Of a stretch of 64,000 nt of DNA, positions 1-64,000 are shown piece by piece (position 1 is the first letter of the stretch; every line of letters begins with the position of its first letter). A program made the position numbers and the translations under genes. Location: positions 620,001-684,000 of the forward strand of contig NZ_JAGINX010000001.1 in assembly GCF_017876395.1 (NCBI RefSeq), given 5' to 3'. The notes under the pieces are model-generated. The model ran no database searches. It worked only from the letters and a program-made list of their open reading frames with translations, and was not told the origin of the DNA. The stretch comes from Nesterenkonia lacusekhoensis (GTDB lineage Bacteria > Actinomycetota > Actinomycetes > Actinomycetales > Micrococcaceae).

Positions 1-230
1 ACGAGATCTTCAACCTGGGCACCGGCGTGGGATCCAGCGTGCGTGAGGTGATCGACGCCGTCGAGCGGGTCACGGGCAAGGAGGTGCCGGTGACCGAGGA
101 GCCGCGGCGCGCCGGGGATCCGGCGACGCTGGTGGCCTCCGGTCATAAGGCCCGCGAGGTTCTGGGCTGGGCGCCGCGGCACAGCCTGGAGGACATCATC
201 TCCGACGCCTGGGACGCCCTGGAGAGCTGA
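1..230 (+). CDS. galE: UDP-glucose 4-epimerase, C-terminal end (partial)
   Basis: This is the last 75 or so codons of a gene that begins before the window; the reading frame is open from base 3 to the TGA at 228-230. The protein end carries the NLGTG-GxSVREVI stretch followed by an [12 protein letters not shown] segment and [13 protein letters not shown], the usual C-terminal substrate-side motifs of GalE, the short-chain-dehydrogenase-fold enzyme that interconverts UDP-glucose and UDP-galactose in the cytoplasm. The N-terminal NAD-binding part cannot be seen, so a related sugar-nucleotide epimerase is possible, but the RRxGDPA motif favours GalE. It converges on the acyl-CoA ligase gene, with a long palindrome between them. 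Confidence 0.85.
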
Positions 231-233
231 CCA

Positions 234-304
234 GTTGTGTGGGCACTTTGGGGCGCTCTGAGTGATCCTCGGATGCTCAGAGCGCCCCAAAGTGCCCACA
301 CAAC
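234..304. repeat. 71-nt perfect palindrome (28-15-28), element E1
   Basis: Two 28-nt arms (234-261 and 277-304) are exact reverse complements around a 15-nt loop. The left arm opens GTTGTGTGGGC and ends TCTGA. It lies between the convergent galE and acyl-CoA ligase genes, so it could act as a bidirectional terminator, although no T-tract follows. Its geometry is identical to the elements at 6648-6718 and 7700-7770, which share the GTTGT.TGGGC opening. Its 3' flank GCGGG matches that of the 7700 element. Confidence 0.85.
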
Positions 305-369
305 GCGGGTTTGGCGGCGGCGGAGACGGCGGCGACGACGGCGACGGAACCGGGCCCGGTTGCCGAGGC

Positions 370-2220
370 TCAGCTGCTGAAGAGCGCCTCGATCTCCTCG
401 GAGAACTCCTCGAGCACCTTGTGGCGCTGCAGCTTCATCGACGGGGTCAGATGGCCCGACTCCTCTGAGAGCTCCGCCGGGACGATCTCGAACTTCCGGA
501 TGGACTCCGCGCGGGAGACCTGCTCGTTGGCGTGATCCACCGCCTGCTGGATCTCCTCGCGCACTGTGGGATCAGCCGCAGCCTCCTCCAGGCTGCGCCC
601 GTCCAGAGCCTCGGCATCCAGGGTCACCAGAGCGCCCACGAAGGGCCGGCCATCCCCGACGACGACGCACTGGGCCACCAGCCGATGGGCGCGCACCGCC
701 TCCTCCAGGGGAGTGGGCAGCACATTCTTGCCTCCTGCGGTGACGATCAGCTCCTTCTTCCGGCCGGTGATGGTCAGGAAGCCGTCGGCGTCGAGCTCAC
801 CGAGGTCACCGGTGCGGAAGAAGCCGTCGGCGTCGAAGGCCCCCAGCGTGGTCTTCTCCGCGTTGTGGTAGCCGGCGAAGACCACCGGTCCCTTCAGCAG
901 GACCTCGCCGTCCTCAGCGATCCGGACCGTGGCGCCCGGCGCCGGCAGGCCCACGGACCCGATCCGGGTGGCCTCCGGGATGTTCAACGTGATGGGAGCC
1001 GTGGACTCGGTCAGCCCGTAGCCCTCCTGGACCGGCAGCCCGATCCCGGTGAAGAAATGAGCGATCTCCGGGTTCAGCGGGGAGGACCCGGAGACGAAGT
1101 GAGTGACGTTGCCGCCCATGCGGGCGTGCAGCTTGGAATAGACCAGCTTGGCGAAGAGTGCACGCTTGGCCTTCAGTGCGGCGCTGGGGCCCGCGCCGGT
1201 TCCGGCGGCCTGGGCCTGCAGCGCCTGCGAATAGGCGATGGCAGTGGATTTGGCGCTCTCGAACATGCGGCCCTTGCCCTGCGCATGAGCGGTGGCGGAG
1301 GCGCCGTGGAAGACCTTCTCGAAGACGCGGGGGACTGCCAGCAGCCAGGTGGGACGGAACGAGCCCAGGTCCTCGGTCAGCCGCTCAGTATTGGGGCTGT
1401 GGGCGACCTGGATGCCGTGGTGCAGGCAGATCAGCTGCACGGCCCGGGCCAGTACGTGGGCCAGCGGCAGGAACAGCAGGGTCCGGGACTCGCCTTCGCC
1501 CAGGATCTCCTCGGCGAAGGGGACGAGGTTGGCGCCGCCTTCTGCGAGGTTTCGGTGGGTGATGCGCGCGCCCTTGGGCGTGCCGGTGGTCCCCGAGGTG
1601 TAGACCAGGGTGGCGACGTCGTCGAGCCCTGCGGCGGACCGAGCCTTCTCCAACAGCTCGTCCGAGACCTCCCCGCCGTGGGATGCGATGGACTCCAGGT
1701 CTGCGGTGCTGCCCATCGGCAGGATCTCGACCGCGTGGGAGACCTCCTGCACCGCGTTCTCGACGGTGGGCCGCAGCTGCTCATCGCCGATCAGGACCAG
1801 GCCCGCCTCCGAGTGGGAGAGCAGGTGGGTGATCTGACGAGCGGAGCTGGTCTCATAGATCGGGACGGAGACGGCTCCGGCGAACCAGATCGCCTGATCG
1901 ATCACGGCCCAGGAATAGCTGGTGGCCGACATGACCGCGACCCGATCCCCGGGGTTCAGGCCCAGGCCGATCAGGCCTCTGGCCGTGCGGCGGACCTGCT
2001 CCACAAAACTGGTGATGGAGACATCCACCCAGCCGCCGGCGCCGTTGGGCACCGCGTAGACAGCCTGATCCGGTGAGGCGGCCAGCAGCTCCAGCACGCC
2101 GTCGGTGACGTTGATCGAATTGTCCAGGTGCGTGACCTGCTCGGTGGAGCTCTCCGTGATGGGCGAGCCCCCAGCGGTGGCATCGGCGGGCTGCTGGGCG
2201 TGAGAGTCGGTGGAATTCAC
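370..2220 (-). CDS. Long-chain fatty-acid--CoA ligase (AMP-dependent synthetase)
   Basis: A 616-residue adenylate-forming enzyme that activates fatty acids to acyl-CoA through an acyl-AMP intermediate. The P-loop motif YTSGTTGTPKG, the GYGLTE motif, the RTGDLGELDADG stretch and the GRKKELIVTAGGKN hinge are all present and in order, and the length fits the bacterial FadD15/FACS group. The GTG start at 2220 is supported by a TAGACT box at 2232-2227 on the minus strand, only 6 nt upstream, which would give a leaderless transcript. It follows the mannosyltransferase gene on the same strand after 82 bp. The exact chain-length preference cannot be read from sequence. Confidence 0.93.
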   Translation of the reverse strand: MNSTDSHAQQPADATAGGSPITESSTEQVTHLDNSINVTDGVLELLAASPDQAVYAVPNGAGGWVDVSITSFVEQVRRTARGLIGLGLNPGDRVAVMSATSYSWAVIDQAIWFAGAVSVPIYETSSARQITHLLSHSEAGLVLIGDEQLRPTVENAVQEVSHAVEILPMGSTADLESIASHGGEVSDELLEKARSAAGLDDVATLVYTSGTTGTPKGARITHRNLAEGGANLVPFAEEILGEGESRTLLFLPLAHVLARAVQLICLHHGIQVAHSPNTERLTEDLGSFRPTWLLAVPRVFEKVFHGASATAHAQGKGRMFESAKSTAIAYSQALQAQAAGTGAGPSAALKAKRALFAKLVYSKLHARMGGNVTHFVSGSSPLNPEIAHFFTGIGLPVQEGYGLTESTAPITLNIPEATRIGSVGLPAPGATVRIAEDGEVLLKGPVVFAGYHNAEKTTLGAFDADGFFRTGDLGELDADGFLTITGRKKELIVTAGGKNVLPTPLEEAVRAHRLVAQCVVVGDGRPFVGALVTLDAEALDGRSLEEAAADPTVREEIQQAVDHANEQVSRAESIRKFEIVPAELSEESGHLTPSMKLQRHKVLEEFSEEIEALFSS

Positions 2221-2232
2221 ATGGGCAGTCTA
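2221..2232 (-). promoter_or_regulatory. Leaderless promoter -10 box of the acyl-CoA ligase gene
   Basis: On the minus strand TAGACT (2232-2227) is followed by six bases and then the GTG start. It fits the actinobacterial TANNNT -10 with transcription beginning at or next to the start codon. No convincing -35 hexamer is seen. Confidence 0.6.
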
Positions 2233-2302
2233 CCTACGCCACAGTTCTGTTCCACAGTAGGGGCTGAGGGTGGGGCTGAGGTGAGATCTGACCAGCGTCG
2301 GC

Positions 2303-3880
2303 TCAGATCCAGGACGGCAGCCACATCCGCAGCCGCCATTGGTCGGTGGGGAGGAGCTCGCCGGTCCACAGGGGCAGGAAGAACACGGAGACCGCTGTGG
2401 CCAGCAGGACGAAGCAGAGCACGATCACTGTGTTGCGCCGCTGCAGCTCGCGATGCTGTCTCCGACCGGAACTGTGGCCTGCTCGCAGGACCAGGGCGGC
2501 CAGCACCACCACAGTGAGGATGACGAACGGGTGGAAGCTGATCGTATAGAAGAAGAACATCGTGCGGTCTGGGAACAGCAGCCACACCGCACACCCGCCG
2601 GCGTAGCCGGCCAGGATCGCGCCGTAGCGCCAGTCCCTGCGGCCCAGCCACAGCAGCAGCACCACCACGACGCCGATCAGTGCGGTCCACCAGATCAGCG
2701 GGTTGGCCAGATCCAGGATGGCTGAGGAGCAGGACTCCGCCCGGCAGAGCGCCTCATCGCCCCATGGGACGGTCTCACCCTGCTCATAGGACTGGTAGTG
2801 CATGGAGACCGGACGGCCCATGAACAGCCAGGTCCAGGGGGAGGAGGCGTAGTCGTGACCGTCGGTCAGACCCTGATGAAAGCTCGTAGCCTCAGTGTGA
2901 TACGCCCACAGCGACCGCAGCGGGCCGGGGACCAGCGAGCCCAGCCCTTCGGCGGCATGCTGGGTGTGCCATTGCCGATGCGAGCCGGACGAGGTCATCA
3001 GCCAGCCGGCCCAGGAACTCACATAGGTCGCCAGGATCAGCGGCAGCACAGTGACCGCAGCCCACGGCAGATCCCGGGTCAGACCGCTGAGAGCCCAGCG
3101 CCGGATGCCTGCGGCGCGGCGGGCCTGCAGATCCCACAGCACCACCATGAGACCGAACACGGCGACGAAGGCCAGCGCGGAGAGCTTGACCGCCGTGGCC
3201 GCACCGAGCAGGATTCCAGCGGCGAAGAGCCAGGGGCGCCAGAGCAGCCAGGGCCCGGTGTGACGCGGCCCGGTGTGACCTTGGGGCGGGTCTGGCCGGG
3301 CGTGGACCCAGGCGGCCAGTCGGCGTCGGGTGCTGTACCGGTCCATCAGCAGGGCGCCGAAGGCGGCCAGGATGAAGAGCATCAGGAAGATGTCCAGCAT
3401 GGCCACCCGGCTCATCACCAGGTGGTGTCCTTCCACAGCGGTCAGCACGCCGGCCACTGCACCCAGGAATACGGAGCGGAACATCCGCTGAGCGATCAGG
3501 GTGATCAGCAGGACGCTCAGCGTTCCGGCGACGGCGGCAGAGACGCGCCAGCCGAAGCCCGATTCGAACCCGAAGAGGTGGATCCCTAGGGCGATCAGCC
3601 ATTTGCCCAGCGGAGGATGGACCACGTAGGAACCCTCGTCCGTGGGTGCGGCGGTGCCGGCGAGCCACATGTCATCGGCGCCCTCGGGCCAGACCAGCTC
3701 ATGACCTGCCAGCAGCAGGGCGTAGGCGTCTTTGGCGTAGTAGGTCTCGTCGAAGATCAGCAGATGCGGGTCGTCCAGACCGCGCAGGCGCAGGGCTGCA
3801 GCCAGCACAACGATGAGCAGCGGCACCAGCCAGCCCCAGAGTCCCGGGCGGTAGGGCCGCGCACCCAGCTTCTCCTCCAT
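2303..3880 (-). CDS. pmt: Dolichyl-phosphate-mannose--protein mannosyltransferase (PMT family)
   Basis: A 525-residue polytopic membrane glycosyltransferase that transfers mannose from a polyprenyl-phosphate donor to Ser/Thr of exported proteins at the Sec translocon. It starts with a short cytoplasmic tail, a first membrane helix (about residues 14-30), and then the diagnostic first-loop acidic motif FDETYYAKDAY followed by VHPPLGKWLIALG. About ten hydrophobic helices follow. The ATG at 3880 is chosen because a TAGCAT -10 box lies 8 nt upstream and the reading frame further upstream overlaps rsmI. Its divergent pairing with rsmI matches the Rv1002c/Rv1003 arrangement of mycobacteria. Confidence 0.92.
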   Translation of the reverse strand: MEEKLGARPYRPGLWGWLVPLLIVVLAAALRLRGLDDPHLLIFDETYYAKDAYALLLAGHELVWPEGADDMWLAGTAAPTDEGSYVVHPPLGKWLIALGIHLFGFESGFGWRVSAAVAGTLSVLLITLIAQRMFRSVFLGAVAGVLTAVEGHHLVMSRVAMLDIFLMLFILAAFGALLMDRYSTRRRLAAWVHARPDPPQGHTGPRHTGPWLLWRPWLFAAGILLGAATAVKLSALAFVAVFGLMVVLWDLQARRAAGIRRWALSGLTRDLPWAAVTVLPLILATYVSSWAGWLMTSSGSHRQWHTQHAAEGLGSLVPGPLRSLWAYHTEATSFHQGLTDGHDYASSPWTWLFMGRPVSMHYQSYEQGETVPWGDEALCRAESCSSAILDLANPLIWWTALIGVVVVLLLWLGRRDWRYGAILAGYAGGCAVWLLFPDRTMFFFYTISFHPFVILTVVVLAALVLRAGHSSGRRQHRELQRRNTVIVLCFVLLATAVSVFFLPLWTGELLPTDQWRLRMWLPSWI

Positions 3881-3901
3881 CGTCGCTATGCTACTTGCAC
3901 C
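3881..3901. promoter_or_regulatory. Shared divergent promoter of pmt and rsmI (21-bp intergenic)
   Basis: Only 21 bp separate the two divergent ATG codons. TATGCT (3887-3892, plus) lies 9 nt before rsmI, and TAGCAT (3894-3889 read on minus) lies 8 nt before pmt, so the two -10 boxes overlap. Both genes would then be transcribed leaderless from one melting region. Confidence 0.55.
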
Positions 3902-4783
3902 ATGGGACATGACACCGACTCCCTCTGGGAGACACCCATCGTGCTGGCCGCGACTCCGATCGGGAACCTGGGCGATGCCACTGACCGACTGCGACGACTG
4001 CTGCTGAGCGCCGAGATCGTCGCTGCTGAGGACACCCGCAGGGCTCGGCATCTCTGCCAGGCCCTGGGGATCACCGCACCAGGGCGCTTTGTGAGCCTGC
4101 ACGAACACAATGAAGCCTCACGGGCCCAGGAGATCCTGGCTGCGGCAGAGGAGGGAACTACGGTGCTGGTGGTCTCCGACGCCGGCATGCCGGCCGTCTC
4201 GGATCCGGGGTTCCGCCTGGTCAGCGCGGCCATCGAAGCCGGTGTGGGGGTCACTGTGGCCCCGGGTGCCTCAGCTGTTACCACGGCCTTGGCGCTGTCC
4301 GGTCTGCCCACTGACTGCTTCACCTTCGCCGGGTTCCTGCCGCGGAAGGCCAGCGACCGGCGTCGTCTGCTCGAGCGCCTGGCTGGGGAGGACTGGACCA
4401 CAGTGCTCTTCGAGTCGCCACACCGGGTCACGGCGACGCTGGAGGAGATGGCCCGCGAGCTCGGCCCCACGCGTCCCGTGGCCCTGTGCCGGGAGCTGAC
4501 CAAACGGCACGAGGAGGTGCTCCGGGGCAGCCTCGGTGAGCTGGCGGAGGCCCTGGCCCAACGGCAGGAGCAGGGCTCGGTGAAGGGTGAGATCGTTCTG
4601 GTGCTCGGTGGGGCGGATCTGGCTGAGAGCGGCGTCGAGCCTTCCCTGGAGGAGCTGGCTCAGCAGGTGCTCGACCGTGCCGCGGCGGGGGAGAAGCTCA
4701 AAGCGGCGGCTAAGGAGATCGCAGACGGGCGCACCGTGAGCTCCAGGGAGCTCTACGACGCGGCACTGGCGCTGCGCACCTGA
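3902..4783 (+). CDS. rsmI: 16S rRNA (cytidine(1402)-2'-O)-methyltransferase
   Basis: A 293-residue SAM-dependent tetrapyrrole-methylase-fold enzyme that 2'-O-methylates C1402 in the decoding centre of 16S rRNA. The N-terminal VLAATPIGNLGDATDR signature, EDTRR, the VVSDAGMPAVSDPG loop and FESPHRV are all present. The ATG at 3902 is chosen because the family motif begins 11 residues later and a -10 box sits just upstream. In most actinobacteria metG and tatD follow; here a transporter and a nuclease-like gene intervene before tatD. Confidence 0.95.
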   Translation: MGHDTDSLWETPIVLAATPIGNLGDATDRLRRLLLSAEIVAAEDTRRARHLCQALGITAPGRFVSLHEHNEASRAQEILAAAEEGTTVLVVSDAGMPAVSDPGFRLVSAAIEAGVGVTVAPGASAVTTALALSGLPTDCFTFAGFLPRKASDRRRLLERLAGEDWTTVLFESPHRVTATLEEMARELGPTRPVALCRELTKRHEEVLRGSLGELAEALAQRQEQGSVKGEIVLVLGGADLAESGVEPSLEELAQQVLDRAAAGEKLKAAAKEIADGRTVSSRELYDAALALRT

Positions 4784-4877
4784 GATCCCCGGCGCGGAGG
4801 CCGCAATGATCCTCTCGCCGCAACACTGAGGAAACATATTCGTTGCTCACGGCAAACTGGCCGAAACGCGCGCTGGC

Positions 4878-4912
4878 TAGATTATTGCTCTACGAGCGAG
4901 TAATGTCTCGCT
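4878..4912 (+). promoter_or_regulatory. Candidate promoter and leader dyad of the amino-acid symporter
   Basis: A TAGATT -10-like box (4878-4883) is followed by the inverted repeat AGCGAG-TAATGT-CTCGCT at 4895-4912, which would lie at the start of the transcript or serve as an operator. The start codon is 52 bp further on. No regulator gene is adjacent, so the function is inferred only. Confidence 0.35.
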
Positions 4913-4964
4913 ACATTGTGAGGTGAAACACACTCGCACCGAGCATTCGTGAGGAATGAGACAC

Positions 4965-6536
4965 ATGAGCACTACAGATTCGCCGCTGTTCGCGGCGGCT
5001 GCAGGGGACGAACAGTCCGCGGTCCAGGGGATCGCGGAGACCATCGACGGATGGTTCGCGAGCATCAACGAGGTGCTGGGCGCGATCATCTTCGCCGAAG
5101 TGCCCATCGGGGATACCCAAGCCCAGGTCGTGGTGCTGTGGTCGATCTTCGCGGCCGTCGCATTCTCGATCTACTTCGGCTTCGTCCAGCTGCGCACCCC
5201 GAAGGTGAGCTTGGAGACGGTGCGGGGCCGGTGGACCACAGACAAGGACCCCGGGGAGGTCACCCACTTCCAGGCGCTCACGTCCGCGACTGCGGCCACC
5301 GTGGGCCTGGGCAACATCGCCGGAGTGGCCGCGGCAGTCTCCATGGGCGGGCCCGGCGCCACCTTCTGGATGATCCTGGCCGGCATCTTCGGCATGTGCA
5401 CCAAATTCGTGGAGTGCACCCTCGGCGTGAAGTACCGCTATATCGATGAGGACGGCGTCGTCCACGGCGGCCCATTCCAGTACCTGAAGGTCGCCTTCGC
5501 CAAGCTCGGCCGCATCCCCGTGGCCATCATCACCGGCATCTTCGCCGTGGCGATCATCCTCTTCGGCGTGGTCGGCGGCGGCATGTTCCAGTCCAACCAG
5601 GCCTACTCGCAGCTGCGCGCCGCCACCGGCGGCGAGGACGGCTTCTTCGGCAACGAGATCGTGGCCCTGATCTTCGGCATCATCTTCGCCGCGCTGGTCG
5701 GCGTCGTGATCATCGGTGGCATCAAGTCCATCGGCAACGTCACCGCCAAGCTGGTCCCGGCCATGGCCGCGGTCTACGTGGCGGCCTGCCTGGTCGTCAT
5801 CGGCGCGAACTTCAGCCAGATCCCGTCGGCCGTGGGCGCGATCTTCGAGGGCGCCTTCTCCCCGGAGGGCATCCAGGGCGGCGTGCTCGGCGTGATCATC
5901 ATCGGTGTCATGCGTGCGGCGTTCTCCAACGAGGCCGGCATCGGCTCGGCTCCGATCGCTCACTCGGCGGTCAAGACCCGTCGCCCGGTCTCAGAGGGCT
6001 TCACCGCCATCCTCGAGCCCTTCATCGACACCGTGGTGGTCTGCACCATGACCGCCCTGGTGATCATCTTCGCCTGGCCGCCGGAGTACGACGAGGCCCT
6101 GGCCGCCGGCGAGGGCGATGTGGCGCTGACCTCCGCGGCGTTCAACACCTTCATTCCCGGGTTCGACGTCATCCTGACCGTCGCGGTGCTGCTCTTCGCC
6201 TTCTCCACGGTGATCACCTGGTCCTACTACGGCATCCAGGCCTGGCGCCATCTCTTCGGCAAGAGCCAGCTCTCGGACACGCTGTTCCGGGTGTTCGTGC
6301 TGGTGCTGATCGTGACGGGCTGCCTGGTGACCGTGGGCAACATCTTCGAGATCGCCGACTCGGCGCTGTTCGCCTGCATCTTCATCAACGTCCTCGGCTG
6401 CGCGATCCTCGCGCCGCGGGTCAAGGAGGAGATGAAGCAGTACCTGGCCGACCGCAAGGCCGGCCGGCTCCTGGAGGACCCGGAACCCCTGCCGCACCAG
6501 ATCAAGGAGCAGCAGAAGGTCGACGCCGAGCGGTGA
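4965..6536 (+). CDS. Sodium:alanine/glycine symporter (AGCS family)
   Basis: A 523-residue integral membrane transporter of the AGCS family, which imports alanine or glycine with sodium. The family signature around ALTSATAATVGLGNIAGVA and the later NEAGIGSAPIAHSA motif are intact, with about ten hydrophobic helices. Two in-frame ATGs occur; the second (4965) is preferred because GAGGA at 4951-4955 is 9 nt upstream, whereas it touches the first (4956). A strong terminator follows, so it is probably monocistronic. It occupies, with the next gene, the place where metG is usually found. Confidence 0.92.
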   Translation: MSTTDSPLFAAAAGDEQSAVQGIAETIDGWFASINEVLGAIIFAEVPIGDTQAQVVVLWSIFAAVAFSIYFGFVQLRTPKVSLETVRGRWTTDKDPGEVTHFQALTSATAATVGLGNIAGVAAAVSMGGPGATFWMILAGIFGMCTKFVECTLGVKYRYIDEDGVVHGGPFQYLKVAFAKLGRIPVAIITGIFAVAIILFGVVGGGMFQSNQAYSQLRAATGGEDGFFGNEIVALIFGIIFAALVGVVIIGGIKSIGNVTAKLVPAMAAVYVAACLVVIGANFSQIPSAVGAIFEGAFSPEGIQGGVLGVIIIGVMRAAFSNEAGIGSAPIAHSAVKTRRPVSEGFTAILEPFIDTVVVCTMTALVIIFAWPPEYDEALAAGEGDVALTSAAFNTFIPGFDVILTVAVLLFAFSTVITWSYYGIQAWRHLFGKSQLSDTLFRVFVLVLIVTGCLVTVGNIFEIADSALFACIFINVLGCAILAPRVKEEMKQYLADRKAGRLLEDPEPLPHQIKEQQKVDAER

Positions 6537-6571
6537 GCCGCCGGCCCTCCGGATAACACCAGGAGATTCAG

Positions 6572-6621
6572 GTGCCCCGCGGGGTGGGCCGGTACGCCGG
6601 TCCCTCCCGCGGGGCACTTTT
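6572..6621 (+). terminator. Rho-independent terminator of the symporter gene
   Basis: GTGCCCCGCGGG (6572-6583) pairs with CCCGCGGGGCAC (6606-6617). A CCGG/CCGG inner stem lies between them, and TTTTCT follows immediately. This is the best-formed intrinsic terminator in the window. Confidence 0.85.
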
Positions 6622-6647
6622 CTGCCCTGGCGCGTTCTCACCCCCGA

Positions 6648-6718
6648 GTTGTTTGGGCGAAGACTTGCCGTCTCAGAAGGATTTCAGGCGTGAGACGGCA
6701 AGTCTTCGCCCAAACAAC
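6648..6718. repeat. 71-nt perfect palindrome (28-15-28), element E2
   Basis: The arms 6648-6675 and 6691-6718 are exact reverse complements around a 15-nt loop. The left arm opens GTTGTTTGGGCGAAGA and ends GTCTCA. It differs from the element at 7700-7770 at only two of 28 left-arm positions. It lies 54 bp upstream of the DUF559 gene and after the symporter terminator, so it is not needed for termination there. Outer C5/G5 runs could extend the stem past a GA bulge. Confidence 0.9.
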
Positions 6719-6772
6719 GGGGGCTGTGGAGAACTCCCGCCGCTGCTTTCCGTTTCTCGGCAGAATCAGGGC

Positions 6773-7699
6773 ATGCGTCGCCCCGAGGCCCTGCCCCAGA
6801 GATGGAATGGCTGTACCCTCACCCCTGCTCTCCTGCGGGCCGAGGGGATCCACCCGCAGCGACTGCGCCGGGCTGACACCGACCGCGTCTTCTACGGGTT
6901 CTATCGCCAGGACGCAGACCAGCTGACCTTGGGGATGAGGGCTGTGCTGCTCGCCGAGGAGCTGCCGGACTGCGTGGTCTCCGACGTCACGGCTGCCCGC
7001 GTGCTGGGCCTGCACCTTCCCTGGGAGGTCGCCCGCGACGACGCCGTCCACCTCACTCAGCCTGCGGGCACCGCGCGCCGCATCCGCCGGCACGGTGTGA
7101 CCAGTCACCGACGAGAGCTTCGAGAGGGGCAGGTCATGCTGATCGGGGGCGTGCCGGTCACGACGCCGGCGCGGACCTGGTTCGACCTCGCGGCTCGGTG
7201 TTCGCTGACCAGCGTGGTCGCCTTCGGGGACCAGTTGGTGCGTCAGCCGCGGCAGAGGTTCGAGGGCCGGGACGAACCCTTCGCTTCGCTGAGGGAGTTG
7301 GTCGGCGTCGTCGAAGAGGCCGGACGGGTGCCGGGCAAGGCCCGGGCGAAGGAAGCGCTGGGACTGATCCGCGTGGGGGCGGACTCGTTCAAAGAGACGG
7401 AGCTGCGGCTGGCTCTGGTGGATGCTGGCCTGCCCGAGCCGGAGCTGCAGGTGCCGGCGGATCCGGCGGATCCGTTCAGCCACCCGGCGGATATGGGCTA
7501 TCCCGGGCTGAAGATCGCCATCCAGTATGACGGTGGGACGCACTTCGACCCTGACCAGCAGCGACGAAACCAGCGGCGGGACAACGACTTCCATGCCCAG
7601 GGGTGGCTGCTGCTCTGCTACAACAGCTCAGATGCGCAGAACGGTTTCCGTCGTGCGGTCTCGCAGGTTCGATCAGCAGTCCGCCTCCGTGCCACTTGA
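6773..7699 (+). CDS. DUF559-type protein with Vsr/PD-(D/E)XK nuclease-like C-terminus and AbiEi-like N-terminus
   Basis: A 308-residue protein. The N-terminal 150 residues resemble the AbiEi-like region often found in actinobacterial DUF559 proteins. The C-terminal 100 residues carry the restriction-endonuclease-like core: FKETELRLALVDAGL, then an Asp in PADMGYPG, LKIAIQYDGGTHF, and RRNQRRDNDF before GWLLL. The residue that is commonly Glu in E-Y-D-G is Gln here, so catalysis is uncertain. ATG 6773 is preferred because upstream in-frame starts would translate through a terminator and a palindrome. The gene is bracketed by near-identical palindromes, the second starting one base after the stop. 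Its role is unknown. Confidence 0.75.
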   Translation: MRRPEALPQRWNGCTLTPALLRAEGIHPQRLRRADTDRVFYGFYRQDADQLTLGMRAVLLAEELPDCVVSDVTAARVLGLHLPWEVARDDAVHLTQPAGTARRIRRHGVTSHRRELREGQVMLIGGVPVTTPARTWFDLAARCSLTSVVAFGDQLVRQPRQRFEGRDEPFASLRELVGVVEEAGRVPGKARAKEALGLIRVGADSFKETELRLALVDAGLPEPELQVPADPADPFSHPADMGYPGLKIAIQYDGGTHFDPDQQRRNQRRDNDFHAQGWLLLCYNSSDAQNGFRRAVSQVRSAVRLRAT

Positions 7700-7770
7700 G
7701 TTGTTTGGGCGAAGAGTTGCTGTCTCAGGGTCGAAATCCCGCTGAGACGGCAACTCTTCGCCCAAACAAC
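7700..7770. repeat. 71-nt palindrome (28-15-28), element E3
   Basis: Arms 7700-7727 and 7743-7770 pair with a single T:G mismatch (7721/7749) around a 15-nt loop. It begins immediately after the DUF559 stop codon and ends 17 bp before the tatD -10 box. Together with E2 it forms long inverted-repeat borders around the DUF559 gene. No T-tract follows the stem. Confidence 0.9.
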
Positions 7771-7787
7771 GCGGGGAGCAGCCCCGG

Positions 7788-7801
7788 TAGAGTGGGGGAC
7801 C
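7788..7801 (+). promoter_or_regulatory. -10 box of the tatD-ksgA operon
   Basis: TAGAGT at 7788-7793 precedes the GTG start by 8 nt, consistent with leaderless or near-leaderless transcription. It gives tatD its own promoter downstream of the palindrome. Confidence 0.55.
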
Positions 7802-8905
7802 GTGAGTGAAGCGCGTGACGATCAGCAGAGCCCGACGCCGGCTGACCCGGCTGCCGATGGGGCGGTGACCCCCGGGGCGCCCTTCTCCGGCGAGCACCTC
7901 CGAGGCGAGTCCACCTCGGACCGGCCCACCTCGGACCGGCCCACCTCGGACCGGCCCACACCCGGGCAGACGCCGCCGGCCTACCTGCCCAAGGAGCAGC
8001 AGGCGCCCGAGGACGGCCCAGTGCGCAGCGCGACGGAGGAGAAGTCCAAGAAGAAGCGTCGCCTGGACTACCCTCCGGCTCCGGAGCCGCTGCGGGTGCC
8101 GGTGATCGACAACCACGCCCACCTGGACTTCCGCGACGGCCAGGTCGCCGTCAGCCTGACCCAGCACCTGGACACCGCCGCCGCTCTGGGCGTGGCCGGG
8201 GCCGTCTGCGTGGGCTATGACGTCGCCTCGAGCGAGTTCTCCGTGCAGGCCGCGAACTCGGATCCGCGCGCCAAGGCCGCCGTGGCCCTGCATCCCAACG
8301 ACGCCCCCGAGCTGGCCGAGCGGGGAGAGTACGACTCCGCCTTCGCCCGGATCGCCGAGCTCGCCGCCGACGAGCAGGTCGTGGCCGTGGGTGAGACCGG
8401 TCTGGACTACTTCCGCACCGGCGAGGAGGGCGTGGCCGCCCAGCAGCGCAGCTTCCGCGACCACATCGCCCTGGCCGTCGAGCGCGGCCTGGCCATGCAG
8501 ATCCACGACCGCGACGCCCATCAGGACGTCGTCTCCATCCTCAAGGACGCGCCGGAGCTGCCGCGCAGCGTGGTCTTCCACTGCTTCTCCGGCGACGCCG
8601 AGCTGGCCCGCATCTGCAACGAGAACGGCTGGTACATGTCCTTCGCCGGGACCGTCACCTTCAAGAACTCCTCGGATCTGCGCTCGGCGCTCGCCGTGGC
8701 CGACCCGCACCTGATCCTGGTGGAGACGGACACCCCCTTCCTCACCCCGCACCCCTACCGCGGCCAGCCCAACGCCCCGTACCTGATCCCGCAGACCATG
8801 CGCCTGATGGCCCAGACCCGCGGACTCGAGGACGACGCTGGCCTGGACAGCCTCTGTCAGCAGGTCATGCTCAACACCACCCAGGCCTACGGGAGCTGGA
8901 CGTGA
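7802..8905 (+). CDS. tatD: TatD family metal-dependent hydrolase/DNase
   Basis: A 367-residue protein whose last 270 residues form a TatD amidohydrolase barrel: [10 protein letters not shown] metal-binding pair, [25 protein letters not shown] and [15 protein letters not shown]. TatD proteins are metal-dependent 3'-5' exonucleases/phosphoesterases linked to DNA repair. The first 95 residues are a hydrophilic, low-complexity extension including three tandem TSDRP units encoded by a 15-nt repeat. GTG 7802 is supported by the nearby -10 box, but a later start cannot be excluded. The stop overlaps the ksgA start by GTGA, so the two are translationally coupled. Confidence 0.9.
7915..7962. repeat. 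15-nt in-frame tandem repeat in tatD
   Basis: About three head-to-tail copies of a CTCGGACCGGCCCAC unit encode repeated TSDRP. Being a multiple of three, copy-number change keeps the frame, so this may vary between strains. Confidence 0.8.
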
Positions 8906-9822
8906 GCGGTGCCCAGAACCCTCCGGAGAACCCCCTGAACCCCACCGACCCCGCCGACGACGCCGACGGCGCCAGCCTGCCTCCGCTGCTCTCGGCCGCC
9001 CATATCCGTGATCTGGCCGCGGGCCTCAGCGTGCACCCCACCAAGCAGTGGGGGCAGAACTTCGTCATCGATCCCAACACCATCCGGCGGATCGTCGGGC
9101 TGGCGGAGCTGGACGGCTCCGAGCATGTCCTGGAGGTGGGACCCGGGCTGGGCTCGCTGACCCTGGGGCTGCTGGATGAGGCCGCTCAGGTCACCGCCGT
9201 GGAGATCGACCCCACGCTCGCCGCTCAGCTGCCCGAGACCATCCAGACCATGCGCCCGGAGAAGGCGGAGAACCTGACCGTGGTCCAGGACGACGCCCTC
9301 CGGGCTGCCCCGGAGCGCCTGGGCGCGCCCAGCGTCCTGGTGGCCAACCTGCCCTACAACGTGGCGGTCCCGGTGGTCCTGCACCTCCTGCAGGTCCTGC
9401 CCTCTCTGCAGAAGGGTTTGGTCATGGTCCAGGAGGAGGTCGCGGACCGACTCTGCGCTGGACCCGGCTCCAAGATCTACGGGGTGCCCAGTGTCAAGGC
9501 CGCCTGGGACACCCGAATGCGCAAGGCGGGAGTCGTCGGCAAGAAGGTCTTCTGGCCTGAGCCGCGGATCTCCTCGGGCCTGGTGCGCTTCGACCGCCGC
9601 GAACCGATCAGCTCCGAGGTCACCCGTGAGGAGACCTTCGCCGTCATCGACGCCGCCTTCGCTCAGCGCCGCAAGACTCTGCGCGCCGCGCTCTCGGGAC
9701 TCGCCGGCTCCGGACCTGCCGCTGAGGAGGCGCTTCGTGCTGCCGGTGTGGAGCCCTCGGCCCGTGGCGAGACGCTGGACGCGGCGGCCTATGCGCAGAT
9801 CGCCCTGGCGCTGCGGCGGTAG
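8902..9822 (+). CDS. ksgA: 16S rRNA (adenine(1518/1519)-N6)-dimethyltransferase
   Basis: A 306-residue Rossmann-fold methyltransferase that dimethylates two adjacent adenines near the 3' end of 16S rRNA during small-subunit assembly. The [11 protein letters not shown] entry, the SAM motif [10 protein letters not shown], the acidic VEIDP and the catalytic [10 protein letters not shown] motif are all seen. It starts with a GTG overlapping the tatD stop, and carries an approximately 45-residue Pro/Asp-rich N-terminal tail. The usual rpf gene between tatD and ksgA is absent. ispE follows after 10 bp. Confidence 0.96.
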
Positions 9823-9832
9823 AGTTTCCTCC
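9820..9832 (+). promoter_or_regulatory. Internal leaderless -10 box for ispE
   Basis: TAGAGT at 9820-9825 includes the ksgA stop codon itself and is 7 nt before the ispE ATG. ispE may therefore be transcribed separately as a leaderless mRNA as well as by read-through. Confidence 0.5.
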
Positions 9833-10810
9833 ATGCGAGACAGCGAATTCTTCGGCCACGTGACCGCCGTCGCCCCGGGCAAGGTGAATATGAGCCTGCG
9901 CGTGGGACCTCGCCGCGAGGACGGATATCACGATGTGGCCACGCTGTACTTCGCCGTCTCCCTGCACGAGGAGGTCACCGCCGCCCCGCGCCGGGACAGC
10001 GCCATCACCGTCAGCCTCTCGGAGCGTTCGGCCTTCACCGAGGTCCAGCATCAGGTCGAGGGCGAGACCGTCACCGCCGCCATCCCGCTGGATGAGCGCA
10101 ATCTGGCCCACCAGGCCGCTCAGAAGCTGCGTGAGCGCCTGGGGATCACCTCCGGTGTGGACCTGACCATCACCAAGAATGTCCCGGTGGCCGGCGGCAT
10201 GGGCGGGGGATCGGCCGATGCCGCAGCAGCCCTGGTGGCCTGCTCTGCCCTCTGGGGCGCCGGCCTCTCCAAGGAGCAGCTGGCTGAGGTGGGCGCCGAG
10301 CTGGGTGCCGATGTGCCCTTCGCCATCCTGGGCGGCGCCGCCGTCGGGCAGGGCGTGGGCGACGAGCTCTCCCCGCTGCTGACCCGCGGTGAGCTGCACC
10401 TGGTCATCGTCCCGGCCAACACGGGCCTGTCCACTCCGGAGATCTACCAGGAGCTGGACGCGATGCGTGAGGAGGCCGGGGTCTCTGCGGAGGAGCCGGA
10501 GCTCGACGCCGATCTGGTCCGCGCCGTCTGCACCGCCGACGCTGAGATGGTCGCCACGCTGATGACCAACGAGCTGCAGGCCCCGGCGGTGCGGAAGATC
10601 CCTTCCCTGGACCGGATGATGGATGCGGGTCTGCTGGAGGGCGCTATGCAGGGCATGGTCTCCGGCTCGGGGCCCACGGTGGTCTTCCTGACCCGCGACG
10701 CCGCCGCAGCCGGTCAGCTGGCCACCAGTCTGGAGGAGCGCACCGACGTGTGGGCGATCCCGGTCACCGGCCCCGCTCCGGGCGCACGGCTGCTCACCTC
10801 GCGCAGCTGA
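9833..10810 (+). CDS. ispE: 4-(cytidine 5'-diphospho)-2-C-methyl-D-erythritol kinase
   Basis: A 325-residue GHMP kinase that phosphorylates CDP-methylerythritol in the MEP isoprenoid pathway. The N-terminal VAPGKVNMSLRVGPRREDGYHD motif and the ATP-binding loop PVAGGMGGGSADAAAAL are diagnostic. ATG 9833 is chosen from the -10 box and family N-terminus; the frame is open further upstream only because it runs antisense-like through ksgA. The later pathway enzyme ispH lies at 52.5 kb. It converges with the TauE-like gene, leaving only 15 bp. Confidence 0.96.
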   Translation: MRDSEFFGHVTAVAPGKVNMSLRVGPRREDGYHDVATLYFAVSLHEEVTAAPRRDSAITVSLSERSAFTEVQHQVEGETVTAAIPLDERNLAHQAAQKLRERLGITSGVDLTITKNVPVAGGMGGGSADAAAALVACSALWGAGLSKEQLAEVGAELGADVPFAILGGAAVGQGVGDELSPLLTRGELHLVIVPANTGLSTPEIYQELDAMREEAGVSAEEPELDADLVRAVCTADAEMVATLMTNELQAPAVRKIPSLDRMMDAGLLEGAMQGMVSGSGPTVVFLTRDAAAAGQLATSLEERTDVWAIPVTGPAPGARLLTSRS

Positions 10811-10825
10811 GGGCAGGGCCCGCGT

Positions 10826-11590
10826 TCAGCCCGTGGTGGTGCTGATTCCGGTGATCAGCGCCAGCACGGCCCCGGCGAAGGCCATGCCGATCACCGTGCG
10901 CCGGACGATCTCGTGCGGGATCCGCTTCTGCAGCACGGTGCCCACCAGCAGTCCGGCGACGATCATCACCGCGCAGCTGAGCCACACCCACCAGGACAGT
11001 CCCGGCAGGCCGTCCTCGCTGAAGCCCCATTTGGTGGCCAGCGAGGCACAGGAGACCACGATCCAGATCGGCTGCAGGGTCGCGGCGAAGGTCACCACAT
11101 CCCACCGGGTCAGCACGCTGTAGACCGTCATGGCCGGGCCCCCGACGCCGGCGGTCACAGCCCCGGCCCCGGTGCCGATCCCGGCCAGCACCCGTGCGGT
11201 GCGGCTGTCGGGAACTGCGGTGGCGCGGCTGAGCACCACGGTCAGGGAGAGCCCTACCAGCACCAGGCTGGCCACCACGATGTAGAGCGGCCCCGGAGGG
11301 CTGAGTGCGGCCGCCCAGCCGCAGAACGGGATGGTCACCGTGGCCACCGCACCGATCCACAGCGCTCGTCTCCACTGGATGTGCTTCCAGACGAAGCCCA
11401 GCATCAGCACCGGGGCCACCAGGGCCAGGAAGTTGGTGAGCATGACCCCGTCATGGGGTCCCAGGAAGACCACCAGGAAGGGGGCGAGGACCATCGCGAA
11501 GCCCAGCCCGGTGATGCGCTGGACGACGGCGGCGAAGGCCACCAGGACGATGATGGTCAGGTTGAGGATCAGCTCGGCGGAGATCTCCAC
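10826..11590 (-). CDS. TauE/SafE family sulfite exporter-like permease
   Basis: A 254-residue membrane protein with seven to eight hydrophobic helices and the internal duplication typical of TauE/SafE (FVWKHIQWRRAL in the first half, ATKWGFSEDG in the second). Family members export sulfite, sulfoacetate or other small anions; the substrate here is unknown. The GTG start is 10 bp downstream of the MBL hydrolase stop, so the two probably form one transcript. No sulfur-metabolism genes are adjacent. Confidence 0.8.
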   Translation of the reverse strand: MEISAELILNLTIIVLVAFAAVVQRITGLGFAMVLAPFLVVFLGPHDGVMLTNFLALVAPVLMLGFVWKHIQWRRALWIGAVATVTIPFCGWAAALSPPGPLYIVVASLVLVGLSLTVVLSRATAVPDSRTARVLAGIGTGAGAVTAGVGGPAMTVYSVLTRWDVVTFAATLQPIWIVVSCASLATKWGFSEDGLPGLSWWVWLSCAVMIVAGLLVGTVLQKRIPHEIVRRTVIGMAFAGAVLALITGISTTTG

Positions 11591-11600
11591 GGCGCGCGGC

Positions 11601-12302
11601 TCAGCTGTCCACGACGGCGAAGTCGCGGGAGGCTCCCTCGCGCAGGGAGACGATCTCGGTGCCGGTGAGCCGGCCGATCTGGCGGTTCAGGAGCCCCCGA
11701 CCGCGGTCGGAGAGCAGCTCGTCATGGATCGGGATGCTGTACGGGGGAACACCGGCCTGGGAGTCCTCTGCCGTGCCGGCTTCCGCGGCGGCATCGCCCA
11801 AAGCGCGCAGGAACTCCACCTGCTCCTTCATCGCCGCCCAGGGTCCCATCAGGGGCAGCGCCAGGACCTCGACGCCGGCCGGTGCGGTGTCCAATGCGTC
11901 GCCCGGGTGGAAGAACACGGGCTCGCCCTCGGCGCGGAGCACATAGCCGATGTTGTGGACCCGGGGGATGTCCTCGTGGATGACCGCATGGTCTCCACCG
12001 ACAGTCTCCACGGCGACCTCTCCGACGGAGAGGACCTCTCCGGGGGAGACGGTGCGGGCGCCTGGGAGCTCGGCGGTCTGATCCACGTCATCGGCGGTGA
12101 CCACGAGGGCCTGCGGATTCTGCTCCAGCAGGGCCGGGACGTGCTCAGGGTCCACATGATCGGGATGCTGGTGTGTGATCAGCACAGCGTCGAGTTCAGT
12201 GGTCCCGTGCCAGAGCCCGGAGAAGTTCCCGGGATCGATCAGGATCCGCTGACCTGCCGCCTCGACCAGTACGCATGCATGTCCGAGATGTGTGATCCGC
12301 AT
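11601..12302 (-). CDS. MBL-fold metal-dependent hydrolase (UlaG/YtnP-like)
   Basis: A 233-residue metallo-beta-lactamase-fold protein. It has MRITHLGHACVLVE at the N-terminus, the metal-binding signature THQHPDHVD (HxHxDH), a histidine in VGGDHAVIH, FHPGDAL for the bridging Asp, and a final IPIHDELLS. This arrangement fits the UlaG-like group of hydrolases of unknown substrate. The N-terminus is short and begins directly with the first beta strand, supporting ATG 12302. It probably forms a two-gene unit with the TauE-like permease. Three tandem 16-nt repeats lie directly upstream. Confidence 0.82.
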   Translation of the reverse strand: MRITHLGHACVLVEAAGQRILIDPGNFSGLWHGTTELDAVLITHQHPDHVDPEHVPALLEQNPQALVVTADDVDQTAELPGARTVSPGEVLSVGEVAVETVGGDHAVIHEDIPRVHNIGYVLRAEGEPVFFHPGDALDTAPAGVEVLALPLMGPWAAMKEQVEFLRALGDAAAEAGTAEDSQAGVPPYSIPIHDELLSDRGRGLLNRQIGRLTGTEIVSLREGASRDFAVVDS

Positions 12303-12356
12303 GGGGCCATATTCTCATAGCCGCGGTTTCTCCCAGCCGCAGTTTCCCATAGCCGC
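12303..12356 (-). promoter_or_regulatory. Promoter region of the MBL gene with three 16-nt tandem repeats
   Basis: Read on the minus strand, three contiguous 16-nt units beginning GCGGCTATG or GCGGCTGGG end six bases before the ATG (12356-12341, 12340-12325, 12324-12309). The last unit ends GAATAT, a plausible -10. The repeats could be regulator half-sites or simple slippage products. Confidence 0.45.
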
Positions 12357-12382
12357 TGTGCGGCCTCTATGCGCCGGGCGGC

Positions 12383-14326
12383 TCAGCCTTCGACGATCTC
12401 GCTGGCCTCCAGCCAGGCCTCCTCCGCCTCGGCCAGTTCGGCCTCGATCCCGTTGAGTTCGGTCTGCAGGCCGGAGAGCTTCTCCAGGTCCACCGCCTCA
12501 GAGGCCGCGGCCATCTGGTCGTGGAGCTCAGCTCGGCGGGCCGAGAGCTTCTCCATCTGCCGCTCCACCCGCTGCATGGTCTTCTGCGCCTGACGCTGCT
12601 GGGCCGAGCTGCTGGCACCCGACTTCGCCGCACTCGCCTTCCCGGCGCCCGAGCTCCCGGCCTCGGAGGCCCCGGCCGCAGCAGCCCCGGCGCCGGGTGC
12701 GGTGGCCGGTGCGGCGGCCGGTGCGGCCGGCGTCGCGCTGGCTGAGCTCTCGCCGCGGTACCGGCGGCCGTCCACCGGCGGTGCGGGCTCCTTGCCCTCA
12801 CGGATGCGCAGGTACTGCTCCACCCCGCCGGGCAGCGCACGGATCTTGCCGTCTCCCAGCAGGGCGATCTGGTGATCGGTCACGCGTTCCAGCAGGTAGC
12901 GGTCATGGCTGACCACGATCAGCGTTCCCGGCCAACCGTCCAGCAGATCCTCCACTGCGGCGAGGGTGTCGGTGTCCAGATCGTTGGTGGGCTCATCGAG
13001 CATGAGCACATTGGGCTCGCCGGTCATCAGCTTCAGCAGCTGCAGACGCCGCCGCTCACCGCCGGAGAGATCGCCCACCGGCGTCCACTGGCGGGTCCGG
13101 TCGAAGCCGACGGTCTCCAGCAGCTGGCCGGCCGACATCTCCTTGCCGCCGACGTCGAAGACGCTCTTGTCCTCCGTCATGACTTCGTGGACGCGCATGC
13201 CGGCGCGTTCGCGCAGCTCATCCACCTCCTGGGTGAGGATCGCGGTCCGCACCGTCTTGCCCCGCTTGACCCGGCCGCCCTCAGGCTCCGTCCGCCCGTC
13301 CAGCAGGCGCAGCAGCGAGGACTTGCCGGCACCGTTGACACCGACGACGCCGACCCGCTCGCCCGGTCCCAGCCGCAGGGTGACCTCGTCGAAGAGGGTC
13401 TTGGGTCCGCTGTCGCCTTCGCTGACCGAGAGGGTGACGTCTTCGACGTCGAGCACGTCCTTGCCCAGTCGGGCGGTGGCCATCTTCTTCAGCTGCACCT
13501 CATCCCGGTGCTCAGGGACGTCGTTGATCAGAGCGGTGGCGGCGTCCACGCGGAACTTGGGCTTGGAGGTCCGAGCGGGGGCTCCGCGGCGCAGCCAGGC
13601 CAACTCCTTCTTCACCAGCTGCTGGCGCTTCTGCTCCTCCACCGCTGCGGCACGGTCCCGTTCGGCGCGGGCCAGGGTGTAGGCGGCGTAGCCGCCGTCG
13701 AAGGCGTCCACTGTGGCGTCATGGACCTCCCAGGTCAGGGTGCAGACCTCATCGAGGAACCAACGGTCATGGGTGACCACCAGGAAGGCGCCCTCGCCGG
13801 ACTTCCACCGGCGCTTGAGGTGGTCGGCCAGCCAGGCCACACCTTCGACGTCGAGGTGGTTGGTGGGCTCATCGAGCATGAGCACGTCGTGATCACCCAT
13901 GAGCAGCTTGGCCAGGGCCACACGGCGGCGCTGGCCGCCGGAGAGTTCGCCCACCGGCTTCTCCCAGTCCAGGCCGGTCAGCAGGCCGGAGGCGATGTCA
14001 CGCATCTTCGGGTCAGAGGCCCACTCGTGTTCGGCCATGTCGCCGACCACGGCCTGGCGCACCGAGTCCTCGTGGAGCAGCACATCGGACTGGTCCAGGA
14101 AGCCCACACCGGTGCCGCCGCGCCAGGTGACCTGGCCGGCGTCGGGCTGCTCCTTGCGCGCGAGCAGGCGCATCAGCGTGGATTTGCCGTCGCCGTTGCG
14201 GCCGACGATCCCGATCCGGTCGCCGGCGTCGATGCCCACAGTGATGTCGTCCAGGACGGTGCGGGTGCCGAACGTGATGGTGAGCCCTTCGGCCCCGAGG
14301 AGGTGGAGTCCTTGCTGAGTTGCCAT
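12383..14326 (-). CDS. ABC-F family ATP-binding protein (Uup-like)
   Basis: A 647-residue cytosolic protein with two ABC domains and no membrane helices. Domain 1 has GRNGDGKST, LSGGQRRRVALAKLL and MLDEPTNHLD; domain 2 has GVNGAGKSS, LSGGERRRLQLLKLM and MLDEPTNDLD. The NHLD/NDLD Walker B ends are typical of ABC-F translation factors. After an Ala/Pro-rich linker (about residues 525-570) a C-terminal coiled coil follows, as in Uup, which acts on ribosomes or branched DNA. It could alternatively be an antibiotic-resistance ABC-F, but the coiled coil favours Uup. It is monocistronic and divergent from the kinase gene. Confidence 0.88.
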   Translation of the reverse strand: MATQQGLHLLGAEGLTITFGTRTVLDDITVGIDAGDRIGIVGRNGDGKSTLMRLLARKEQPDAGQVTWRGGTGVGFLDQSDVLLHEDSVRQAVVGDMAEHEWASDPKMRDIASGLLTGLDWEKPVGELSGGQRRRVALAKLLMGDHDVLMLDEPTNHLDVEGVAWLADHLKRRWKSGEGAFLVVTHDRWFLDEVCTLTWEVHDATVDAFDGGYAAYTLARAERDRAAAVEEQKRQQLVKKELAWLRRGAPARTSKPKFRVDAATALINDVPEHRDEVQLKKMATARLGKDVLDVEDVTLSVSEGDSGPKTLFDEVTLRLGPGERVGVVGVNGAGKSSLLRLLDGRTEPEGGRVKRGKTVRTAILTQEVDELRERAGMRVHEVMTEDKSVFDVGGKEMSAGQLLETVGFDRTRQWTPVGDLSGGERRRLQLLKLMTGEPNVLMLDEPTNDLDTDTLAAVEDLLDGWPGTLIVVSHDRYLLERVTDHQIALLGDGKIRALPGGVEQYLRIREGKEPAPPVDGRRYRGESSASATPAAPAAAPATAPGAGAAAAGASEAGSSGAGKASAAKSGASSSAQQRQAQKTMQRVERQMEKLSARRAELHDQMAAASEAVDLEKLSGLQTELNGIEAELAEAEEAWLEASEIVEG

Positions 14327-14383
14327 AGGGGATCCAGGGTACCGGGGAGACTGCCATGTGGCTTCCCGCGGGGCGGATGATCG

Positions 14384-14397
14384 TAGACTGAACGACT
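14384..14397 (+). promoter_or_regulatory. Leaderless promoter -10 box of the Ser/Thr kinase gene
   Basis: TAGACT at 14384-14389 lies 8 nt before the GTG start, with no Shine-Dalgarno sequence between. Confidence 0.55.
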
Positions 14398-15681
14398 GTG
14401 GGCGACATCTTTGCCGGACGGTACGAACTGGTCGACCCCCTCGGCGAGGGCGGGTCGGGCACGGTCTGGCGCGTCTGGGACCATAAGCGGCACCGCTACT
14501 GTGCCGCCAAGGTCCTGCGTCAGGTCGATGCCACGTCGCTGCTGCGCTTCATCCGGGAGCAGAGTCTGAGGCTGGAGCATCAGCATGTGCTCGCCCCCAC
14601 CGGCTGGGCCGGTGAGGATGACAAGGTCCTGTTCACCATGCCGATGATCCGCGGGGGATCGGTGGCCACGCTGGTGGGCGACTTCGGCCCGCTGCCGCCG
14701 CGCCTGGTGGTCCTGCTGCTGGATCAGTTGCTCACTGCCCTGGAGGTGCTGCACGCTGAGGGCATCGTCCACCGGGACGTGAAGCCGGCGAATCTTCTGC
14801 TGGACTCCTCCGGACGCGGGTACCCGAATCTGTGGCTGGGTGACTTCGGCATCGCCGCCGGAGCCGATGAGCCGCGGCTGACCACCGGGCCCTACGCTCT
14901 GGGCACGCCGGGATACCTCGCCCCCGAATGCATGACCCGCGGCTGGGAGCCGGATCCGAAGGCTGATCTCTATGGCGCGGGGATGTGCGCGGTGGAGATG
15001 ATCACCGGGATGAAGCCGGAGCGGGGGACCGAGGCCGCCGAGGCGCTGGCCGAGGCCGACCTGCCCTATGAGCTGCCGCAGACGCTGATCGATGTGGTCC
15101 ACCGGCTGGCCGCCCCGAGCATGACTGCCCGCTTCGACTCAGCAGGGGCTGCCAAGAGCCGCCTGTGGGAGGCCGGACTGATGCCGCAGGACGTCCCGCC
15201 GGAGCAGATCCTGGGCGAGGTGGAGCTCTTCGACCACATCCCGCCGCTTCCCGAGGGATGGCAGGAGGCTGAGGAGGCTCCGGAGGTGCAGACGCCCGAA
15301 GTGCAGGCGTCCGGGGTGCAGGGACCGGAGACGCCCGGTGCGGTGCCCGCCCAAGGTCATGGCGAGCCGACCCAGATGATGGGCATCCGCAGTGTCCCGA
15401 CGGCGGTGGCCCATCAGGCGCCGCCGCCTCAGTGGAATGCTCCTCAGCCGCCCCAATCTCCTCAGTCGCCCCAGTCTCCTCAGTCGCCCCAGTCTCCTCA
15501 GTCGCCCCAGTCTCCTCAGCCCGGCCCGCTTCCACAGCCCACCGGGGCTCTCCCGATGATGCCGCCCAGCGGTCCGCAGCCCTACCGCAGTGGGGCGGGG
15601 AAGAGCGTCGCGATCGCAGCGGGACTGCTGGGACTGGGCGTGCTGCTGCTGGCCATCACCATCTGGCTGGCCACCTACTGA
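14398..15681 (+). CDS. Membrane-anchored serine/threonine protein kinase
   Basis: A 427-residue Hanks-type kinase. The glycine loop LGEGGSGTVWRV, the lysine in YCAAKVL, the catalytic HRDVKPANLL, DFG and YLAPE motifs span residues 8-185, so the kinase core looks active. A long Pro/Gln-rich juxtamembrane region follows, including an 18-nt DNA repeat coding PQSPQS units, and then one membrane helix at about 403-424 with almost no extracellular part. It therefore lacks PASTA-type sensor domains and must sense through a partner or inside the cell. The exported protein gene downstream converges on it. Confidence 0.92.
   Translation: MGDIFAGRYELVDPLGEGGSGTVWRVWDHKRHRYCAAKVLRQVDATSLLRFIREQSLRLEHQHVLAPTGWAGEDDKVLFTMPMIRGGSVATLVGDFGPLPPRLVVLLLDQLLTALEVLHAEGIVHRDVKPANLLLDSSGRGYPNLWLGDFGIAAGADEPRLTTGPYALGTPGYLAPECMTRGWEPDPKADLYGAGMCAVEMITGMKPERGTEAAEALAEADLPYELPQTLIDVVHRLAAPSMTARFDSAGAAKSRLWEAGLMPQDVPPEQILGEVELFDHIPPLPEGWQEAEEAPEVQTPEVQASGVQGPETPGAVPAQGHGEPTQMMGIRSVPTAVAHQAPPPQWNAPQPPQSPQSPQSPQSPQSPQSPQSPQPGPLPQPTGALPMMPPSGPQPYRSGAGKSVAIAAGLLGLGVLLLAITIWLATY
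15454..15522. repeat. 18-nt in-frame tandem repeat in the kinase gene
   Basis: Roughly four copies of the TCGCCCCAGTCTCCTCAG unit encode a run of PQS tripeptides in the juxtamembrane linker. It is likely to vary in length between strains, altering linker length without breaking the frame. Confidence 0.85.
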
Positions 15682-15735
15682 GCTGCCGACCTCCTGCTCA
15701 GCTGCTGACCTCGCGCCCGCCCGCTGACCACCTGC

Positions 15736-17118
15736 TCAGTATCTCTGCGGACTGTTCCTCTGGTGCTGGCGGATGGCGCGGACCATGAAGAGCGAGCCGG
15801 TGGCCATCATCAGCAGCGCGAAGGCGCCGATGCTCAGCACCAGACCGGTGGATTCGCCCAGGCTGCGCACCCGCTCCAGGGCAGACATCTGGTCCCGCTG
15901 CTCCTCTTCGGCGGCCTTAGCGGCCGCGGCCTCGTTCTGCGGGCCGAACGGCGGCTGGGCATCGGTGAGCCCGTCGGCATAGGCGGGAGCTGCCGTCTCC
16001 GGGTCCTCCCATTCGTAGGTCTCCAGCGTCAGGAGGTAGTCCAGGTCGGCATCTGCCTCAGTGCTGCTCTCGGCGTCATCGGCGGCCACGGCCAGGTAGT
16101 ACTCACCGGCCACTGTGGCGGAGGACCAGGAGTCGTAGCGGTTGCTCCAGTTCACCGGATCGGTGGTCGTGCGCAGCTCGGCGGTGTCGCCGAAGCTCAG
16201 CCGCGCATACTCGCCCTCGTGCAGGCCCCGCATCGGGTCCAGGACAGCCAGCGAGACAGAATCCACCGAGTCCACCATGCCGGTGTCCGGGAAGTAGGCC
16301 TCGGCCTGAAGGTATTCGCCCCAGGTCAACGGGATGCTGAAGATCTGAAGCTCGCCGGGGGAGATGGTCGCGTCATAGGTGCTGCCGGCCTCCACCGAGG
16401 GTACGTCGGTGAAGTCGCTGCCGGGATCTGCCGCGATGGAACCGGAGATGTTGCGCCCCATCTCCGTCCACTCGAGGTCGGAGTAGTCGGGCTCCTCGTC
16501 CGAGCCTTCCGCGTCCTCGGCAGTGGGTTCCTCATAGATGAGCAGCTCGTAGGGCTGGCCGGTCAGATCGTCCTCCTCCCAGCCCTCGCCCACTGACAGG
16601 ACGAGCTCCTCAGCCTGGCCGCAGAGGTCCTCCTCATCGGCGTCGAGGTCTGTGGCCGTTCCGCTGGCGATCTGGCTGGTGCGCAGCCGTCCGCGGGTCT
16701 CCGGCACCGTGCCGGAGTCGGTGGTGCTGGCGCAGTCCTCACCGTCCCAGGTGCTCAGCTCGATGCTGTAAGCGTCCATCTCCTCGCCGCCGCCGTCGTG
16801 GTCGGTGGTGAGGCTGACATGGAGGGTGGAGCCGTCCATTGCGCGCGGGATCCGGTAGTAGAGCTCTCCGTCGCTGACGAATTCGTCGGTGTAGGCCGCT
16901 CCGGGACTGAGCTCCAGGGCATCGCCCAGGTGGGTGCCGCCGGAGACCGGAGTCCCGCTGAGCGTGACGTCGGAGTGACCGGCGTCGCCGTCGGCGCGTG
17001 CCTCCGGTGCAGTGAGGGCCACCAGCAGCCCGACCAGGCTGAGGCCGGCCACAGTCCGGTAGGGGAATCTGATCGTCATCTCGCCACGTTCCTGGTCGGG
17101 GACCTGCCGCAGATCCAT
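15736..17118 (-). CDS. Exported, C-terminally membrane-anchored protein of unknown function
   Basis: A 460-residue protein not recognised to a named family. A signal sequence (about residues 18-42, ending before ARADGDAGHS) leads to a long acidic extracellular region with two beta-rich halves, each beginning with an LSPG/ISPGELxxxxIP pattern that resembles pre-peptidase-like sandwiches. A charged coiled-coil-like segment and a membrane helix (about 425-448) with a basic cytoplasmic tail close the protein. AAGGAG lies 6 nt upstream of ATG 17118; a second in-frame ATG 13 codons on is an alternative. It is convergent with the kinase and divergent from the XRE regulator, so it may be an extracytoplasmic partner of either; this is inference. 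Confidence 0.7.
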   Translation of the reverse strand: MDLRQVPDQERGEMTIRFPYRTVAGLSLVGLLVALTAPEARADGDAGHSDVTLSGTPVSGGTHLGDALELSPGAAYTDEFVSDGELYYRIPRAMDGSTLHVSLTTDHDGGGEEMDAYSIELSTWDGEDCASTTDSGTVPETRGRLRTSQIASGTATDLDADEEDLCGQAEELVLSVGEGWEEDDLTGQPYELLIYEEPTAEDAEGSDEEPDYSDLEWTEMGRNISGSIAADPGSDFTDVPSVEAGSTYDATISPGELQIFSIPLTWGEYLQAEAYFPDTGMVDSVDSVSLAVLDPMRGLHEGEYARLSFGDTAELRTTTDPVNWSNRYDSWSSATVAGEYYLAVAADDAESSTEADADLDYLLTLETYEWEDPETAAPAYADGLTDAQPPFGPQNEAAAAKAAEEEQRDQMSALERVRSLGESTGLVLSIGAFALLMMATGSLFMVRAIRQHQRNSPQRY

Positions 17119-17191
17119 GGTCTGCTCCTTCTCAGCCTACTGAACTCTGCCCCGCATGAGGCGCCCCAAGTGTTTACGGCAGCAACGCTAG

Positions 17192-17210
17192 GCACTTGCG
17201 AAAGCAAAGT
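17192..17210. promoter_or_regulatory. Candidate operator between the exported protein and XRE genes
   Basis: The dyad TTGC-GAAA-GCAA (17196-17207), flanked by AC/AGT on the outside, lies in the 146-bp divergent intergenic region, a plausible XRE-regulator site. No binding data exist; it is a sequence-only proposal. Confidence 0.35.
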
Positions 17211-17264
17211 CAACGGGATGCGAGCGAACATTCCTTTGCCGATGCACAATGGAGGGGCAGCATC

Positions 17265-17828
17265 ATGACGAGCAGAGGAGTGAGAGTGCCGACAGAGGAG
17301 AACCGCGCCGAGGTGGGTCGCGAGCAGCAGAAGCAGGCCTATGGGGAGCCTCTGTCCGAGGTCTTCAGCCGCTTTCGCGAGGCCTTCGGCCTGAACCAGT
17401 CCGAGCTGGCCCTCGTGTTGGGCATCTCTGCGCCTATGCTCTCCCAGCTCAACAGCGGTCAGCGCGTCAAGATCGGCAATCCGGCCGTCATGCAGCGCCT
17501 GCAGCGCTTGGAGGACCTGGTCGGCCAGATCCAGTCCGGCACTCTCCCCAGTGACCAGGTTCCGGCCAAGCTGGAGGAGGTCAAGGCGTCCACCGGGCGG
17601 CTGACGCGCAGCACCACTGCGGTGGTCCCGGTGGAGGCCGACGACGAGTCCGTCGTGGCCGGAATGCGTAACCTGCTGCGCGCCGTGGCCTCCGGCCAGG
17701 AGATCCGCACCGCCGCCGATGCCCTCGAGTCCGACCACCCGGGTCTGGCTCAGGTGCTGCGCCTCTATGGCACCGGGCCCCTGGAGCCGGCCCGCGAGCA
17801 CTACGGCGCTCATAAGGAGCTGTTCTGA
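17265..17828 (+). CDS. XRE-like helix-turn-helix DNA-binding protein
   Basis: A 187-residue cytoplasmic protein. The segment FREAFGLNQSELALVLG followed by SAPMLSQLNSGQRVKIGNP is a clear XRE-type helix-turn-helix at about residues 33-72. The C-terminal half has helical regions but no recognised ligand domain. ATG 17265 is chosen because GGAGGGG lies 7 nt upstream. Similar stand-alone HTH proteins occur near Ser/Thr kinases in actinobacteria. It probably controls its divergent neighbour and itself. Confidence 0.8.
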   Translation: MTSRGVRVPTEENRAEVGREQQKQAYGEPLSEVFSRFREAFGLNQSELALVLGISAPMLSQLNSGQRVKIGNPAVMQRLQRLEDLVGQIQSGTLPSDQVPAKLEEVKASTGRLTRSTTAVVPVEADDESVVAGMRNLLRAVASGQEIRTAADALESDHPGLAQVLRLYGTGPLEPAREHYGAHKELF

Positions 17829-17890
17829 GTCAGGGGTTCCGAGGATCGTTCTGAGGCTCGGGCAACTCGGTGATGGAGGAGCTCGTCAGA

Positions 17891-17896
17891 TAGAGT
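17891..17896 (+). promoter_or_regulatory. -10 box for tRNA-Gln
   Basis: TAGAGT at 17891-17896 would start transcription about 14 nt before the mature tRNA 5' end. No strong -35 is visible. Confidence 0.45.
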
Positions 17897-17916
17897 TCTC
17901 TGTGCATCCCTGTCAG

Positions 17917-17988
17917 TCCGCCATGGTGTAATCGGCAACACTCCGGTTTTTGGTACCGGCATTCTAGGTTCGAGTCCTAGTGGCGGAA
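17917..17988 (+). tRNA. tRNA-Gln (anticodon TTG)
   Basis: A 72-nt cloverleaf. The acceptor stem TCCGCCA (17917-17923) pairs with TGGCGGA (17981-17987), with discriminator A at 17988. The anticodon stem CCGGT/ACCGG encloses the 7-nt loop TTTTGGT, giving anticodon TTG (decodes CAA, with wobble CAG). The T arm has the standard GGTTCGAGTCC loop. No CCA is encoded. It is commonly found just before glmU in this group. Confidence 0.97.
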
Positions 17989-18019
17989 CGGAGCCACCCG
18001 TCTCAAGGAGCAGATCTTC

Positions 18020-19486
18020 GTGACCACCCCCAGCACCCGTCCGGCAGCAGTCATCGTCCTGGCCGCCGGAGCGGGTACCCGCATGAAGTCCCGCACGCCG
18101 AAGATCATGCACAGCATCGGTGGAGTCTCCATGATCGGCCACGCGCTCAACGCGGCCCGCGGCCTGGATCCCGAGCAGCTGGTGGCCGTGGTGCGCCACC
18201 AGCGGGAGAAGGTCGCCGAGCACATCACCGCCTTCGCCGAGGAGCACAGCTTCGCGGTGACGCTGGCCGACCAGGACGAGGTGCCCGGCACCGGCCGCGC
18301 CGTGGAATGTGGGCTCGAGGCCCTCGCCACCGCAGGCACCCCGGCCGAATCCGGCACGGTGGTGGTCACCTACGGCGATGTCCCGCTGCTGACCACGGAG
18401 CTGCTTCACGAACTGGTCTCCACGCACGAGGGGCAGGGCAACGCCGTCACCGTGCTCACAGCCCTGCTGGAGGACGCCTCCGGCTACGGGCGCATCCTGC
18501 GGGCCGAGGACGGTTCAGTCACCGGGATCGTCGAGCAGAAGGACGCCACGGAGCAGCAGCGCGAGATCCGTGAGATCAACTCCGGGATCTATGCCTTCGA
18601 CGCCGCCGTGCTCGGACGCGCCCTGGACCAGGTCACCACAGACAACGCCCAGGGGGAGAAGTACCTCACCGACGTGCTCTCCCTGGCCCGGGCCGAAGGC
18701 GGCCGGGTGGCCGCGGTGTCCACCCGGGACCGGTGGCAGGTCGAGGGCGCCAACGACCGCGTCCAGCTGCAGGCCCTCGGCGCCGAGCTGAACCGTCGCA
18801 TCGTCGAATGGCAGATGCGCCACGGCACCACCGTCATCGACCCGGCCACCACCTGGATCGACTCCACCGTCATCCTGGAGGAGGACACCACCATCCTGCC
18901 GGGCACCCAGCTGCACGGGCGCACCCATGTGGAGTGCGACGCCGTCGTCGGGCCGGACAGCACCCTGACCGATGTGATCGTCGGTGAAGGCGCCAAGGTC
19001 ACCCGGACCCAGGCCGAGGGGGCACGGGTCGGGCCTCGCGCCACCGTGGGCCCCTTCACCTATGTCCGTCCCGGCACCGTGCTGGGCGAAGAGGGCAAGA
19101 TCGGTGCCTTCTACGAGACCAAGAACGCTGAGATCGGCCGCGGCGCCAAGCTCTCCCACCTCGGCTACGCCGGCGACGCCGTCATCGGCGAGTACACCAA
19201 CATCGGCTGCGGCAACATCACTGCCAACTACGACGGCGAGAACAAGCACCGCACCGTCATCGGCAGCCATGTGCGGACCTCCTCCAACACCGTCTTCGTG
19301 GCTCCGGTGGAGGTCGGCGACGGCGCATACACCGGTGCCGGCGCGGTGGTCCGCAAAGATGTCCCGCCCGGATCGCTGGCTCTGTCCGTGGCTCCGCAGC
19401 GCAACTCCGAAGGCTGGGTGGAGCAGAAGCGCCCCGACTCCCAGTCCGCTCAGGCCGCCCAGAAGGCCCGGGGCGACGTCGGCTGA
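18020..19486 (+). CDS. glmU: Bifunctional UDP-GlcNAc pyrophosphorylase / glucosamine-1-phosphate N-acetyltransferase
   Basis: A 488-residue enzyme that makes UDP-N-acetylglucosamine for peptidoglycan. The N-terminal uridylyltransferase has LAAGAGTRMKSRTPK, YGDVPLL and EINSGIYAFD. The C-terminal left-handed beta-helix shows hexapeptide repeats and the acetyltransferase segments GPFTYVRPGTVLG and ANYDGENKHRTVIG. GTG 18020 has AAGGAG upstream. prs follows after 84 bp, as in mycobacteria. Confidence 0.97.
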   Translation: MTTPSTRPAAVIVLAAGAGTRMKSRTPKIMHSIGGVSMIGHALNAARGLDPEQLVAVVRHQREKVAEHITAFAEEHSFAVTLADQDEVPGTGRAVECGLEALATAGTPAESGTVVVTYGDVPLLTTELLHELVSTHEGQGNAVTVLTALLEDASGYGRILRAEDGSVTGIVEQKDATEQQREIREINSGIYAFDAAVLGRALDQVTTDNAQGEKYLTDVLSLARAEGGRVAAVSTRDRWQVEGANDRVQLQALGAELNRRIVEWQMRHGTTVIDPATTWIDSTVILEEDTTILPGTQLHGRTHVECDAVVGPDSTLTDVIVGEGAKVTRTQAEGARVGPRATVGPFTYVRPGTVLGEEGKIGAFYETKNAEIGRGAKLSHLGYAGDAVIGEYTNIGCGNITANYDGENKHRTVIGSHVRTSSNTVFVAPVEVGDGAYTGAGAVVRKDVPPGSLALSVAPQRNSEGWVEQKRPDSQSAQAAQKARGDVG

Positions 19487-19523
19487 GCCGGTGAACTCAC
19501 CCCGTCCTTCCCGCATATCCGAA

Positions 19524-19534
19524 TACAGTAGAGT
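19524..19534 (+). promoter_or_regulatory. Candidate -10 region of prs
   Basis: TACAGT (19524-19529) and TAGAGT (19529-19534) overlap about 40 bp before the prs ATG, followed by a duplicated CCTTCAGAGA. Either could serve as the -10 of a leadered transcript. Confidence 0.4.
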
Positions 19535-19570
19535 TCCCTTCAGAGACCTTCAGAGAGGCAGCAGGCACCC

Positions 19571-20551
19571 ATGGACGAGATCAGGCTGAGCACCGAGAAG
19601 ACGATGGTGATCGCCTCCGGGCGGGCACACCCGGAGCTTGCTGAGGAGATCGCCAAGGAGCTCGGCACAGAACTTCTGCCGATGAGCGCCTACGACTTCG
19701 CCAACGGAGAGATGTACGTGCGCTCGGCCGAGTCGGTGCGCGGCAAGGACGTGTTCCTGCTCCAGTCCCACCCGGCCCCGCTGAACAATTGGCTCATGGA
19801 GCAGCTCATCATGATCGACTCGATGAAGCGCGCCTCCGCCAAGCGGATCACGGTGGTCTCTCCCTTCTACCCCTACTCCCGCCAGGACAAGAAGGGCCGC
19901 GGCCGCGAGCCGATCTCGGCCCGCCTGGTGGCGGACCTCTACAAGGCCTCCGGAGCGGATCGGATCATGTCGGTGGACCTGCACACCGCTCAGATCCAGG
20001 GCTTCTTCGACGGCCCGGTGGACCACCTGTTCGCGGTGCCGCTGCTGGCCGACCACATCCGGGCCCAGGTGGCCGACGATGAGGTCACCGTGGTCTCCCC
20101 GGACACCGGCCGCGTGCGTGTGGCCGAGCAGTGGGCCGAGCGTCTGGGCGGCGCCCCGCTGGCCTTCGTGCACAAGACCCGCGACGTCACCCAGCCCAAT
20201 AAGGCCGAGTCCAAGCAGGTGGTCGGGCAGATCGAGGGCCGAACCTGCGTGCTCATCGACGACATGATCGACACCGGAGGCACCATCTCCGGTGCGGTGA
20301 AGGTCCTCAAGGACGCCGGCGCCAAGGACGTCATCATCGCCGCCACCCACCCGATCTTCTCCGAGCCGGCGGCTGAGCGTCTGGCCGCATCCGGGGCCCG
20401 GGAAGTCGTGGTGACCAATACGCTGCCAATCCCGGACGAGAAGCGCTTCGAGCAGCTGACCGTGCTCTCCATCGCGCCGATCCTGGCCACCGCCATCCGC
20501 GAGGTCTTCACCGACGGTTCGGTGACCTCACTCTTCGACGGCCACGCCTGA
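19571..20551 (+). CDS. prs: Ribose-phosphate pyrophosphokinase (PRPP synthase)
   Basis: A 326-residue enzyme that makes phosphoribosyl pyrophosphate from ribose 5-phosphate and ATP for nucleotide, histidine and tryptophan synthesis. Seen are FANGEMYVR, the flexible-loop YSRQDKKGRGREPIS, SVDLHTAQIQGFF and the PRPP-binding signature VLIDDMIDTGGT. Class I features and full length are present. It is followed by the decayed aromatic-pathway fragments rather than by rplY, its usual near neighbour. Confidence 0.97.
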   Translation: MDEIRLSTEKTMVIASGRAHPELAEEIAKELGTELLPMSAYDFANGEMYVRSAESVRGKDVFLLQSHPAPLNNWLMEQLIMIDSMKRASAKRITVVSPFYPYSRQDKKGRGREPISARLVADLYKASGADRIMSVDLHTAQIQGFFDGPVDHLFAVPLLADHIRAQVADDEVTVVSPDTGRVRVAEQWAERLGGAPLAFVHKTRDVTQPNKAESKQVVGQIEGRTCVLIDDMIDTGGTISGAVKVLKDAGAKDVIIAATHPIFSEPAAERLAASGAREVVVTNTLPIPDEKRFEQLTVLSIAPILATAIREVFTDGSVTSLFDGHA

Positions 20552-20560
20552 GGCACCGGC

Positions 20561-20971
20561 TCAGACCGTCCACCCGGTGTAGGCGTCGGCGAAGCAGGTC
20601 CGGCCCGACTCCGTGAGGGTGAGGGCATCGAACTCGCCGCGCCGGCGTCGTCGGGTGAAGGAGTTCTCCTCGGGCTGGCGATGCAGCAGCGTGGTGGCCC
20701 AGTAGGAGAAGCTCTGCGCCCGCCACACCCGGTCCAGGGCGGTGCGGGAGTACTCGTCCAGCGGGGCCGAGTCCCGCGCGTCGTCAGCGAAGAACGCGGC
20801 GATCTGGGGGACCAGTGCCCGCACATCGCAGAAGGCCAGGTTCAGGCCCTTCGCCCCGGTGGGCGGAACTGTGTGGCCGGCATCGCCTGCGAGGACCAGA
20901 CGGCCCCAGCTCAGCGGCTCGCAGACATAGGAGCGGAACGGCAGCACCGTCTTCTCCAGGATGGGGCCGCG
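20561..20971 (-). pseudogene. pobA: 4-hydroxybenzoate 3-monooxygenase, C-terminal remnant
   Basis: The last third (about 137 codons) of a PobA flavoprotein. GPILEKTVLPFRS is followed by GRLVLAGDAGHTVPPTGAKG, the GD motif that binds the FAD ribityl chain, and RVWRAQSFSYWATTLLHR. The N-terminal FAD-binding and NADPH regions of the roughly 390-residue enzyme are missing. At about 20966-20971 the sequence changes directly into thiolase code on the opposite strand. No start codon or promoter remains in a sensible place, so it is called a pseudogene. Confidence 0.85.
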
Positions 20972-21778
20972 CTGCAGCTGGATGGCTTCCGTCCCGACGA
21001 CCTGGCCGAGACGGTCATCAGTGCCGCCGTGGAGCGGGCCCCGGGCCTCAGCCCGGAGGCCGCCGAGGAGACGGTCGGTGAGGTGATCTTCGGCAACGCC
21101 AACGGCGCCGGTGAGGAGAACCGCAATGTGGCTCGCATGGCCTGGTTGCTGGCCGGGCTGCCCGTCAGCGTTCCCGCCACCACCGTCAATCGGCTCTGCG
21201 GCTCCTCCCTGGACGTCGCGATCGGCGCAAGCCGGCAGATCGCGCTGGGGGAGACTGACGTCGTGCTCGCCGGCGGTGTGGAATCCATGTCCCGGGCTCC
21301 CTGGGTCCTGCCCAAGACGGAGCGTCCGTTCCCCATGCAGAACCTAGAGCTGGCCAACTCCACGCTGGGATGGCGGCTGATCAACGAGCGCATGCCCGCC
21401 GAATGGACCGTCTCCCTGGGCGAGGCCACCGCGCAGTTGCGCGAGAGATACGGCATCACCCGTGAGCGGCAGGACGAGTTCGCAGCGGCCTCCCATGAGA
21501 AGGCCGCCGCGGCCTGGGAACAGGGCTTCTATGACGATCTGACCGTGCCGGTGCCCGAGGTGGACCTCGGCTGGGACGAGACCATCCGCGCAGGCGTGAC
21601 CACGGAGAAGCTCTCCGGGCTCAAGACCGTCTTCCGCGCCCAGGACGGCACCGTCACCGCCGGCAACGCCTCACCCATGAACGACGGGGCCTCGGCGGTC
21701 TGGCTCGGCTCCGAGGCCGGTGGCCAGAAGCTCGGCCTGGCTCCTCAAGCGCGGATCGCCGGGTGGGGTGCCGCGGCC
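20963..21778 (+). pseudogene. pcaF: Beta-ketoadipyl-CoA thiolase, truncated at both ends
   Basis: Begins in mid-protein at GAALQLDGFRPDDLAETV and runs in one open frame through NRLCGSSLDVAIGASRQI, which holds the acylated cysteine, AGGVESMSRAPW and NASPMNDGASAVWL. It stops matching after ARIAGWGAAAN near 21778. About the first 20 residues and the last 120, including the GHPxGxSG and C-terminal catalytic Cys/His segments, are gone, so it cannot be an active thiolase. The frame is otherwise undamaged, implying a fairly recent event. Assignment to PcaF rather than another thiolase rests on its neighbours. Confidence 0.85.
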
Positions 21779-22046
21779 AATGATGGACCTGGCCATCGGC
21801 GCCAAGGACGTCTTTGTGATGATGAGCCTCTTCGCCAAGGACGGCAGGCCCAAGATCGTGCCTGAGCTGAGCTATCTGGCCACCGGCCTGGGGTGCGTCA
21901 CCCGGGTCTACACCGACCATGGGGTCTTCCTGATCGACGGCGGGCAGGACCAGCCCCAGGTGGTGCTGCGTGAGGCCTACGGGCTCAGCGTGGAGGAGAT
22001 CCGGCAGCGCCTGGAGGTCCCCGTGGTGGACGGCACCCGGACCTGA
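21779..22046 (+). pseudogene. pcaJ: 3-oxoadipate CoA-transferase subunit B, C-terminal remnant
   Basis: The segment MMDLAIGAKDVFVMM, then KDGRPKIVPELSYLATGLGCVTRVYTDHGVF, matches the C-terminal part of the CoA-transferase beta subunit, in which GGAMDLxxGAK precedes the TxxGCVxxIYTD motif. The N-terminal half with the catalytic Glu is missing. The thiolase frame runs into it out of phase at about 21778. An ATG at 21779-21784 could still allow translation of an approximately 89-residue fragment, but no function is expected. Confidence 0.8.
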
Positions 22047-22054
22047 GTCGCCTG

Positions 22055-22069
22055 GCTGGCTGAGCCAGC
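22055..22069 (+). terminator. Small hairpin after the pcaJ remnant
   Basis: GCTGGC-TGA-GCCAGC forms a 6-bp stem with a 3-nt loop just after the pcaJ stop. It has no T-tract, so it is a weak terminator at best. Confidence 0.3.
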
Positions 22070-22107
22070 TCCGGCGGGCGGGCCAGTGGGGCCTCCACAG
22101 CGGCACC

Positions 22108-22113
22108 TATACT
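22108..22113 (+). promoter_or_regulatory. Promoter -10 of the ArsA-type ATPase gene
   Basis: TATACT at 22108-22113 is a near-consensus -10 box 40 bp before the ATG. Shine-Dalgarno-like GGAGG lies just before the start codon, so this transcript has a leader. Confidence 0.5.
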
Positions 22114-22153
22114 CGGTCTGACCCGTCCGCCGTCGTCCCTGGAGGCTGCGAAG

Positions 22154-23155
22154 ATGCTGCTCGACCTGACCGCCAGCCGCAGAGTGCTGTTCATCGGTGG
22201 CAAGGGCGGCGTCGGGAAGACGGCCACCGCCTCCGCCGCGGCGCTGCACCAGGCCCGGCAGGGCCGGACGGTGCTGGTGGTCTCCACCGATCCCGCCCAT
22301 AATCTGGGCCACCTCTGGGAGCGCGCGGTGGGTGACCAGACGGTCACCCTCTGGCAGCCCGACGCCGGCGCTGCACCTGATGCCGGAACTGTTGGTCGGC
22401 TCGACGGTGTGGAGATCGACCCCCAGGCCACCATCGGCACTCACCTCGAGGAGGTGGGCCGCAGCCTGCGCGACTTCATGCCGGAGCATCTGCACCGCCA
22501 GGTGGACCAACACCTGGCCCTGGCCGCCCAGTCTCCCGGCACCCATGAGTCGGCTCTGCTGGAGCGGATCGCGCTGCTGCTGGAGACAGCGCTGGACACC
22601 TACGACCTGGTGGTCTTCGACACCGCACCCTCGGGTCACACCGCCCGGCTGATGGCGCTTCCGGAGACGATGACCGCATGGACCGAGGGACTGCTGAATC
22701 GGCGCAGCAAGGCCGAGCGCTTCGGCGCCGCCGTGCGGGCGCTGGACGGCGATGACGACCCGGAGTCCAGCACCGGGACCAACCGCGACCGCCGGATCCG
22801 GCAGATCCTGACCCGGCGGAGGAATCGCTTCGAAGGCCTGCGCGCCGTGCTCACCGATGCCCGCCGCTGCAGCTTTGTGATCGTGCTGACCCCCGAGCGC
22901 CTCCCGGTTCTGGAGTCGGTGGAGCTGCACGCCCAGCTGACCGGCAGCGGCGTCGACGTCGGCGGCTGTGTGGTCAATCGGATCTCACCGGCGGATCAGG
23001 GCGAGTTCCTCGCCTCCCGGCGTGACCAGGAGCTGAAGCATCTGGCCACTCTGCGCGAGCGACTGCCCGGCCTTGCGGTGGACACCCTCCCGCTGCTGGG
23101 CGGGGATCTGGTGGGGGAGGTCGCTCTGGGGGAGCTGGCCGATCACCTGGTATAG
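22154..23155 (+). CDS. ArsA/GET3-family ATPase
   Basis: A 333-residue soluble P-loop ATPase. The deviant Walker [15 protein letters not shown], the A-loop [11 protein letters not shown], the switch [18 protein letters not shown] and the late VVNR motif define the ArsA/TRC40 family. The family moves oxyanions with ArsB or chaperones tail-anchored membrane proteins. The metal-binding cysteines of arsenite-specific ArsA are not evident, and no arsB or arsR is near, so a role in arsenic resistance is not supported. Actinobacteria often carry such paralogs of unknown job. It sits between the pca scar and rplY. Confidence 0.85.
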
Positions 23156-23213
23156 TGATCAGCTGTGCCCAGGCGAGGGAGCGCCGGGATCTCAAGAGAC
23201 CCCCGGCAGCTCC
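23148..23213 (+). promoter_or_regulatory. rplY promoter and structured leader
   Basis: An extended -10 TGGTATAGT ends at 23156, overlapping the stop of the ATPase gene. The leader (about 160 nt) contains a long stem at 23178-23213: GGAGC, GCCGGG and TCT pair with AGA, CCCGGC and GCTCC, with single-base bulges. It could be an autoregulatory binding site for L25 or a terminator of the upstream gene lacking a T-tract. Confidence 0.5.
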
Positions 23214-23325
23214 GTGATCGACGAGGCGAAAACCAGGACCTTCCTGACGCAGACTCTGTGCGGCAGACCTGGACTTCACTTCTCGCTGGTCCCTGGGGTA
23301 TCAACCCGACCAACGAAGGAACATC

Positions 23326-23973
23326 ATGAGCGACAAGATCGTCATCTCCGCGGAGTACCGCACCGAATTCGGCAAGGGCGCAGCCCGTAAGGCCCGCCGC
23401 GCCGGCCTCATCCCCGCCGTCATCTACGGCCACGGAGACGAGCCGCGCCACATCCTGCTGCCGAACCACGAGACCACTCTGGCCGTGCGTAACCCCAACG
23501 CCCTGATCACCCTGGACATCGAGGGTGAGGAGCAGCTGGTCCTGCCGCAGGACATCCAGCGCGACGCCATCTACCGCTCCGTGGACCACCTCGACCTGCT
23601 CGCCGTGCGCAAGGGCGAGAAGGTCGTCGTCGACATCCCGGTCGAGGTCGTCGGTGAGCCCGCAGCCGGCTTCGAGTACCTGCTGGACCAGGTCAGCGTG
23701 CCCGTCGAGGCAGACGCCACCGCCCTGCCGGAGAACGTCACCATCGACATCACCGACCGCGACGAGAACGCTCTGCCCGAGCACCTCCAGATCCCGGCCG
23801 GCGCCACTCTGCAGCTGGACGACATGGAGTCCCCGATCGTCACCATCTACGAGCCGCAGGAGCAGGACCTGGGCGAGGACGAGGACGCTGAGGAGACTGA
23901 GGAGGCAGCAGTCGCGGGCGAAGAGTCCGAGGCAGCAGAGGAGTCCTCCGAGGAGGGCGACTCCGAGGAGTGA
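23326..23973 (+). CDS. rplY: 50S ribosomal protein L25/general stress protein Ctc
   Basis: A 215-residue L25/CTC protein that binds 5S rRNA in the large subunit. The N-terminal L25 domain (residues 1-95: EFGKGAARKARRAGLIPAVIYG) is followed by the TL5/CTC beta domain (to about 185) and a very acidic tail rich in Glu, Asp and Ser, a frequent actinobacterial feature. GAAGGA lies before ATG 23326. pth follows, the conserved rplY-pth order. Confidence 0.96.
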   Translation: MSDKIVISAEYRTEFGKGAARKARRAGLIPAVIYGHGDEPRHILLPNHETTLAVRNPNALITLDIEGEEQLVLPQDIQRDAIYRSVDHLDLLAVRKGEKVVVDIPVEVVGEPAAGFEYLLDQVSVPVEADATALPENVTIDITDRDENALPEHLQIPAGATLQLDDMESPIVTIYEPQEQDLGEDEDAEETEEAAVAGEESEAAEESSEEGDSEE

Positions 23974-24006
23974 TCCTCACCCGCTGAATCTGACGCTCGC
24001 TGAGCT

Positions 24007-24050
24007 CGACGAGACCCGGTGCGCCGTTCCACGGCCGCCGGGTCTCGTCG
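24007..24050 (+). terminator. Hairpin terminator-like structure between rplY and pth
   Basis: CGACGAGACCCGG (24007-24019) pairs perfectly with CCGGGTCTCGTCG (24038-24050) around an 18-nt loop. No T-tract follows, as is usual for actinobacterial terminators. Confidence 0.6.
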
Positions 24051-24063
24051 CGTCTGCGGGCGA

Positions 24064-24076
24064 TAGGCTTGAGGCT
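24064..24076 (+). promoter_or_regulatory. Leaderless promoter -10 box of pth
   Basis: TAGGCT at 24064-24069 is 7 nt before the pth ATG, directly after the hairpin, so pth can be transcribed independently of rplY as a leaderless mRNA. Confidence 0.55.
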
Positions 24077-24676
24077 ATGGCGACTGAGACATCCTCCACG
24101 GGCAGCTGGCTGGTCATGGGACTGGGGAACCCGGGACCGAAGTACGAAGGCACCCGGCACAACATCGGACATATGGTCCTCGACGAGCTGCTGGGCCGGA
24201 TGAACGCGAAGTACACCCGCACCAAAGTCGGCGCTCAGGCTGTCGCCGCCCGGCTGAGCCCAGGAGGCCCCAAGGCCGTCTTCGCCGTCTCCGAGGGCTA
24301 TATGAACGTCTCCGGCAAGCCTACCCGCGGCCTCATGGACTACTTCGGGGTGTCCCCGGAGAATCTGATCGTCGTCCACGATGAGCTCGACCTCGACTTC
24401 GGCCGCATCAAGATCAAGCGCGGCGGCTCGGAAGGCGGGCACAACGGGCTGAAGTCCATCACCCAGCACCTGAAGGGGGAGAAGGATTACATCCGGGTTC
24501 GCGCCGGCATCTCCCGTCCGCCGGGGCGCATGGACACGGCTGACTACGTGCTCCAGCGCTTCTCCTCCACAGAGCGGCAGGAGCTGCCCGGCTTCGTCGC
24601 CCAGGCTGCCGATGCGGTGGAGCTGACCATCTTCGAGGGCCTCACCGCGGCGCAGAACAGGATCCACGCCGCCTAG
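24077..24676 (+). CDS. pth: Peptidyl-tRNA hydrolase
   Basis: A 199-residue enzyme that releases peptides from prematurely dropped peptidyl-tRNA. The GLGNPGPKYEGTRHNIGHMV motif holds the catalytic His, followed by EGYMNVSG, VVHDELDLDFGRIKIKRGG (Asp) and GGHNGLKSI (Asn). ATG 24077 gives the normal length and is preceded by a -10 box. It ends facing the DUF2505 gene, with a hairpin between. Confidence 0.97.
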   Translation: MATETSSTGSWLVMGLGNPGPKYEGTRHNIGHMVLDELLGRMNAKYTRTKVGAQAVAARLSPGGPKAVFAVSEGYMNVSGKPTRGLMDYFGVSPENLIVVHDELDLDFGRIKIKRGGSEGGHNGLKSITQHLKGEKDYIRVRAGISRPPGRMDTADYVLQRFSSTERQELPGFVAQAADAVELTIFEGLTAAQNRIHAA

Positions 24677-24694
24677 CGAGACTCGTCAGACACA

Positions 24695-24757
24695 CCTCGA
24701 GCGGCACATAGGAGTGGCTGCGGCGCACCGCCGTCCACCCCCGTGTGCCGCTCGAGG
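24695..24757. terminator. Bidirectional hairpin between pth and the DUF2505 gene
   Basis: CCTCGAGCGGCACA (24695-24708) pairs perfectly with TGTGCCGCTCGAGG (24744-24757). Inside, GGAGTGG/CCACCCC and CGGC/GCCG extend the stem with small interruptions. Its place between convergent genes fits a shared terminator. Its total length of 63 nt differs from the 71-nt palindromes. Confidence 0.6.
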
Positions 24758-24780
24758 AGCAGGCGTGGGAAAGAGTCGGA

Positions 24781-25281
24781 TCAGCCGTTCTTCTCGATCC
24801 ACTTGGAGACTTCGCGGGCCTGCAGCTCCACGAACTTGCGCATATACGGCTCGGCGGCAGACTTCACCTTATTGCCGATCAGCGGGATCTTCACGGTGAT
24901 GTCGCCGCGGACCGTGGAGAGGGTCTCGCCGTCGCGGGCATGCAGGTTCTGGGAGGCCGCGGCGCTGACCGGGGCGCCCTGGATCTTCACCGACATGTCG
25001 GAGCGGCGCGATCCGCCCTGATCAGCCGGCGACCACTTCTCATCCACCGTCACCAGGACTTCGCCCTTGACGACCTTCTTCGCGATGTCCGGCAGCCTGT
25101 CGACGGACATGGCCTGCTGGGAGACGACCTCGTAACCGCCGTCGGAGGTTCCCTTCACCTCGAAGCTGCGCAGCTCGGAACCGACCTTCGAGGCCAGGTG
25201 CTCGTGGAAGTCCTTGGAGGTGTAGGCAGCGATGATCTCGCTGACCTCGTGTGCGATCACGGTCTCTTTCTCAAGCGCCAC
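24781..25281 (-). CDS. DUF2505 domain-containing protein (SRPBCC-like)
   Basis: A 166-residue cytoplasmic protein matching the actinobacterial DUF2505 pattern: an N-terminal EKETVIAHEVSEIIAAYTSKDFHEHLASKVG helix, a central beta sheet, and a C-terminal KIPLIGNKVKSAAEPYMRKF helix. The fold is believed to be a helix-grip lipid-binding type; function unknown. GTG 25281 has GGAGAA upstream. An alternative GTG at 25329 is preceded by TAGGAT at a leaderless distance (25341-25336) and would add 16 residues. The two starts cannot be separated from sequence alone. Confidence 0.8.
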   Translation of the reverse strand: MALEKETVIAHEVSEIIAAYTSKDFHEHLASKVGSELRSFEVKGTSDGGYEVVSQQAMSVDRLPDIAKKVVKGEVLVTVDEKWSPADQGGSRRSDMSVKIQGAPVSAAASQNLHARDGETLSTVRGDITVKIPLIGNKVKSAAEPYMRKFVELQAREVSKWIEKNG

Positions 25282-25381
25282 GGGAGTTCTCCGATCTGTG
25301 GTGGTCAGGCGGTGCGACGTGCGGGGCACGCGATCATCCTACGCGGTGGCCCCAGGTCAGGGGAGAGTCGGCGCGGGACGG

Positions 25382-25394
25382 TAGACTCGTGCTG
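25382..25394 (+). promoter_or_regulatory. Leaderless promoter -10 box of the CaCA exchanger gene
   Basis: TAGACT at 25382-25387 is 7 nt before GTG 25395. An oppositely oriented TAGGAT for the DUF2505 gene lies about 45 bp away. Confidence 0.6.
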
Positions 25395-26552
25395 GTGAGC
25401 GTGATGAGTGTGCTGCTGCTGATCGGTGGGTTCGTGCTGCTGGTAGGAGGCGGCGAGGCCCTGGTCCGAGGTGCCGCCTCCCTGGGTAAGACGGTGGGGA
25501 TGTCCTCGCTGATCGTCGGGCTGACCGTGGTCTCCTTCGCCACCAGCGCCCCCGAGCTGGCGGTGAGCACCGGTGCCGCGCTGAGCGGATCAGCGGGCCT
25601 GGCCGTGGGCAATGTGGTCGGCAGCAACATCGTCAACATCCTGTTCGTGCTGGGCCTGACCGCCGTCTTCGGGGCGCTGATGGTCCGCCAGCGGCTGATC
25701 CGTGCCGACATCCCGGTGATGATCGGGCTGTGCCTGCTCACCCTGCTGCTGGCCCTCGACGGACGCCTCAGCACTCTGGACGGCGTCGCCCTGCTGGTGC
25801 TGCTGCTGCTCTATCTGGTCGCCGTCATCACCTATGCCCGCCGCCAGCAGGCCGAAGGCAAGGACCCGGAGATCACGGTCGAAGGAGTCGACGACGACGC
25901 CGGCGGCCGCCTCATGCAGACGCTGCGCGCCACGAAGCGGCGCTCGGTGATCACCGACCTGGTCCTGGTCGTCCTCGGCGTCGGGCTGCTGGTGGCCGGA
26001 GCTCAGATGCTGGTCACCGGGGCCACCGACATCGCCACCGCCCTGGGGATCAGCGAGCTGATCGTGGGCCTGACCATCGTGGCCATCGGCACCTCCCTGC
26101 CGGAGCTGGCCACCAGTGTGATCGCCGCCCTGCGCGGAGAGCGTGACATGGCCGTGGGCAACCTGGTGGGCTCCAACATCTTCAACATCGGCGCGGTGCT
26201 GGGCCTGACCGCTGTGGTCTCCCCGGCGGGGATCGGGGTGGACCGCGCGGCCATCGTCTTCGACATGCCGGTCATGGTGGCGGCCGCACTGGTGCTGCTG
26301 CCGCTGGCCTTCACCGGGCAGATCATCGCCCGCTGGGAGGGTTTCCTGCTGGTGGGCCTCTACGTGGCCTACGTGGTCTACCTGGTCCTGGCGGCCTCCC
26401 AGCACGCCGCTCTGGATCCGTTCAGCGCGACCATGCTGTGGTTCGTCCTGCCGATCACCGCGCTGTGGGTCATCGCACTGTTGGGCTATGAGTTCGGCCT
26501 GCGCCGTGGACGGCGTGAGAGTCCGGGCTCCGAGTATCCTTCTCCCAGCTGA
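25395..26552 (+). CDS. Calcium/sodium antiporter (CaCA family)
   Basis: A 385-residue membrane exchanger with ten hydrophobic helices in two inverted halves. Each half carries an alpha-repeat: SSLIVGLTVVSFATSAPELAV with VGNVVGSNIVNILFV, and SELIVGLTIVAIGTSLPELA with VGNLVGSNIFNIGAV. These bind the cations. Family members exchange Ca2+ (or K+) for Na+ or H+. GTG 25395 is chosen from the leaderless -10 box; ATG 25404 is an alternative. A charged cytoplasmic loop lies near the middle. It precedes mfd by 65 bp but is functionally unrelated. Confidence 0.93.
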   Translation: MSVMSVLLLIGGFVLLVGGGEALVRGAASLGKTVGMSSLIVGLTVVSFATSAPELAVSTGAALSGSAGLAVGNVVGSNIVNILFVLGLTAVFGALMVRQRLIRADIPVMIGLCLLTLLLALDGRLSTLDGVALLVLLLLYLVAVITYARRQQAEGKDPEITVEGVDDDAGGRLMQTLRATKRRSVITDLVLVVLGVGLLVAGAQMLVTGATDIATALGISELIVGLTIVAIGTSLPELATSVIAALRGERDMAVGNLVGSNIFNIGAVLGLTAVVSPAGIGVDRAAIVFDMPVMVAAALVLLPLAFTGQIIARWEGFLLVGLYVAYVVYLVLAASQHAALDPFSATMLWFVLPITALWVIALLGYEFGLRRGRRESPGSEYPSPS

Positions 26553-26617
26553 TCCTTCCACCTGTTCCGACGAAAACTCCGACGAATCTCTGACGAAGAA
26601 CGAGGCGTCCTTCACCT

Positions 26618-29600
26618 ATGGCACTCTCCGGTCTGCGCACGGCACTGGCGGCGAACTCCTCCTACGCGAGGATCTCTTCAGCGGCCTCACATGCGGCCGG
26701 TGAACGGACTGAGGAGCTGCAGATCGCCGCGACCTCGGGTCTGCGCCCGGCTGTGGTCGCTGATATAGCCCAGAACATCCGCTCCCACAGCCCTCACGGT
26801 GTGGTCCTGGCCGTGACGGCCACCGACCGTGAGGCCGATGATCTGGCCACCTCTCTGGAGTGCTACGCGCCCCAGGCGCGTGTGGGCCACTTCCCCTCCT
26901 GGGAGACCCTGCCCCATGAGCGGCTCTCCCCGCGCTCGGACACAGTGGGCCGGCGTCTGGGCGTGCTGCGCCAGCTGGCCCACCCGGAGGAGGCGGGCGC
27001 CCTGGACGTGGTGGTCGCCCCGGTGCGCGCAGTGGTCCAGCCCCTCGTCGCCGGGCTGGGGGAACTGGCCCCGGTGCGCCTGGCCGTGGGGGAGGACCAC
27101 GACTTCGACGAGGTGGTCCAGGCCCTCTCCGACGCCGCCTACTCCCGGGTGGACATGGTCACCCGGCGCGGCGAGTTCGCCGTGCGCGGCGGCATCCTGG
27201 ACGTCTTCCCGCCCACTGAGCCGCATCCGCTGCGCGTGGAGTTCTTCGGCGACGAGGTTGAGCAGATGCGCTGGTTCTCCGTGGCCGACCAGCGCTCCAT
27301 CGAGGTGGAGGAGGGCTCCGAGCACCCCACGACCCTCGACGCCGCCCCGTGCCGCGAGCTGCTGATCACTGAGGCGGTGAAGGCCAGGGCGAAAGAGCTG
27401 CTCCCGCAGATGCCCCACGCCCAGGACCTGCTGACCAAGATCTCCGAGGGCATCGCCGCCGAGGGCATGGAGTCCCTGGCCCCGGTGCTGGTGGAGAAGA
27501 TGGTGCCCTTCGTCCAGGAGCTCCCCGAGGGTTCGCTGACCCTGGTGGTGGAGCCTGAGCGCACCCGCGGACGCGCCCATGACCTGGAGGTCACCAACGA
27601 GGAGTTCCTGGCGGCGGCCTGGTCTGCGGCCCCCGACGGAGGTGCGGCACCTCTGGACGTCTCCGCCGCGGAGAAGGAGGGCATCGCCGCGGGTGCCTTC
27701 GCCTCCCTGGCCGAGACCCGTGAGGCCTCCCTGCAGCACGGCGCCGGCTGGTGGTCCATCACCTCGCTCGGTCTGGACCCGGAGACCGACGGCGGAGGCG
27801 CGTTGGAGCAGGACGCCGACATCGTCTCGGTGGAATCGCGGGAACCGATCGGCTATCGCGGCAGCGTGGAGCAGGTCATGGAGTTTCTGGAGGGCCGGGC
27901 CAAGGACTCCTGGTCCGTAGTGGTCACCACCGCCGGCGGCGGCTCCGCCCAGCGCGTCCACGAGCTGCTGCAGGACTACGGGGTCCCGGATCAGCTGGTG
28001 GAGACCCTCGACGCCGCCCCGGCGCCCGGGAAGATCACCATCACCACCGCGAACCTCTCCCAGGGCTTCGCCGTGGATTCGCTGAAGCTGGCGCTGCTGA
28101 CCGAGTCCGAGATGCTGGGCCGCTCCATCCGGCAGGACAGCTCCCGGGGCAAGAAGGTGCCGGCCCGGCGTCGTCGCAATGCCGTGGATCCCCTGGCGCT
28201 GAAGAAGGGCGACTACGTCGTCCATGAGCAGCACGGCATCGGTCAGTTCGTCGAGCTGGTCCAGCGCAAGGTCGGCTCACCGCAGGCGGTCAAGGCGGGG
28301 ACCGCCGGTGTGCGCGAATACCTGGTGCTGGAATATGCGGCCTCCAAGCGCAACGGTCCCAAGGACCGGCTCATGGTCCCCACCGATCAGCTGGATCAGG
28401 TCAGCCAGTACGTCGGAGGCGACGCCCCCAGCCTCTCCAAGATGGGCGGATCCGACTGGGCCCAGACCAAGAAGAAGGCCAAGAAGGCAGTCCGGGAGAT
28501 CGCTGGCGAGCTCATCCGGCTCTACGCCGCGCGCATGGCCTCCCGAGGGCATTCCTACTCTGCGGACACGCCGTGGCAGTCCGAGCTGGAGGACGCCTTC
28601 CCCTATGTGGAGACACCGGACCAGCTGACCACGATGGACGAGGTCAAGCAGGACATGGAGCGGGAGATCCCCATGGACCGGCTGGTCTCCGGCGACGTCG
28701 GCTTCGGCAAGACCGAGATCGCGATCCGAGCCGCCTTCAAAGCCGTCCAGGACGGCAAGCAGGTGGCGGTGCTGTGCCCGACCACTCTGTTGGTCGCCCA
28801 GCACTATGAGACCTTCACCGAGCGCTACGCCGGATTCCCGGTGACCGTCCGTGCGCTCTCGCGCTTCCAGACGGCCAAGGAGTCCCGTGAGGTCTCGGCC
28901 GGGCTGAAGGACGGCAGCATCGACGTGGTCATCGGCACGCACCGGCTGCTCTCCCAGGAGGTCCAGTTCAAGGACCTGGGCCTGGTGATCATCGACGAGG
29001 AGCAGCGCTTCGGCGTCGAGCATAAGGAGCAGCTGAAGAAGATGCGCACCAATGTGGATGTGCTGGCCATGTCGGCCACGCCCATCCCGCGCACCCTGGA
29101 GATGTCCATGGCGGGCATCCGGGAGACCTCCACGCTGGCCACCCCGCCGGAGGAGCGGCACCCGGTGCTGACCTATGTGGGCCCCTACACCGATAAGCAG
29201 GTCTCGGCGGCGATCCGCCGTGAGCTCATGCGTGAGGGCCAGGTGTTCTTCGTCCACAACAGGGTCTCCTCGATCGACCGGATGGCCGCGACCATCCGCG
29301 AGCTCGTGCCCGAGGCCCGGGTGGAGGTCGCCCACGGTCAGATGGGCGAGGCCCGGCTGGAGCAGATCGTCCAGGACTTCTGGGAGAAGAAGTTCGACGT
29401 GTTGGTCTCCACCACCATCATCGAGACCGGCCTGGACATCTCCAACGCCAATACCCTGATCGTGGACCGCGCCTCCACCTACGGGCTCTCCCAGCTGCAC
29501 CAGCTGCGCGGTCGTGTGGGGCGCTCGCGCGAACGCGCCTACGCCTACTTCCTCTACCCCTCGGAGAAGCCGCTGGGGGAGGACGCCCTGGAGCGGCTCA

Positions 29601-30253
29601 AAGCGGTGGCGGCGAACAACGAGCTCGGTGCTGGCCTGCAGCTGGCCCAGAAGGATCTGGAGATCCGCGGCGCGGGCAACCTGTTGGGCGGCGAGCAGTC
29701 CGGCCACATCGCCGGCGTCGGGTTCGACCTCTACCTGCGTATGGTGGGGGAGGCGGTCTCCGACTACCGCGGCGATGCTGAGGAGACCATCACCGAGGTC
29801 AAGATCGAGCTGCCGATCAACGCTCACCTGCCCCATGACTATGTGCCCGGCGAGAGGCTGCGTCTGGAGGGCTATCGGAAGCTGGCCGCCGCAGACGAGG
29901 ACGCAATGATCGATGAGGTCGTCGGTGAGTGGAAGGACCGCTACGGAGAGCTGCCCCAGCCGGTGGAGAACCTCGTGGAGGTGGCGCGTCTGCGCAACCG
30001 GGCCCGCGGCGTCGGGATCCACGACATCGGCACCCAGGGCACCTTCATCCGCTTCGCCCCCGTGGAGGAGCTGCCGGAGTCCCGTGAGATGCGCCTGGAC
30101 CGGATGTACCCTGGCTCGCAGATCAAGCAGTCGATGAAGCAGGTTCTGATCCCCAAGCCGCAGACGGCCCGCATCGGAGGGGAGGATCTGACCGACGCCG
30201 CTCTGCTCGAGTGGCTGAAGCAGGTCTTCGACGCGATCTTCCCGGCTGCCTGA
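26618..30253 (+). CDS. mfd: Transcription-repair coupling factor
   Basis: A 1211-residue SF2 translocase that removes RNA polymerase stalled at DNA lesions and recruits UvrA. The UvrB-like N-terminal module is followed by the RNA-polymerase-interaction domain beginning near residue 524 (KKGDYVVHEQHGIGQF). The helicase core follows with Walker A GDVGFGKTE near 691 and IIDEEQRFGVEHKEQL near 792, then the RAD motif region (LHQLRGRVGRSRERAYAYF) and the C-terminal autoinhibitory TRCF domain. Full length for the family. The peptide-transporter operon begins 47 bp after its stop. Confidence 0.97.
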   Translation: MALSGLRTALAANSSYARISSAASHAAGERTEELQIAATSGLRPAVVADIAQNIRSHSPHGVVLAVTATDREADDLATSLECYAPQARVGHFPSWETLPHERLSPRSDTVGRRLGVLRQLAHPEEAGALDVVVAPVRAVVQPLVAGLGELAPVRLAVGEDHDFDEVVQALSDAAYSRVDMVTRRGEFAVRGGILDVFPPTEPHPLRVEFFGDEVEQMRWFSVADQRSIEVEEGSEHPTTLDAAPCRELLITEAVKARAKELLPQMPHAQDLLTKISEGIAAEGMESLAPVLVEKMVPFVQELPEGSLTLVVEPERTRGRAHDLEVTNEEFLAAAWSAAPDGGAAPLDVSAAEKEGIAAGAFASLAETREASLQHGAGWWSITSLGLDPETDGGGALEQDADIVSVESREPIGYRGSVEQVMEFLEGRAKDSWSVVVTTAGGGSAQRVHELLQDYGVPDQLVETLDAAPAPGKITITTANLSQGFAVDSLKLALLTESEMLGRSIRQDSSRGKKVPARRRRNAVDPLALKKGDYVVHEQHGIGQFVELVQRKVGSPQAVKAGTAGVREYLVLEYAASKRNGPKDRLMVPTDQLDQVSQYVGGDAPSLSKMGGSDWAQTKKKAKKAVREIAGELIRLYAARMASRGHSYSADTPWQSELEDAFPYVETPDQLTTMDEVKQDMEREIPMDRLVSGDVGFGKTEIAIRAAFKAVQDGKQVAVLCPTTLLVAQHYETFTERYAGFPVTVRALSRFQTAKESREVSAGLKDGSIDVVIGTHRLLSQEVQFKDLGLVIIDEEQRFGVEHKEQLKKMRTNVDVLAMSATPIPRTLEMSMAGIRETSTLATPPEERHPVLTYVGPYTDKQVSAAIRRELMREGQVFFVHNRVSSIDRMAATIRELVPEARVEVAHGQMGEARLEQIVQDFWEKKFDVLVSTTIIETGLDISNANTLIVDRASTYGLSQLHQLRGRVGRSRERAYAYFLYPSEKPLGEDALERLKAVAANNELGAGLQLAQKDLEIRGAGNLLGGEQSGHIAGVGFDLYLRMVGEAVSDYRGDAEETITEVKIELPINAHLPHDYVPGERLRLEGYRKLAAADEDAMIDEVVGEWKDRYGELPQPVENLVEVARLRNRARGVGIHDIGTQGTFIRFAPVEELPESREMRLDRMYPGSQIKQSMKQVLIPKPQTARIGGEDLTDAALLEWLKQVFDAIFPAA

Positions 30254-30300
30254 GCATGGCCAGCTACCTGCGTCACCAGCCCTCTCGGAAAGGACACACC

Positions 30301-31818
30301 ATGAGGAATCCGCACCGGCATCCTCTGGCTGCCGCGCTCGCCCTGGGCGCGTTGGGTCTGACCGCATGCTCGGCCGGATCGGAGGACGGTGCGGACTCAG
30401 CCGGGCCGGCCCAGGACGCCTCGGTCTCCATCGGCCTGGCCGCCGTGCCGGCCAATCTGGACTACACCACCACCGGTGGTGCCGCCATCTTCGAGGCGCT
30501 GCTCTACAACGTCTACGAGGGCCTGGTCCGGCTCGACGATGACGGTGAGGTGCAGCCGCTGCTCGCCGAGTCCTGGGAGATCAGCGAGGACGGCACCGAA
30601 TACACCTTCACGCTGCGCGACGACGTGACCTTCCACGACGGAACCCCCTTCGACGCCGAGATCGTGAAGTTCTCCCTGGAGCGGCTCGACGAATGGACTG
30701 CGAACACTCCGGACAATCTCGCAGCCATCGACTCGGTGGAGGTGGAGTCGCCGACTGAGGCCACCGTGGTCCTCTCTGAGCCCGACTACGACGCGCTCTA
30801 CTGGTTGGCCGGACCCTTGGGGACCATGTTCGCCCCGGACTCGGTGGATGACCTGGCCTCCGAGGCCAACGGGACCGGACCCTTCACCTTCGAGTCCTAC
30901 GAGAACGCCGTCCAGCTGGACCTGGCACGCAACGAGGACTACTGGGCAGAGCCCGCCGGCGTGGCCGAGGCCTCGCTGGTCTACTACTCGGACGCCGCCG
31001 CGGCCGCCAACGCCCTGCGCACCGACGGAGTGGACGCGGTGCTGCGCGCCGAGGCCTATGATCAGGTCGAATCCTTCGAAGGGGACGAGCGCTTCGAGGT
31101 CTCCATCGGAGACACCCAGTCTGTGGTGGTCCTGCCGATGAACAACGATCACCCGCAGCTCTCCGACCCGCAGGTCCGCGAGGCCATATCGCTGGCCATC
31201 GACAAGGAGGCTGTCCTGGCGGCGGCCGCCAGCGGTCACGGCACTGTCCTGGGCGGCCCCAGCGTCCCCACCGACCCCTACTACGCGGACTACTCCGAGG
31301 AGCGGTCCCATGATCCCGCAGCCGCCCGGCAGCTGCTGGAGGAGGCCGGCGTCGAGGATCTGAACCTGACGTTCACCGTGCCCAACCGTCCCTATGCCGA
31401 GGCCATCGCTCAGGTGGTCCAGGACGATCTGGGTGAGATCGGGATCAGCGTGGAGCTGGAGACTCAGGAGTTCCCGGCGGTCTGGGTGGAGCGGACGATG
31501 ACCGACCAGGACTACGACCTCACCGTGGTCAGCCATGTGGAGCCGCGGAACATGATCAGCTATGACGACCCGGACTATTACTGGGGCTATGACTCCGCAG
31601 AGGCCTCTGAGCACTTCTCCGAGGCCCGCGCCGCCACCGACGACGCCGACTACGCCGAGGCCATGGAGGCGGCCGCCGACCAGGTGGTCGAGGACGCCCC
31701 GGGCGTGTGGCTCTACAACTCACCCAACATCGTGATCTCCGGCGAGGGCGTCGACGGCCTGCCGCAGAACGACCTGGGCGTGGGCATGGACCTCAGCGAG
31801 ATCACCGTCAACCAGTGA
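30301..31818 (+). CDS. ABC transporter substrate-binding lipoprotein (peptide/nickel family)
   Basis: A 505-residue lipoprotein. The signal peptide ends in the lipobox LTAC (Cys at about residue 23), followed by an acidic linker. The family-5 binding-protein fold shows YEGLVRLDDDGEVQPLLAESW, LRDDVTFHDGTPFDAEIVKFSLERL and NDHPQLSDPQVREAISLAIDKEA. ATG 30301 is used, with AAAGGA upstream. Its stop overlaps the GTG of permease 1, so the whole importer is translationally coupled. Ligand class (peptide, nickel chelate or other) cannot be decided. Confidence 0.93.
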   Translation: MRNPHRHPLAAALALGALGLTACSAGSEDGADSAGPAQDASVSIGLAAVPANLDYTTTGGAAIFEALLYNVYEGLVRLDDDGEVQPLLAESWEISEDGTEYTFTLRDDVTFHDGTPFDAEIVKFSLERLDEWTANTPDNLAAIDSVEVESPTEATVVLSEPDYDALYWLAGPLGTMFAPDSVDDLASEANGTGPFTFESYENAVQLDLARNEDYWAEPAGVAEASLVYYSDAAAAANALRTDGVDAVLRAEAYDQVESFEGDERFEVSIGDTQSVVVLPMNNDHPQLSDPQVREAISLAIDKEAVLAAAASGHGTVLGGPSVPTDPYYADYSEERSHDPAAARQLLEEAGVEDLNLTFTVPNRPYAEAIAQVVQDDLGEIGISVELETQEFPAVWVERTMTDQDYDLTVVSHVEPRNMISYDDPDYYWGYDSAEASEHFSEARAATDDADYAEAMEAAADQVVEDAPGVWLYNSPNIVISGEGVDGLPQNDLGVGMDLSEITVNQ

Positions 31819-32825
31819 GCACCGCCTCTGTGAGCACTGATGCTGTGGGATCTGCAGGTCGAGGGGCCGGCGGGGTGCTGGCCGTGGCCGTGCTGCGCCG
31901 GATCGGCGTCTTCGTTCTGACGGTGCTGGTTGCCTCTCTGGTGGTCTTCGCTCTGCTCAACGTGCTTCCCGGCGATGTGGCGCGGGCGCAGCTGGGGATG
32001 AACGCCAGCGACGCCGACGTGGCGCAGTTCCGCGCCGAGCACGGTCTGGACCGGCCGCTTCCGGTGCAGTACCTCGGCTGGATCACCGGGTTCCTCACCG
32101 GAGACATGGGGACCTCCTACTCCTCGCGCACCCCGGTGGCGCTTCAGGTCTTCGACGCGCTGCAGGTCTCTCTGATCCTCGTGGGTGCTGGGATCCTGAT
32201 CGCGGTCCTGATCGCCCTGCCGCTGGGGACGCTGGCAGCAGTGCGGCAGAACCGGCCCGACGGCGCCCTGCTCTCGGCGCTCAGTCAGGTCGGCATCGCC
32301 GTGCCGAACTTCCTGGCCGGACTGCTGCTGATCAGCATCTTCGCCGTGGGCCTGGGGTGGCTGCCCTCAGGCGGCTGGACGGCCCCGGCGGAGGGATTCG
32401 GGGACTTCCTGCGGCAGTTGACCCTGCCTGCTCTGGCTCTGGGGCTGGTCCGGGGCGCCATCCTCTCGCGCTACACCCGAGCCGCCGTGCTGGAGGTGAT
32501 GCGCGAGGACTTCATGCGCACCGCACGGGCCAAGGGCCTGATGCCGGCGGCGGCGCTGCGGCGCCACGGGCTGCGCAACGCACTGGTCCCCGTGGTCACG
32601 GTGACCTCCGTGGAGTTCTCGGCGCTGGTGATCGGAGCCGTGGTGATCGAGACGGTCTTCGTGATCCCCGGGCTGGGATCGCTGCTGATGCGCGCAGTGG
32701 ACAACCGGGATCTCATCCAGGTCCAGGCGATCGTGATGTGTGTGGTGGTCCTGGTGCTGCTGGTGAACCTGCTGGTGGACATCACCCGCACCCTCATCGA
32801 CCCGCGGCTGAGGAGCACGCGATGA
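31815..32825 (+). CDS. ABC transporter permease 1 (DppB-like)
   Basis: A 336-residue inner-membrane permease with about six helices. The LNVLPGDVARAQLGMNAS N-terminal region, a QYLGWITGFLTGDMGTSYSSR loop and the cytoplasmic EAA-type loop (REDFMRTARAKGL) identify the DppB/OppB group. GTG 31815 overlaps the lipoprotein stop as GTGA; the end overlaps permease 2 as ATGA. It pairs with permease 2 to form the pore. Confidence 0.94.
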   Translation: MSTASVSTDAVGSAGRGAGGVLAVAVLRRIGVFVLTVLVASLVVFALLNVLPGDVARAQLGMNASDADVAQFRAEHGLDRPLPVQYLGWITGFLTGDMGTSYSSRTPVALQVFDALQVSLILVGAGILIAVLIALPLGTLAAVRQNRPDGALLSALSQVGIAVPNFLAGLLLISIFAVGLGWLPSGGWTAPAEGFGDFLRQLTLPALALGLVRGAILSRYTRAAVLEVMREDFMRTARAKGLMPAAALRRHGLRNALVPVVTVTSVEFSALVIGAVVIETVFVIPGLGSLLMRAVDNRDLIQVQAIVMCVVVLVLLVNLLVDITRTLIDPRLRSTR

Positions 32826-33649
32826 GCCAGCGGCGAGCCGGCGGAGGCCTTCTGCTCCTCGGGGGCATCCTGGTGGGGATCGTGGTGCTCATGGCCCTGC
32901 TCTCTCTGGTCTGGACCCCGTATGACCCCACGGCGACTTCGGCCACCGACCGTCTCCGAGGGCCTGGCCCGGAGCACTGGCTGGGCACCGACGGATTGGG
33001 CCGCGATGTCGCCTCGATGCTCTTGGCCGGGGCTCAGATTCCGCTGCTGGTCGGTCTGGCGGCGGTGCTCATCTCTCTGGCCATCGGCGTGCCCTTCGGG
33101 ATCGCCGCCGCCATCACCGACCGCGGTGCCGGACTGTGGATGATGCGCTGGAACGACATCGTCCAGGCGTTCCCGCCGCTGCTGCTGGCGATCATCCTGG
33201 CCGCGGTCTGGGGCGGCAGCACGGCCACCGCGATGGTGGCTCTGGGCATCGGAGCCTCGCCGGGGGTGGCCCGCGTGGTCCGGTCCGGGACTCTGCAGGT
33301 GCTCAGCCGAGAATTCGCCTTGGCCGCCCGCGCGGCAGGGCGCGGGCCGCTCTACCTGGCGCTGCGTCACGTGCTGCCCAACATCCGCGGCATCCTGATC
33401 GTCCAGGCCACAGTGGGCTTCGCCCTCGCGGTGCTGGCCGAGGCGGCCCTGTCCTTCCTGGGGCTGGGCACGCCGCCGCCCACTCCTTCCTGGGGACGCA
33501 TGCTGCAGGAGGGCCAGTCACTGCTGCAGGTGCAGCCGATGTTGGTGCTCTGGCCAGGCGCGGCCATCGCGGTGACCATCCTGGGCTTCAACCTGCTCGG
33601 CGACGGCCTGCGGGACCGCTTCGATCCGCGGATGGAGGTGCGGCGATGA
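32822..33649 (+). CDS. ABC transporter permease 2 (DppC-like)
   Basis: A 275-residue permease. [21 protein letters not shown] near residue 50 and the EAA-type loop [18 protein letters not shown] followed by [15 protein letters not shown] are diagnostic of DppC/OppC. ATG 32822 overlaps the permease 1 stop; the stop overlaps the ATPase start. Confidence 0.95.
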
Positions 33650-35454
33650 ACGACGCCGACGAGCGCAGCGCAGCGGGCCGAACGAGCACAGACCTGCTGG
33701 AGATCTCCGGGCTGCGGATCGGCACCTCCAGCACGGGGCTGGTCCACGGTGTCGACCTGACGATCGGCCGAGGAGAACGGGTGGGCCTGATCGGTGAGTC
33801 CGGATCCGGGAAGTCACTGACTCTGCTCGCCGCGATGGGGCTGCTGCCGGAGAACCTGCAGGCCTCCGGGTCGGTGGGGTTGGAGGGCGAGGGGGAGCTG
33901 ATCGGAGCCCAGGAGCGCCGTCTGGCCGCAGTGCGCGGATCCCGGATCTCGATGGTCTTCCAGGAGCCGATGACGGCGCTGAACCCACTGATGCGGGTCG
34001 GTGAGCAGGTCGCTGAGACCATCCGCATCCATAGGGGCGGTGCGGGTGAGCAGCTGCATCACAGGGTCCTGGAGCTGCTGGACAGTGTCCGCATCCCGGA
34101 ACCTGCCCGCGCAGCGCGTGCCTATCCCCATGAGCTCTCGGGAGGTCAGCGTCAGCGCGTCATGCTCGCCCTCGCCATGGCGAACCGACCTGACCTGCTG
34201 CTGGCCGACGAGCCCACCACCGCGCTGGACGTGACAGTGCAGCGCCAGGTGCTCGACATCATGGCCGACCAGGTGCGGCAGACCGGATCCTCGCTGCTGT
34301 TCGTCACCCATGATCTGGGCGTGGTGGCCTCTCTCTGCGATCGCGTCCTGATCATGCGCGAGGGTCAGATCGTCGAATCCGGGAGCACAGAGGAAGTCTT
34401 CAGAGCGCCCCAGCACCCGTATACGCGTGGGCTGCTCGCGGCCTCTGCTCTGGAGACCGACCCGCGCACCGGGCGGCTGAGGACCATCGGCGCTGGGGCA
34501 GGGGAGCAGCCGGCGTCGGGGTCGGCGTCGGATCCTGTGCCGGAACTGGGACGTGCACCGGGACCGGGATCTGCGCCGAGACATGAACCCGTGCCGGAGC
34601 CTGTACGGCGCCGGCACTCCCTCGGTCCCCATGAGGCTCTCTCCGGGGCGCGGCCGCAGATCTTCAACCAGACCGATGAGGCCCCGCTGCTGGCCGCGCG
34701 GGATCTCACCCGGACCTATGGACGCACCGGACCCCTCGGCGGCCGACGTCAGGTCCAGGCGCTGCGCGGGGTCTCCTTCGACGTGCGGGCCGGCCAGCGC
34801 TTCGGCATCGTGGGGGAGTCCGGCTGTGGGAAGTCCACCCTGCTGCGGATGCTCACCGGCCTCGAGGGGGACGGCTCGGGCTCAGTCACCGTGGGAGGCC
34901 AAGAGGTCCTGGGGAGGAAGGAGCGGCACCTGCGCTGGCTGCGGGACACCGCTCAGATCGTCTTCCAGGATCCCATGGGGTCACTGGATCCACGCATGCG
35001 GATCGGAGACGTGGTGGCTGAGCCCCTGCGGGGAGTCGCCCGTGAGGAACGGCGCAGCCGGGTGACGGCGATGCTGGAGGATGTGGGGCTGCCCGGTGCG
35101 GCCGCGGAGCGCTATCCGCATGAGTTCTCCGGCGGGCAGCGTCAGCGCATCGCCATCGCCCGAGCCCTGATCACCCGGCCCAAGATCCTGGTGGCCGATG
35201 AGGCGGTCTCAGCCCTGGACGTCTCGGTGCGCGCTCAGGTGCTCAACCTGCTCGACGACCTGGTCCGGGACTACGACCTGACGATGCTCTTCGTCTCCCA
35301 CGACCTCCACGTGGTCCGCCACGCCTGCGACACCGTGGCGGTCATGCAGGAAGGCCGGATCGTCGAATGCGGACCGGCGGAGGCGCTGTTCGCAGAGCCC
35401 CAGCACTCCTATACGGCCTCGCTGATGGACTCTGTCCCGCCCGTGGCGGGCTAA
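33646..35454 (+). CDS. ABC transporter, fused double ATP-binding protein (DppD-DppF-like)
   Basis: A 602-residue cytoplasmic ATPase with both nucleotide-binding domains in one chain. Domain 1 (about 20-270) has [24 protein letters not shown] and [11 protein letters not shown]. Domain 2 (about 345-595) has [24 protein letters not shown] and [11 protein letters not shown]; the Walker B Glu is intact in both. A Pro/Gly-rich linker with many RxPxP elements joins them. Both domains include the C-terminal oligopeptide-type extension ([21 protein letters not shown]). With the lipoprotein and two permeases this completes a stand-alone importer. Confidence 0.95.
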
Positions 35455-35469
35455 GGCCCCCCCAGCCGC

Positions 35470-35522
35470 ATGCAGAAGGGGCGGGGAGCGTTCCGAAGAA
35501 CTGCTCCCCGCCCCTTCTGCAT
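35470..35522. terminator. Bidirectional terminator between the importer operon and the salvage operon
   Basis: ATGCAGAAGGGGCGGGGAGC (35470-35489) pairs perfectly with 35503-35522; inside, GTTC-CGAA-GAAC adds four pairs with one bulged T. The two operons converge here. Confidence 0.8.
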
Positions 35523-35543
35523 CTGCCGCTCAGGCGTGTGCGC

Positions 35544-35873
35544 TCAGTGCTGGGCGCTGGCCTTGGGCTCGCGGATCGAGGCATTGGACTCAGCGGCGCG
35601 GGACTCCATGGCGTCCAGGGGCTCGCCGTGCTCGCCGTGCAGATCCTGCTTCTCCAGGGAGTCGGACCGGCCGATCAGCTCCTTGGCCACGAGGAAGGTG
35701 CCGGTGTAGAGGCCCAGGAAGATCAGGCCGGGCAGCCAGACCGAGTCCAGATCCCAGAACATCAGTGCCACCACTGAGCCCATCAGCATGCCGAAGACCA
35801 GGAGGAAGACGAGGAAGTTCTGCAGGAAGCGGCCCTGGCCGGAGTAGGCGGCGACCTTACCGTTGCTGATCAT
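35544..35873 (-). CDS. Small two-helix membrane protein of unknown function
   Basis: A 109-residue protein with membrane segments at about residues 17-40 and 47-66 and a charged cytoplasmic tail rich in Glu, Ser and Ala. It is not assigned to a named family. ATG 35873 is 18 bp downstream of the deoC stop on the same strand, so it is probably the last gene of the lpdA-pnp-pmm-deoC operon. Nothing in its sequence suggests enzyme activity. Confidence 0.7.
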   Translation of the reverse strand: MISNGKVAAYSGQGRFLQNFLVFLLVFGMLMGSVVALMFWDLDSVWLPGLIFLGLYTGTFLVAKELIGRSDSLEKQDLHGEHGEPLDAMESRAAESNASIREPKASAQH

Positions 35874-35891
35874 GCTGGGGATCCCCTTTTT

Positions 35892-36611
35892 TCAGTACGA
35901 AGATTCGTTGCTGGCCGACTGACCAGCGCGGGTGCTGTTGTCTCCTACGATATCAAGAGAGGAGCTGGCCCCGATGCGCGTTGCCCCCGCGGCCACCACG
36001 GCCGCGGCATCTTCATAGGTGCGCACTCCGCCGGAGGCTTTGATGCCCAGCCGGCCGCCCACCACACGGTGCATCAGAGCGATGTCCTCGACCGTCGCAC
36101 CGCCGCCGGCGAACCCGGTGGAGGTCTTCACGAAGTCCGCTCCTGCGGTCTCTGCGGCCCGGCAGACCAGCTCCTTGGCCTCCTCGCTCAGCAGAGCAGT
36201 CTCCAGGATCACCTTCAGGATCGCACCGCGGTCATGGGCGACGCCGGCGATGGCCTCGATCTGTGCGGCCACCTCATCCTCCTTGCCGGCATTGGCCAGA
36301 GCGATGTCGACCACCATGTCGATCTCCTCGGCCCCGGTCTCAGCAGCTTCAGCGGTCTCGGCCACTTTGGACATCGTAGTGGAGGCGCCCAGCGGGAAGC
36401 CCACCACAGTGCAGGTCCTGACCTCGGAACCCTCCAGCAGATGGACCACCAGCGGGACCCAGCGCGGGTTCACGCAGACGGAGGCGAAGCCGTGCTCGCG
36501 CGCCTCGGCCGCGACCGCGCGGATGGCGGCCTCGTCGGCGTCGGGCTTGAGCAGGGTGTGGTCGATCAGCGGTGCCATCTCCGCGGGGGAGGGGACGGGG
36601 GTGTCTGTCAT
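35892..36611 (-). CDS. deoC: Deoxyribose-phosphate aldolase
   Basis: A 239-residue class I aldolase that splits 2-deoxyribose 5-phosphate into acetaldehyde and glyceraldehyde 3-phosphate. IDHTLLKPDADEAAI at the N-terminus, the VVGFPLGASTT loop, EIDMVVDI, the Schiff-base lysine in GADFVKTSTGF and KASGGVRTYEDA are all present. It lies downstream of the phosphorylase and phosphohexomutase genes on the same strand; together they degrade purine (deoxy)nucleosides. Confidence 0.95.
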   Translation of the reverse strand: MTDTPVPSPAEMAPLIDHTLLKPDADEAAIRAVAAEAREHGFASVCVNPRWVPLVVHLLEGSEVRTCTVVGFPLGASTTMSKVAETAEAAETGAEEIDMVVDIALANAGKEDEVAAQIEAIAGVAHDRGAILKVILETALLSEEAKELVCRAAETAGADFVKTSTGFAGGGATVEDIALMHRVVGGRLGIKASGGVRTYEDAAAVVAAGATRIGASSSLDIVGDNSTRAGQSASNESSY

Positions 36612-36694
36612 CGTGGGGTCTCCTTCAAGCGTGGCGGCCGCCGACGGGCGGCTTGGAACAGTGAGGCGTGCTCAGAACAGCAGTTCAGCACGCC

Positions 36695-38551
36695 TCAGCT
36701 CAGCAGAGCAGTCATAGCCTCACGCAGCTGCTCGAGCCGCTCGGCGGCGCGGCCGCGGGCCTGTGCGATGGCGGCACGGTCGGCGTCGTCTCCGGCAGTG
36801 TCGTCCACCGTCTCGAGGTAGCACTTGACCTTGGGCTCGGTGCCGGAGGGGCGCACGATCACCCGGTCTCCGGCCTGTGTCAGGTAGATCAGAGCATCGG
36901 TCTTAGTGGCCTCGCTGAGCTCGGCTCCGGGAAGCGGGTCCCGGGTGAGGTCCAGAGCTTCGGTGACGGGGGAGCCGGCGATCTCGGCGGGCGGATCCTC
37001 ACGCAGTGCGGCGGTCACCGCTCCCAGCTCGGAGAGGTCGTTGACCCGCACCGTGACCTGGCCGGTGAGGAAGACCCCGGCCTCCGCGGCGATCTCGTCC
37101 AGGGCCTCGATTGCGTCGGTTCCCCGGGCCTTCAGATCCGCCGCCAGCTCGGCGAAGATCAGGGCGGCGGAGACGCCGTCCTTGTCCTTCACATTGACCG
37201 GGTCCACGTTGAAGCCGATGGCCTCCTCGTAGCCGAAGCTCATGTTCTCCACGCGGGCCAGCCACTTGAAGCCGGTCAGAGTGGCAGCATGGCCCACACC
37301 GCGGACTGCGCAGAGCCGCTCCAGCAGCCGCGAGGAGACCACCGAGTTGGCCAGCACCGGAGCAGCGGAGCCCTCGGCTCCGGCGCCCGCCTGGGGACGC
37401 AGCGGCCCCCGGTCCAGCAGATGACGGCCCAGCAGGGCGCCGATCTCATCGCCGGAGAGCTGGCGCCACTGCTGCTCATGCGGGTCGAAGACGGAGGCGG
37501 AGAGCCGGTCGGCGTCGGGATCGTTGGCCAGGACCAGGTCGGCCCCATGCTCAGCAGCGGCCTTCAGTCCTAGGTCCAGAGCTCCGGGCTCCTCCGGATT
37601 GGGGAAGTCGGCGGTGGGGAAGTCCGGATCCGGTTCGAACTGCTCGGCCACGGGGATCACCGTGGTGAAGCCGGCGGCCTTGAGCAGGCTGGTCACCATC
37701 TCGCCGCCCACGCCGTGCATGGCGGTGTAGACCACGGTCAGGTCACGGTGGGGGAAGCGTTCGGCATCCAGCAGCTCCAGGGCCTCAGTCTCATAGGAGG
37801 CGCGGGCGGAGTCGTCGATGAGCTGGACGCCGGCGGGCACCGGGACCTCAGAGGCAGGCTGCACAGCCGGAGCCGGCGCATCCTCAGCGAAGTCCTGCTC
37901 CACGATCGCTGCGATCGTTGCGGCGATCTCCTGGTCCACCGGAGCGACGATCTGGGCCCCGACGCCGAGCCCGTCGGGCTCGAGGTGCCGGGAGAGCTCT
38001 CCGCCCAGGTAGACCTTATAGCCGTTGTCCTGCGGCGGGTTGTGGCTGGCGGTGACCATCACACCCACCTCGGCGTCCTGGACCAGCACCTGACGGGCCA
38101 GCAGGGGAGTGGGTCCTGGGCGCTCGAAGAGATGGACCTCCCAGCCGGCGTCGGAGAAGATCTGTGCCGTCTCTGCGGCGAACTCATCGGACTGGTGGCG
38201 CGCGTCGAAGCCGATGACGATCCTGCGCGCCGCCGGAGTGCTCACATCCTGCGGGTTGTCCGCCTGCGGCCGTGCGGCATCCAGCGTCTGCTCGGCGTAC
38301 TTCAGCAGCCCGGCTGCGGTCTGGCGGACCACCAGGCGGTTCATCCGCAGCGGTCCTGCGCCCAGCTCGGCACGCAGGCCCGCCGTGCCGAAGGACAGCC
38401 GTCCGGAGAAGAGACGCTGCAGCTGGTCCTCAGCCTCGGCGTCTCCGGATTCGGCTCGATGCAGCAGATCCTCCAGGACGCTGCGGGTGGAGGGATCCGG
38501 ATCCAGTTCGATCCAGCGGCGGACGGTCTTCACCAGGGCGGCGTCGGACAA
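36695..38551 (-). CDS. Phospho-sugar mutase (phosphopentomutase/phosphoglucomutase-like)
   Basis: A 618-residue alpha-D-phosphohexomutase. Seen are the N-terminal LSFGTAGLR, the phosphoserine loop VMVTASHNPPQDNGYKVY, the Mg-binding LANDPDADRLS, the sugar-binding EEAIGF and the phosphate-binding RPSGTEPKVK. It corresponds to the mycobacterial pmmB position beside the phosphorylase; given deoC and pnp, interconversion of (deoxy)ribose 1- and 5-phosphates is the likely role, but hexose substrates remain possible. The start is a TTG codon with GAGGAG upstream, supported because no ATG/GTG lies in frame nearby. Confidence 0.88.
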   Translation of the reverse strand: MSDAALVKTVRRWIELDPDPSTRSVLEDLLHRAESGDAEAEDQLQRLFSGRLSFGTAGLRAELGAGPLRMNRLVVRQTAAGLLKYAEQTLDAARPQADNPQDVSTPAARRIVIGFDARHQSDEFAAETAQIFSDAGWEVHLFERPGPTPLLARQVLVQDAEVGVMVTASHNPPQDNGYKVYLGGELSRHLEPDGLGVGAQIVAPVDQEIAATIAAIVEQDFAEDAPAPAVQPASEVPVPAGVQLIDDSARASYETEALELLDAERFPHRDLTVVYTAMHGVGGEMVTSLLKAAGFTTVIPVAEQFEPDPDFPTADFPNPEEPGALDLGLKAAAEHGADLVLANDPDADRLSASVFDPHEQQWRQLSGDEIGALLGRHLLDRGPLRPQAGAGAEGSAAPVLANSVVSSRLLERLCAVRGVGHAATLTGFKWLARVENMSFGYEEAIGFNVDPVNVKDKDGVSAALIFAELAADLKARGTDAIEALDEIAAEAGVFLTGQVTVRVNDLSELGAVTAALREDPPAEIAGSPVTEALDLTRDPLPGAELSEATKTDALIYLTQAGDRVIVRPSGTEPKVKCYLETVDDTAGDDADRAAIAQARGRAAERLEQLREAMTALLS

Positions 38552-38569
38552 CTCAGTCTCCTCGAAGGC

Positions 38570-39505
38570 TCAGGCAGTCAGGGTTTCGGTGATGATCTGG
38601 GTCAGCAGGGCTGAGATGCGCGGGGCGGCCTCGCGGCCGGCATCGATGACCTCTTGGTGGCTCAGCGCCTCGCCGGTGGTGCCCGCCGCGGCATTGGTCA
38701 CCAGCGAGATGCCGAAGACCTCCATGCCGGCGGCCCGGGCGGCGATGGCCTCCAGGGCGGTGGACATGCCCACCAGGTCCGCACCGATGGTGCGCAGCCA
38801 GCGGATCTCCGCGGGGGTCTCGTAGTGCGGCCCGGGCAGCTGGGCGTAGACGCCCTCGGGCAGGCTGGGGTCGATGCCCCGGGCGATCTCGCGGATGCGC
38901 GGGGAGTACAGATCCGTCATGTCCACGAAGTGCGCGCCGCGCAGCGAGGAGGTTCCGGTCAGGTTCAGATGGTCACTGATCAGCACGGGGCTGCCCGGGG
39001 CCCAGTCCGGGTTCAGCCCGCCGCAGCCGTTGGTCAGCACCATGATCTCCGCGCCGGCCGCAGCCGCGGTCCGCACACCGTGGGCGACGGCGTCGACACC
39101 GCGGCCTTCGTAGTGGTGGGTGCGCGCTCCGACCACCAGGATGTGGTGGCCTGAGGCGGTGCGGATGGCCGTGAGGCGGCCCGAATGCCCGGCCACGCCG
39201 GAGACGTGGAATCCGGGCACCTCCTCGGCGTCGACGACGGCCACCGTCTCACCCAGCTGGTCGGCGGCCTCGCCCCAGCCTGAGCCCAGGGTGCAGGCCA
39301 GGTCGAAGCGCTCGATCCCGGCGCGCTGCAGGATCACCCCAGCGGCCTCCTCGGCCAGAGCGTTGGCCGGGGCAGTGGGGTCGTTGGTGGGGGTCAGTCC
39401 CGGATCAGGCACGACATGCTGGGAGAGCTCCCCAGCGACCTGCTCTGCTCGGCTGCGGGTGTACTCCATAGTGCTGGGATCCTGCTTCGGCTCCATCGGG
39501 CTCAT
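38570..39505 (-). CDS. Purine-nucleoside phosphorylase
   Basis: A 311-residue trimeric-type PNP that converts purine nucleosides and phosphate to base plus (deoxy)ribose 1-phosphate. LGSGWGEAADQL forms the phosphate loop. GHSGRL, the HHYEG motif, LTNGCGGLNPDWAPG, LPGPHYETPAEIRWL and SLVTNAAAG follow, the last with the purine-recognising Asn region. Several Mets occur near the N-terminus; the first (39505) is taken but 39496 or 39469 could serve. lpdA ends 9 bp upstream. Confidence 0.93.
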   Translation of the reverse strand: MSPMEPKQDPSTMEYTRSRAEQVAGELSQHVVPDPGLTPTNDPTAPANALAEEAAGVILQRAGIERFDLACTLGSGWGEAADQLGETVAVVDAEEVPGFHVSGVAGHSGRLTAIRTASGHHILVVGARTHHYEGRGVDAVAHGVRTAAAAGAEIMVLTNGCGGLNPDWAPGSPVLISDHLNLTGTSSLRGAHFVDMTDLYSPRIREIARGIDPSLPEGVYAQLPGPHYETPAEIRWLRTIGADLVGMSTALEAIAARAAGMEVFGISLVTNAAAGTTGEALSHQEVIDAGREAAPRISALLTQIITETLTA

Positions 39506-39514
39506 GCTCTCAAT

Positions 39515-40972
39515 CTACTCGCCGGGTTCTGCCACGTGCAGGTGCAGGCGGCGGGCGGCCTCGGAGAGGGAACCGGTCAGCGACGGGTAGACGGTGAAGG
39601 TCGAGGCTACATCGTCGACGTGCATCTTCTGCGTCACCGCCAGGGCCAGCGGGAAGATCAGCTCAGAGGCCCGCGGAGCCACCACCACGGCGCCGATCAC
39701 AGTGCCGGATCCCTTGCGGGAGAAGATCTTCACGAAGCCTTCGCGGATGTTCGTCATCTTGGCCCGCGGGTTGGTGGCCAGGTCCAGCTTGACCACATCG
39801 GCCTGGTACTTCCCGGAGTCCACCTGCTCCTGGGTGACGCCCACCGTGGCGATCTCCGGGGAGGTGAAGACGTTGGAGGCTACCTGGTGCAGCTTCAGCG
39901 GCTTCACACCCTCGCCCTGCATGTGGGCCACGGCGATGCGTCCCTGCATCGCCGCCACAGAGGCCAGCGGCATCATGCCGGTGCAGTCGCCGGCCGCGTA
40001 GATGTTGTTGGCCGTGGTGCGCGAGACGGTGTCCACCCGGATGTGGCCGGAGTCGGCGACCTCCACACCGCATTCCTCCAGGCCGATGCCCTCGGTGTTG
40101 GGGATCCCGCCCACAGCCATCAGGCAGTGGGACCCCTCCAGGACTCGGCCGCCTGTGAGGGTGACCCGCACGCCCTGTTCGGTGCGCTCCACCGATTCGG
40201 CGCGGGACTTCGAGGCGACCTTGACGCCGACGCGGGCGAAGGAGTTCTCCAGCACGCGGGCGGCGTCGGCGTCCTCACCCGGGAGCACCTGCTCACGGGA
40301 GGAGACCAGGGTGACGTCGGCTCCGAGGCGGCGGTAGGCCGAGGCGAACTCGGCGCCGGTGACCCCGGAGCCCACCACGATCATGTGCTCAGGAACTTCG
40401 GTGAGGTTGTAGGCCTGGGTCCAGTTGAGGATGCGCTCGCCGTCGGGAACCGCAGTGGGCAGCTCGCGGGGATGGGCGCCGGTGGCGACGATGACGGCGT
40501 CGGCCTCGATGAGTTCGGTCTCCCCCGCAGGGTCGGTGACCTCGATGCTGTGCGGGGGCACCAGGCGTCCCTTGCCCTTGACCACGGTGACTCCGGCGGC
40601 CTCCAGAGTGGTGTGGATGTCGGAGGACTGGTCGTGGGCCAGCTTCAGCAGACGTTCGTTGACCTTGGAGAAGTCGGCCCAGGCCTCCGTCTCGTAGTAG
40701 TCGTTCTCATGGCTCTCGCCGAAGCGCACACCGAACGCGGTGGAGGCGTTGACACGCCGCATCGCGTCAGCTGTGGCGATCAGCGTCTTGGAGGGGACGA
40801 CGTCGGTCAGCACCGCCGACCCGCCGAGTCCCTTGTCCTCGACGATGGTGACGTGGGCACCGGCGTCGGCCGCAACCATGGCGGCCTCATAGCCGCCGGG
40901 CCCGCCTCCGAGGATCGCGATGCGGTCAGGAGCGAAGCGCTTGCGAAGTTTGTCCATAGTCACATCTGCCAT
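39515..40972 (-). CDS. lpdA: NAD(P)H-quinone dehydrogenase, LpdA type
   Basis: A 485-residue flavoprotein of the dihydrolipoamide-dehydrogenase family. The FAD dinucleotide motif GGGPGGYEA, the second Rossmann motif VVGSGVTGAEFASA, and YAAGDC are intact. At the position of the usual CLNVGC redox disulfide it reads GGSAVLTDVVPSK with no cysteines. This matches mycobacterial LpdA (Rv3303c), a quinone reductase rather than a lipoamide dehydrogenase. ATG 40972 is used; a second Met at 40957 is possible. First gene of the minus-strand operon, divergent from the membrane-protein gene. Confidence 0.9.
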   Translation of the reverse strand: MADVTMDKLRKRFAPDRIAILGGGPGGYEAAMVAADAGAHVTIVEDKGLGGSAVLTDVVPSKTLIATADAMRRVNASTAFGVRFGESHENDYYETEAWADFSKVNERLLKLAHDQSSDIHTTLEAAGVTVVKGKGRLVPPHSIEVTDPAGETELIEADAVIVATGAHPRELPTAVPDGERILNWTQAYNLTEVPEHMIVVGSGVTGAEFASAYRRLGADVTLVSSREQVLPGEDADAARVLENSFARVGVKVASKSRAESVERTEQGVRVTLTGGRVLEGSHCLMAVGGIPNTEGIGLEECGVEVADSGHIRVDTVSRTTANNIYAAGDCTGMMPLASVAAMQGRIAVAHMQGEGVKPLKLHQVASNVFTSPEIATVGVTQEQVDSGKYQADVVKLDLATNPRAKMTNIREGFVKIFSRKGSGTVIGAVVVAPRASELIFPLALAVTQKMHVDDVASTFTVYPSLTGSLSEAARRLHLHVAEPGE

Positions 40973-40981
40973 CGTATCCGC

Positions 40982-41034
40982 TAGAGTGAATCTCTGATGA
41001 TCAGTGAAGCCCCCGTCGGAATGAGCGCGGGGGC
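40982..41034 (+). promoter_or_regulatory. Leaderless promoter and GC hairpin upstream of the membrane-protein gene
   Basis: TAGAGT at 40982-40987 is 9 nt before an ATG (40997). A GCCCCCG/CGGGGGC stem follows at about 41009-41034. It may attenuate or delay ribosomes upstream of the gene starting at 41061. Confidence 0.4.
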
Positions 41035-41077
41035 GCTGAAGAAGGGCAGGTGGAATCGCGGTGACGCTGGGCCTTGA
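40997..41077 (+). CDS. Possible 26-residue leader peptide
   Basis: A short frame starting MISEAPVGMS directly after a TANNNT box, ending at TGA 41075-41077, inside the next gene (start 41061). The 17-nt overlap would allow translational coupling. There is no conservation evidence; it could simply be non-coding leader. Confidence 0.3.
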   Translation: MISEAPVGMSAGALKKGRWNRGDAGP

Positions 41078-42047
41078 TCGCACCGAAGCGGCGATCATCA
41101 ACGCGATCCCCAGTCTGCCCATCCACTCTTCGGTGCTCCTGGTTCTGGTCGCCGGGCTCTTCCTGGCCGCACTGGTCGTACGAGCCCAGAGGGTGTCGGC
41201 CCGCCAGCCGGCGCCGCAGAAGAGACGAGGTCTCTCGGCCCGTCGGGCGCGGGCTGCACGCCGGGGTGTGCAGCGTCTGCGCCGACAGGTGCTCGAGAGA
41301 CGGGAACGAAGGGCGAATATGACCGTCACGACTGACAGCACGTTCACCATCCGCTGGGGGCGCACCCTGGTGGCGCTGGTGGGGGTGGTCGCACTGCTCA
41401 CCGCCGTGGTGACCGGAGTCCTGGCCGCCGCGGGATCGGTGCTGGCCGCCACGCCGCTCACGGCTCTGGGAGTCTTTGTGCTCTCTGTGGTGACGCTGCG
41501 CTCGATGGCCGTGGTGCGCCGCAGACGGCAGCGCCGTCGGCGGATCGAATCCGTGATGCGGGAGGCGATGTATCCCGACGCCGAGGACCCGGCCCTGCGT
41601 CCGGCCCCAGTGGGTGCCCCCTACGATGCGCTCAGCTCAGATGTCCGTGGTGTCGGCGGACCGAACTCCCTGCAGCAGGTGGACGAGGATGGTCTGCCGG
41701 TGGAGGTGGAGCGCACCTTCGGACAGACTGCCGATGAGCATGCCGCTGCCGTGGAGCAGGCCCGTCGGGCAGCGGCTCAGGGTGCGGCGGCGCAGGCCGC
41801 GGCTGTTCAGCCTCAGGGCGCCTGGGAGCCCCGTGAGGTGCCCAAGCCTAAGTATCTGGAGGCGGAGAAGGCCCAGCGGCCGCTGCCGCAGCCGCTGGTC
41901 CAGGAGGAGGCCAAGCGCCCGAGCACCGAGGTCAGGCTCAGCCCCAGTGCGCAGGCCGCCCCGCCGCAGAAGACCGGCCAGAAGCAGAAGACCGAGAAGA
42001 GCCGGTCGATGGACCTGGACGAAGTGCTCAAGCGCCGACGCGCCTGA
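41061..42047 (+). CDS. Membrane protein of unknown function (actinobacterial)
   Basis: A 328-residue protein with a first helix at about residues 24-42, a very basic segment (RARAARRGVQRLRRQ), two further helices at about 101-125 and 130-148, and a long hydrophilic tail rich in Ala, Gln and Pro ending KRRRA. Similar proteins recur in Micrococcaceae downstream of lpdA-type genes, but no function is known to me. GTG 41061 has AGGTGGA about 8 nt upstream. The phosphotransferase gene follows after 24 bp. Confidence 0.7.
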   Translation: MTLGLDRTEAAIINAIPSLPIHSSVLLVLVAGLFLAALVVRAQRVSARQPAPQKRRGLSARRARAARRGVQRLRRQVLERRERRANMTVTTDSTFTIRWGRTLVALVGVVALLTAVVTGVLAAAGSVLAATPLTALGVFVLSVVTLRSMAVVRRRRQRRRRIESVMREAMYPDAEDPALRPAPVGAPYDALSSDVRGVGGPNSLQQVDEDGLPVEVERTFGQTADEHAAAVEQARRAAAQGAAAQAAAVQPQGAWEPREVPKPKYLEAEKAQRPLPQPLVQEEAKRPSTEVRLSPSAQAAPPQKTGQKQKTEKSRSMDLDEVLKRRRA

Positions 42048-42071
42048 TCGCCGCAGGAGAGACCACCGGAC

Positions 42072-43397
42072 ATGGGACTTCAGACCCCTCGGGCTGCACC
42101 GTCGCAGAACACCTCCCAGCTGGAGGCGCAGCAGCTTGCCTTCCTGGAGTCCTATGACGCCCATTCACCGATCGCCGTGGCCATTCAGCATTCCGGGGTC
42201 TATGCGACGTCGATCCAGCTGGAATCGGTCCAGCACCGCCCCGGCGCCGGTGTCACCGGGATCTACCGGGTGGCCACCGCCCGTCCGGTGATGCCCAGCA
42301 CCTGGTCCGCCGGGGTGTACACCCAGACCTCGGACCATGTGGATGAGCTCTACGTGGGGATGACCACTGAGCCGGTTCCCCAGGATGCCCAGGGCGTGGT
42401 CTTCTCGCACAGCCCCTACGGACCGCTGGCGGTCTGGCAGCATCCGCTGGACCCGGCGCTGCCCGGTCTGCGCCTGGCCACCGACCCGGCCTCGGTCACT
42501 GAGCATTGGGGGTTCGGCAGGACTCTGGTCGCCTTGGAGACCATCAGCTATCGGCCGCTGCGTCGGGCCGTGATCGCCGCGGATTTCGACGACGGCAGCC
42601 GCCTGTTCCTCAAAGTGCTGCGCTCCGGCCGCGCCGCCGATCTGGACGCACGGCACCGGATGCTGCTGGACGCTGGGATCCCTGCCCCGCAGCCGACGCG
42701 TGAGCCGGTCTCCGACGTGGTGGCTCTGGCCGAAGGACCCGGTGTGTCACTGGCCGAGCATTTCCTGGCCGACGGGGCCGTTCACCTGGCCCCGGAGCAG
42801 TTCATCGGCCTGCTGGACCAGATGCCCGCTGAAGTCATGACCCTGCCGGCCCGGGACGCCTGGACGGACCGGCTGCCGGCCTACGCGTCGGCGGCGGCGT
42901 CTGCCCTGCCGCACTGCACCGATCGGATCCGTGCCGTGGAGGCGACCATCCTCAACGGCCTGCCGCAGACCGACCGCGGCCCGGCGGTGCCCACCCACGG
43001 TGACTTCTACGAGGCCAACCTGCTGATGAACGGCTCGGCGATCTCATGCCTGCTGGATGTGGACTCACTGGGCCCCGGTCACCGCGTGGATGACCTGGCC
43101 TGCTTCCTGGGGCACCTGGCCGTTCTGCCGGCCGTGGACTCCCGCTACGTGCATGCTCCGGCGGCCTTCGACCGCTTCGCCCGCGTGTTCGCTCAGACAG
43201 TGGACCCGGCGGCGCTGCAGCTGCGAGCCGCCGCAGTGAGCCTCTCTCTGGTGGCCGGGGCGAGAGACTCCCGCCGCAGCGGATGGGAGATCCAGGCCGA
43301 GCACCGGCTCACCTGCGCCGAGGCTCTGCTGGGGCTCACTGCTCCCGCGCCAGCTCTTCCCCGGTGGCCAAGCGATATCCAGCCCCACGCACTGTGA
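42072..43397 (+). CDS. Phosphotransferase of the aminoglycoside-phosphotransferase/choline-kinase fold
   Basis: A 441-residue protein. The C-terminal kinase-like lobe has THGDFYEANLLMNG (Brenner motif with catalytic Asp and Asn) followed by CLLDVDSLGPGHRVDDLACFLG, where the DxD binds Mg. The N-lobe lysine is probably in RLFLKVLRSG. The N-terminal 120 residues are poorly conserved. The substrate is unknown; maltokinase-like or homoserine-kinase-like roles are possible. Its last 62 bp overlap the 3' end of the response-regulator gene on the opposite strand. Confidence 0.78.
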   Translation: MGLQTPRAAPSQNTSQLEAQQLAFLESYDAHSPIAVAIQHSGVYATSIQLESVQHRPGAGVTGIYRVATARPVMPSTWSAGVYTQTSDHVDELYVGMTTEPVPQDAQGVVFSHSPYGPLAVWQHPLDPALPGLRLATDPASVTEHWGFGRTLVALETISYRPLRRAVIAADFDDGSRLFLKVLRSGRAADLDARHRMLLDAGIPAPQPTREPVSDVVALAEGPGVSLAEHFLADGAVHLAPEQFIGLLDQMPAEVMTLPARDAWTDRLPAYASAAASALPHCTDRIRAVEATILNGLPQTDRGPAVPTHGDFYEANLLMNGSAISCLLDVDSLGPGHRVDDLACFLGHLAVLPAVDSRYVHAPAAFDRFARVFAQTVDPAALQLRAAAVSLSLVAGARDSRRSGWEIQAEHRLTCAEALLGLTAPAPALPRWPSDIQPHAL

Positions 43398-44055
43398 CGA
43401 TCCGCTGGCTGCCCAGCTTGTTGCGCAGGTAGCGGATATAGACGTCGACGAGGTTGGAGCTGGTCTCGGCAGCGCTGTCCCAGACCATCGCCAGCAGCTG
43501 ATCCCGGGAGAGGACCTGTCGAGGATGGGTCAGCAGCACCTCGGCCAGGGCGAACTCACGGGCAGAGAGCTCCACCGGCTCTCCCTCGACTGAGGCCTGA
43601 CGCGTGGGCACCTCCAGAACGACGCCCAGATGCTCCAGACGCTCCGACGGCTCCCGTTCGGCACCGGCGATGGATGCCGCCCCGGCGGCGTCGTCCGAGC
43701 TCTTCAGCCGCAGTTTCACCCGGGCGATGAGCTCTTCGACGCGGAAGGGTTTGGACATATAGTCCTGGGCGCCGGAGGAAAGCCCGTGGACCGTGTCCTC
43801 CACAGAGGTGCGGGCGGTCAGGATGATCACCGGGATCTCGTCACCGCCGGAGCGGATCTTCTCCAGCACGTCGAAGCCGTCCATCTGGGGCAGTCCCAGG
43901 TCGAGGATGACCAGGTCGAAGGAGCCGTTGGCCAGCTGGACGATCGCTTGGGTGCCGCTGCCGGCCTGTTCGGACTCGAAGCCTGCGGCTCTGAGGCCTT
44001 TGGCGATGAAGGAGGCGATGCGCGTCTCATCCTCGACGATCAGAATCCGACTCAT
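43336..44055 (-). CDS. OmpR/PhoB-family response regulator
   Basis: A 239-residue two-domain regulator. The receiver has acidic pocket VEDE, the phospho-acceptor Asp in VILDLGLPQMDGF, ILTA and the lysine in MSKPF. The winged-helix DNA-binding domain has LSAREFALAEVLL, SSNLVDVYIRYLRNKLG and VRGAGYRLA. No histidine kinase is adjacent, so its partner is elsewhere or absent. It starts 11 bp after the TPR gene stop, and its 3' end overlaps the convergent phosphotransferase gene by 62 bp. Confidence 0.94.
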   Translation of the reverse strand: MSRILIVEDETRIASFIAKGLRAAGFESEQAGSGTQAIVQLANGSFDLVILDLGLPQMDGFDVLEKIRSGGDEIPVIILTARTSVEDTVHGLSSGAQDYMSKPFRVEELIARVKLRLKSSDDAAGAASIAGAEREPSERLEHLGVVLEVPTRQASVEGEPVELSAREFALAEVLLTHPRQVLSRDQLLAMVWDSAAETSSNLVDVYIRYLRNKLGSQRIVTVRGAGYRLATGEELAREQ

Positions 44056-44066
44056 CGGTGTTGTCC

Positions 44067-45794
44067 TCACGGCCTGATGCGGCGCTTCAGCCGGGTCAGT
44101 TCGCGGCGCAGCTCTGCGGCCTCGTCCGTGCGGCCCAGCTGCATCAGGGCGTCGATCCGACCTTCGAGGGTCTCGGCGGAGAGCTCGGCGTCGGATTCCC
44201 GGCGGTCGGTGGCCATGCGGAAGATCGCCTCGGCCTCTTCGGGTCGGTCCATCTCCAGCAGGACCTTGGCGGCGAAGACCTCGGCCTCTCCGGCGGCCGG
44301 GTCGTCTTCCGCCTCGGTGAAGAGGTCCGCGGCGCGCAGCGCCGCGGAGACCGCCTCGGTGCCCTGGCCGAGGGCCAGGTGGCCACGGGCCAGGGTGTCG
44401 GTGACATCGGCGATCTGCCACGGAGTCCCGTGCTCCTCGGCGATGCGCAGCGCCTTCTCCAGGTGGGGCAGGCCCGCGGCATCTTCGGTGCGGGTGAGCA
44501 GGTGCCCCAGCGAGTGCAGCGCCTGCATCAGCACCAAGGGGTCCTGATCGTCGGACTGCTCGGCCAGTCGCAGCCCCTGCTGATAATGGGTGCGGGCGGC
44601 GTCGGTGCGCTCCAGGGAGGCCGCCAGCGCGCCGGCCGCCAGATGGGCCCGCACCGCCTCCTCCAGCTCATCGGAGGAGACGAACAGTTCGGCGGCCTCC
44701 TCCCAGTGGGCCATGGCCTCCACGGGACGGCGCTGCTGGGTGACGGCATGACCCAGCCCCATCAGCGCCCGGCCGCGGGTGGAGAGGTCCTCGTCGGTTC
44801 CGGCCAGTCGGACAGAGAGGCCGTCAAGGACCTTCTCGGCCTCCTCATGGCGCTGCAGCTCGAGGAGCTGTTGGCCCAACGCCAGGCTGAGCATGCGTGA
44901 CTCGTCGAACTCGCCCAGCTCGGCCTGCTGCACGGCGACCTTCCAAGCGAGCACGGAGATCTCGCCGTCTTCCAGGACAGCGGTCATGCCGGCCAGCAGA
45001 GCGGCGGCGGAGGCAGCACCTTTGCGCACGCCGCAGGCGGCATAGAGCTCCACGGAGATCATCGCGTCCTCCATGGCCTCCTCGTGGCGCTCCTGATGGT
45101 GATTGACCGTGGCGCGCAGCATCGCCATGGCGCCGCGGACTGCTCGGTTGGTGGGAGCGGTCATGACCTGTTCGGCCACGCTCAGGGCCTCCTCGACCTC
45201 TCCGGAGAGCAGCAGGGCGTGGGCCAGGAACATGCGGGAGCCGGCCAGCGCCTGGGGCTTGTCCTGGGCGCTGAGGACCTCGCAGGCCTCGCGCACCAGA
45301 GGAAGACAGGCCTGAGGGCCTTCGTCGTGCAGGACGCGGACGGCCAGGGAGGAGAGGACATCGGCCAGGATCAGGGAGCCGGGTGCGTCTGTGCGCAGGT
45401 CATCGGCCACCCGTCGCAGGATCTCGCCCTCGACGCGGTCGGGTTCGCGCAGCAGTATGCCGCCCAGCTGCTCCTCCACATCGGCCTGGTGGCTGCGTCC
45501 CAGCTCACGCAGCAGGCTGACGCGTCGGGCCAGATAGGGGGCGGCGAGGTCCGAGGATCCGCGCATCTCGTTGACCCCGGAGAGGACGCGCAGCAGCATC
45601 AGCCGGTTCTCCGGGTCCTGGGCCCCGGGCGCCTCCAAGCCGCGCGACGCCGCCTCCAGAGCAGCGGTATAGCGTTCCCCGTAGGCGGCCTCATAGGCGA
45701 GGTCCACCCACCCGCGGGCAGTCTCGGCGGTGGGTTCGCCGTCTGAGGGCTGGTGGAGGACGCAGCGCAGACGTTCCATGAGCTCACCGGTCAT
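44067..45794 (-). CDS. Tetratricopeptide-repeat protein
   Basis: A 575-residue all-helical cytoplasmic protein made of repeated 34-40-residue units. Examples are RALMGLGHAVTQQRRPVEAMAHWEEAAELF, then AARTHYQQGLRLAEQSDD, and TLARGHLALGQGTEAVSAALRAADLF. They resemble the TPR arrays of signal-transduction ATPases but lack an ATPase or DNA-binding domain. ATG 45794 is chosen with a TACCCT box 7 nt upstream. Operon context with the response regulator suggests a scaffold or sensor role for that regulator (inference). Confidence 0.8.
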   Translation of the reverse strand: MTGELMERLRCVLHQPSDGEPTAETARGWVDLAYEAAYGERYTAALEAASRGLEAPGAQDPENRLMLLRVLSGVNEMRGSSDLAAPYLARRVSLLRELGRSHQADVEEQLGGILLREPDRVEGEILRRVADDLRTDAPGSLILADVLSSLAVRVLHDEGPQACLPLVREACEVLSAQDKPQALAGSRMFLAHALLLSGEVEEALSVAEQVMTAPTNRAVRGAMAMLRATVNHHQERHEEAMEDAMISVELYAACGVRKGAASAAALLAGMTAVLEDGEISVLAWKVAVQQAELGEFDESRMLSLALGQQLLELQRHEEAEKVLDGLSVRLAGTDEDLSTRGRALMGLGHAVTQQRRPVEAMAHWEEAAELFVSSDELEEAVRAHLAAGALAASLERTDAARTHYQQGLRLAEQSDDQDPLVLMQALHSLGHLLTRTEDAAGLPHLEKALRIAEEHGTPWQIADVTDTLARGHLALGQGTEAVSAALRAADLFTEAEDDPAAGEAEVFAAKVLLEMDRPEEAEAIFRMATDRRESDAELSAETLEGRIDALMQLGRTDEAAELRRELTRLKRRIRP

Positions 45795-45839
45795 CTTTCC
45801 AAGGGTAGCGCGTTTGGGAGGTGCCTCCGTCTGAGCATC

Positions 45840-45852
45840 TAGACTTGTCGTC
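45840..45852 (+). promoter_or_regulatory. Leaderless promoter -10 box of the betaine-binding-like lipoprotein gene
   Basis: TAGACT at 45840-45845 lies 7 nt before the ATG. The divergent TPR gene has TACCCT (45807-45802 on minus) 7 nt before its ATG. Confidence 0.55.
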
Positions 45853-46848
45853 ATGATTTCTTCCGCCGGAGCGGCCGCCCAGCGCCTCACAGTGACCTTC
45901 GGTGTCGCGGCCCTGACTGTGACCGGATGCTCAGGTCCGCCCCCGGCGCAGGAGCCCACCGGCGACGCCGCGGAGCGGGCGTGGACCATGGTGGTCGGAG
46001 ACCACCCGTTGGACCGCACGGTGGCCTACGTCTATTCGTTGGCCCTGAACTCCCGGGACACTCCGACGCTGGTGGAGAGCCGCGAGGAGGGCCCTGCGGA
46101 CCTCGTGGAGGACCTGGGGGAGCGCGAGGAGGACGAGGGGACGCAGATCCTGCTGTCCCGGACGATGTCCCTGGCTGAGTCGCTGGATCCGACCGGCTAC
46201 GAGGAGCTCACCTCCCAGGCGGAGGAGGCTGTGGCGCCGGCCGCCTCGGCGGAGGACCTGACCGAGCTGATCTCCTCGGGTCTGACCGGCGCGGAGATGC
46301 TGGAGCCTGCGGCCGGGGTGCTGGACAACTCGATGGTGATCACTTCGATCACTGCTGAGCAGCATGAGATCTCCTCCGGCGCGGACAGTCCGGAGGATCC
46401 ATCCTTCGCTCAGGCCTGCGACGAGTTCGAAGTGGGGGTGCGTCAGGGTCTGCAGAATCCGGGGCCGCTGCTGGAGGAGCTCTACGGATGTGAGCCGGAG
46501 CAGATCGTGGAGGGCCCTGAGTCCGAACTGATCCAGAGCCTGATCAGCGCTGAGATCGAAGCGGCTGTGCTGACCACCTCGCACCCGCAGATCAGCCAGA
46601 ATGCCCTGATCGCTCTGGAGGACTCAGAGCGGGCCTTCCCGGAGGAGCAGTTCCTGACTGTGGTGGACTCCGAGATCGTCGAGGAGGTGCCCGACGTCGT
46701 CGAGGAGATCTCCGGAGCGCTCGACGACGACGCGCTGGCCACACTGCGTCAGCTCATCGACGGTGAGGACGGTCTGGAGCCGGAAGAGGCCGCCGAATAC
46801 TGGCTGGTGGACAACGACTACATCGCCGAGCCCGAAGACTGGGGATGA
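45853..46848 (+). CDS. Lipoprotein resembling glycine-betaine-type (OpuBC/ProX) solute-binding proteins
   Basis: A 331-residue lipoprotein with lipobox VTGC at about residues 23-26 and a strongly acidic mature chain. The final segment LIDGEDGLEPEEAAEYWLVDNDYI resembles the DGxDPExVAxxWLxxxGLI ending of OpuBC-type binding proteins, and the internal TTSHPQISQNALIALEDSERAFPEEQFL resembles their second lobe. No permease or ATPase gene is adjacent, so it is an orphan binding protein or has been repurposed. The family assignment rests mainly on the C-terminus. Confidence 0.6.
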   Translation: MISSAGAAAQRLTVTFGVAALTVTGCSGPPPAQEPTGDAAERAWTMVVGDHPLDRTVAYVYSLALNSRDTPTLVESREEGPADLVEDLGEREEDEGTQILLSRTMSLAESLDPTGYEELTSQAEEAVAPAASAEDLTELISSGLTGAEMLEPAAGVLDNSMVITSITAEQHEISSGADSPEDPSFAQACDEFEVGVRQGLQNPGPLLEELYGCEPEQIVEGPESELIQSLISAEIEAAVLTTSHPQISQNALIALEDSERAFPEEQFLTVVDSEIVEEVPDVVEEISGALDDDALATLRQLIDGEDGLEPEEAAEYWLVDNDYIAEPEDWG

Positions 46849-46871
46849 GCACGCGCTGAACCTGCGCTGTT

Positions 46872-46903
46872 CAGGAGGGGAATTCTCCTGCTGTCCTCTT
46901 TTC
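46872..46903 (+). terminator. Terminator of the lipoprotein gene
   Basis: CAGGAG-GGGAATT-CTCCTG (46872-46890) is followed by a pyrimidine tract ending CTCTTTTC. The stem is short (6 bp) but well placed, 24 bp after the stop. Confidence 0.5.
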
Positions 46904-46934
46904 AGATTGTTGACAATTGGGGCAGAATCTCTCT

Positions 46935-48173
46935 ATGGAGGAATTCGAGGAGTTCACGCAGGCGCAGAAGCTCCGCAACGTCCGCTACGACGTCCGGGGC
47001 CCCATCGCAGTGGAGGCGGCACGCCTCGAGCAGGCGGGCCATCGCATCACCAAGCTGAACATCGGCAATATGGCGCCCTTCGGCTTCGAGGCGCCGGATT
47101 CCATCCTGGTCGACATGATCAAGAATCTGCCCACCGCCCAGGGCTACTCCGATTCCAAGGGCATCTATTCCGCCCGGACTGCGGTGGCGCAGTATTACCA
47201 GACCAAGGGCATGAAGGATGCCGACGTCGAGGATGTCATCCTCGGCAACGGCGTCTCCGAGCTGATCACGATGACGCTGCAGGCGCTGATCAACCCCGGC
47301 GACGAGATCCTGATCCCGGCCCCTGACTACCCGCTGTGGACCGGCATCACGGCACTGTGCCAGGGCACTCCGGTCCACTACATCTGCGATGAGTCCAACC
47401 ATTGGTGGCCGGATCCGGAGGAGATCGAGTCAAAGATCACGGCGCGGACCAAGGCGCTGGTGCTGATCAATCCGAATAACCCCACCGGCGCGGTCTACCC
47501 CCGAGAGATCCTCGAGGCGATGGTCGACGTCGCTCGGCGCCACGACATCATGCTGTTGGCTGATGAGATCTACGAGAAGATCACCTACGACGGCGCGGAG
47601 ATGATCAACGCCTGCACGCTCTCCGACGATGTCTTCACCATCACCTTCTCCGGGCTCTCCAAGACCTGGCGCGTGGCCGGCTTCCGCTCCGGGTGGATGT
47701 ACATCTCAGGGCCGAAATATCGGGCCAAGAACTACCTCGAGGGCCTGAGCCTGATGTCGAACCTGCGCATGTGCCCCAACGTGCCCGCCCAGCACGCCAT
47801 CCAGACGGCCCTGGGCGGCTATCAGTCCATCGACGAGTTCATCCATCCGGGCGGGCGGCTCTACGAGCAACGCAATGTGGCCTATAAGCTGCTCTCCGAC
47901 ATCGAGGGTGTTCAGGTGGAGCAGATGGACGGGGCGATGTATCTCTTCCCGCGGCTGGATCCGGAGATCTATCCCATCGAGAACGATGAGGCCTTCGTGA
48001 TCGAGCTGCTGCGTCAGCAGAAGATCCTGGTCTCCCACGGGCGCGCCTTCAACTGGGTGGACGACCAGCACTTCCGCCTGGTCGCGCTGCCCGCGGTCGA
48101 AGAGCTGGAGGAGGCCATCGCCGGCATCGCCGACTTCCTGACCGGCTACCGGGACGCCCTCATCCGCGGCTGA
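46935..48173 (+). CDS. Alanine-type aminotransferase, copy 1 (class I/II PLP enzyme)
   Basis: A 412-residue PLP-dependent enzyme of the AlaA group (alanine:2-oxoglutarate). NIGNMAPFGF, the GNGVSELI cofactor loop, PDYPLWTG, LINPNNPTGAVY, ADEIYEKI and the Schiff-base lysine in FSGLSKTWRVAGFRSGW are all present. ATG 46935 fits the homologous start of copy 2. It is closely similar to the aminotransferase at 48667 along its whole length. Its 3' end overlaps the SRPBCC gene by 14 bp. Confidence 0.93.
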   Translation: MEEFEEFTQAQKLRNVRYDVRGPIAVEAARLEQAGHRITKLNIGNMAPFGFEAPDSILVDMIKNLPTAQGYSDSKGIYSARTAVAQYYQTKGMKDADVEDVILGNGVSELITMTLQALINPGDEILIPAPDYPLWTGITALCQGTPVHYICDESNHWWPDPEEIESKITARTKALVLINPNNPTGAVYPREILEAMVDVARRHDIMLLADEIYEKITYDGAEMINACTLSDDVFTITFSGLSKTWRVAGFRSGWMYISGPKYRAKNYLEGLSLMSNLRMCPNVPAQHAIQTALGGYQSIDEFIHPGGRLYEQRNVAYKLLSDIEGVQVEQMDGAMYLFPRLDPEIYPIENDEAFVIELLRQQKILVSHGRAFNWVDDQHFRLVALPAVEELEEAIAGIADFLTGYRDALIRG

Positions 48174-48468
48174 GGCCTTCCACATGGCGGGTGAAGTTCG
48201 TCAGTGCTTCGTCCCAGCCGTCATAGACGAAGCCGTCGCCGGGCTCGCCGGCTATCCCACGCAGGTGCAGGACGAGTTCGGTCTGCTCGTCGGTCATCGT
48301 GTAGGCCAGGCGGCCTCCCACCTGGACGTCGAAGGAGATGGAGTCGGTGCTCACGCCGAAGGGGTGCAGCCAGTGGGCGAGCTCCTCCTCCTCGATCCAG
48401 GCGCGCCACACCAGGCTCCGCGGCGCGTTGAGAATGCGGGTGATGGTGAATTCTGCTGCAGAAGTCAT
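48160..48468 (-). CDS. SRPBCC/AHSA1-family protein with internal deletion
   Basis: A 102-residue frame beginning FTITRILNAPRSLVWRAWIEEEELAHWL, a typical AHSA1/polyketide-cyclase-like N-terminus, through GGRLAYTMTDE. It then jumps to TELVLHLRG and the terminal YDGWDEALTNFTRHVE helix. Family members are about 145-160 residues, so roughly 45-50 residues of the central beta strands are missing without a frameshift. The helix-grip cavity would be incomplete, so it is probably non-functional. It sits between the two aminotransferase copies and overlaps copy 1 by 14 bp. Confidence 0.6.
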   Translation of the reverse strand: MTSAAEFTITRILNAPRSLVWRAWIEEEELAHWLHPFGVSTDSISFDVQVGGRLAYTMTDEQTELVLHLRGIAGEPGDGFVYDGWDEALTNFTRHVEGLSRG

Positions 48469-48654
48469 CGTTGTTCAGTCCTTGACGTGCTGGGCGAAGG
48501 CCGGGGCGGCTGCTCAACCATAGGGGGCGTCGCGGAGAACTCGACAGGTCTCTCGTCCGGCCGCTGTCGGGCGACGAGGGGGTCTGAGGCGGACGGTGCC
48601 GCGACCTGTGTCGGACCTGTGTCGCATGTCCCACAGTGCAAGCTCCGCTGAGCC

Positions 48655-48666
48655 TAAGATGAGGGG
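48655..48666 (+). promoter_or_regulatory. -10 box of aminotransferase copy 2
   Basis: TAAGAT at 48655-48660 is 6 nt before the ATG; the intervening GAGGGG is too close for a normal Shine-Dalgarno, favouring leaderless initiation. The rest of the 198-bp intergenic region (48469-48666) shows no other clear feature. Confidence 0.5.
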
Positions 48667-49917
48667 ATGCAGGAATTCGAGGAGTTCACCCAGTCGCCCA
48701 AGCTCCAGCACGTCCGATACGACGTCCGTGGCCCGATCGCCCAGGAGGCGGCGCGGCTGGAGCGCGAGGGCAACAGGATCACGCGGCTGAACATCGGCAA
48801 CCCTGCTCCCTTCGGCTTCGAGGCTCCGGACTCGATCCGGGCCACGATGATCAACAATCTGGCGCAGGCTCAGGGCTACTCGGATTCCCGGGGGATCTAT
48901 TCGGCACGCATCGCCATCGCCCAGTACTACCAGTCCCGCGGCATGACCGAGGCGGACCCGGATGACGTCTACCTCGGCAACGGGGTCTCCGAGCTGATCT
49001 CCATGGTGCTTCAAGCCATGTTGGCCTCCGGCGACGAGGTGCTCATCCCCTCGCCGGACTACCCGCTGTGGACCGGTGCCACCGCTCTCTCCGGCGGCAA
49101 GGCCGTCCACTACATCTGCGATGAGTCGAACTCCTGGTGGCCGGATCCCGAAGAGGTGGAGTCCAAGGTCACCGACCGGACCAAGGCGCTGGTGCTGATC
49201 AATCCGAACAACCCCACAGGCGCCGTGTACCCCCGGGAGATCCTCGAGGCCATGGTGGACATCTGCCGCCGGCACAACCTGATGCTGCTCTCGGATGAGA
49301 TCTACGAGAACATCACCTTCGACGACGCGGAGATGGTCAACGCCTGCACCGTGGTGCGCGAGACCGGCAACGACGTCTTCACCATCACCTTCTCCGGGCT
49401 CTCCAAGACCTGGCGCGTGGCCGGCTTCCGCTCCGGCTGGATCTATCTCTCCGGGGCCACCCACCGCGCACAGAACTATCTGGAGGGCCTGACCCTGCTG
49501 ATGAATATGCGCATGTGTGCCAACGTCCCCTCCCAGTACGCGATCCAGGCGGCCCTGGGCGGACACCAGTCCATCGAGGACCTCATCGCTCCCGGTGGGA
49601 GGCTCTACGAGCAGCGCACCCTCGCTCACCGTTTGCTCTCCGAGATCGAGGGCGTGGACGTCCATCAGGCCGACGGGGCCCTGTATCTCTTCCCACGGCT
49701 GGATCCGGAGATCTATCCCATCGAGGACGATGAGGCCTTCGTGATCGAGCTGCTGCGTCAGCAGAAGATCCTGGTCTCCCACGGGCGGGCCTTCAACTGG
49801 ATCGACTCCAACCACTTCCGGCTGGTGACCCTGCCCAATGTGGAAGAGCTGGAGAGCGCCATCGCCGGCATCGCCGAGTTCCTCAGCGACTACCGCGACG
49901 CCGCCGCCACGCGCTGA
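48667..49917 (+). CDS. Alanine-type aminotransferase, copy 2
   Basis: A 416-residue paralog of the enzyme at 46935 with the same motifs: NIGNPAPFGF, GNGVSELI, PDYPLWTG, LINPNNPTGAVY, SDEIYENI and SGLSKTWRVAG. It differs by a three-residue insertion (RETGN region) before the PLP-lysine motif. Blocks of 61-62 nt are identical between copies, pointing to gene conversion. It most likely transfers amino groups between glutamate and pyruvate; which copy is the main AlaA is not known. Confidence 0.93.
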   Translation: MQEFEEFTQSPKLQHVRYDVRGPIAQEAARLEREGNRITRLNIGNPAPFGFEAPDSIRATMINNLAQAQGYSDSRGIYSARIAIAQYYQSRGMTEADPDDVYLGNGVSELISMVLQAMLASGDEVLIPSPDYPLWTGATALSGGKAVHYICDESNSWWPDPEEVESKVTDRTKALVLINPNNPTGAVYPREILEAMVDICRRHNLMLLSDEIYENITFDDAEMVNACTVVRETGNDVFTITFSGLSKTWRVAGFRSGWIYLSGATHRAQNYLEGLTLLMNMRMCANVPSQYAIQAALGGHQSIEDLIAPGGRLYEQRTLAHRLLSEIEGVDVHQADGALYLFPRLDPEIYPIEDDEAFVIELLRQQKILVSHGRAFNWIDSNHFRLVTLPNVEELESAIAGIAEFLSDYRDAAATR

Positions 49918-49947
49918 CCGCACCCGGACGCTGACCGCACCCGGACG
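49914..49947. repeat. Two tandem 17-nt direct repeats
   Basis: CTGACCGCACCCGGACG occurs twice head to tail, the first copy overlapping the stop codon of aminotransferase copy 2. Probably a slippage duplication. Confidence 0.8.
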
Positions 49948-49982
49948 CTGGCTGGCCGCAGGTCGGAGGCGACCCGCCGGAC

Positions 49983-50012
49983 TGACCCGGGCTCGTCACT
50001 TCCGCCGGGTCA
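49983..50012. terminator. Bidirectional terminator between aminotransferase copy 2 and xseB
   Basis: TGACCCGG (49983-49990) pairs with CCGGGTCA (50005-50012), the latter containing the xseB stop. CAATCTT follows on the plus strand. Confidence 0.5.
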
Positions 50013-50279
50013 ATCTTCCTCGGACGGGCCCTCCAAGGATTTCCTGACCTCTTCGAGCCGGGTGGTGGCGCCGTCGAGCCAGCGCTCGCAGCGGTCGGCA
50101 AGCGCCTCGCCGCGCTGCCAGAGAGCCAGTGACTCCTCCAGCGGCGCCCCTCCGGTCTCCAGCTTGGTCACCACGGCGATCAGCTCCTCGCGAGCCTGCT
50201 CGTAGGAGAGCTGCTCGACGTCGTCGAGCCGTGCAGCGGCGAAGGACGTCTCCGCGGTCTCGGGGGTGTTCTCACTCAT
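50010..50279 (-). CDS. xseB: Exodeoxyribonuclease VII small subunit
   Basis: An 89-residue helical protein. [41 protein letters not shown] is the XseB signature. Several copies bind each XseA to form the single-strand-specific exonuclease VII. ATG 50279 overlaps the xseA stop (ATGA), so the subunits are translationally coupled. Confidence 0.97.
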
Positions 50280-51517
50280 CGTGTCTCTCCTGACGTCACG
50301 TCGGTCACATCTGCGGTGAATTCTCCTGCGGCCACCATGACCCGGACCTCTGTGCCCGGTGTCAGCTCGGCGGCGTCGCGGATGATCTGCTGCTGGGACT
50401 GGACCACGGCATAGCCGCGGTCCAGTGTGGACTGCGGGGACAGCCCTGTGACCCTGGCCCGGGTGTGGGTCACCCAGTCCTGGGCGCGGGCTACTGCGGC
50501 CTCCATGGAGACCAGGGCTCGACGCCGGAGGCTCACCAGATCTTCGCGGCGGGCTGAGATCATATCCTCTGGGCGGGCCAGCACCGGACGGGAGCGCACC
50601 GCTTCCAGCCATTCGGTCTCCCGGGCGATGAGCCGCTGAACACCTTGGGACATCCGTGAGCGTGCCGCTGTGATGTTCTCGCGCTCCTGGAGCTCCTCCG
50701 GGACGAGCAGCTTGGCTGAGCCGGTCGGCGTGGAGGCCCGCACATCGGCCACCTCGTCGAGCAGCGGGCGGTCCGCCTCGTGCCCGATGGCCGAGACCAC
50801 CGGGGTCCGGGCGGATGAGACCGCGCGGATCAGCCGCTCATCGGAGAAGGGAAGCACCACCTCTTCGAGCGCGCCGCCGCCGCGGGCGATCACGATCACG
50901 TCCACTGCGGGCATCGCGTCCAGCTCGGCCAGGGCCTCCGCCACTGCGGTGGGGGCGGCAGTGCCCTGGACGGCCACCTCGCGGATCTCGAACTCTGCGG
51001 CGGCCCACCGAGCGTGGACGTTGCGCAGCACGTCCTTCTTCGCGTCCGAATCCCGGCCGGTGATCAGCCCGATGCGCGTCGGCAGCAGCGGCAGCGGCTG
51101 CTTGCGCGAGGGTTCGAAGAGCCCTTCGGCGGTCAGTTCGCGCTTGAGCTGTTCCACCCGGGCGAGCAGATCGCCCAGGCCCACCGGACGCATCTGGTGG
51201 GTGACCAGGGAGAGCCGTCCGGTCTTCTCATAGAGGTTCGGTTTGACCTGGGCCACCACGCGGGAGCCGGGCTGGACCACGCCGTCGAGGCCGGAGGCCA
51301 CATGCCGCCATGCCACGCAGGAGAAGGAGACCTCCTGTTCGAGGTCCCGCAGGGTCATCCAGGCGTTGCCGTTGCGCAGGGTGAACTCCACCAGCTGGCC
51401 CTCCACCCAGGTGGGGGCCACCCGGTCGATATGGGCTTTGAGCTTGCCGGAGAAGTGAGACAGGGGCCATGGGGATTCCGCCGAGGTCTCGTGGCTGGAG
51501 CCGGGTAGGGTTGCCAT
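50276..51517 (-). CDS. xseA: Exodeoxyribonuclease VII large subunit
   Basis: A 413-residue catalytic subunit. The N-terminal OB-fold ([22 protein letters not shown]) is followed by the catalytic core: [74 protein letters not shown], then a long coiled coil and DRGYAVV at the end. ATG 51517 is 6 nt after TAGGCT on the minus strand (51529-51524), a leaderless arrangement. The xseA-xseB pair divergent from ispH is conserved in actinobacteria. Confidence 0.96.
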
Positions 51518-51586
51518 GGTGACAGCCTATTGCAGGTCAGTGACATGGATCTGCGCCCTGTGGACAACTCTGGAGGTCTCGCCCCG

Positions 51587-52483
51587 ATGCGCAATGCTCT
51601 CGCCGTCCTGTGCCTGATCCTCAGCGGTGCTCTGTCGATCGGAGCATTGGGGGCGCATCAGATCGACCAGCTGCTCCGCGACGAGGAGCCGCTGCAGGAG
51701 ATCGCCGGGGATCTGCCCCAGGACGAGGAGTTCGGGGAGGCCGTGACACAGATCATGGTCTCCGAGCTCTCGGATCAGCTGCCGGAGCAGGCCCGCAGCT
51801 TCATCGGTGGGGGAGTCGAGGGCTTCATCAGCGGCGCGGTGCAGGACCTGCTCGACGATCAGCGGATGCACGAGGCCTGGGACGAGACGCTGCAGACCAC
51901 CCGTGAAGGCTATGTCGATCGGCTGGAGCGGCTCTTCGAACAGGGCAGCAGCGGCAGTGCCTCAGAGCTGGACGTCCACGTGGAGCTGCAGCCGTTGGCC
52001 GGTGCCGCCATCAGCTCCATCGTGGACCGAATTCCCCTGGTCGACGCCGACAGCTTCGACATCCCCACTCCGGAGCTGGAGGTCGACATCGCCGCGGCCG
52101 CCACAGACGACGACGTCGACCCCTACACCTGGGCCACAGTGGCGATGGTCTCCCAGCATTGGCTGTGGATCGGCGTCGCCGCGGGTGTGCTGGCGGTGCT
52201 GGGACTGGCGCTCGGGCGGGGCCGCGGACGTGGAGCTGCGCTGGCCCTGGGCGGGATCACCGCCGCCCTGGGTGGGCTCTGGGTTGCGCTGAACGTGGCC
52301 TCCCCGGACTTCGACATGCCCGATGAGCTGCCTCAGGAGAACGTCGCGATCCTGGACTTCGTCCAGGCCCAGTTCACCGACTGGGCGCAGCCTAGCTGGT
52401 GGTTCTTCGTGGCCGGTGCGGCCGGCGTCGTGGTGCTGGGGGTGCTGGGTGCGCTGGTGGCCCGGCCTGTACAGCGCCGGTAG
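51587..52483 (+). CDS. Membrane protein with large extracytoplasmic domain, unknown function
   Basis: A 298-residue protein. An N-terminal signal anchor (residues 1-24) precedes a mostly helical acidic domain of about 160 residues, then two or three membrane helices at about 185-225 and 265-290. ATG 51587 is chosen because GGAGGT lies 9 nt upstream; in-frame starts at 51530 and 51545 would add a polar extension before the signal anchor. The stop codon TAG forms part of the ispH -10 box. No named family recognised. Confidence 0.72.
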   Translation: MRNALAVLCLILSGALSIGALGAHQIDQLLRDEEPLQEIAGDLPQDEEFGEAVTQIMVSELSDQLPEQARSFIGGGVEGFISGAVQDLLDDQRMHEAWDETLQTTREGYVDRLERLFEQGSSGSASELDVHVELQPLAGAAISSIVDRIPLVDADSFDIPTPELEVDIAAAATDDDVDPYTWATVAMVSQHWLWIGVAAGVLAVLGLALGRGRGRGAALALGGITAALGGLWVALNVASPDFDMPDELPQENVAILDFVQAQFTDWAQPSWWFFVAGAAGVVVLGVLGALVARPVQRR

Positions 52484-52492
52484 ACTTGAGCT
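52481..52492 (+). promoter_or_regulatory. Leaderless promoter -10 box of ispH
   Basis: TAGACT at 52481-52486, sharing the stop codon of the upstream gene, is 6 nt before the ispH ATG. Confidence 0.6.
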
Positions 52493-53620
52493 ATGACCAC
52501 CACCGCAGCGCCTGACCGTTCTCACGCCTCGCGCCAGCACATCTCGGTCCCCACACCGATGGTTCCGCGCCGGCGTCGCAGCCCGGAGGAGGTGGCGGCC
52601 GCCTCGACGTTCGAGGGGCCCCGAAAGGTCCTGCTCGCCGCTCCGCGCGGCTACTGCGCCGGCGTCGACCGTGCCGTGATCGCCGTGGAGAAGGCTCTGG
52701 AGACTCACGGCGCTCCGGTCTATGTGCGCAAGGAGATCGTGCACAACCGTCACGTGGTGGACACGTTGACGGAGAAGGGCGTCATCTTCGTCGAAGAGGC
52801 CGAGGAGGTTCCCGAGGGTGAGCTTCTGGTCTTCTCAGCGCACGGCGTCTCCCCGGCGGTCAAGCAGTCCGCGGCCGAGCGGAACCTGGAGACCATCGAC
52901 GCCACCTGTCCGCTGGTGACCAAGGTCCACCGTGAGGCCGTGCGCTTCACCACCAAAGACGAGTACCACATCCTGCTCATCGGTCATGACGGCCATGAGG
53001 AGGTCGAAGGCACCTTCGGCCACGCTCCGGAGTCGACCACCATCGTCAACGGGCCGTGGGAGGTGGACCAGATCGAGGTCCCGGACCCGGACCGGCTGAT
53101 CTGGCTGAGCCAGACCACGCTCTCGGTGGACGAGGCCATGGAGACGGTGGCCAAGCTGCGTGAGCGGTTCCCCAATCTGCAGGATCCGCCCAGCGATGAC
53201 ATCTGCTACGCCACCTCCAACCGACAGGCTGCGATCAAGAAGGTCGCCCCGCAGGTCGACCTGGTGATCGTGGTCGGCTCAGCGAACTCCTCGAACTCGG
53301 TTCGGCTGAAGGAGGTCGCCGAGGAGTACGGCGCCAAGCGGGCTGAGCGGGTGGACTACGCCAACCAGGTGGACGAGGCGTGGTTCGAAGACGCCCAGAC
53401 CGTCGGCGTGACCTCGGGTGCCTCCGTTCCGGAGGTGCTGGTCCAGGAGGTGCTGCGCCTGCTGGAGGAGTACGGCTACGGCGACGTCGAGGAGGTCGTC
53501 ACCGCCGAGGAGGACATCGTCTTCTCCCTGCCCAAGGAGGTCCGCAAGGCCCTCAAGGACGCAGGAGCCGACGACGTCGGCCGCGGCGGTCGCCGCCGCA
53601 GCGCCTGCAACACGGAGTAG
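52493..53620 (+). CDS. ispH: 4-hydroxy-3-methylbut-2-enyl diphosphate reductase
   Basis: A 375-residue [4Fe-4S] enzyme, the last step of the MEP pathway, producing IPP and DMAPP. The three cluster cysteines lie in [24 protein letters not shown] and [11 protein letters not shown], with the catalytic Glu/His/Thr neighbourhood ([18 protein letters not shown]) intact. It has about 40 extra N-terminal residues compared with minimal IspH, the start being fixed by the adjacent -10 box. The MFS gene follows after 5 bp. Confidence 0.97.
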
Positions 53621-53625
53621 GGGGC

Positions 53626-54846
53626 GTGAGCGAGGAGACCAGCAGCCGGGCTCTCGGCCATGAGCCAGGTTCACCGGCCTACCGTCGACTGCTGGTCTCG
53701 CTGTTCTTCATCGGGGTGGCGACCTTCGCCCAGCTCTATTCGCCGCAGGGCCTGCTGCCGCTGATCGCCACAGACCAGGGTGTGAGTGCCGATCGGGCCG
53801 CGCTCATGGTCTCAGCGGCCACGCTCGGGCTGGCGTTGGGCGTGATCCCTTGGTCGTATATCGGCGACGCGGTGGGCCGAAAACCCGCCATGGGCTGGGC
53901 CATCGGTCTGGCCTGTCTCTTCGCGGTTCTCTCTGCGGTGACCCCGATGGTCGCCGAGGACTGGGGCTTCCCGCTGGCGCTGGTCATGCGGCTGGTCGAA
54001 GGGTTCATGCTCGGTGGGGTCCCGGCTCTGGCTGTGGCCTATCTGAACGAAGAGGTCAGCAGCCGAGCCGCCGCGGTGGCTGCCGGCACCTATGTCTCCG
54101 GGACCACGCTGGGCGGACTCTCTGGTCGCATCATCGCTGCGCCTGTGGGCGAGCAGATCGGGTGGAAGCTGGGAATGCTCACCGTCACCGCTCTGGCGGT
54201 GATCTGTGTGGTGATCTTCCTGAAGCTGGCCCCGGCTGCGCAGAACTTCACGCCGCGGCGGACCCGCATGGGGGAGGCGGTGCGTGCTCTGACCGGGAAC
54301 CTGCGCTCCAGCGCACTGTGGGTGATCTACCTGCAGGGGTTCCTGACCATGGGCGGCTTCGTGGCCATGTACAACTACCTCGGCTTCCAACTCACCGGCC
54401 CGGAGTTCGGGATGCCGCTCTGGCTGAGCTCCTTCATCTTCCTGGCCTATCTGGCCGGGACCTTCTCCTCGCCGCGGGCGGGGAAGCTGGCCTCGCGATA
54501 CTCCCGCAAGCAGGTGCTGATCTGGGGCAACGTCATCATGATGGCCGGCGTCGGACTGACTCTGATCAGCAGCATCTGGATGATCATCGTGGGCATGGTG
54601 GTGCTCACCGGCGGCTTCTTCGCCTCCCACGCCGTGGCCTCCGGCTGGGCGGGCGCCTCAGCAGTGGCAGGTCGGGCCCAGTCGGCGTCGCTGTACAACC
54701 TGGGCTACTACGCCGGCTCCTCAGTGCTGGGCTTCATCGGCGGGATCTTCCTCCATCTGGCGGGTTGGCCCGGGACTGTCGGCATGGTGCTGGGGCTGGC
54801 GGCCGTGGCGACTGTGCTGGTGGCCGTCGTCCTGCCGCGCAACTGA
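53626..54846 (+). CDS. MFS transporter (YnfM-like DHA1 group)
   Basis: A 406-residue twelve-helix permease. The N-terminal FAQLYSPQGLLPLIATDQGVS, IPWSYIGDAVGRKPAM (motif A-like GDxxGRKP) and YLNEEVSSRAAAVAAGTYVSGTTLGGLSGR are typical of the YnfM/arabinose-polymer exporter group. The substrate is unknown. GTG 53626 directly follows the ispH stop, so it is probably cotranscribed with ispH. Confidence 0.87.
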   Translation: MSEETSSRALGHEPGSPAYRRLLVSLFFIGVATFAQLYSPQGLLPLIATDQGVSADRAALMVSAATLGLALGVIPWSYIGDAVGRKPAMGWAIGLACLFAVLSAVTPMVAEDWGFPLALVMRLVEGFMLGGVPALAVAYLNEEVSSRAAAVAAGTYVSGTTLGGLSGRIIAAPVGEQIGWKLGMLTVTALAVICVVIFLKLAPAAQNFTPRRTRMGEAVRALTGNLRSSALWVIYLQGFLTMGGFVAMYNYLGFQLTGPEFGMPLWLSSFIFLAYLAGTFSSPRAGKLASRYSRKQVLIWGNVIMMAGVGLTLISSIWMIIVGMVVLTGGFFASHAVASGWAGASAVAGRAQSASLYNLGYYAGSSVLGFIGGIFLHLAGWPGTVGMVLGLAAVATVLVAVVLPRN

Positions 54847-54878
54847 TAATGTTCTGTGAGCCCCGTCATGAGACGCAT

Positions 54879-54889
54879 GTCACCGTGAC
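54879..54889. promoter_or_regulatory. Candidate operator dyad upstream of the SLC13 transporter
   Basis: GTCAC-C-GTGAC (54879-54889), with near-symmetrical GCAT/GCAT flanks, lies 33 bp before the start codon. It looks like a GntR- or Crp-type half-site pair; no regulator is adjacent. Confidence 0.35.
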
Positions 54890-54922
54890 GTGCATGACCC
54901 CGACCTGACAGGAGTGGCCGCG

Positions 54923-56596
54923 ATGATGCCTCCACGTTCCCGGGTGACCGGTGACCACCTGAAGAAATATGACCCCCAGGAGCAGTCCGCCGCAGAGTCC
55001 CAGGACCTCTCCGCCGGTGCCCGCGCGGAAGCGCCTGAGCGGACTGCGCTCCTGCGCCGGCTGATCGGGCTCTCCGGCGGTGTGCTCGCCGCCCTGCTGA
55101 TCTACTTCGTGATGCCTGCGGATATGGAGGTCTGGCCGCGGCTGACCGCAGCCACCGCGGTGCTGATGGCGGTCTGGTGGATGACCGAGGCGATCCCGAT
55201 CCCGGCCACGGCCCTGATCCCGCTGGTCATCTTCCCGGTGCTGGTCCCTGCGGGCGACTTCGGCAGCGGGGACGAGGCCGCCGGCGGGGTGAGCTTCGAC
55301 GACGTCGGGGCCAGCTACGGCAACAACATCATCTTCCTGTTCATGGGTGGGTTCATGCTGGCCCTGGCGATGCAGCGGTGGAATCTGCACCGCCGCATCG
55401 CTCTGCTGACGCTCTCGGTGATGGGCTCCAAACCGGTGAACCTGATCGCCGGGTTCATGATCGCCACCGGCTTCCTGTCTATGTGGGTCTCGAACACTGC
55501 CACAGCGGTCATGATGCTGCCGATCGGCATCTCGGTGCTGATGCTGGTCCAGAGGATCCGCCGGGGCGAGGAGCCCGGCTCGGTGGGCGAGTCCGGCGAT
55601 GATCAGGCGGACGCGGAGGAGAAGAAGGAAGCCATCCGGTCCAACTTCGGCACGGCGCTCATGCTCGGCATCGCCTATGCGGCCTCAGTGGGGTCGGTCT
55701 CCACGATCATCGGCACTCCGCCCAACGCTCTGCTGGCCGGACATATGAGCGAGAACCACGATATGACCATCGGCTTCGGCCACTGGATGTTGGTGGGGGT
55801 CCCGATCGCGGTGGTCCTGCTGGTGGCTGTCTGGCTGCTGCTGACCCGTGTGCTCTTCCGTCCCGAGATCGATGAGATCCCCGGCGGTTCGGACCTGATG
55901 CGTGCGGAGCTGCAGAAGCTCGGTCCGATGAGTGCCGGCGAGATCCGCGTGCTGATCATCTTTGTGCTGGCGGCGGTCTCGTGGGTGACCATTCCGCTGA
56001 TCTCGACCTACCTGATGGGTATGGACGACCCGTTCATCTCCGATGCCGGCATCGCCATGGTGGTGGGCCTGCTGCTGTTCCTGCTGCCCGGTGGGGCCAA
56101 GCCCGGTGTGCGGCTGCTGGACTGGGAGTATGCGGCCAAGCTGCCCTGGGGCGTGCTGCTGCTCTTCGGAGGCGGCCTGGCGCTCTCCGGTCAGTTCGGT
56201 GCTTCGGGGCTCTCCGACTGGCTGGGCACACAGATGGAGGGACTGGCCGGCATCCCGGCGTGGGTCCTGGTGCTCATCGCCGCCGGCGGCGTCCTGTTCC
56301 TGACCGAGATGACCTCGAACACGGCGACGGCGGCCACCTTCCTGCCCGTGGCCTCCGGCGTGGCGATGGGAACCGGCGTGGACCCCCTGGTGTTGGCGGC
56401 TCCGGTGGCTCTTGCCGCCACCTGTGCCTTCATGCTTCCGGTGGCCACACCGCCCAATGCCATCGCGTACGGGTCCGGCTACGTCACCATCGGTCAGATG
56501 GTCCGGGGCGGTTTCTGGCTGAACATCCTCTCCCTGGTGACCATCACGCTGGTCAGCATGACGGTGCTGGTCTGGGTCTTCGGACTGACGACATGA
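54923..56596 (+). CDS. SLC13/DASS-family sodium:dicarboxylate/anion symporter
   Basis: A 557-residue membrane protein. The hairpin motifs of the DASS family are clear: WWMTEAIPIPATALIPLVIFP, FLFMGGFMLALAMQRWNLHRRIAL, FLSMWVSNTATAVMMLP (SNT), and the second repeat LTEMTSNTATAATFLP (SNT) with PVATPPNAIAYGSG. The two SNT motifs form the sodium sites. Substrates are C4-dicarboxylates, citrate or sulfate. ATG 54923 is chosen from AGGAG 8 nt upstream. Confidence 0.92.
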   Translation: MMPPRSRVTGDHLKKYDPQEQSAAESQDLSAGARAEAPERTALLRRLIGLSGGVLAALLIYFVMPADMEVWPRLTAATAVLMAVWWMTEAIPIPATALIPLVIFPVLVPAGDFGSGDEAAGGVSFDDVGASYGNNIIFLFMGGFMLALAMQRWNLHRRIALLTLSVMGSKPVNLIAGFMIATGFLSMWVSNTATAVMMLPIGISVLMLVQRIRRGEEPGSVGESGDDQADAEEKKEAIRSNFGTALMLGIAYAASVGSVSTIIGTPPNALLAGHMSENHDMTIGFGHWMLVGVPIAVVLLVAVWLLLTRVLFRPEIDEIPGGSDLMRAELQKLGPMSAGEIRVLIIFVLAAVSWVTIPLISTYLMGMDDPFISDAGIAMVVGLLLFLLPGGAKPGVRLLDWEYAAKLPWGVLLLFGGGLALSGQFGASGLSDWLGTQMEGLAGIPAWVLVLIAAGGVLFLTEMTSNTATAATFLPVASGVAMGTGVDPLVLAAPVALAATCAFMLPVATPPNAIAYGSGYVTIGQMVRGGFWLNILSLVTITLVSMTVLVWVFGLTT

Positions 56597-56600
56597 TCCG

Positions 56601-57848
56601 CTAGATCAGGCGGTCCGTCTCAGCGGACTGCTCAGCCGACAGGCGGGGGCCGGGGTGGTTCACCTCGGCCTCCACCTGTTTGACCCGCAGGGTCTCGCCG
56701 AGCTCGTCCAGGGCAGTCGGCGAATCGGGAGCCTGCTCGTCCTGGCCGCTGAGCTGAAGGCGGCTGATGCTCTCCACCTTCGGCATGACCTGGCGTTCGA
56801 TGTTGCCCAGCAGCCCGTTATAGGCCTGGACGGCCTGGCGCAGCCGGTCTCCGGTGCGTTCGAGGTGCTCGCTCATCTTCTCCAGCCGGCGGTAGAGCTC
56901 ACGGGAGTGGGTGATGATCTCGTTCATGTTGTTGGCCAGCCGCTCCTGACGCCAGGCCGTCTCCACTGCTTTCAGGCTGGCCAGCAGGGAGGCGGGGGAG
57001 ACCAAGGTGACTCCGCGGCCCAGGGCATAGTCCAGCAGCGTATGGTCGGCCTCCAGTGCTGCTGAGAGCAGGGATTCGGCGGGCAGGAAGCAGAAGATGA
57101 CGTCGGCCGAGTGTTCCACGGCGTCGGCGTAGCTCTTCGCGGACAGAGCGTTGATGTGCTGTCGCAGCGCCTTGGCCTGTGCACCCGCGTCGGAGGCGTC
57201 CAGAGGCGCTTTGGCATCGATGATCAGGTGCCGCTGGCCCGGCAGATGGACCACCATATCCGGGCGCAGGGCGGCGCCGTCGGCGTCGGTGACTGAGTGC
57301 TGCTCGGTGTAGTCCACATGGGCGAGCATGCCGGAGGCTTCCACGATCCTGCGCAGCTGGATCTCGCCCCAGTGGCCGCGGGCTGTGGTGGAGTGCAGGC
57401 TCCCCAGCAGGGCCTGGGTGGATTCGATGATCTTCTGGTCCGACTGTGCTGCGGTCTGCAGCTGCTCACTGAGCTTGGACTGCTGGGCGGCGCGCTCGGT
57501 CTCCAGCTCCTGGATGCGGCGCTGCATCTCGGTCACGCCCTGGCGCACAGGGTGCAGCATCTCCACCAGCGACTCCCGCTCCCGCGATTCAGCGGCATCC
57601 TCAGCCCGCTGCCGCTCCATCTCCTGGAGTCTGCCCTGGGCCGCGGCGAGCTCCTGACTCACCACTCCGAGCCTCTCCTGGGCGGAGTCCAAAGCAGTAC
57701 GCAGCTCGTCGCGCTCCTGCATCACTTCAGCAGTGCGACCGGCGTCCTCGGAGCTCCCCGCGTTGAGGCGGCGCAGCAGGACCAGGCTCAGCACGGAGCC
57801 CAGGATGATTCCGGCCAGCAGGCCGACCAGCAGTGACATCGAATCCAT
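56601..57848 (-). CDS. rmuC: DNA recombination protein RmuC
   Basis: A 415-residue protein. A single N-terminal membrane helix (about residues 4-24) is followed by a long coiled coil (about 35-155) and the RmuC nuclease-like domain with ARGHWGEIQLRRIVEASGM, DMVVHLPGQRHLIIDAKAPLDA and the FCFLPAESLLSAALE segment. RmuC limits DNA inversions and rearrangements. Its 3' end is 4 bp from the SLC13 stop, tightly convergent. Confidence 0.95.
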   Translation of the reverse strand: MDSMSLLVGLLAGIILGSVLSLVLLRRLNAGSSEDAGRTAEVMQERDELRTALDSAQERLGVVSQELAAAQGRLQEMERQRAEDAAESRERESLVEMLHPVRQGVTEMQRRIQELETERAAQQSKLSEQLQTAAQSDQKIIESTQALLGSLHSTTARGHWGEIQLRRIVEASGMLAHVDYTEQHSVTDADGAALRPDMVVHLPGQRHLIIDAKAPLDASDAGAQAKALRQHINALSAKSYADAVEHSADVIFCFLPAESLLSAALEADHTLLDYALGRGVTLVSPASLLASLKAVETAWRQERLANNMNEIITHSRELYRRLEKMSEHLERTGDRLRQAVQAYNGLLGNIERQVMPKVESISRLQLSGQDEQAPDSPTALDELGETLRVKQVEAEVNHPGPRLSAEQSAETDRLI

Positions 57849-57907
57849 AGCACCAGCATCTCAGCAGCCAGGGACATGAATCGGTGACATCCGATGACCG
57901 GACTAGA

Positions 57908-57942
57908 TTGTGTCGCTAACTAGTAAGCCGTACTATCTAGTT
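57908..57942 (+). promoter_or_regulatory. padR promoter with overlapping operator
   Basis: TTGTGT (57908-57913) and TACTAT (57931-57936) are separated by exactly 17 bp, and the ATG lies 6 nt on, giving a leaderless mRNA. Between them AGTA-AGCCG-TACT and outer AACTAG/CTAGTT half-sites form a dyad covering the core promoter, a likely autorepression site. Confidence 0.6.
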
Positions 57943-58323
57943 ATGGATGTTTACCAGGAGTGGCCGGCCGAGTGGCTGCGCGGAGTCCTCGAACTCTGCG
58001 TGCTGCGAGCGGTCGCCGATGGCCCGACCTATGGCTATGAGATCTCCGCCCGCCTGGAGCAGGGCGGTCTGGGCAAGGTCAGAGGCGGCACTCTCTATCC
58101 CCTGTTGAAGCGGTTCGAGGCCAAGGGCTGGGTGGACGTCGAATGGCGGCCGGGTGAGGGCGGACCCGGCCGGAAGTACTACGTGCTGACTGCTGCGGGC
58201 AGCCAGAGGCTGGAACAGATGAGCACCCTGTGGGCGGAGTTCACCGCGACCACGGCGGGACTGCTGCAGGAGGCAGAAGCTGAACAGGCCGGTGTCGAGA
58301 ATGATGAGGAGTCGCAGACATGA
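57943..58323 (+). CDS. PadR-family transcriptional regulator
   Basis: A 126-residue winged-helix regulator. LRGVLELCVLRAVADGPTYGYEISARL, the wing RGGTLYPLLKRFEAKGWVDVEW, and GRKYYVLTAAG are the PadR hallmarks. The short C-terminal helix suggests the PadR-s2 type. The ATG at 57943 is fixed by the promoter. It overlaps the following membrane-protein gene by ATGA, the standard PadR plus HAAS-domain partner arrangement. Confidence 0.95.
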   Translation: MDVYQEWPAEWLRGVLELCVLRAVADGPTYGYEISARLEQGGLGKVRGGTLYPLLKRFEAKGWVDVEWRPGEGGPGRKYYVLTAAGSQRLEQMSTLWAEFTATTAGLLQEAEAEQAGVENDEESQT

Positions 58324-59090
58324 GCAAGCAGGATCAGAAGAGCTGGGCGCTGGTGAGGAAGCTGGCACCGGGTATCAGTCCCGAGTGGGCCGAAGAGTTC
58401 GTCCGCGAGCTGCGACTGCGCGGGGTCTCCGGTGAGGATGTCGGTTCAGCGCTGGCCGAGGTGGAGTCCCACTGTGCCGAGTCCGGGGAGTCGGTGGAGG
58501 AGACCTTCGGCCCGGCTGCAGACTACGCACGCAGCCTGCAGCTCCCGGCGTCGTCGCGGCAGTCCACTGCGGCGATGATGAGAGTGGCGGTGCCGCAGAT
58601 CGTCCAGCTGCTGGGCATGTTCGCCCTGATCGCGGCCGCAGTGCCGCTGGCCACCGGGGAGCCGATGAGCGTGACGCTCGGTTCGACGCTCACTGCGCTG
58701 CTCGTGGCACTGACCATTCTGCTGCTGGTGTGGAAGACCGGGCCCGTGCTGCGGGTCCTGGCGGGGCGCGTCTGGGTCAGCGTGGTGGTGAGCCTCGGGT
58801 ACTTCGCCGCCGTCGTGGTCCTCTCGGCAGGGCTGCGGCAGGAGGTCCTCACCCCGAGCCCGTGGTGGGGGCTGGGGGTCGGCGTCGTGTGTCTGCTGAT
58901 CGGCACAGGGGCGCACCTGGTGCGCATTCGGCGCAGCACAGACGCTGAGGACGTGCTGACGGTGCCGTTCGAGGATCAGGAGGAGCCGGGGGAGCGGCGT
59001 CGTCAGATGCGCCGGGCCGAAGTGCTGCCCGTGGTGCTGATCCCGGCCTTCGCGGTGCTGAACTTCCTGGTGCTCTTCCTGCTGGCATGA
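58320..59090 (+). CDS. HAAS-domain membrane protein partnered with PadR
   Basis: A 256-residue protein. The first 75 residues (FVRELRLRGVSGEDVGSALAEVESHCAESGESVEETFG) resemble the HAAS/DUF1700-type cytoplasmic domain that accompanies PadR regulators. Six membrane helices follow. The pair probably forms a membrane-linked sensory switch in which PadR represses the operon. The substrate or stimulus is unknown. Confidence 0.78.
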   Translation: MSKQDQKSWALVRKLAPGISPEWAEEFVRELRLRGVSGEDVGSALAEVESHCAESGESVEETFGPAADYARSLQLPASSRQSTAAMMRVAVPQIVQLLGMFALIAAAVPLATGEPMSVTLGSTLTALLVALTILLLVWKTGPVLRVLAGRVWVSVVVSLGYFAAVVVLSAGLRQEVLTPSPWWGLGVGVVCLLIGTGAHLVRIRRSTDAEDVLTVPFEDQEEPGERRRQMRRAEVLPVVLIPAFAVLNFLVLFLLA

Positions 59091-59171
59091 GGAGTGGGCG
59101 CGGCGCCTGTGTCACCGCGATGGCATAGGCTGAGTGCTGATCGCATCCGACGGACATAATGAGGAGCATGC

Positions 59172-59936
59172 ATGATTCGGGTTCTGCTGGTGCGCCATGG
59201 CGAGACCGAGTGGAATAAGGGCCACCGGCTGCAGGGGCACTCGGACATCTCACTGGCCGAATCCGGGGAGAAGCAGGCGGGCATCACCGGCGCCTTCGTC
59301 CGTGCCCAGAACCCGCGGCAGGCTCATGTGTCCTCGCTGGTGCGGACGCAGCAGACCTTCGAGCAGTTCGGGCTGGACCTGCAGCCGCACATCTGGGATG
59401 ACCTGCGCGAGCAGAACCTGGGGGAGTGGGAAGGCGCCTACGCCACAGACATCCGCGACGGCTTCCCCGAGGAGTTCCAGGGCTGGCGTGCGGGGACCTA
59501 CACTCCGGCCGGAGGGGAGTCCTATGAGGCGCTGGTCTCCCGGATGAAGTCCGCCTTCTTCGACATCGTCCGGGCCACTGCCGAGATCGAGCCCACGCCC
59601 TCAGCCGACCTGAGCTTCGACCTGCGCACCACGATGGCGGTCTCCCACGGGGCTGCTCTGCGCGTGCTCTTCGAAGGGCTGGGGCTCATCGACCGGGCGC
59701 AGTTCATCCCGCTGACCCCCGCCTCAGTCACCGTGATCGACATTCCGCTGCACCACGGCCCCGTCTCCAGCTCCCTGCCGCAGGGCGGCCTGGAGGACGA
59801 ATCCGGTGATGAGGCCGAGCGTCGTCGGATCGCTGCGCTCACCGATGCCGAGATTGAGGACCTCTGCCGGCTGCGCCTGATCAACCTCTCCCCGGAGCTG
59901 CTCAACCCCGCCGCCACGGAGACCCCCGCGATCTGA
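59172..59936 (+). CDS. Histidine phosphatase family protein
   Basis: A 254-residue phosphoglycerate-mutase-like phosphatase. The catalytic RHGETEWN at residues 8-15, SSLVRTQQTFE, the acid in REQNLGEWEG and the second His in AVSHGAALRV are in order. The GRLQGHSD-like loop fits broad-specificity phosphatases. The approximately 60-residue acidic C-terminal extension is unusual. GAGGAG precedes the start; an ATG 4 bp upstream is out of frame. The SdpI-like gene follows after 10 bp. Confidence 0.9.
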   Translation: MIRVLLVRHGETEWNKGHRLQGHSDISLAESGEKQAGITGAFVRAQNPRQAHVSSLVRTQQTFEQFGLDLQPHIWDDLREQNLGEWEGAYATDIRDGFPEEFQGWRAGTYTPAGGESYEALVSRMKSAFFDIVRATAEIEPTPSADLSFDLRTTMAVSHGAALRVLFEGLGLIDRAQFIPLTPASVTVIDIPLHHGPVSSSLPQGGLEDESGDEAERRRIAALTDAEIEDLCRLRLINLSPELLNPAATETPAI

Positions 59937-59946
59937 GAGTTCTGAC

Positions 59947-60354
59947 ATGGACTACGCCCTGATCATCGCGTCTGTCGTGTCTCTTCATGCCGCTGTGATC
60001 ATGTTGGCGGTGTGCTTTGCCGCTGGCGGCGGGATGGAGCGCAACAACACCGTGGGCATCCGCATCTGGTCGACTATGTCTTCGCAACGCGCCTGGACAG
60101 CGGGCCACCGAGCGGCAGTGCCCTGGTGCTGGGCCAGCGTCGTGATCTCCGTAGTGTTCCTCATCGTCGCCGTGGTGCTCCACCGCGATGAAGAACGCCT
60201 GAGCAGCAGTCTCCAGCATGCCGTGATGTGGCCCGCGGTCGGCGCGGTGGTCCTGGTCCTGCTCGTGGCGGGGTGGGCCTGTGATCGGGCGGCCAAGCGC
60301 GCCTTGGTCCTCGAACATCTGGGGGAGGAGCACGGAGGCGACGACCGCAGCTGA
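59947..60354 (+). CDS. SdpI-family membrane protein
   Basis: A 135-residue protein with three hydrophobic helices. The motif ERNNTVGIRIWSTMSSQRAWTAGHRAA matches the SdpI core (RN..IGIR...T..S..AW...H). In Bacillus, SdpI gives immunity to the SdpC killing factor; most actinobacterial members have no known toxin. No toxin gene is seen nearby. Confidence 0.85.
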   Translation: MDYALIIASVVSLHAAVIMLAVCFAAGGGMERNNTVGIRIWSTMSSQRAWTAGHRAAVPWCWASVVISVVFLIVAVVLHRDEERLSSSLQHAVMWPAVGAVVLVLLVAGWACDRAAKRALVLEHLGEEHGGDDRS

Positions 60355-60358
60355 AGGA

Positions 60359-60429
60359 TGCGCGTCGATTGGCACGTCTGAGTCGTCAGAACGGCGTTGG
60401 GCTCACTCAGACGTGCCAATCGACGCGCA
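60359..60429. repeat. 71-nt palindrome (25-21-25), element E4
   Basis: The arms TGCGCGTCGATTGGCACG... (60359-60383) and 60405-60429 are exact reverse complements around a 21-nt loop. It begins 4 bp after the SdpI stop. The total length equals that of E1-E3 but the arm sequence differs, so relationship is uncertain. A C-rich stretch with a duplicated CGCGCACATCCCGC follows (60424-60470). Confidence 0.8.
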
Positions 60430-60486
60430 CATCCCGCGCACCCAGCCCGCGCCCGCGCACATCCCGCACCGCACCCGCCCCGCCCC

Positions 60487-60516
60487 ATGACAGATGTCAT
60501 GCCGGATTCGTGACAG
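60487..60516. promoter_or_regulatory. Candidate operator of the ABC-exporter/two-component operon
   Basis: ATGACA-GA-TGTCAT (60487-60500) is a perfect 6+6 dyad, with a further half-site GTGACAG at 60510-60516. It lies about 60 bp before the ATPase start, in keeping with binding of the NarL-type regulator encoded by the same operon. Confidence 0.5.
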
Positions 60517-60558
60517 CCGCTCTACGCGCTGGCGCCTCCGGTGACCAAGACTGGAGGC

Positions 60559-61554
60559 ATGAGCACAGCACAGGAACCCATCGTCGGGATCCGTGATCTC
60601 CGGCGCAGCTATCCCGACGGCGCCGGCGGCACCTTCGACGCCGTGGACGGTGTCAGCCTGGACTTCGTCGCAGGCGAGGTCACCGCAGTCCTGGGCCCCA
60701 ACGGCGCAGGCAAGACCACCCTCATGGACATGATCCTGGGACTCAACGCCCCCAGCAGCGGTGAGATCAGCGTCTTCGGCGGCGCCCCGCGCCAGGCTGT
60801 CCGTGCCGGGCGCGTCGGGGCGCTGCTGCAGACCGGTGGCCTTCTGCCCGATCTCACCGTCAAGGAGACCGTCCAGATCATCGCCGCCCTGCACCGGCAC
60901 TCGCTTCCGGTGACCGAGGCCATGGAGACCGCGGGCATCGCCCAGATCGCCGACCGCCGAGTGGGGAAGTGCTCCGGCGGCCAGCAGCAGCGGCTGCGCT
61001 TCGCCCTGGCGCTGCTGCCCCGCCCGGATCTGATGATCCTCGATGAGCCGACTGCCGGGATGGACCCCAGCGCCCGCCACGAGTTCTGGGACAGGATGCG
61101 CCGCCAGGCCGACTCCGGGACCACCGTTCTCTTCGCCACCCACTACTTGGAGGAGGCCGAGCAGTTCGCTCGCCGCACTGTGCTGATGCATCAGGGTCGG
61201 GTCATCGCCGACGGGCCCACCGCTGAGGTCCAGCAGCGGGCCGGCGCCGCCCACGTGACGGTGACCTGGGCGGCGTCGTCGGCAGATCTGGGAGCTCTTC
61301 CGCATGTCATCTCTCACACGGTGCAGGGCAGCCGCATCACCTTCCGCACCGACGACGCCGACTCCCTGGCCCGCCATCTGCTCACCGCGACGCCGGCGGC
61401 TCATCTGAGCGTGCGCCCGGCCAGCCTGGAGGAGGCCTTCATGCTGCTGACCGGCGAACAGGACAGCGGCGGCGAGCAGAACAGTTCACGCCAGGACAGC
61501 CCCAGCCAGCAGGGCACCGGCCGACAGGCCGCCCCGAGGAGGACAGCCCGATGA
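60559..61554 (+). CDS. ABC exporter ATP-binding protein (CcmA/DrrA type)
   Basis: A 331-residue ATPase. GPNGAGKTT, the Q-loop LLQTGGLLPDLTV, signature CSGGQQQRLRFALALL, MILDEPTAGMD and the H-loop FATHYLEEAE are all intact. The C-terminal approximately 90 residues form a DrrA-like extension with a low-complexity Gln/Ser tail. ATG 60559 is preferred; AAGACT 8 nt upstream could be a leaderless -10, and GTG 60541 is the alternative. The stop overlaps the permease start (ATGA). Confidence 0.92.
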   Translation: MSTAQEPIVGIRDLRRSYPDGAGGTFDAVDGVSLDFVAGEVTAVLGPNGAGKTTLMDMILGLNAPSSGEISVFGGAPRQAVRAGRVGALLQTGGLLPDLTVKETVQIIAALHRHSLPVTEAMETAGIAQIADRRVGKCSGGQQQRLRFALALLPRPDLMILDEPTAGMDPSARHEFWDRMRRQADSGTTVLFATHYLEEAEQFARRTVLMHQGRVIADGPTAEVQQRAGAAHVTVTWAASSADLGALPHVISHTVQGSRITFRTDDADSLARHLLTATPAAHLSVRPASLEEAFMLLTGEQDSGGEQNSSRQDSPSQQGTGRQAAPRRTAR

Positions 61555-62321
61555 GCCTGAGCACCTATATCCTCATGGACTTCTGGAGGAATCTCCGGAA
61601 CGTCGGCAACTCCTTCTTCATCATCGTGCTGCCCACTGTGCTGTTCCTGATCTTCGGGGTCAGCACCGACTGGAGCGAGTTCCCGCTGCCCTCGGGTCAC
61701 GCCAATGTCAGTGCCCACACCCTGGTGGGGATCGCCGTCTACGGTGCGGCCACCGCCACCACGTCGTTGGCCGGCGCCGCCGCCGTGGAGATCCAGCAGG
61801 GCTGGGGGCGCCAGCTCGCTCTGACCGGGATGCCGCATGGACTGTTCATCGCCGCCAAGTCAGTGATCTCCCTGGCTATGGCCACTCTGCCGGTGGTGCT
61901 GATCAACGTGGTCGGCTATTTCACCGCCACAGAGATGGACACCGGACGGTGGCTCGCGACGGCGGCTCTGACGGTGATCGCCTCCCTGCCCTTTGCTCTC
62001 TATGGATTGGCCGCAGGCCTGGCGTTCCGGTCCGATGCCGCCGTCGGCGCTGCCTCCGGAATGCTGGTGGTCTTGGGCTTCCTGGGCAACAGCTTCTTCC
62101 CGCTGGAGGGCGTCCTGTTGGACATCGGGCGCTTCACTCCGATGTACGGGGTGACCGCCCTGGCGCGCTATCCCATCAGTGACGGAGAGATCCTGTCTGC
62201 CGGGGAGGGCACCCTGGGCACCGACCCGCTCTGGGGCATCCTGCTGAACATCGCGGCCTGGAGCACAGTGCTGGCCGTGGCCTGCTTCGCTCTGCGCAGC
62301 CGCAGCACCGCGCGCAGCTGA
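61551..62321 (+). CDS. ABC-2 type exporter permease
   Basis: A 256-residue permease with six helices: LRNVGNSFFIIVLPTVLFLIFG at the N-terminus and the ABC-2 pattern of a long loop, then MPHGLFIAAKSVISLAMATLP, LPFALYGLAAGLAF and LGFLGNSFFPLEGV. It partners the preceding ATPase. Together with the downstream kinase and regulator it resembles the YvfRSTU/DesKR-type exporter modules that respond to membrane stress. Confidence 0.9.
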   Translation: MSLSTYILMDFWRNLRNVGNSFFIIVLPTVLFLIFGVSTDWSEFPLPSGHANVSAHTLVGIAVYGAATATTSLAGAAAVEIQQGWGRQLALTGMPHGLFIAAKSVISLAMATLPVVLINVVGYFTATEMDTGRWLATAALTVIASLPFALYGLAAGLAFRSDAAVGAASGMLVVLGFLGNSFFPLEGVLLDIGRFTPMYGVTALARYPISDGEILSAGEGTLGTDPLWGILLNIAAWSTVLAVACFALRSRSTARS

Positions 62322-62323
62322 CG

Positions 62324-62377
62324 GGGCTGATCCAGATGACAGGGCTGATCAAGCTGGCAGGACTGACCCAGCTGACG
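62324..62377. repeat. Three tandem 18-nt repeats before the kinase gene
   Basis: Units GGGCTGATCCAGATGACA, GGGCTGATCAAGCTGGCA and GGACTGACCCAGCTGACG are head to tail between the permease stop and the kinase start. Probably a slippage expansion in a short spacer. Confidence 0.75.
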
Positions 62378-62406
62378 GAGCCCCCGCGATGATAGAGGAT
62401 AGGACC

Positions 62407-63600
62407 ATGACGACGCCGACGCCGACGCCGCCCGCTCGGGAGGAGCCGCCCGCCCCTGAGGTGGGGTTCGCCCCTGCGGCGGGGCTCGCCTCCGGCCAGC
62501 GCGCCGCTGAGCACGGGCGGGAACAGGTGGCCGGCTTCGTCTATGCCTCGATCTGGCTGGTCTTCCTGGCGGTTCCGATCATCGCAGCCTTCACCACCGA
62601 CACCGCCTGGTGGGAGCGCCTGCTGGTCTGTGCCGCCACGGCGATCTTCGGTGTGGTCTACTGCTGCGGCGCCTGGGCCTGGTTCACCACGGAGGAGAGC
62701 GCTCCCAGCAGCCGTGCGCTGCTGGTCCTGCTGGTGGTCCTCGGAGCGATCGCCGCGGCCACGATTCCGCTCATCGGCACCTTCGCACTGGCCTACACCG
62801 CGTACCTGGCCGCTCTGGTGATCTTCACGCGCCCGCCGCTGGTGGGCGTTCCCGTCGGAGTGCTGCTCTGGGCTGTCCCCAGCGTCATCGGACTGCTGCT
62901 CACCGAGACGGCCTCTCTGTGGGTGGCCGGAGGCCCCGGGATCGGCATGCTGTTCATCGTGGCCCTGCGGATCGCTGAATACTATGAGACCAAGGGGAGG
63001 CTGCACTCCGAGCAGCTGCGTGCCGCCGAGGAGCGCAGCAGCATCGCTCGTGACGTCCACGACGTGCTGGGCCATTCGCTCACCGTGCTGCATGTGAAGG
63101 CACAGCTGGCCCGGCGCATGATGGAGTCGGACCCAGAGCGCGCCCGGGCCGAGCTGGACCAGATCGAATCCCTCTCCCGCCAGGCCCTGGGCGAGGTCCG
63201 CTCCACGGTCACCCGGCTGCGCGCGCCGGAGCTGCCCGGTGAGCTGGAGGTCTCGCGCACCACCTTGGAATCGGCCGGGATCTCCGCCCGGATCACTGAT
63301 GGTCTGGGGGAGGCGAGCCCCGCTCCTGCAGCCCTGGCCTGGGCGCTGCGCGAAGGGGTCACCAATGTGGTCCGGCATTCTGAGGCCAACCGATGTGAGA
63401 TCGAGATCAGCCCGCGGCATCTGCGCATCGCCGACGACGGCACCGGCATCGGAGCCCGAGCGGAGGGCAACGGACTGCGCGGCCTGCGGGAGCGTGCGGC
63501 CGCTGAGGGGGCGAACGTCGTCGTCGGGCGTGCCTATCCTGAGCTGGAGGGTACGGGCCCCGAGCGTCCCGGCACGCTGCTGGAGGTGAGCATCCGATGA
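62407..63600 (+). CDS. Sensor histidine kinase (NarL/DesK type)
   Basis: A 397-residue kinase with five or so membrane helices (about residues 43-190) and no large extracellular loop, as in DesK-like sensors of the membrane itself. The HisKA_3 box RDVHDVLGHSLTVLHVKAQLA holds the phosphorylated His at about residue 218. The ATPase domain has ALREGVTNVVRHS, RIADDGTGIG and GLRGLRERAAAEGA. ATG 62407 follows an AGGA-containing stretch; ATG 62389 is an alternative. The stop overlaps the regulator start. Confidence 0.93.
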   Translation: MTTPTPTPPAREEPPAPEVGFAPAAGLASGQRAAEHGREQVAGFVYASIWLVFLAVPIIAAFTTDTAWWERLLVCAATAIFGVVYCCGAWAWFTTEESAPSSRALLVLLVVLGAIAAATIPLIGTFALAYTAYLAALVIFTRPPLVGVPVGVLLWAVPSVIGLLLTETASLWVAGGPGIGMLFIVALRIAEYYETKGRLHSEQLRAAEERSSIARDVHDVLGHSLTVLHVKAQLARRMMESDPERARAELDQIESLSRQALGEVRSTVTRLRAPELPGELEVSRTTLESAGISARITDGLGEASPAPAALAWALREGVTNVVRHSEANRCEIEISPRHLRIADDGTGIGARAEGNGLRGLRERAAAEGANVVVGRAYPELEGTGPERPGTLLEVSIR

Positions 63601-64000
63601 CCACTCGTCCAGACACCGGCTCTCCCATCCGTCTGCTGCTCGCCGATGACCAGGACCTGGTCCGCGGAGGGCTCTCGGCGCTGCTGGATCTGGAGCCCGA
63701 TCTGGAGGTGGTGGCAGAGGTCGGGCGAGGGGATCAGCTTCTCGACGCCGTCCGGGACCACCGGCCCCAGGTCGCCCTGGTCGACATCGAGATGCCCGGC
63801 GGCCCCGATACAGCCGACGGGATCGACGCCGTGCGGCAGGTGGTGGAGGCCCGGTTGGAGGTGCGCTGCCTGATCGTGACCACCTTCGGCCGTCCCGGCT
63901 ACCTGCGCCGCGCCATGGACGCCGGGGCTGCCGGGTTCGTGGTCAAAGACACCCCGGCGGATCAGCTGGCGCAGATGGTCCGCAGGGTCGCCGCAGGTCA
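63597..64000 (+). CDS. NarL/FixJ-family response regulator (partial)
   Basis: The first 134 residues of a regulator cut by the window end. The receiver is complete: LLLADDQDLVRGGL (acidic pocket), VALVDIEMPGG (phospho-acceptor Asp), IVTTFGRPGYLRRAMDAGAAGFVVKD (Thr and Lys). The DxE(M)PG segment has an inserted GGPDTADG seen in DesR-like regulators. The LuxR-type DNA-binding domain is expected just beyond the window. ATG overlaps the kinase stop. Confidence 0.93.
   Translation, partial: MTTRPDTGSPIRLLLADDQDLVRGGLSALLDLEPDLEVVAEVGRGDQLLDAVRDHRPQVALVDIEMPGGPDTADGIDAVRQVVEARLEVRCLIVTTFGRPGYLRRAMDAGAAGFVVKDTPADQLAQMVRRVAAG

Follow-up and report, generated by a model that had tools for sequence, protein, structure and literature searches.

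Matched long palindromes accompany an AbiEi-like, DUF559-type nuclease gene family in Nesterenkonia and may be its cognate sites

Two nearly identical 71-nt palindromes enclose a single nuclease-like gene in Nesterenkonia lacusekhoensis, which raises the question of whether the palindromes belong to the protein or to the transcription of its gene. The gene lies in a 64,000-nt stretch of contig NZ_JAGINX010000001.1 (positions 620,001 to 684,000; hereafter the window, whose own numbering is used below) and encodes 308 residues on the plus strand (6773..7699). The upstream palindrome, E2 (6648..6718, no strand assigned), is perfect, has a 28-15-28 geometry and stands 54 nt 5' of the start codon. 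The downstream palindrome, E3 (7700..7770, likewise without strand), is 71 nt long, begins 0 nt after the TGA and has one mismatched pair; the palindrome tool parses it as 29-13-29, with the same total span as E2. Coordinates and palindrome scan thus bear out the preliminary description of two 71-nt palindromes around one gene, with left arms that differ at two of 28 positions and with E3 abutting the stop codon. N. cremea has an identical copy of E2 at the orthologous place and an E3 counterpart that is perfect. Both E2 and E3 have RNA-fold z-scores of about -13, and none of 200 shuffles folds equally well. A lone 71-nt palindrome elsewhere in the window, E1 (234..304, no strand), shares the ends of E2 and E3 and has a second arm type (GTTGTGTGGGCACTTT...); by reading, it is placed between two convergent genes, and N. 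cremea has it too. The neighbours of the nuclease-like gene read as a transporter upstream and a TatD-like gene downstream (7802..8905, plus strand), the latter serving as the locus marker in relatives. A GC-rich hairpin with a T run at about 6570..6620 (plus strand), 3' of the transporter-like gene, reads as an ordinary terminator outside the palindrome-gene unit, so a terminator-like element does lie upstream of E2, as had been pointed out. An Rfam search of the window gave a single match, a tRNA, and an NCBIfam search gave none.

Profile matches suggest that the family protein has two parts, with an AbiEi-like region for DNA binding at its N terminus and a nuclease region of Vsr/DUF559 type at its C terminus, an architecture that is one element of the explanation favoured below. 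The window protein matches PADLOC AbiEi models (best E=4.6e-11 over residues 63-142; a second model over 32-144), and the commonest of these models matches 36 of the 42 aligned family sequences. Pfam returns AbiEi_1 alone for the window protein, with a match (E=0.0048) that does not reach the cut-off, and DUF559 has no match there at E<=1. In the C-terminal part of the aligned sequences, DUF559 matches 28 of 42 at E<=0.01 and MTES_1575 matches 19 of 42. The DUF559 label of the preliminary description therefore fits the family and is weak for the window member itself. MTES_1575 is described, in the relevant passage of its source, as a Vsr-type REase fold (PMC3710099). A PDB profile search with the window protein gave 3hrl_A as its best match, a weak one (E=0.11). 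Residues D204, E208, R212, D240, H257 and W278 are among those invariant in all 42 aligned sequences. We take E208, D240, H257 and D266 to be the catalytic residues of the nuclease region. Of 74 sequences, 96% carry D at position 266, which is N in the window protein, and position 251 is Q in most family members. Given the N266 replacement and the prevalence of Q at 251, catalysis by the window protein is uncertain. N266 is common to the window protein and its N. cremea counterpart.

The association between palindromes and gene extends well beyond the window locus. The family has 85 matches, in 27 of 30 Nesterenkonia genomes, from which 80 loci were fetched with about 5 kb per side (the window copy, G025:C8 and G021:C77 were left out and two pairs of matches were merged). 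In a strict scan for palindromes of at least 50 nt, 66 palindromes lie no more than 500 bp from the gene, in a total of 80 kb, and 10 lie in the remaining 712 kb, an enrichment near DUF559-like genes of the kind that the preliminary description proposed to look for. Both sides carry a palindrome at 18 loci, one side at 30 and neither at 32. Residues, spacing and a laxer window test were based on the 73 loci with a single unbroken frame, with start codons assigned by a simple rule. The laxer test finds at least one palindrome at 56 of the 73 loci, both at 29 and none at 17, and the same score is reached by 1.9% of 580 displaced windows. A paralogue in the window genome (L056) and its N. cremea counterpart (L061) are among the 17 loci without a palindrome. 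The Nesterenkonia loci are partly orthologous among related species, and these counts are thus not independent. Spacing is regular: of 27 upstream palindromes in the 73 loci, 26 end 51-184 nt before the start codon and one at 352, and the downstream palindrome starts 0-68 nt past the stop codon or overlaps it. Family palindromes are mostly 55-86 nt long. Relative to mononucleotide shuffles, CGCCG and GCCGA are overrepresented in the central 25-mers of a set of 50 non-redundant palindromes, which may point to a minor stem inside the loop that departs from the main axis.

A similar concentration is found outside the genus. Other genera of Micrococcaceae (palindromes of at least 45 nt; L156 dropped from 24 loci) have 17 palindromes in the 23 kb within 500 bp of the gene and 2 in the 46 kb beyond, with a palindrome at 12 of 23 loci. 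For a different family of the class, 20 of 38 matches from four genomes were scanned, with laxer settings than in the strict Nesterenkonia scan; these loci have 15 palindromes in 20 kb near the gene and 1 in the 99 kb beyond. A broad sample of the phylum gives a weak signal (5 palindromes in the 24 kb near the gene and 1 in the 48 kb beyond, at 4 of 24 loci, five of 29 loci having been dropped for short flanks). The four genomes of the other family (loci L240-L259) have 6-11 matches each at E<=1e-20, and several of the flanking palindromes there start CGCCGA and finish TCGGCG. Phages and plasmids were considered as vehicles and rejected, as the protein is rare in their records (1 of 50,697 and 5 of 72,556, respectively).

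The two palindromes of a locus resemble each other far more than they resemble those of other loci. Among the 18 two-sided loci, the median likeness of left to right palindrome is 0.53, against a cross-locus median of 0.01, and none of 10000 permutations gives a within-locus likeness as high. The best match is the own partner in 13 of the 18; in the remaining five it belongs to a locus that has the same pair of palindrome types. Palindrome likeness also tracks protein likeness (r=0.54 across 44 loci; 0 of 2000 permutations). The correlation drops to 0.21 (unpermuted) among the 909 protein pairs that are less than 60% identical, and palindromes are seldom alike below about 60%. In the clade that includes the window protein, the palindrome pair changed between species and its left and right members stayed alike: left/right likeness is 0.72 at L060, 0.48 at L072 and 0.84 at L084 (which does not adjoin a TatD-like gene), with values of at most 0.15 between these loci. 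The palindromes of two closer clade members, L072 and L088, have a likeness of 0.41. In the close orthologues L070, L080 and L090, each side is nearer to the same side in the other species than to its own partner, which argues against rapid conversion as the means by which pairs are kept matched.

The site itself looks like a long-standing residence of the gene. In a tree of 74 proteins, the window gene falls in a clade of 12 (support 0.80), of which nine members are directly upstream of a TatD-like gene and two more lie about 1.8 kb away. The preliminary description had taken the position of the block as a sign of insertion; a recent insertion at this site is not supported by that distribution, and the gene looks like an old resident, mostly kept by vertical descent. 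Nine of the 30 congeners have a family gene directly upstream of the TatD-like gene. The clade genes at this place (within L260-L289) are in the same orientation as the TatD-like gene in six cases and in the opposite one in three, suggesting inversion between the flanking palindromes; the window gene thus looks like an old resident that has flipped. Both flanks of 28 loci (L262-L289) have five palindromes of at least 50 nt, four of which are beside the family gene (L269, L272 and twice L275) and one of which, at L264, is 1 kb from TatD.

Palindromes of the same sequence also occur alone, at places without the gene. In the 2.74-Mb window genome, a genome-wide search with the pattern GTTGTNTGGGC...GCCCANACAAC and a spacer left free at 35-65 nt (permitting spans of 57-87) gives 10 copies, all of which span exactly 71 nt, and the reversed pattern gives none; the pattern is therefore not a product of chance. 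These copies form the GTTGT family, which has two arm types, A (E2 and E3) and B (E1). Type B copies lack a linked gene and are placed in the family by their shared ends; as far as seen, a family gene is not directly bracketed by any of the six that were compared. N. cremea has six copies of the GTTGT family and the other 28 congeners have none. The window protein is 99% identical to its N. cremea copy and about 50% identical to its next relative, and a protein search of the genome contigs matched the N. cremea copy alone. In both the window genome and N. cremea, a further gene of the protein family (L059, L064) stands between palindromes of a second family, GATTCGAG; among 74 proteins, the next relative of the L064 protein is 47% identical. 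The GATTCGAG family has 17 copies in the window genome and four in N. cremea with three mismatches allowed, a search made in G000 and G005, and no copies in the remaining 28 genomes, which were searched by exact pattern. Two of the four N. cremea copies bracket the unbroken gene. In the window genome a frame of about 356 aa, which by eye looks transposase-like, interrupts the bracketed gene (L303, G000:C1:2397258-2399659). The GATTCGAG palindromes of this split gene outnumber the GTTGT family in the window genome. Both families tested are confined to two of the 30 genomes, exactly those in which the cognate gene was found, and the presence of the palindromes follows the cognate gene.

Comparison between the two genomes indicates that some of the lone copies occupy places that are empty in the other. 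The window genome has 23 lone copies of the two families; E1 is shared with N. cremea, and the sites of 18 were sought there. Five sites are empty in a continuous alignment, with fairly sharp junctions at L008 and L295 and ragged ones at L209, L300 and L302. Four more have no palindrome in N. cremea in a poor alignment or unrelated sequence (L002, L007, L009, L298), two have a palindrome that has diverged (L001 and the L056 copy), one holds a full unit (L293), and six gave no call (L006, L010, L291, L294, L296, L301). In the opposite direction, three N. cremea copies were sought in the window genome; the site of L019 is empty, and those of L023 and L024 were not found. Empty sites of the kind that the preliminary description named thus exist for five window-genome copies and for L019 of N. 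cremea, and most of their junctions are not sharp. By eye, no target-site duplication is seen in the flanks of 14 + 13 copies (L002 excluded), a reading that a short duplication could escape, and no fixed insertion sequence was seen at the copies. By reading, lone copies are mostly beside the 3' ends of genes and not at promoters.

The most telling site is the 3' end of gatB (label by reading; loci L293 and L062). Here the window genome has a lone GATTCGAG palindrome, and N. cremea has, in the same short interval, a full palindrome-gene-palindrome unit with other palindromes. In 16 other congeners there is no family gene within 2.4 kb and no palindrome of at least 50 nt near the gatB end, where shorter terminator-like hairpins are present. 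A palindrome-bracketed family gene lies about 2 kb from the gatB site in G016, and a family gene also lies about 2 kb from it in G013.

The arms themselves give an indication of what is being conserved. Conservation across the 42 arms of 21 GATTCGAG copies is 90-100% at positions 1-16 and 19-24, and the search pattern contained positions 1-13 and neither 14-16 nor 19-24. Positions 17, 18 and 25 are conserved at 57-62% and are paired in 15, 10 and 9 of the 21 copies, respectively. Since fixed positions thus flank mispairing ones, it is sequence and not hairpin stability that is conserved in this family, as would be expected of a protein-binding site with two arms and not of a hairpin under selection for stable folding. 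Only the GATTCGAG family has a clear 16+6 pattern. In the GTTGT family, the six type B copies have the same fixed outer 16 positions with a looser inner arm, and the seven type A copies are conserved and mostly paired over nearly the whole arm. Covariation beyond column composition is not detected in the GATTCGAG family, where 107 of 500 shuffles are as high on the cells paired. Among 1571 pairs in arms next to genes, read on the sense strand of the gene, there are 38 A-C and 34 G-T mismatches, and no RNA-type pairing preference is thus apparent. Neither E2 nor E3 is followed by a T run on either strand, and the two matches of a terminator scan are other hairpins. Termination as the main role of the palindromes was rejected on the missing T run, the missing RNA-type mismatch bias and, for the one family concerned, the missing covariation beyond composition.

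The explanation that we favour, and consider probable, is that the palindromes are cognate sites of the AbiEi-like/DUF559 enzyme and that the unit seeds lone copies. The flanking palindromes would be recognition sites of the protein, each arm constituting one long half-site, with the AbiEi-like region recognizing the palindromes and the nuclease acting at or near them. Gene and palindromes would form a unit that is long kept at one place but can now and then invert or relocate. Lone palindromes would be copied from it to further intergenic positions in its genome, much as has been proposed for REPINs and RAYTs, here with an unrelated enzyme. The parts of this explanation differ in strength: the protein likely binds the palindrome, whereas the odds that the nuclease acts there and drives the copying are about even. 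The upstream palindrome may in addition serve as the operator of its own gene.

The main rival is autoregulation alone, in which the AbiEi-like domain uses the palindromes to repress the gene that encodes it, and the lone copies are a small regulon or relics that spread by other means. The AbiEi similarity of the protein agrees with this, as do the 51-184 nt that separate 26 of 27 upstream palindromes in the 73 loci from the start codon and the binding of AbiEi to a long inverted repeat in its own promoter, as given in part of PMC3985639. A matching palindrome is, however, often found at or past the stop codon as well, the lone copies are by reading mostly at gene 3' ends and not at promoters, and both the copies at sites empty in N. 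cremea and the conserved nuclease residues are left unexplained; we therefore regard an operator-only role as unlikely. A 3' location and very stable hairpins would instead suit bidirectional terminators that insulate the gene and share ancestry through duplication, an alternative already raised in the preliminary description. That reading is highly improbable, given that E2 and E3 are without a T run on both strands, that a separate terminator-like hairpin precedes E2, that mismatches have no RNA-type bias and GATTCGAG arms no covariation beyond composition, that fixed positions flank freely mispairing ones in the same family, and that palindrome sequence tracks protein sequence.

The Vsr-like nuclease similarity and the presence or absence of a unit at the same site would also be in keeping with a homing or toxin-like selfish gene, which cuts chromosomes lacking the unit or kills upon its loss, with the palindromes as protected sites or repair scars. 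Yet lone palindromes without a gene are common, insertion sites differ, and the gene is rare in phage and plasmid records, which leaves little probability for such an origin. Integron attC-like sites were dropped because the core order, by eye, is reversed.

RAYTs are Y1 transposases related to IS200/IS605, and REPs and REPINs have been described in pseudomonads, stenotrophomonads and others. In its behaviour, the REPIN/RAYT system is the closest known one. According to passages of two studies, RAYT genes are flanked on both sides by palindromic elements with cognate repeats dispersed intergenically, REP abundance is tied to the cognate RAYT gene, and orthologous RAYT genes occur with switched repeats (PMC3686654, PMC3116915); the palindromes on both sides of an enzyme gene, the cognate-dependent dispersal and the orthologues with changed repeats described here have the same character. 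The differences are equally clear. The enzyme is AbiEi-like plus Vsr/DUF559-like and not HuH/Y1; the window protein has no Pfam match to a Y1 (HuH) domain at E<=1. Each element is one palindrome, mostly of 55-86 nt, compared with the 20-40 bp stated for a REP in a passage of PMC3733652. The GT[A/G]G mark that a section of PMC3686654 ascribes to REPs is, by reading, absent at the ends of E2, E3 and the GATTCGAG copies. Several paralogues are present per genome, each with its own palindromes, and the two families counted here have 4-17 copies, against the 101 doublets of one REP group cited in part of PMC3116915. A search for a RAYT elsewhere in the genome gave none (best PF01797 score 14.2 bits, cut-off 23). 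The REPIN/RAYT-like pairing suggested in the preliminary description is thus supported in part, by the bracketing, the matched pairs that co-diverge with the protein, the dispersal in two genomes, some empty sites and the traits at odds with termination; a recent insertion is not supported.

Other systems share individual features. AbiE type IV toxin-antitoxin systems are similar in that AbiEi models match the N-terminal region and in that AbiEi binds a long inverted repeat in a promoter; the repeat bound by S. agalactiae AbiEi in its own promoter has 11-bp perfect arms that extend to 23 bp, as stated in an excerpt of PMC3985639. They differ in that a nuclease-like domain follows here and that the palindromes are on both sides and dispersed. 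One gene only is enclosed between E2 and E3 (neighbours labelled by reading), and an AbiEii partner is thus not present between them. Vsr-fold nucleases of the DUF559/MTES_1575 type match the C-terminal region of many members. None of the titles and abstracts found by searches of the open-access literature describes a DUF559-type protein paired with palindromes. Presence or absence at orthologous sites and lone non-coding copies recall insertion sequences and MITEs; the ends here are whole palindromes and not one inverted-repeat arm each, and there is no target duplication by eye.

We tentatively propose, at somewhat below even confidence, that these units are a separate class of enzyme-linked mobile palindromes. 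Such a class would combine an AbiEi-type region with a Vsr-fold nuclease and would have private, co-evolving specificities, several per genome; its vertically inherited units would flip, move and seed lone copies, as an actinobacterial, non-homologous counterpart of REPIN/RAYT. Many actinobacteria have several copies of such DUF559 proteins, whose role is unexplained, and a cognate site in DNA offers them a function that experiments can address. The locus-specific pairs of protein and site are also a ready set for asking how an AbiEi-type domain picks its sequence. If the proposal is true, a REPIN-like way of life would seem to have originated twice, the second time with a nuclease of unrelated descent, which would bear on the reasons for the long persistence of small palindrome populations in bacteria.
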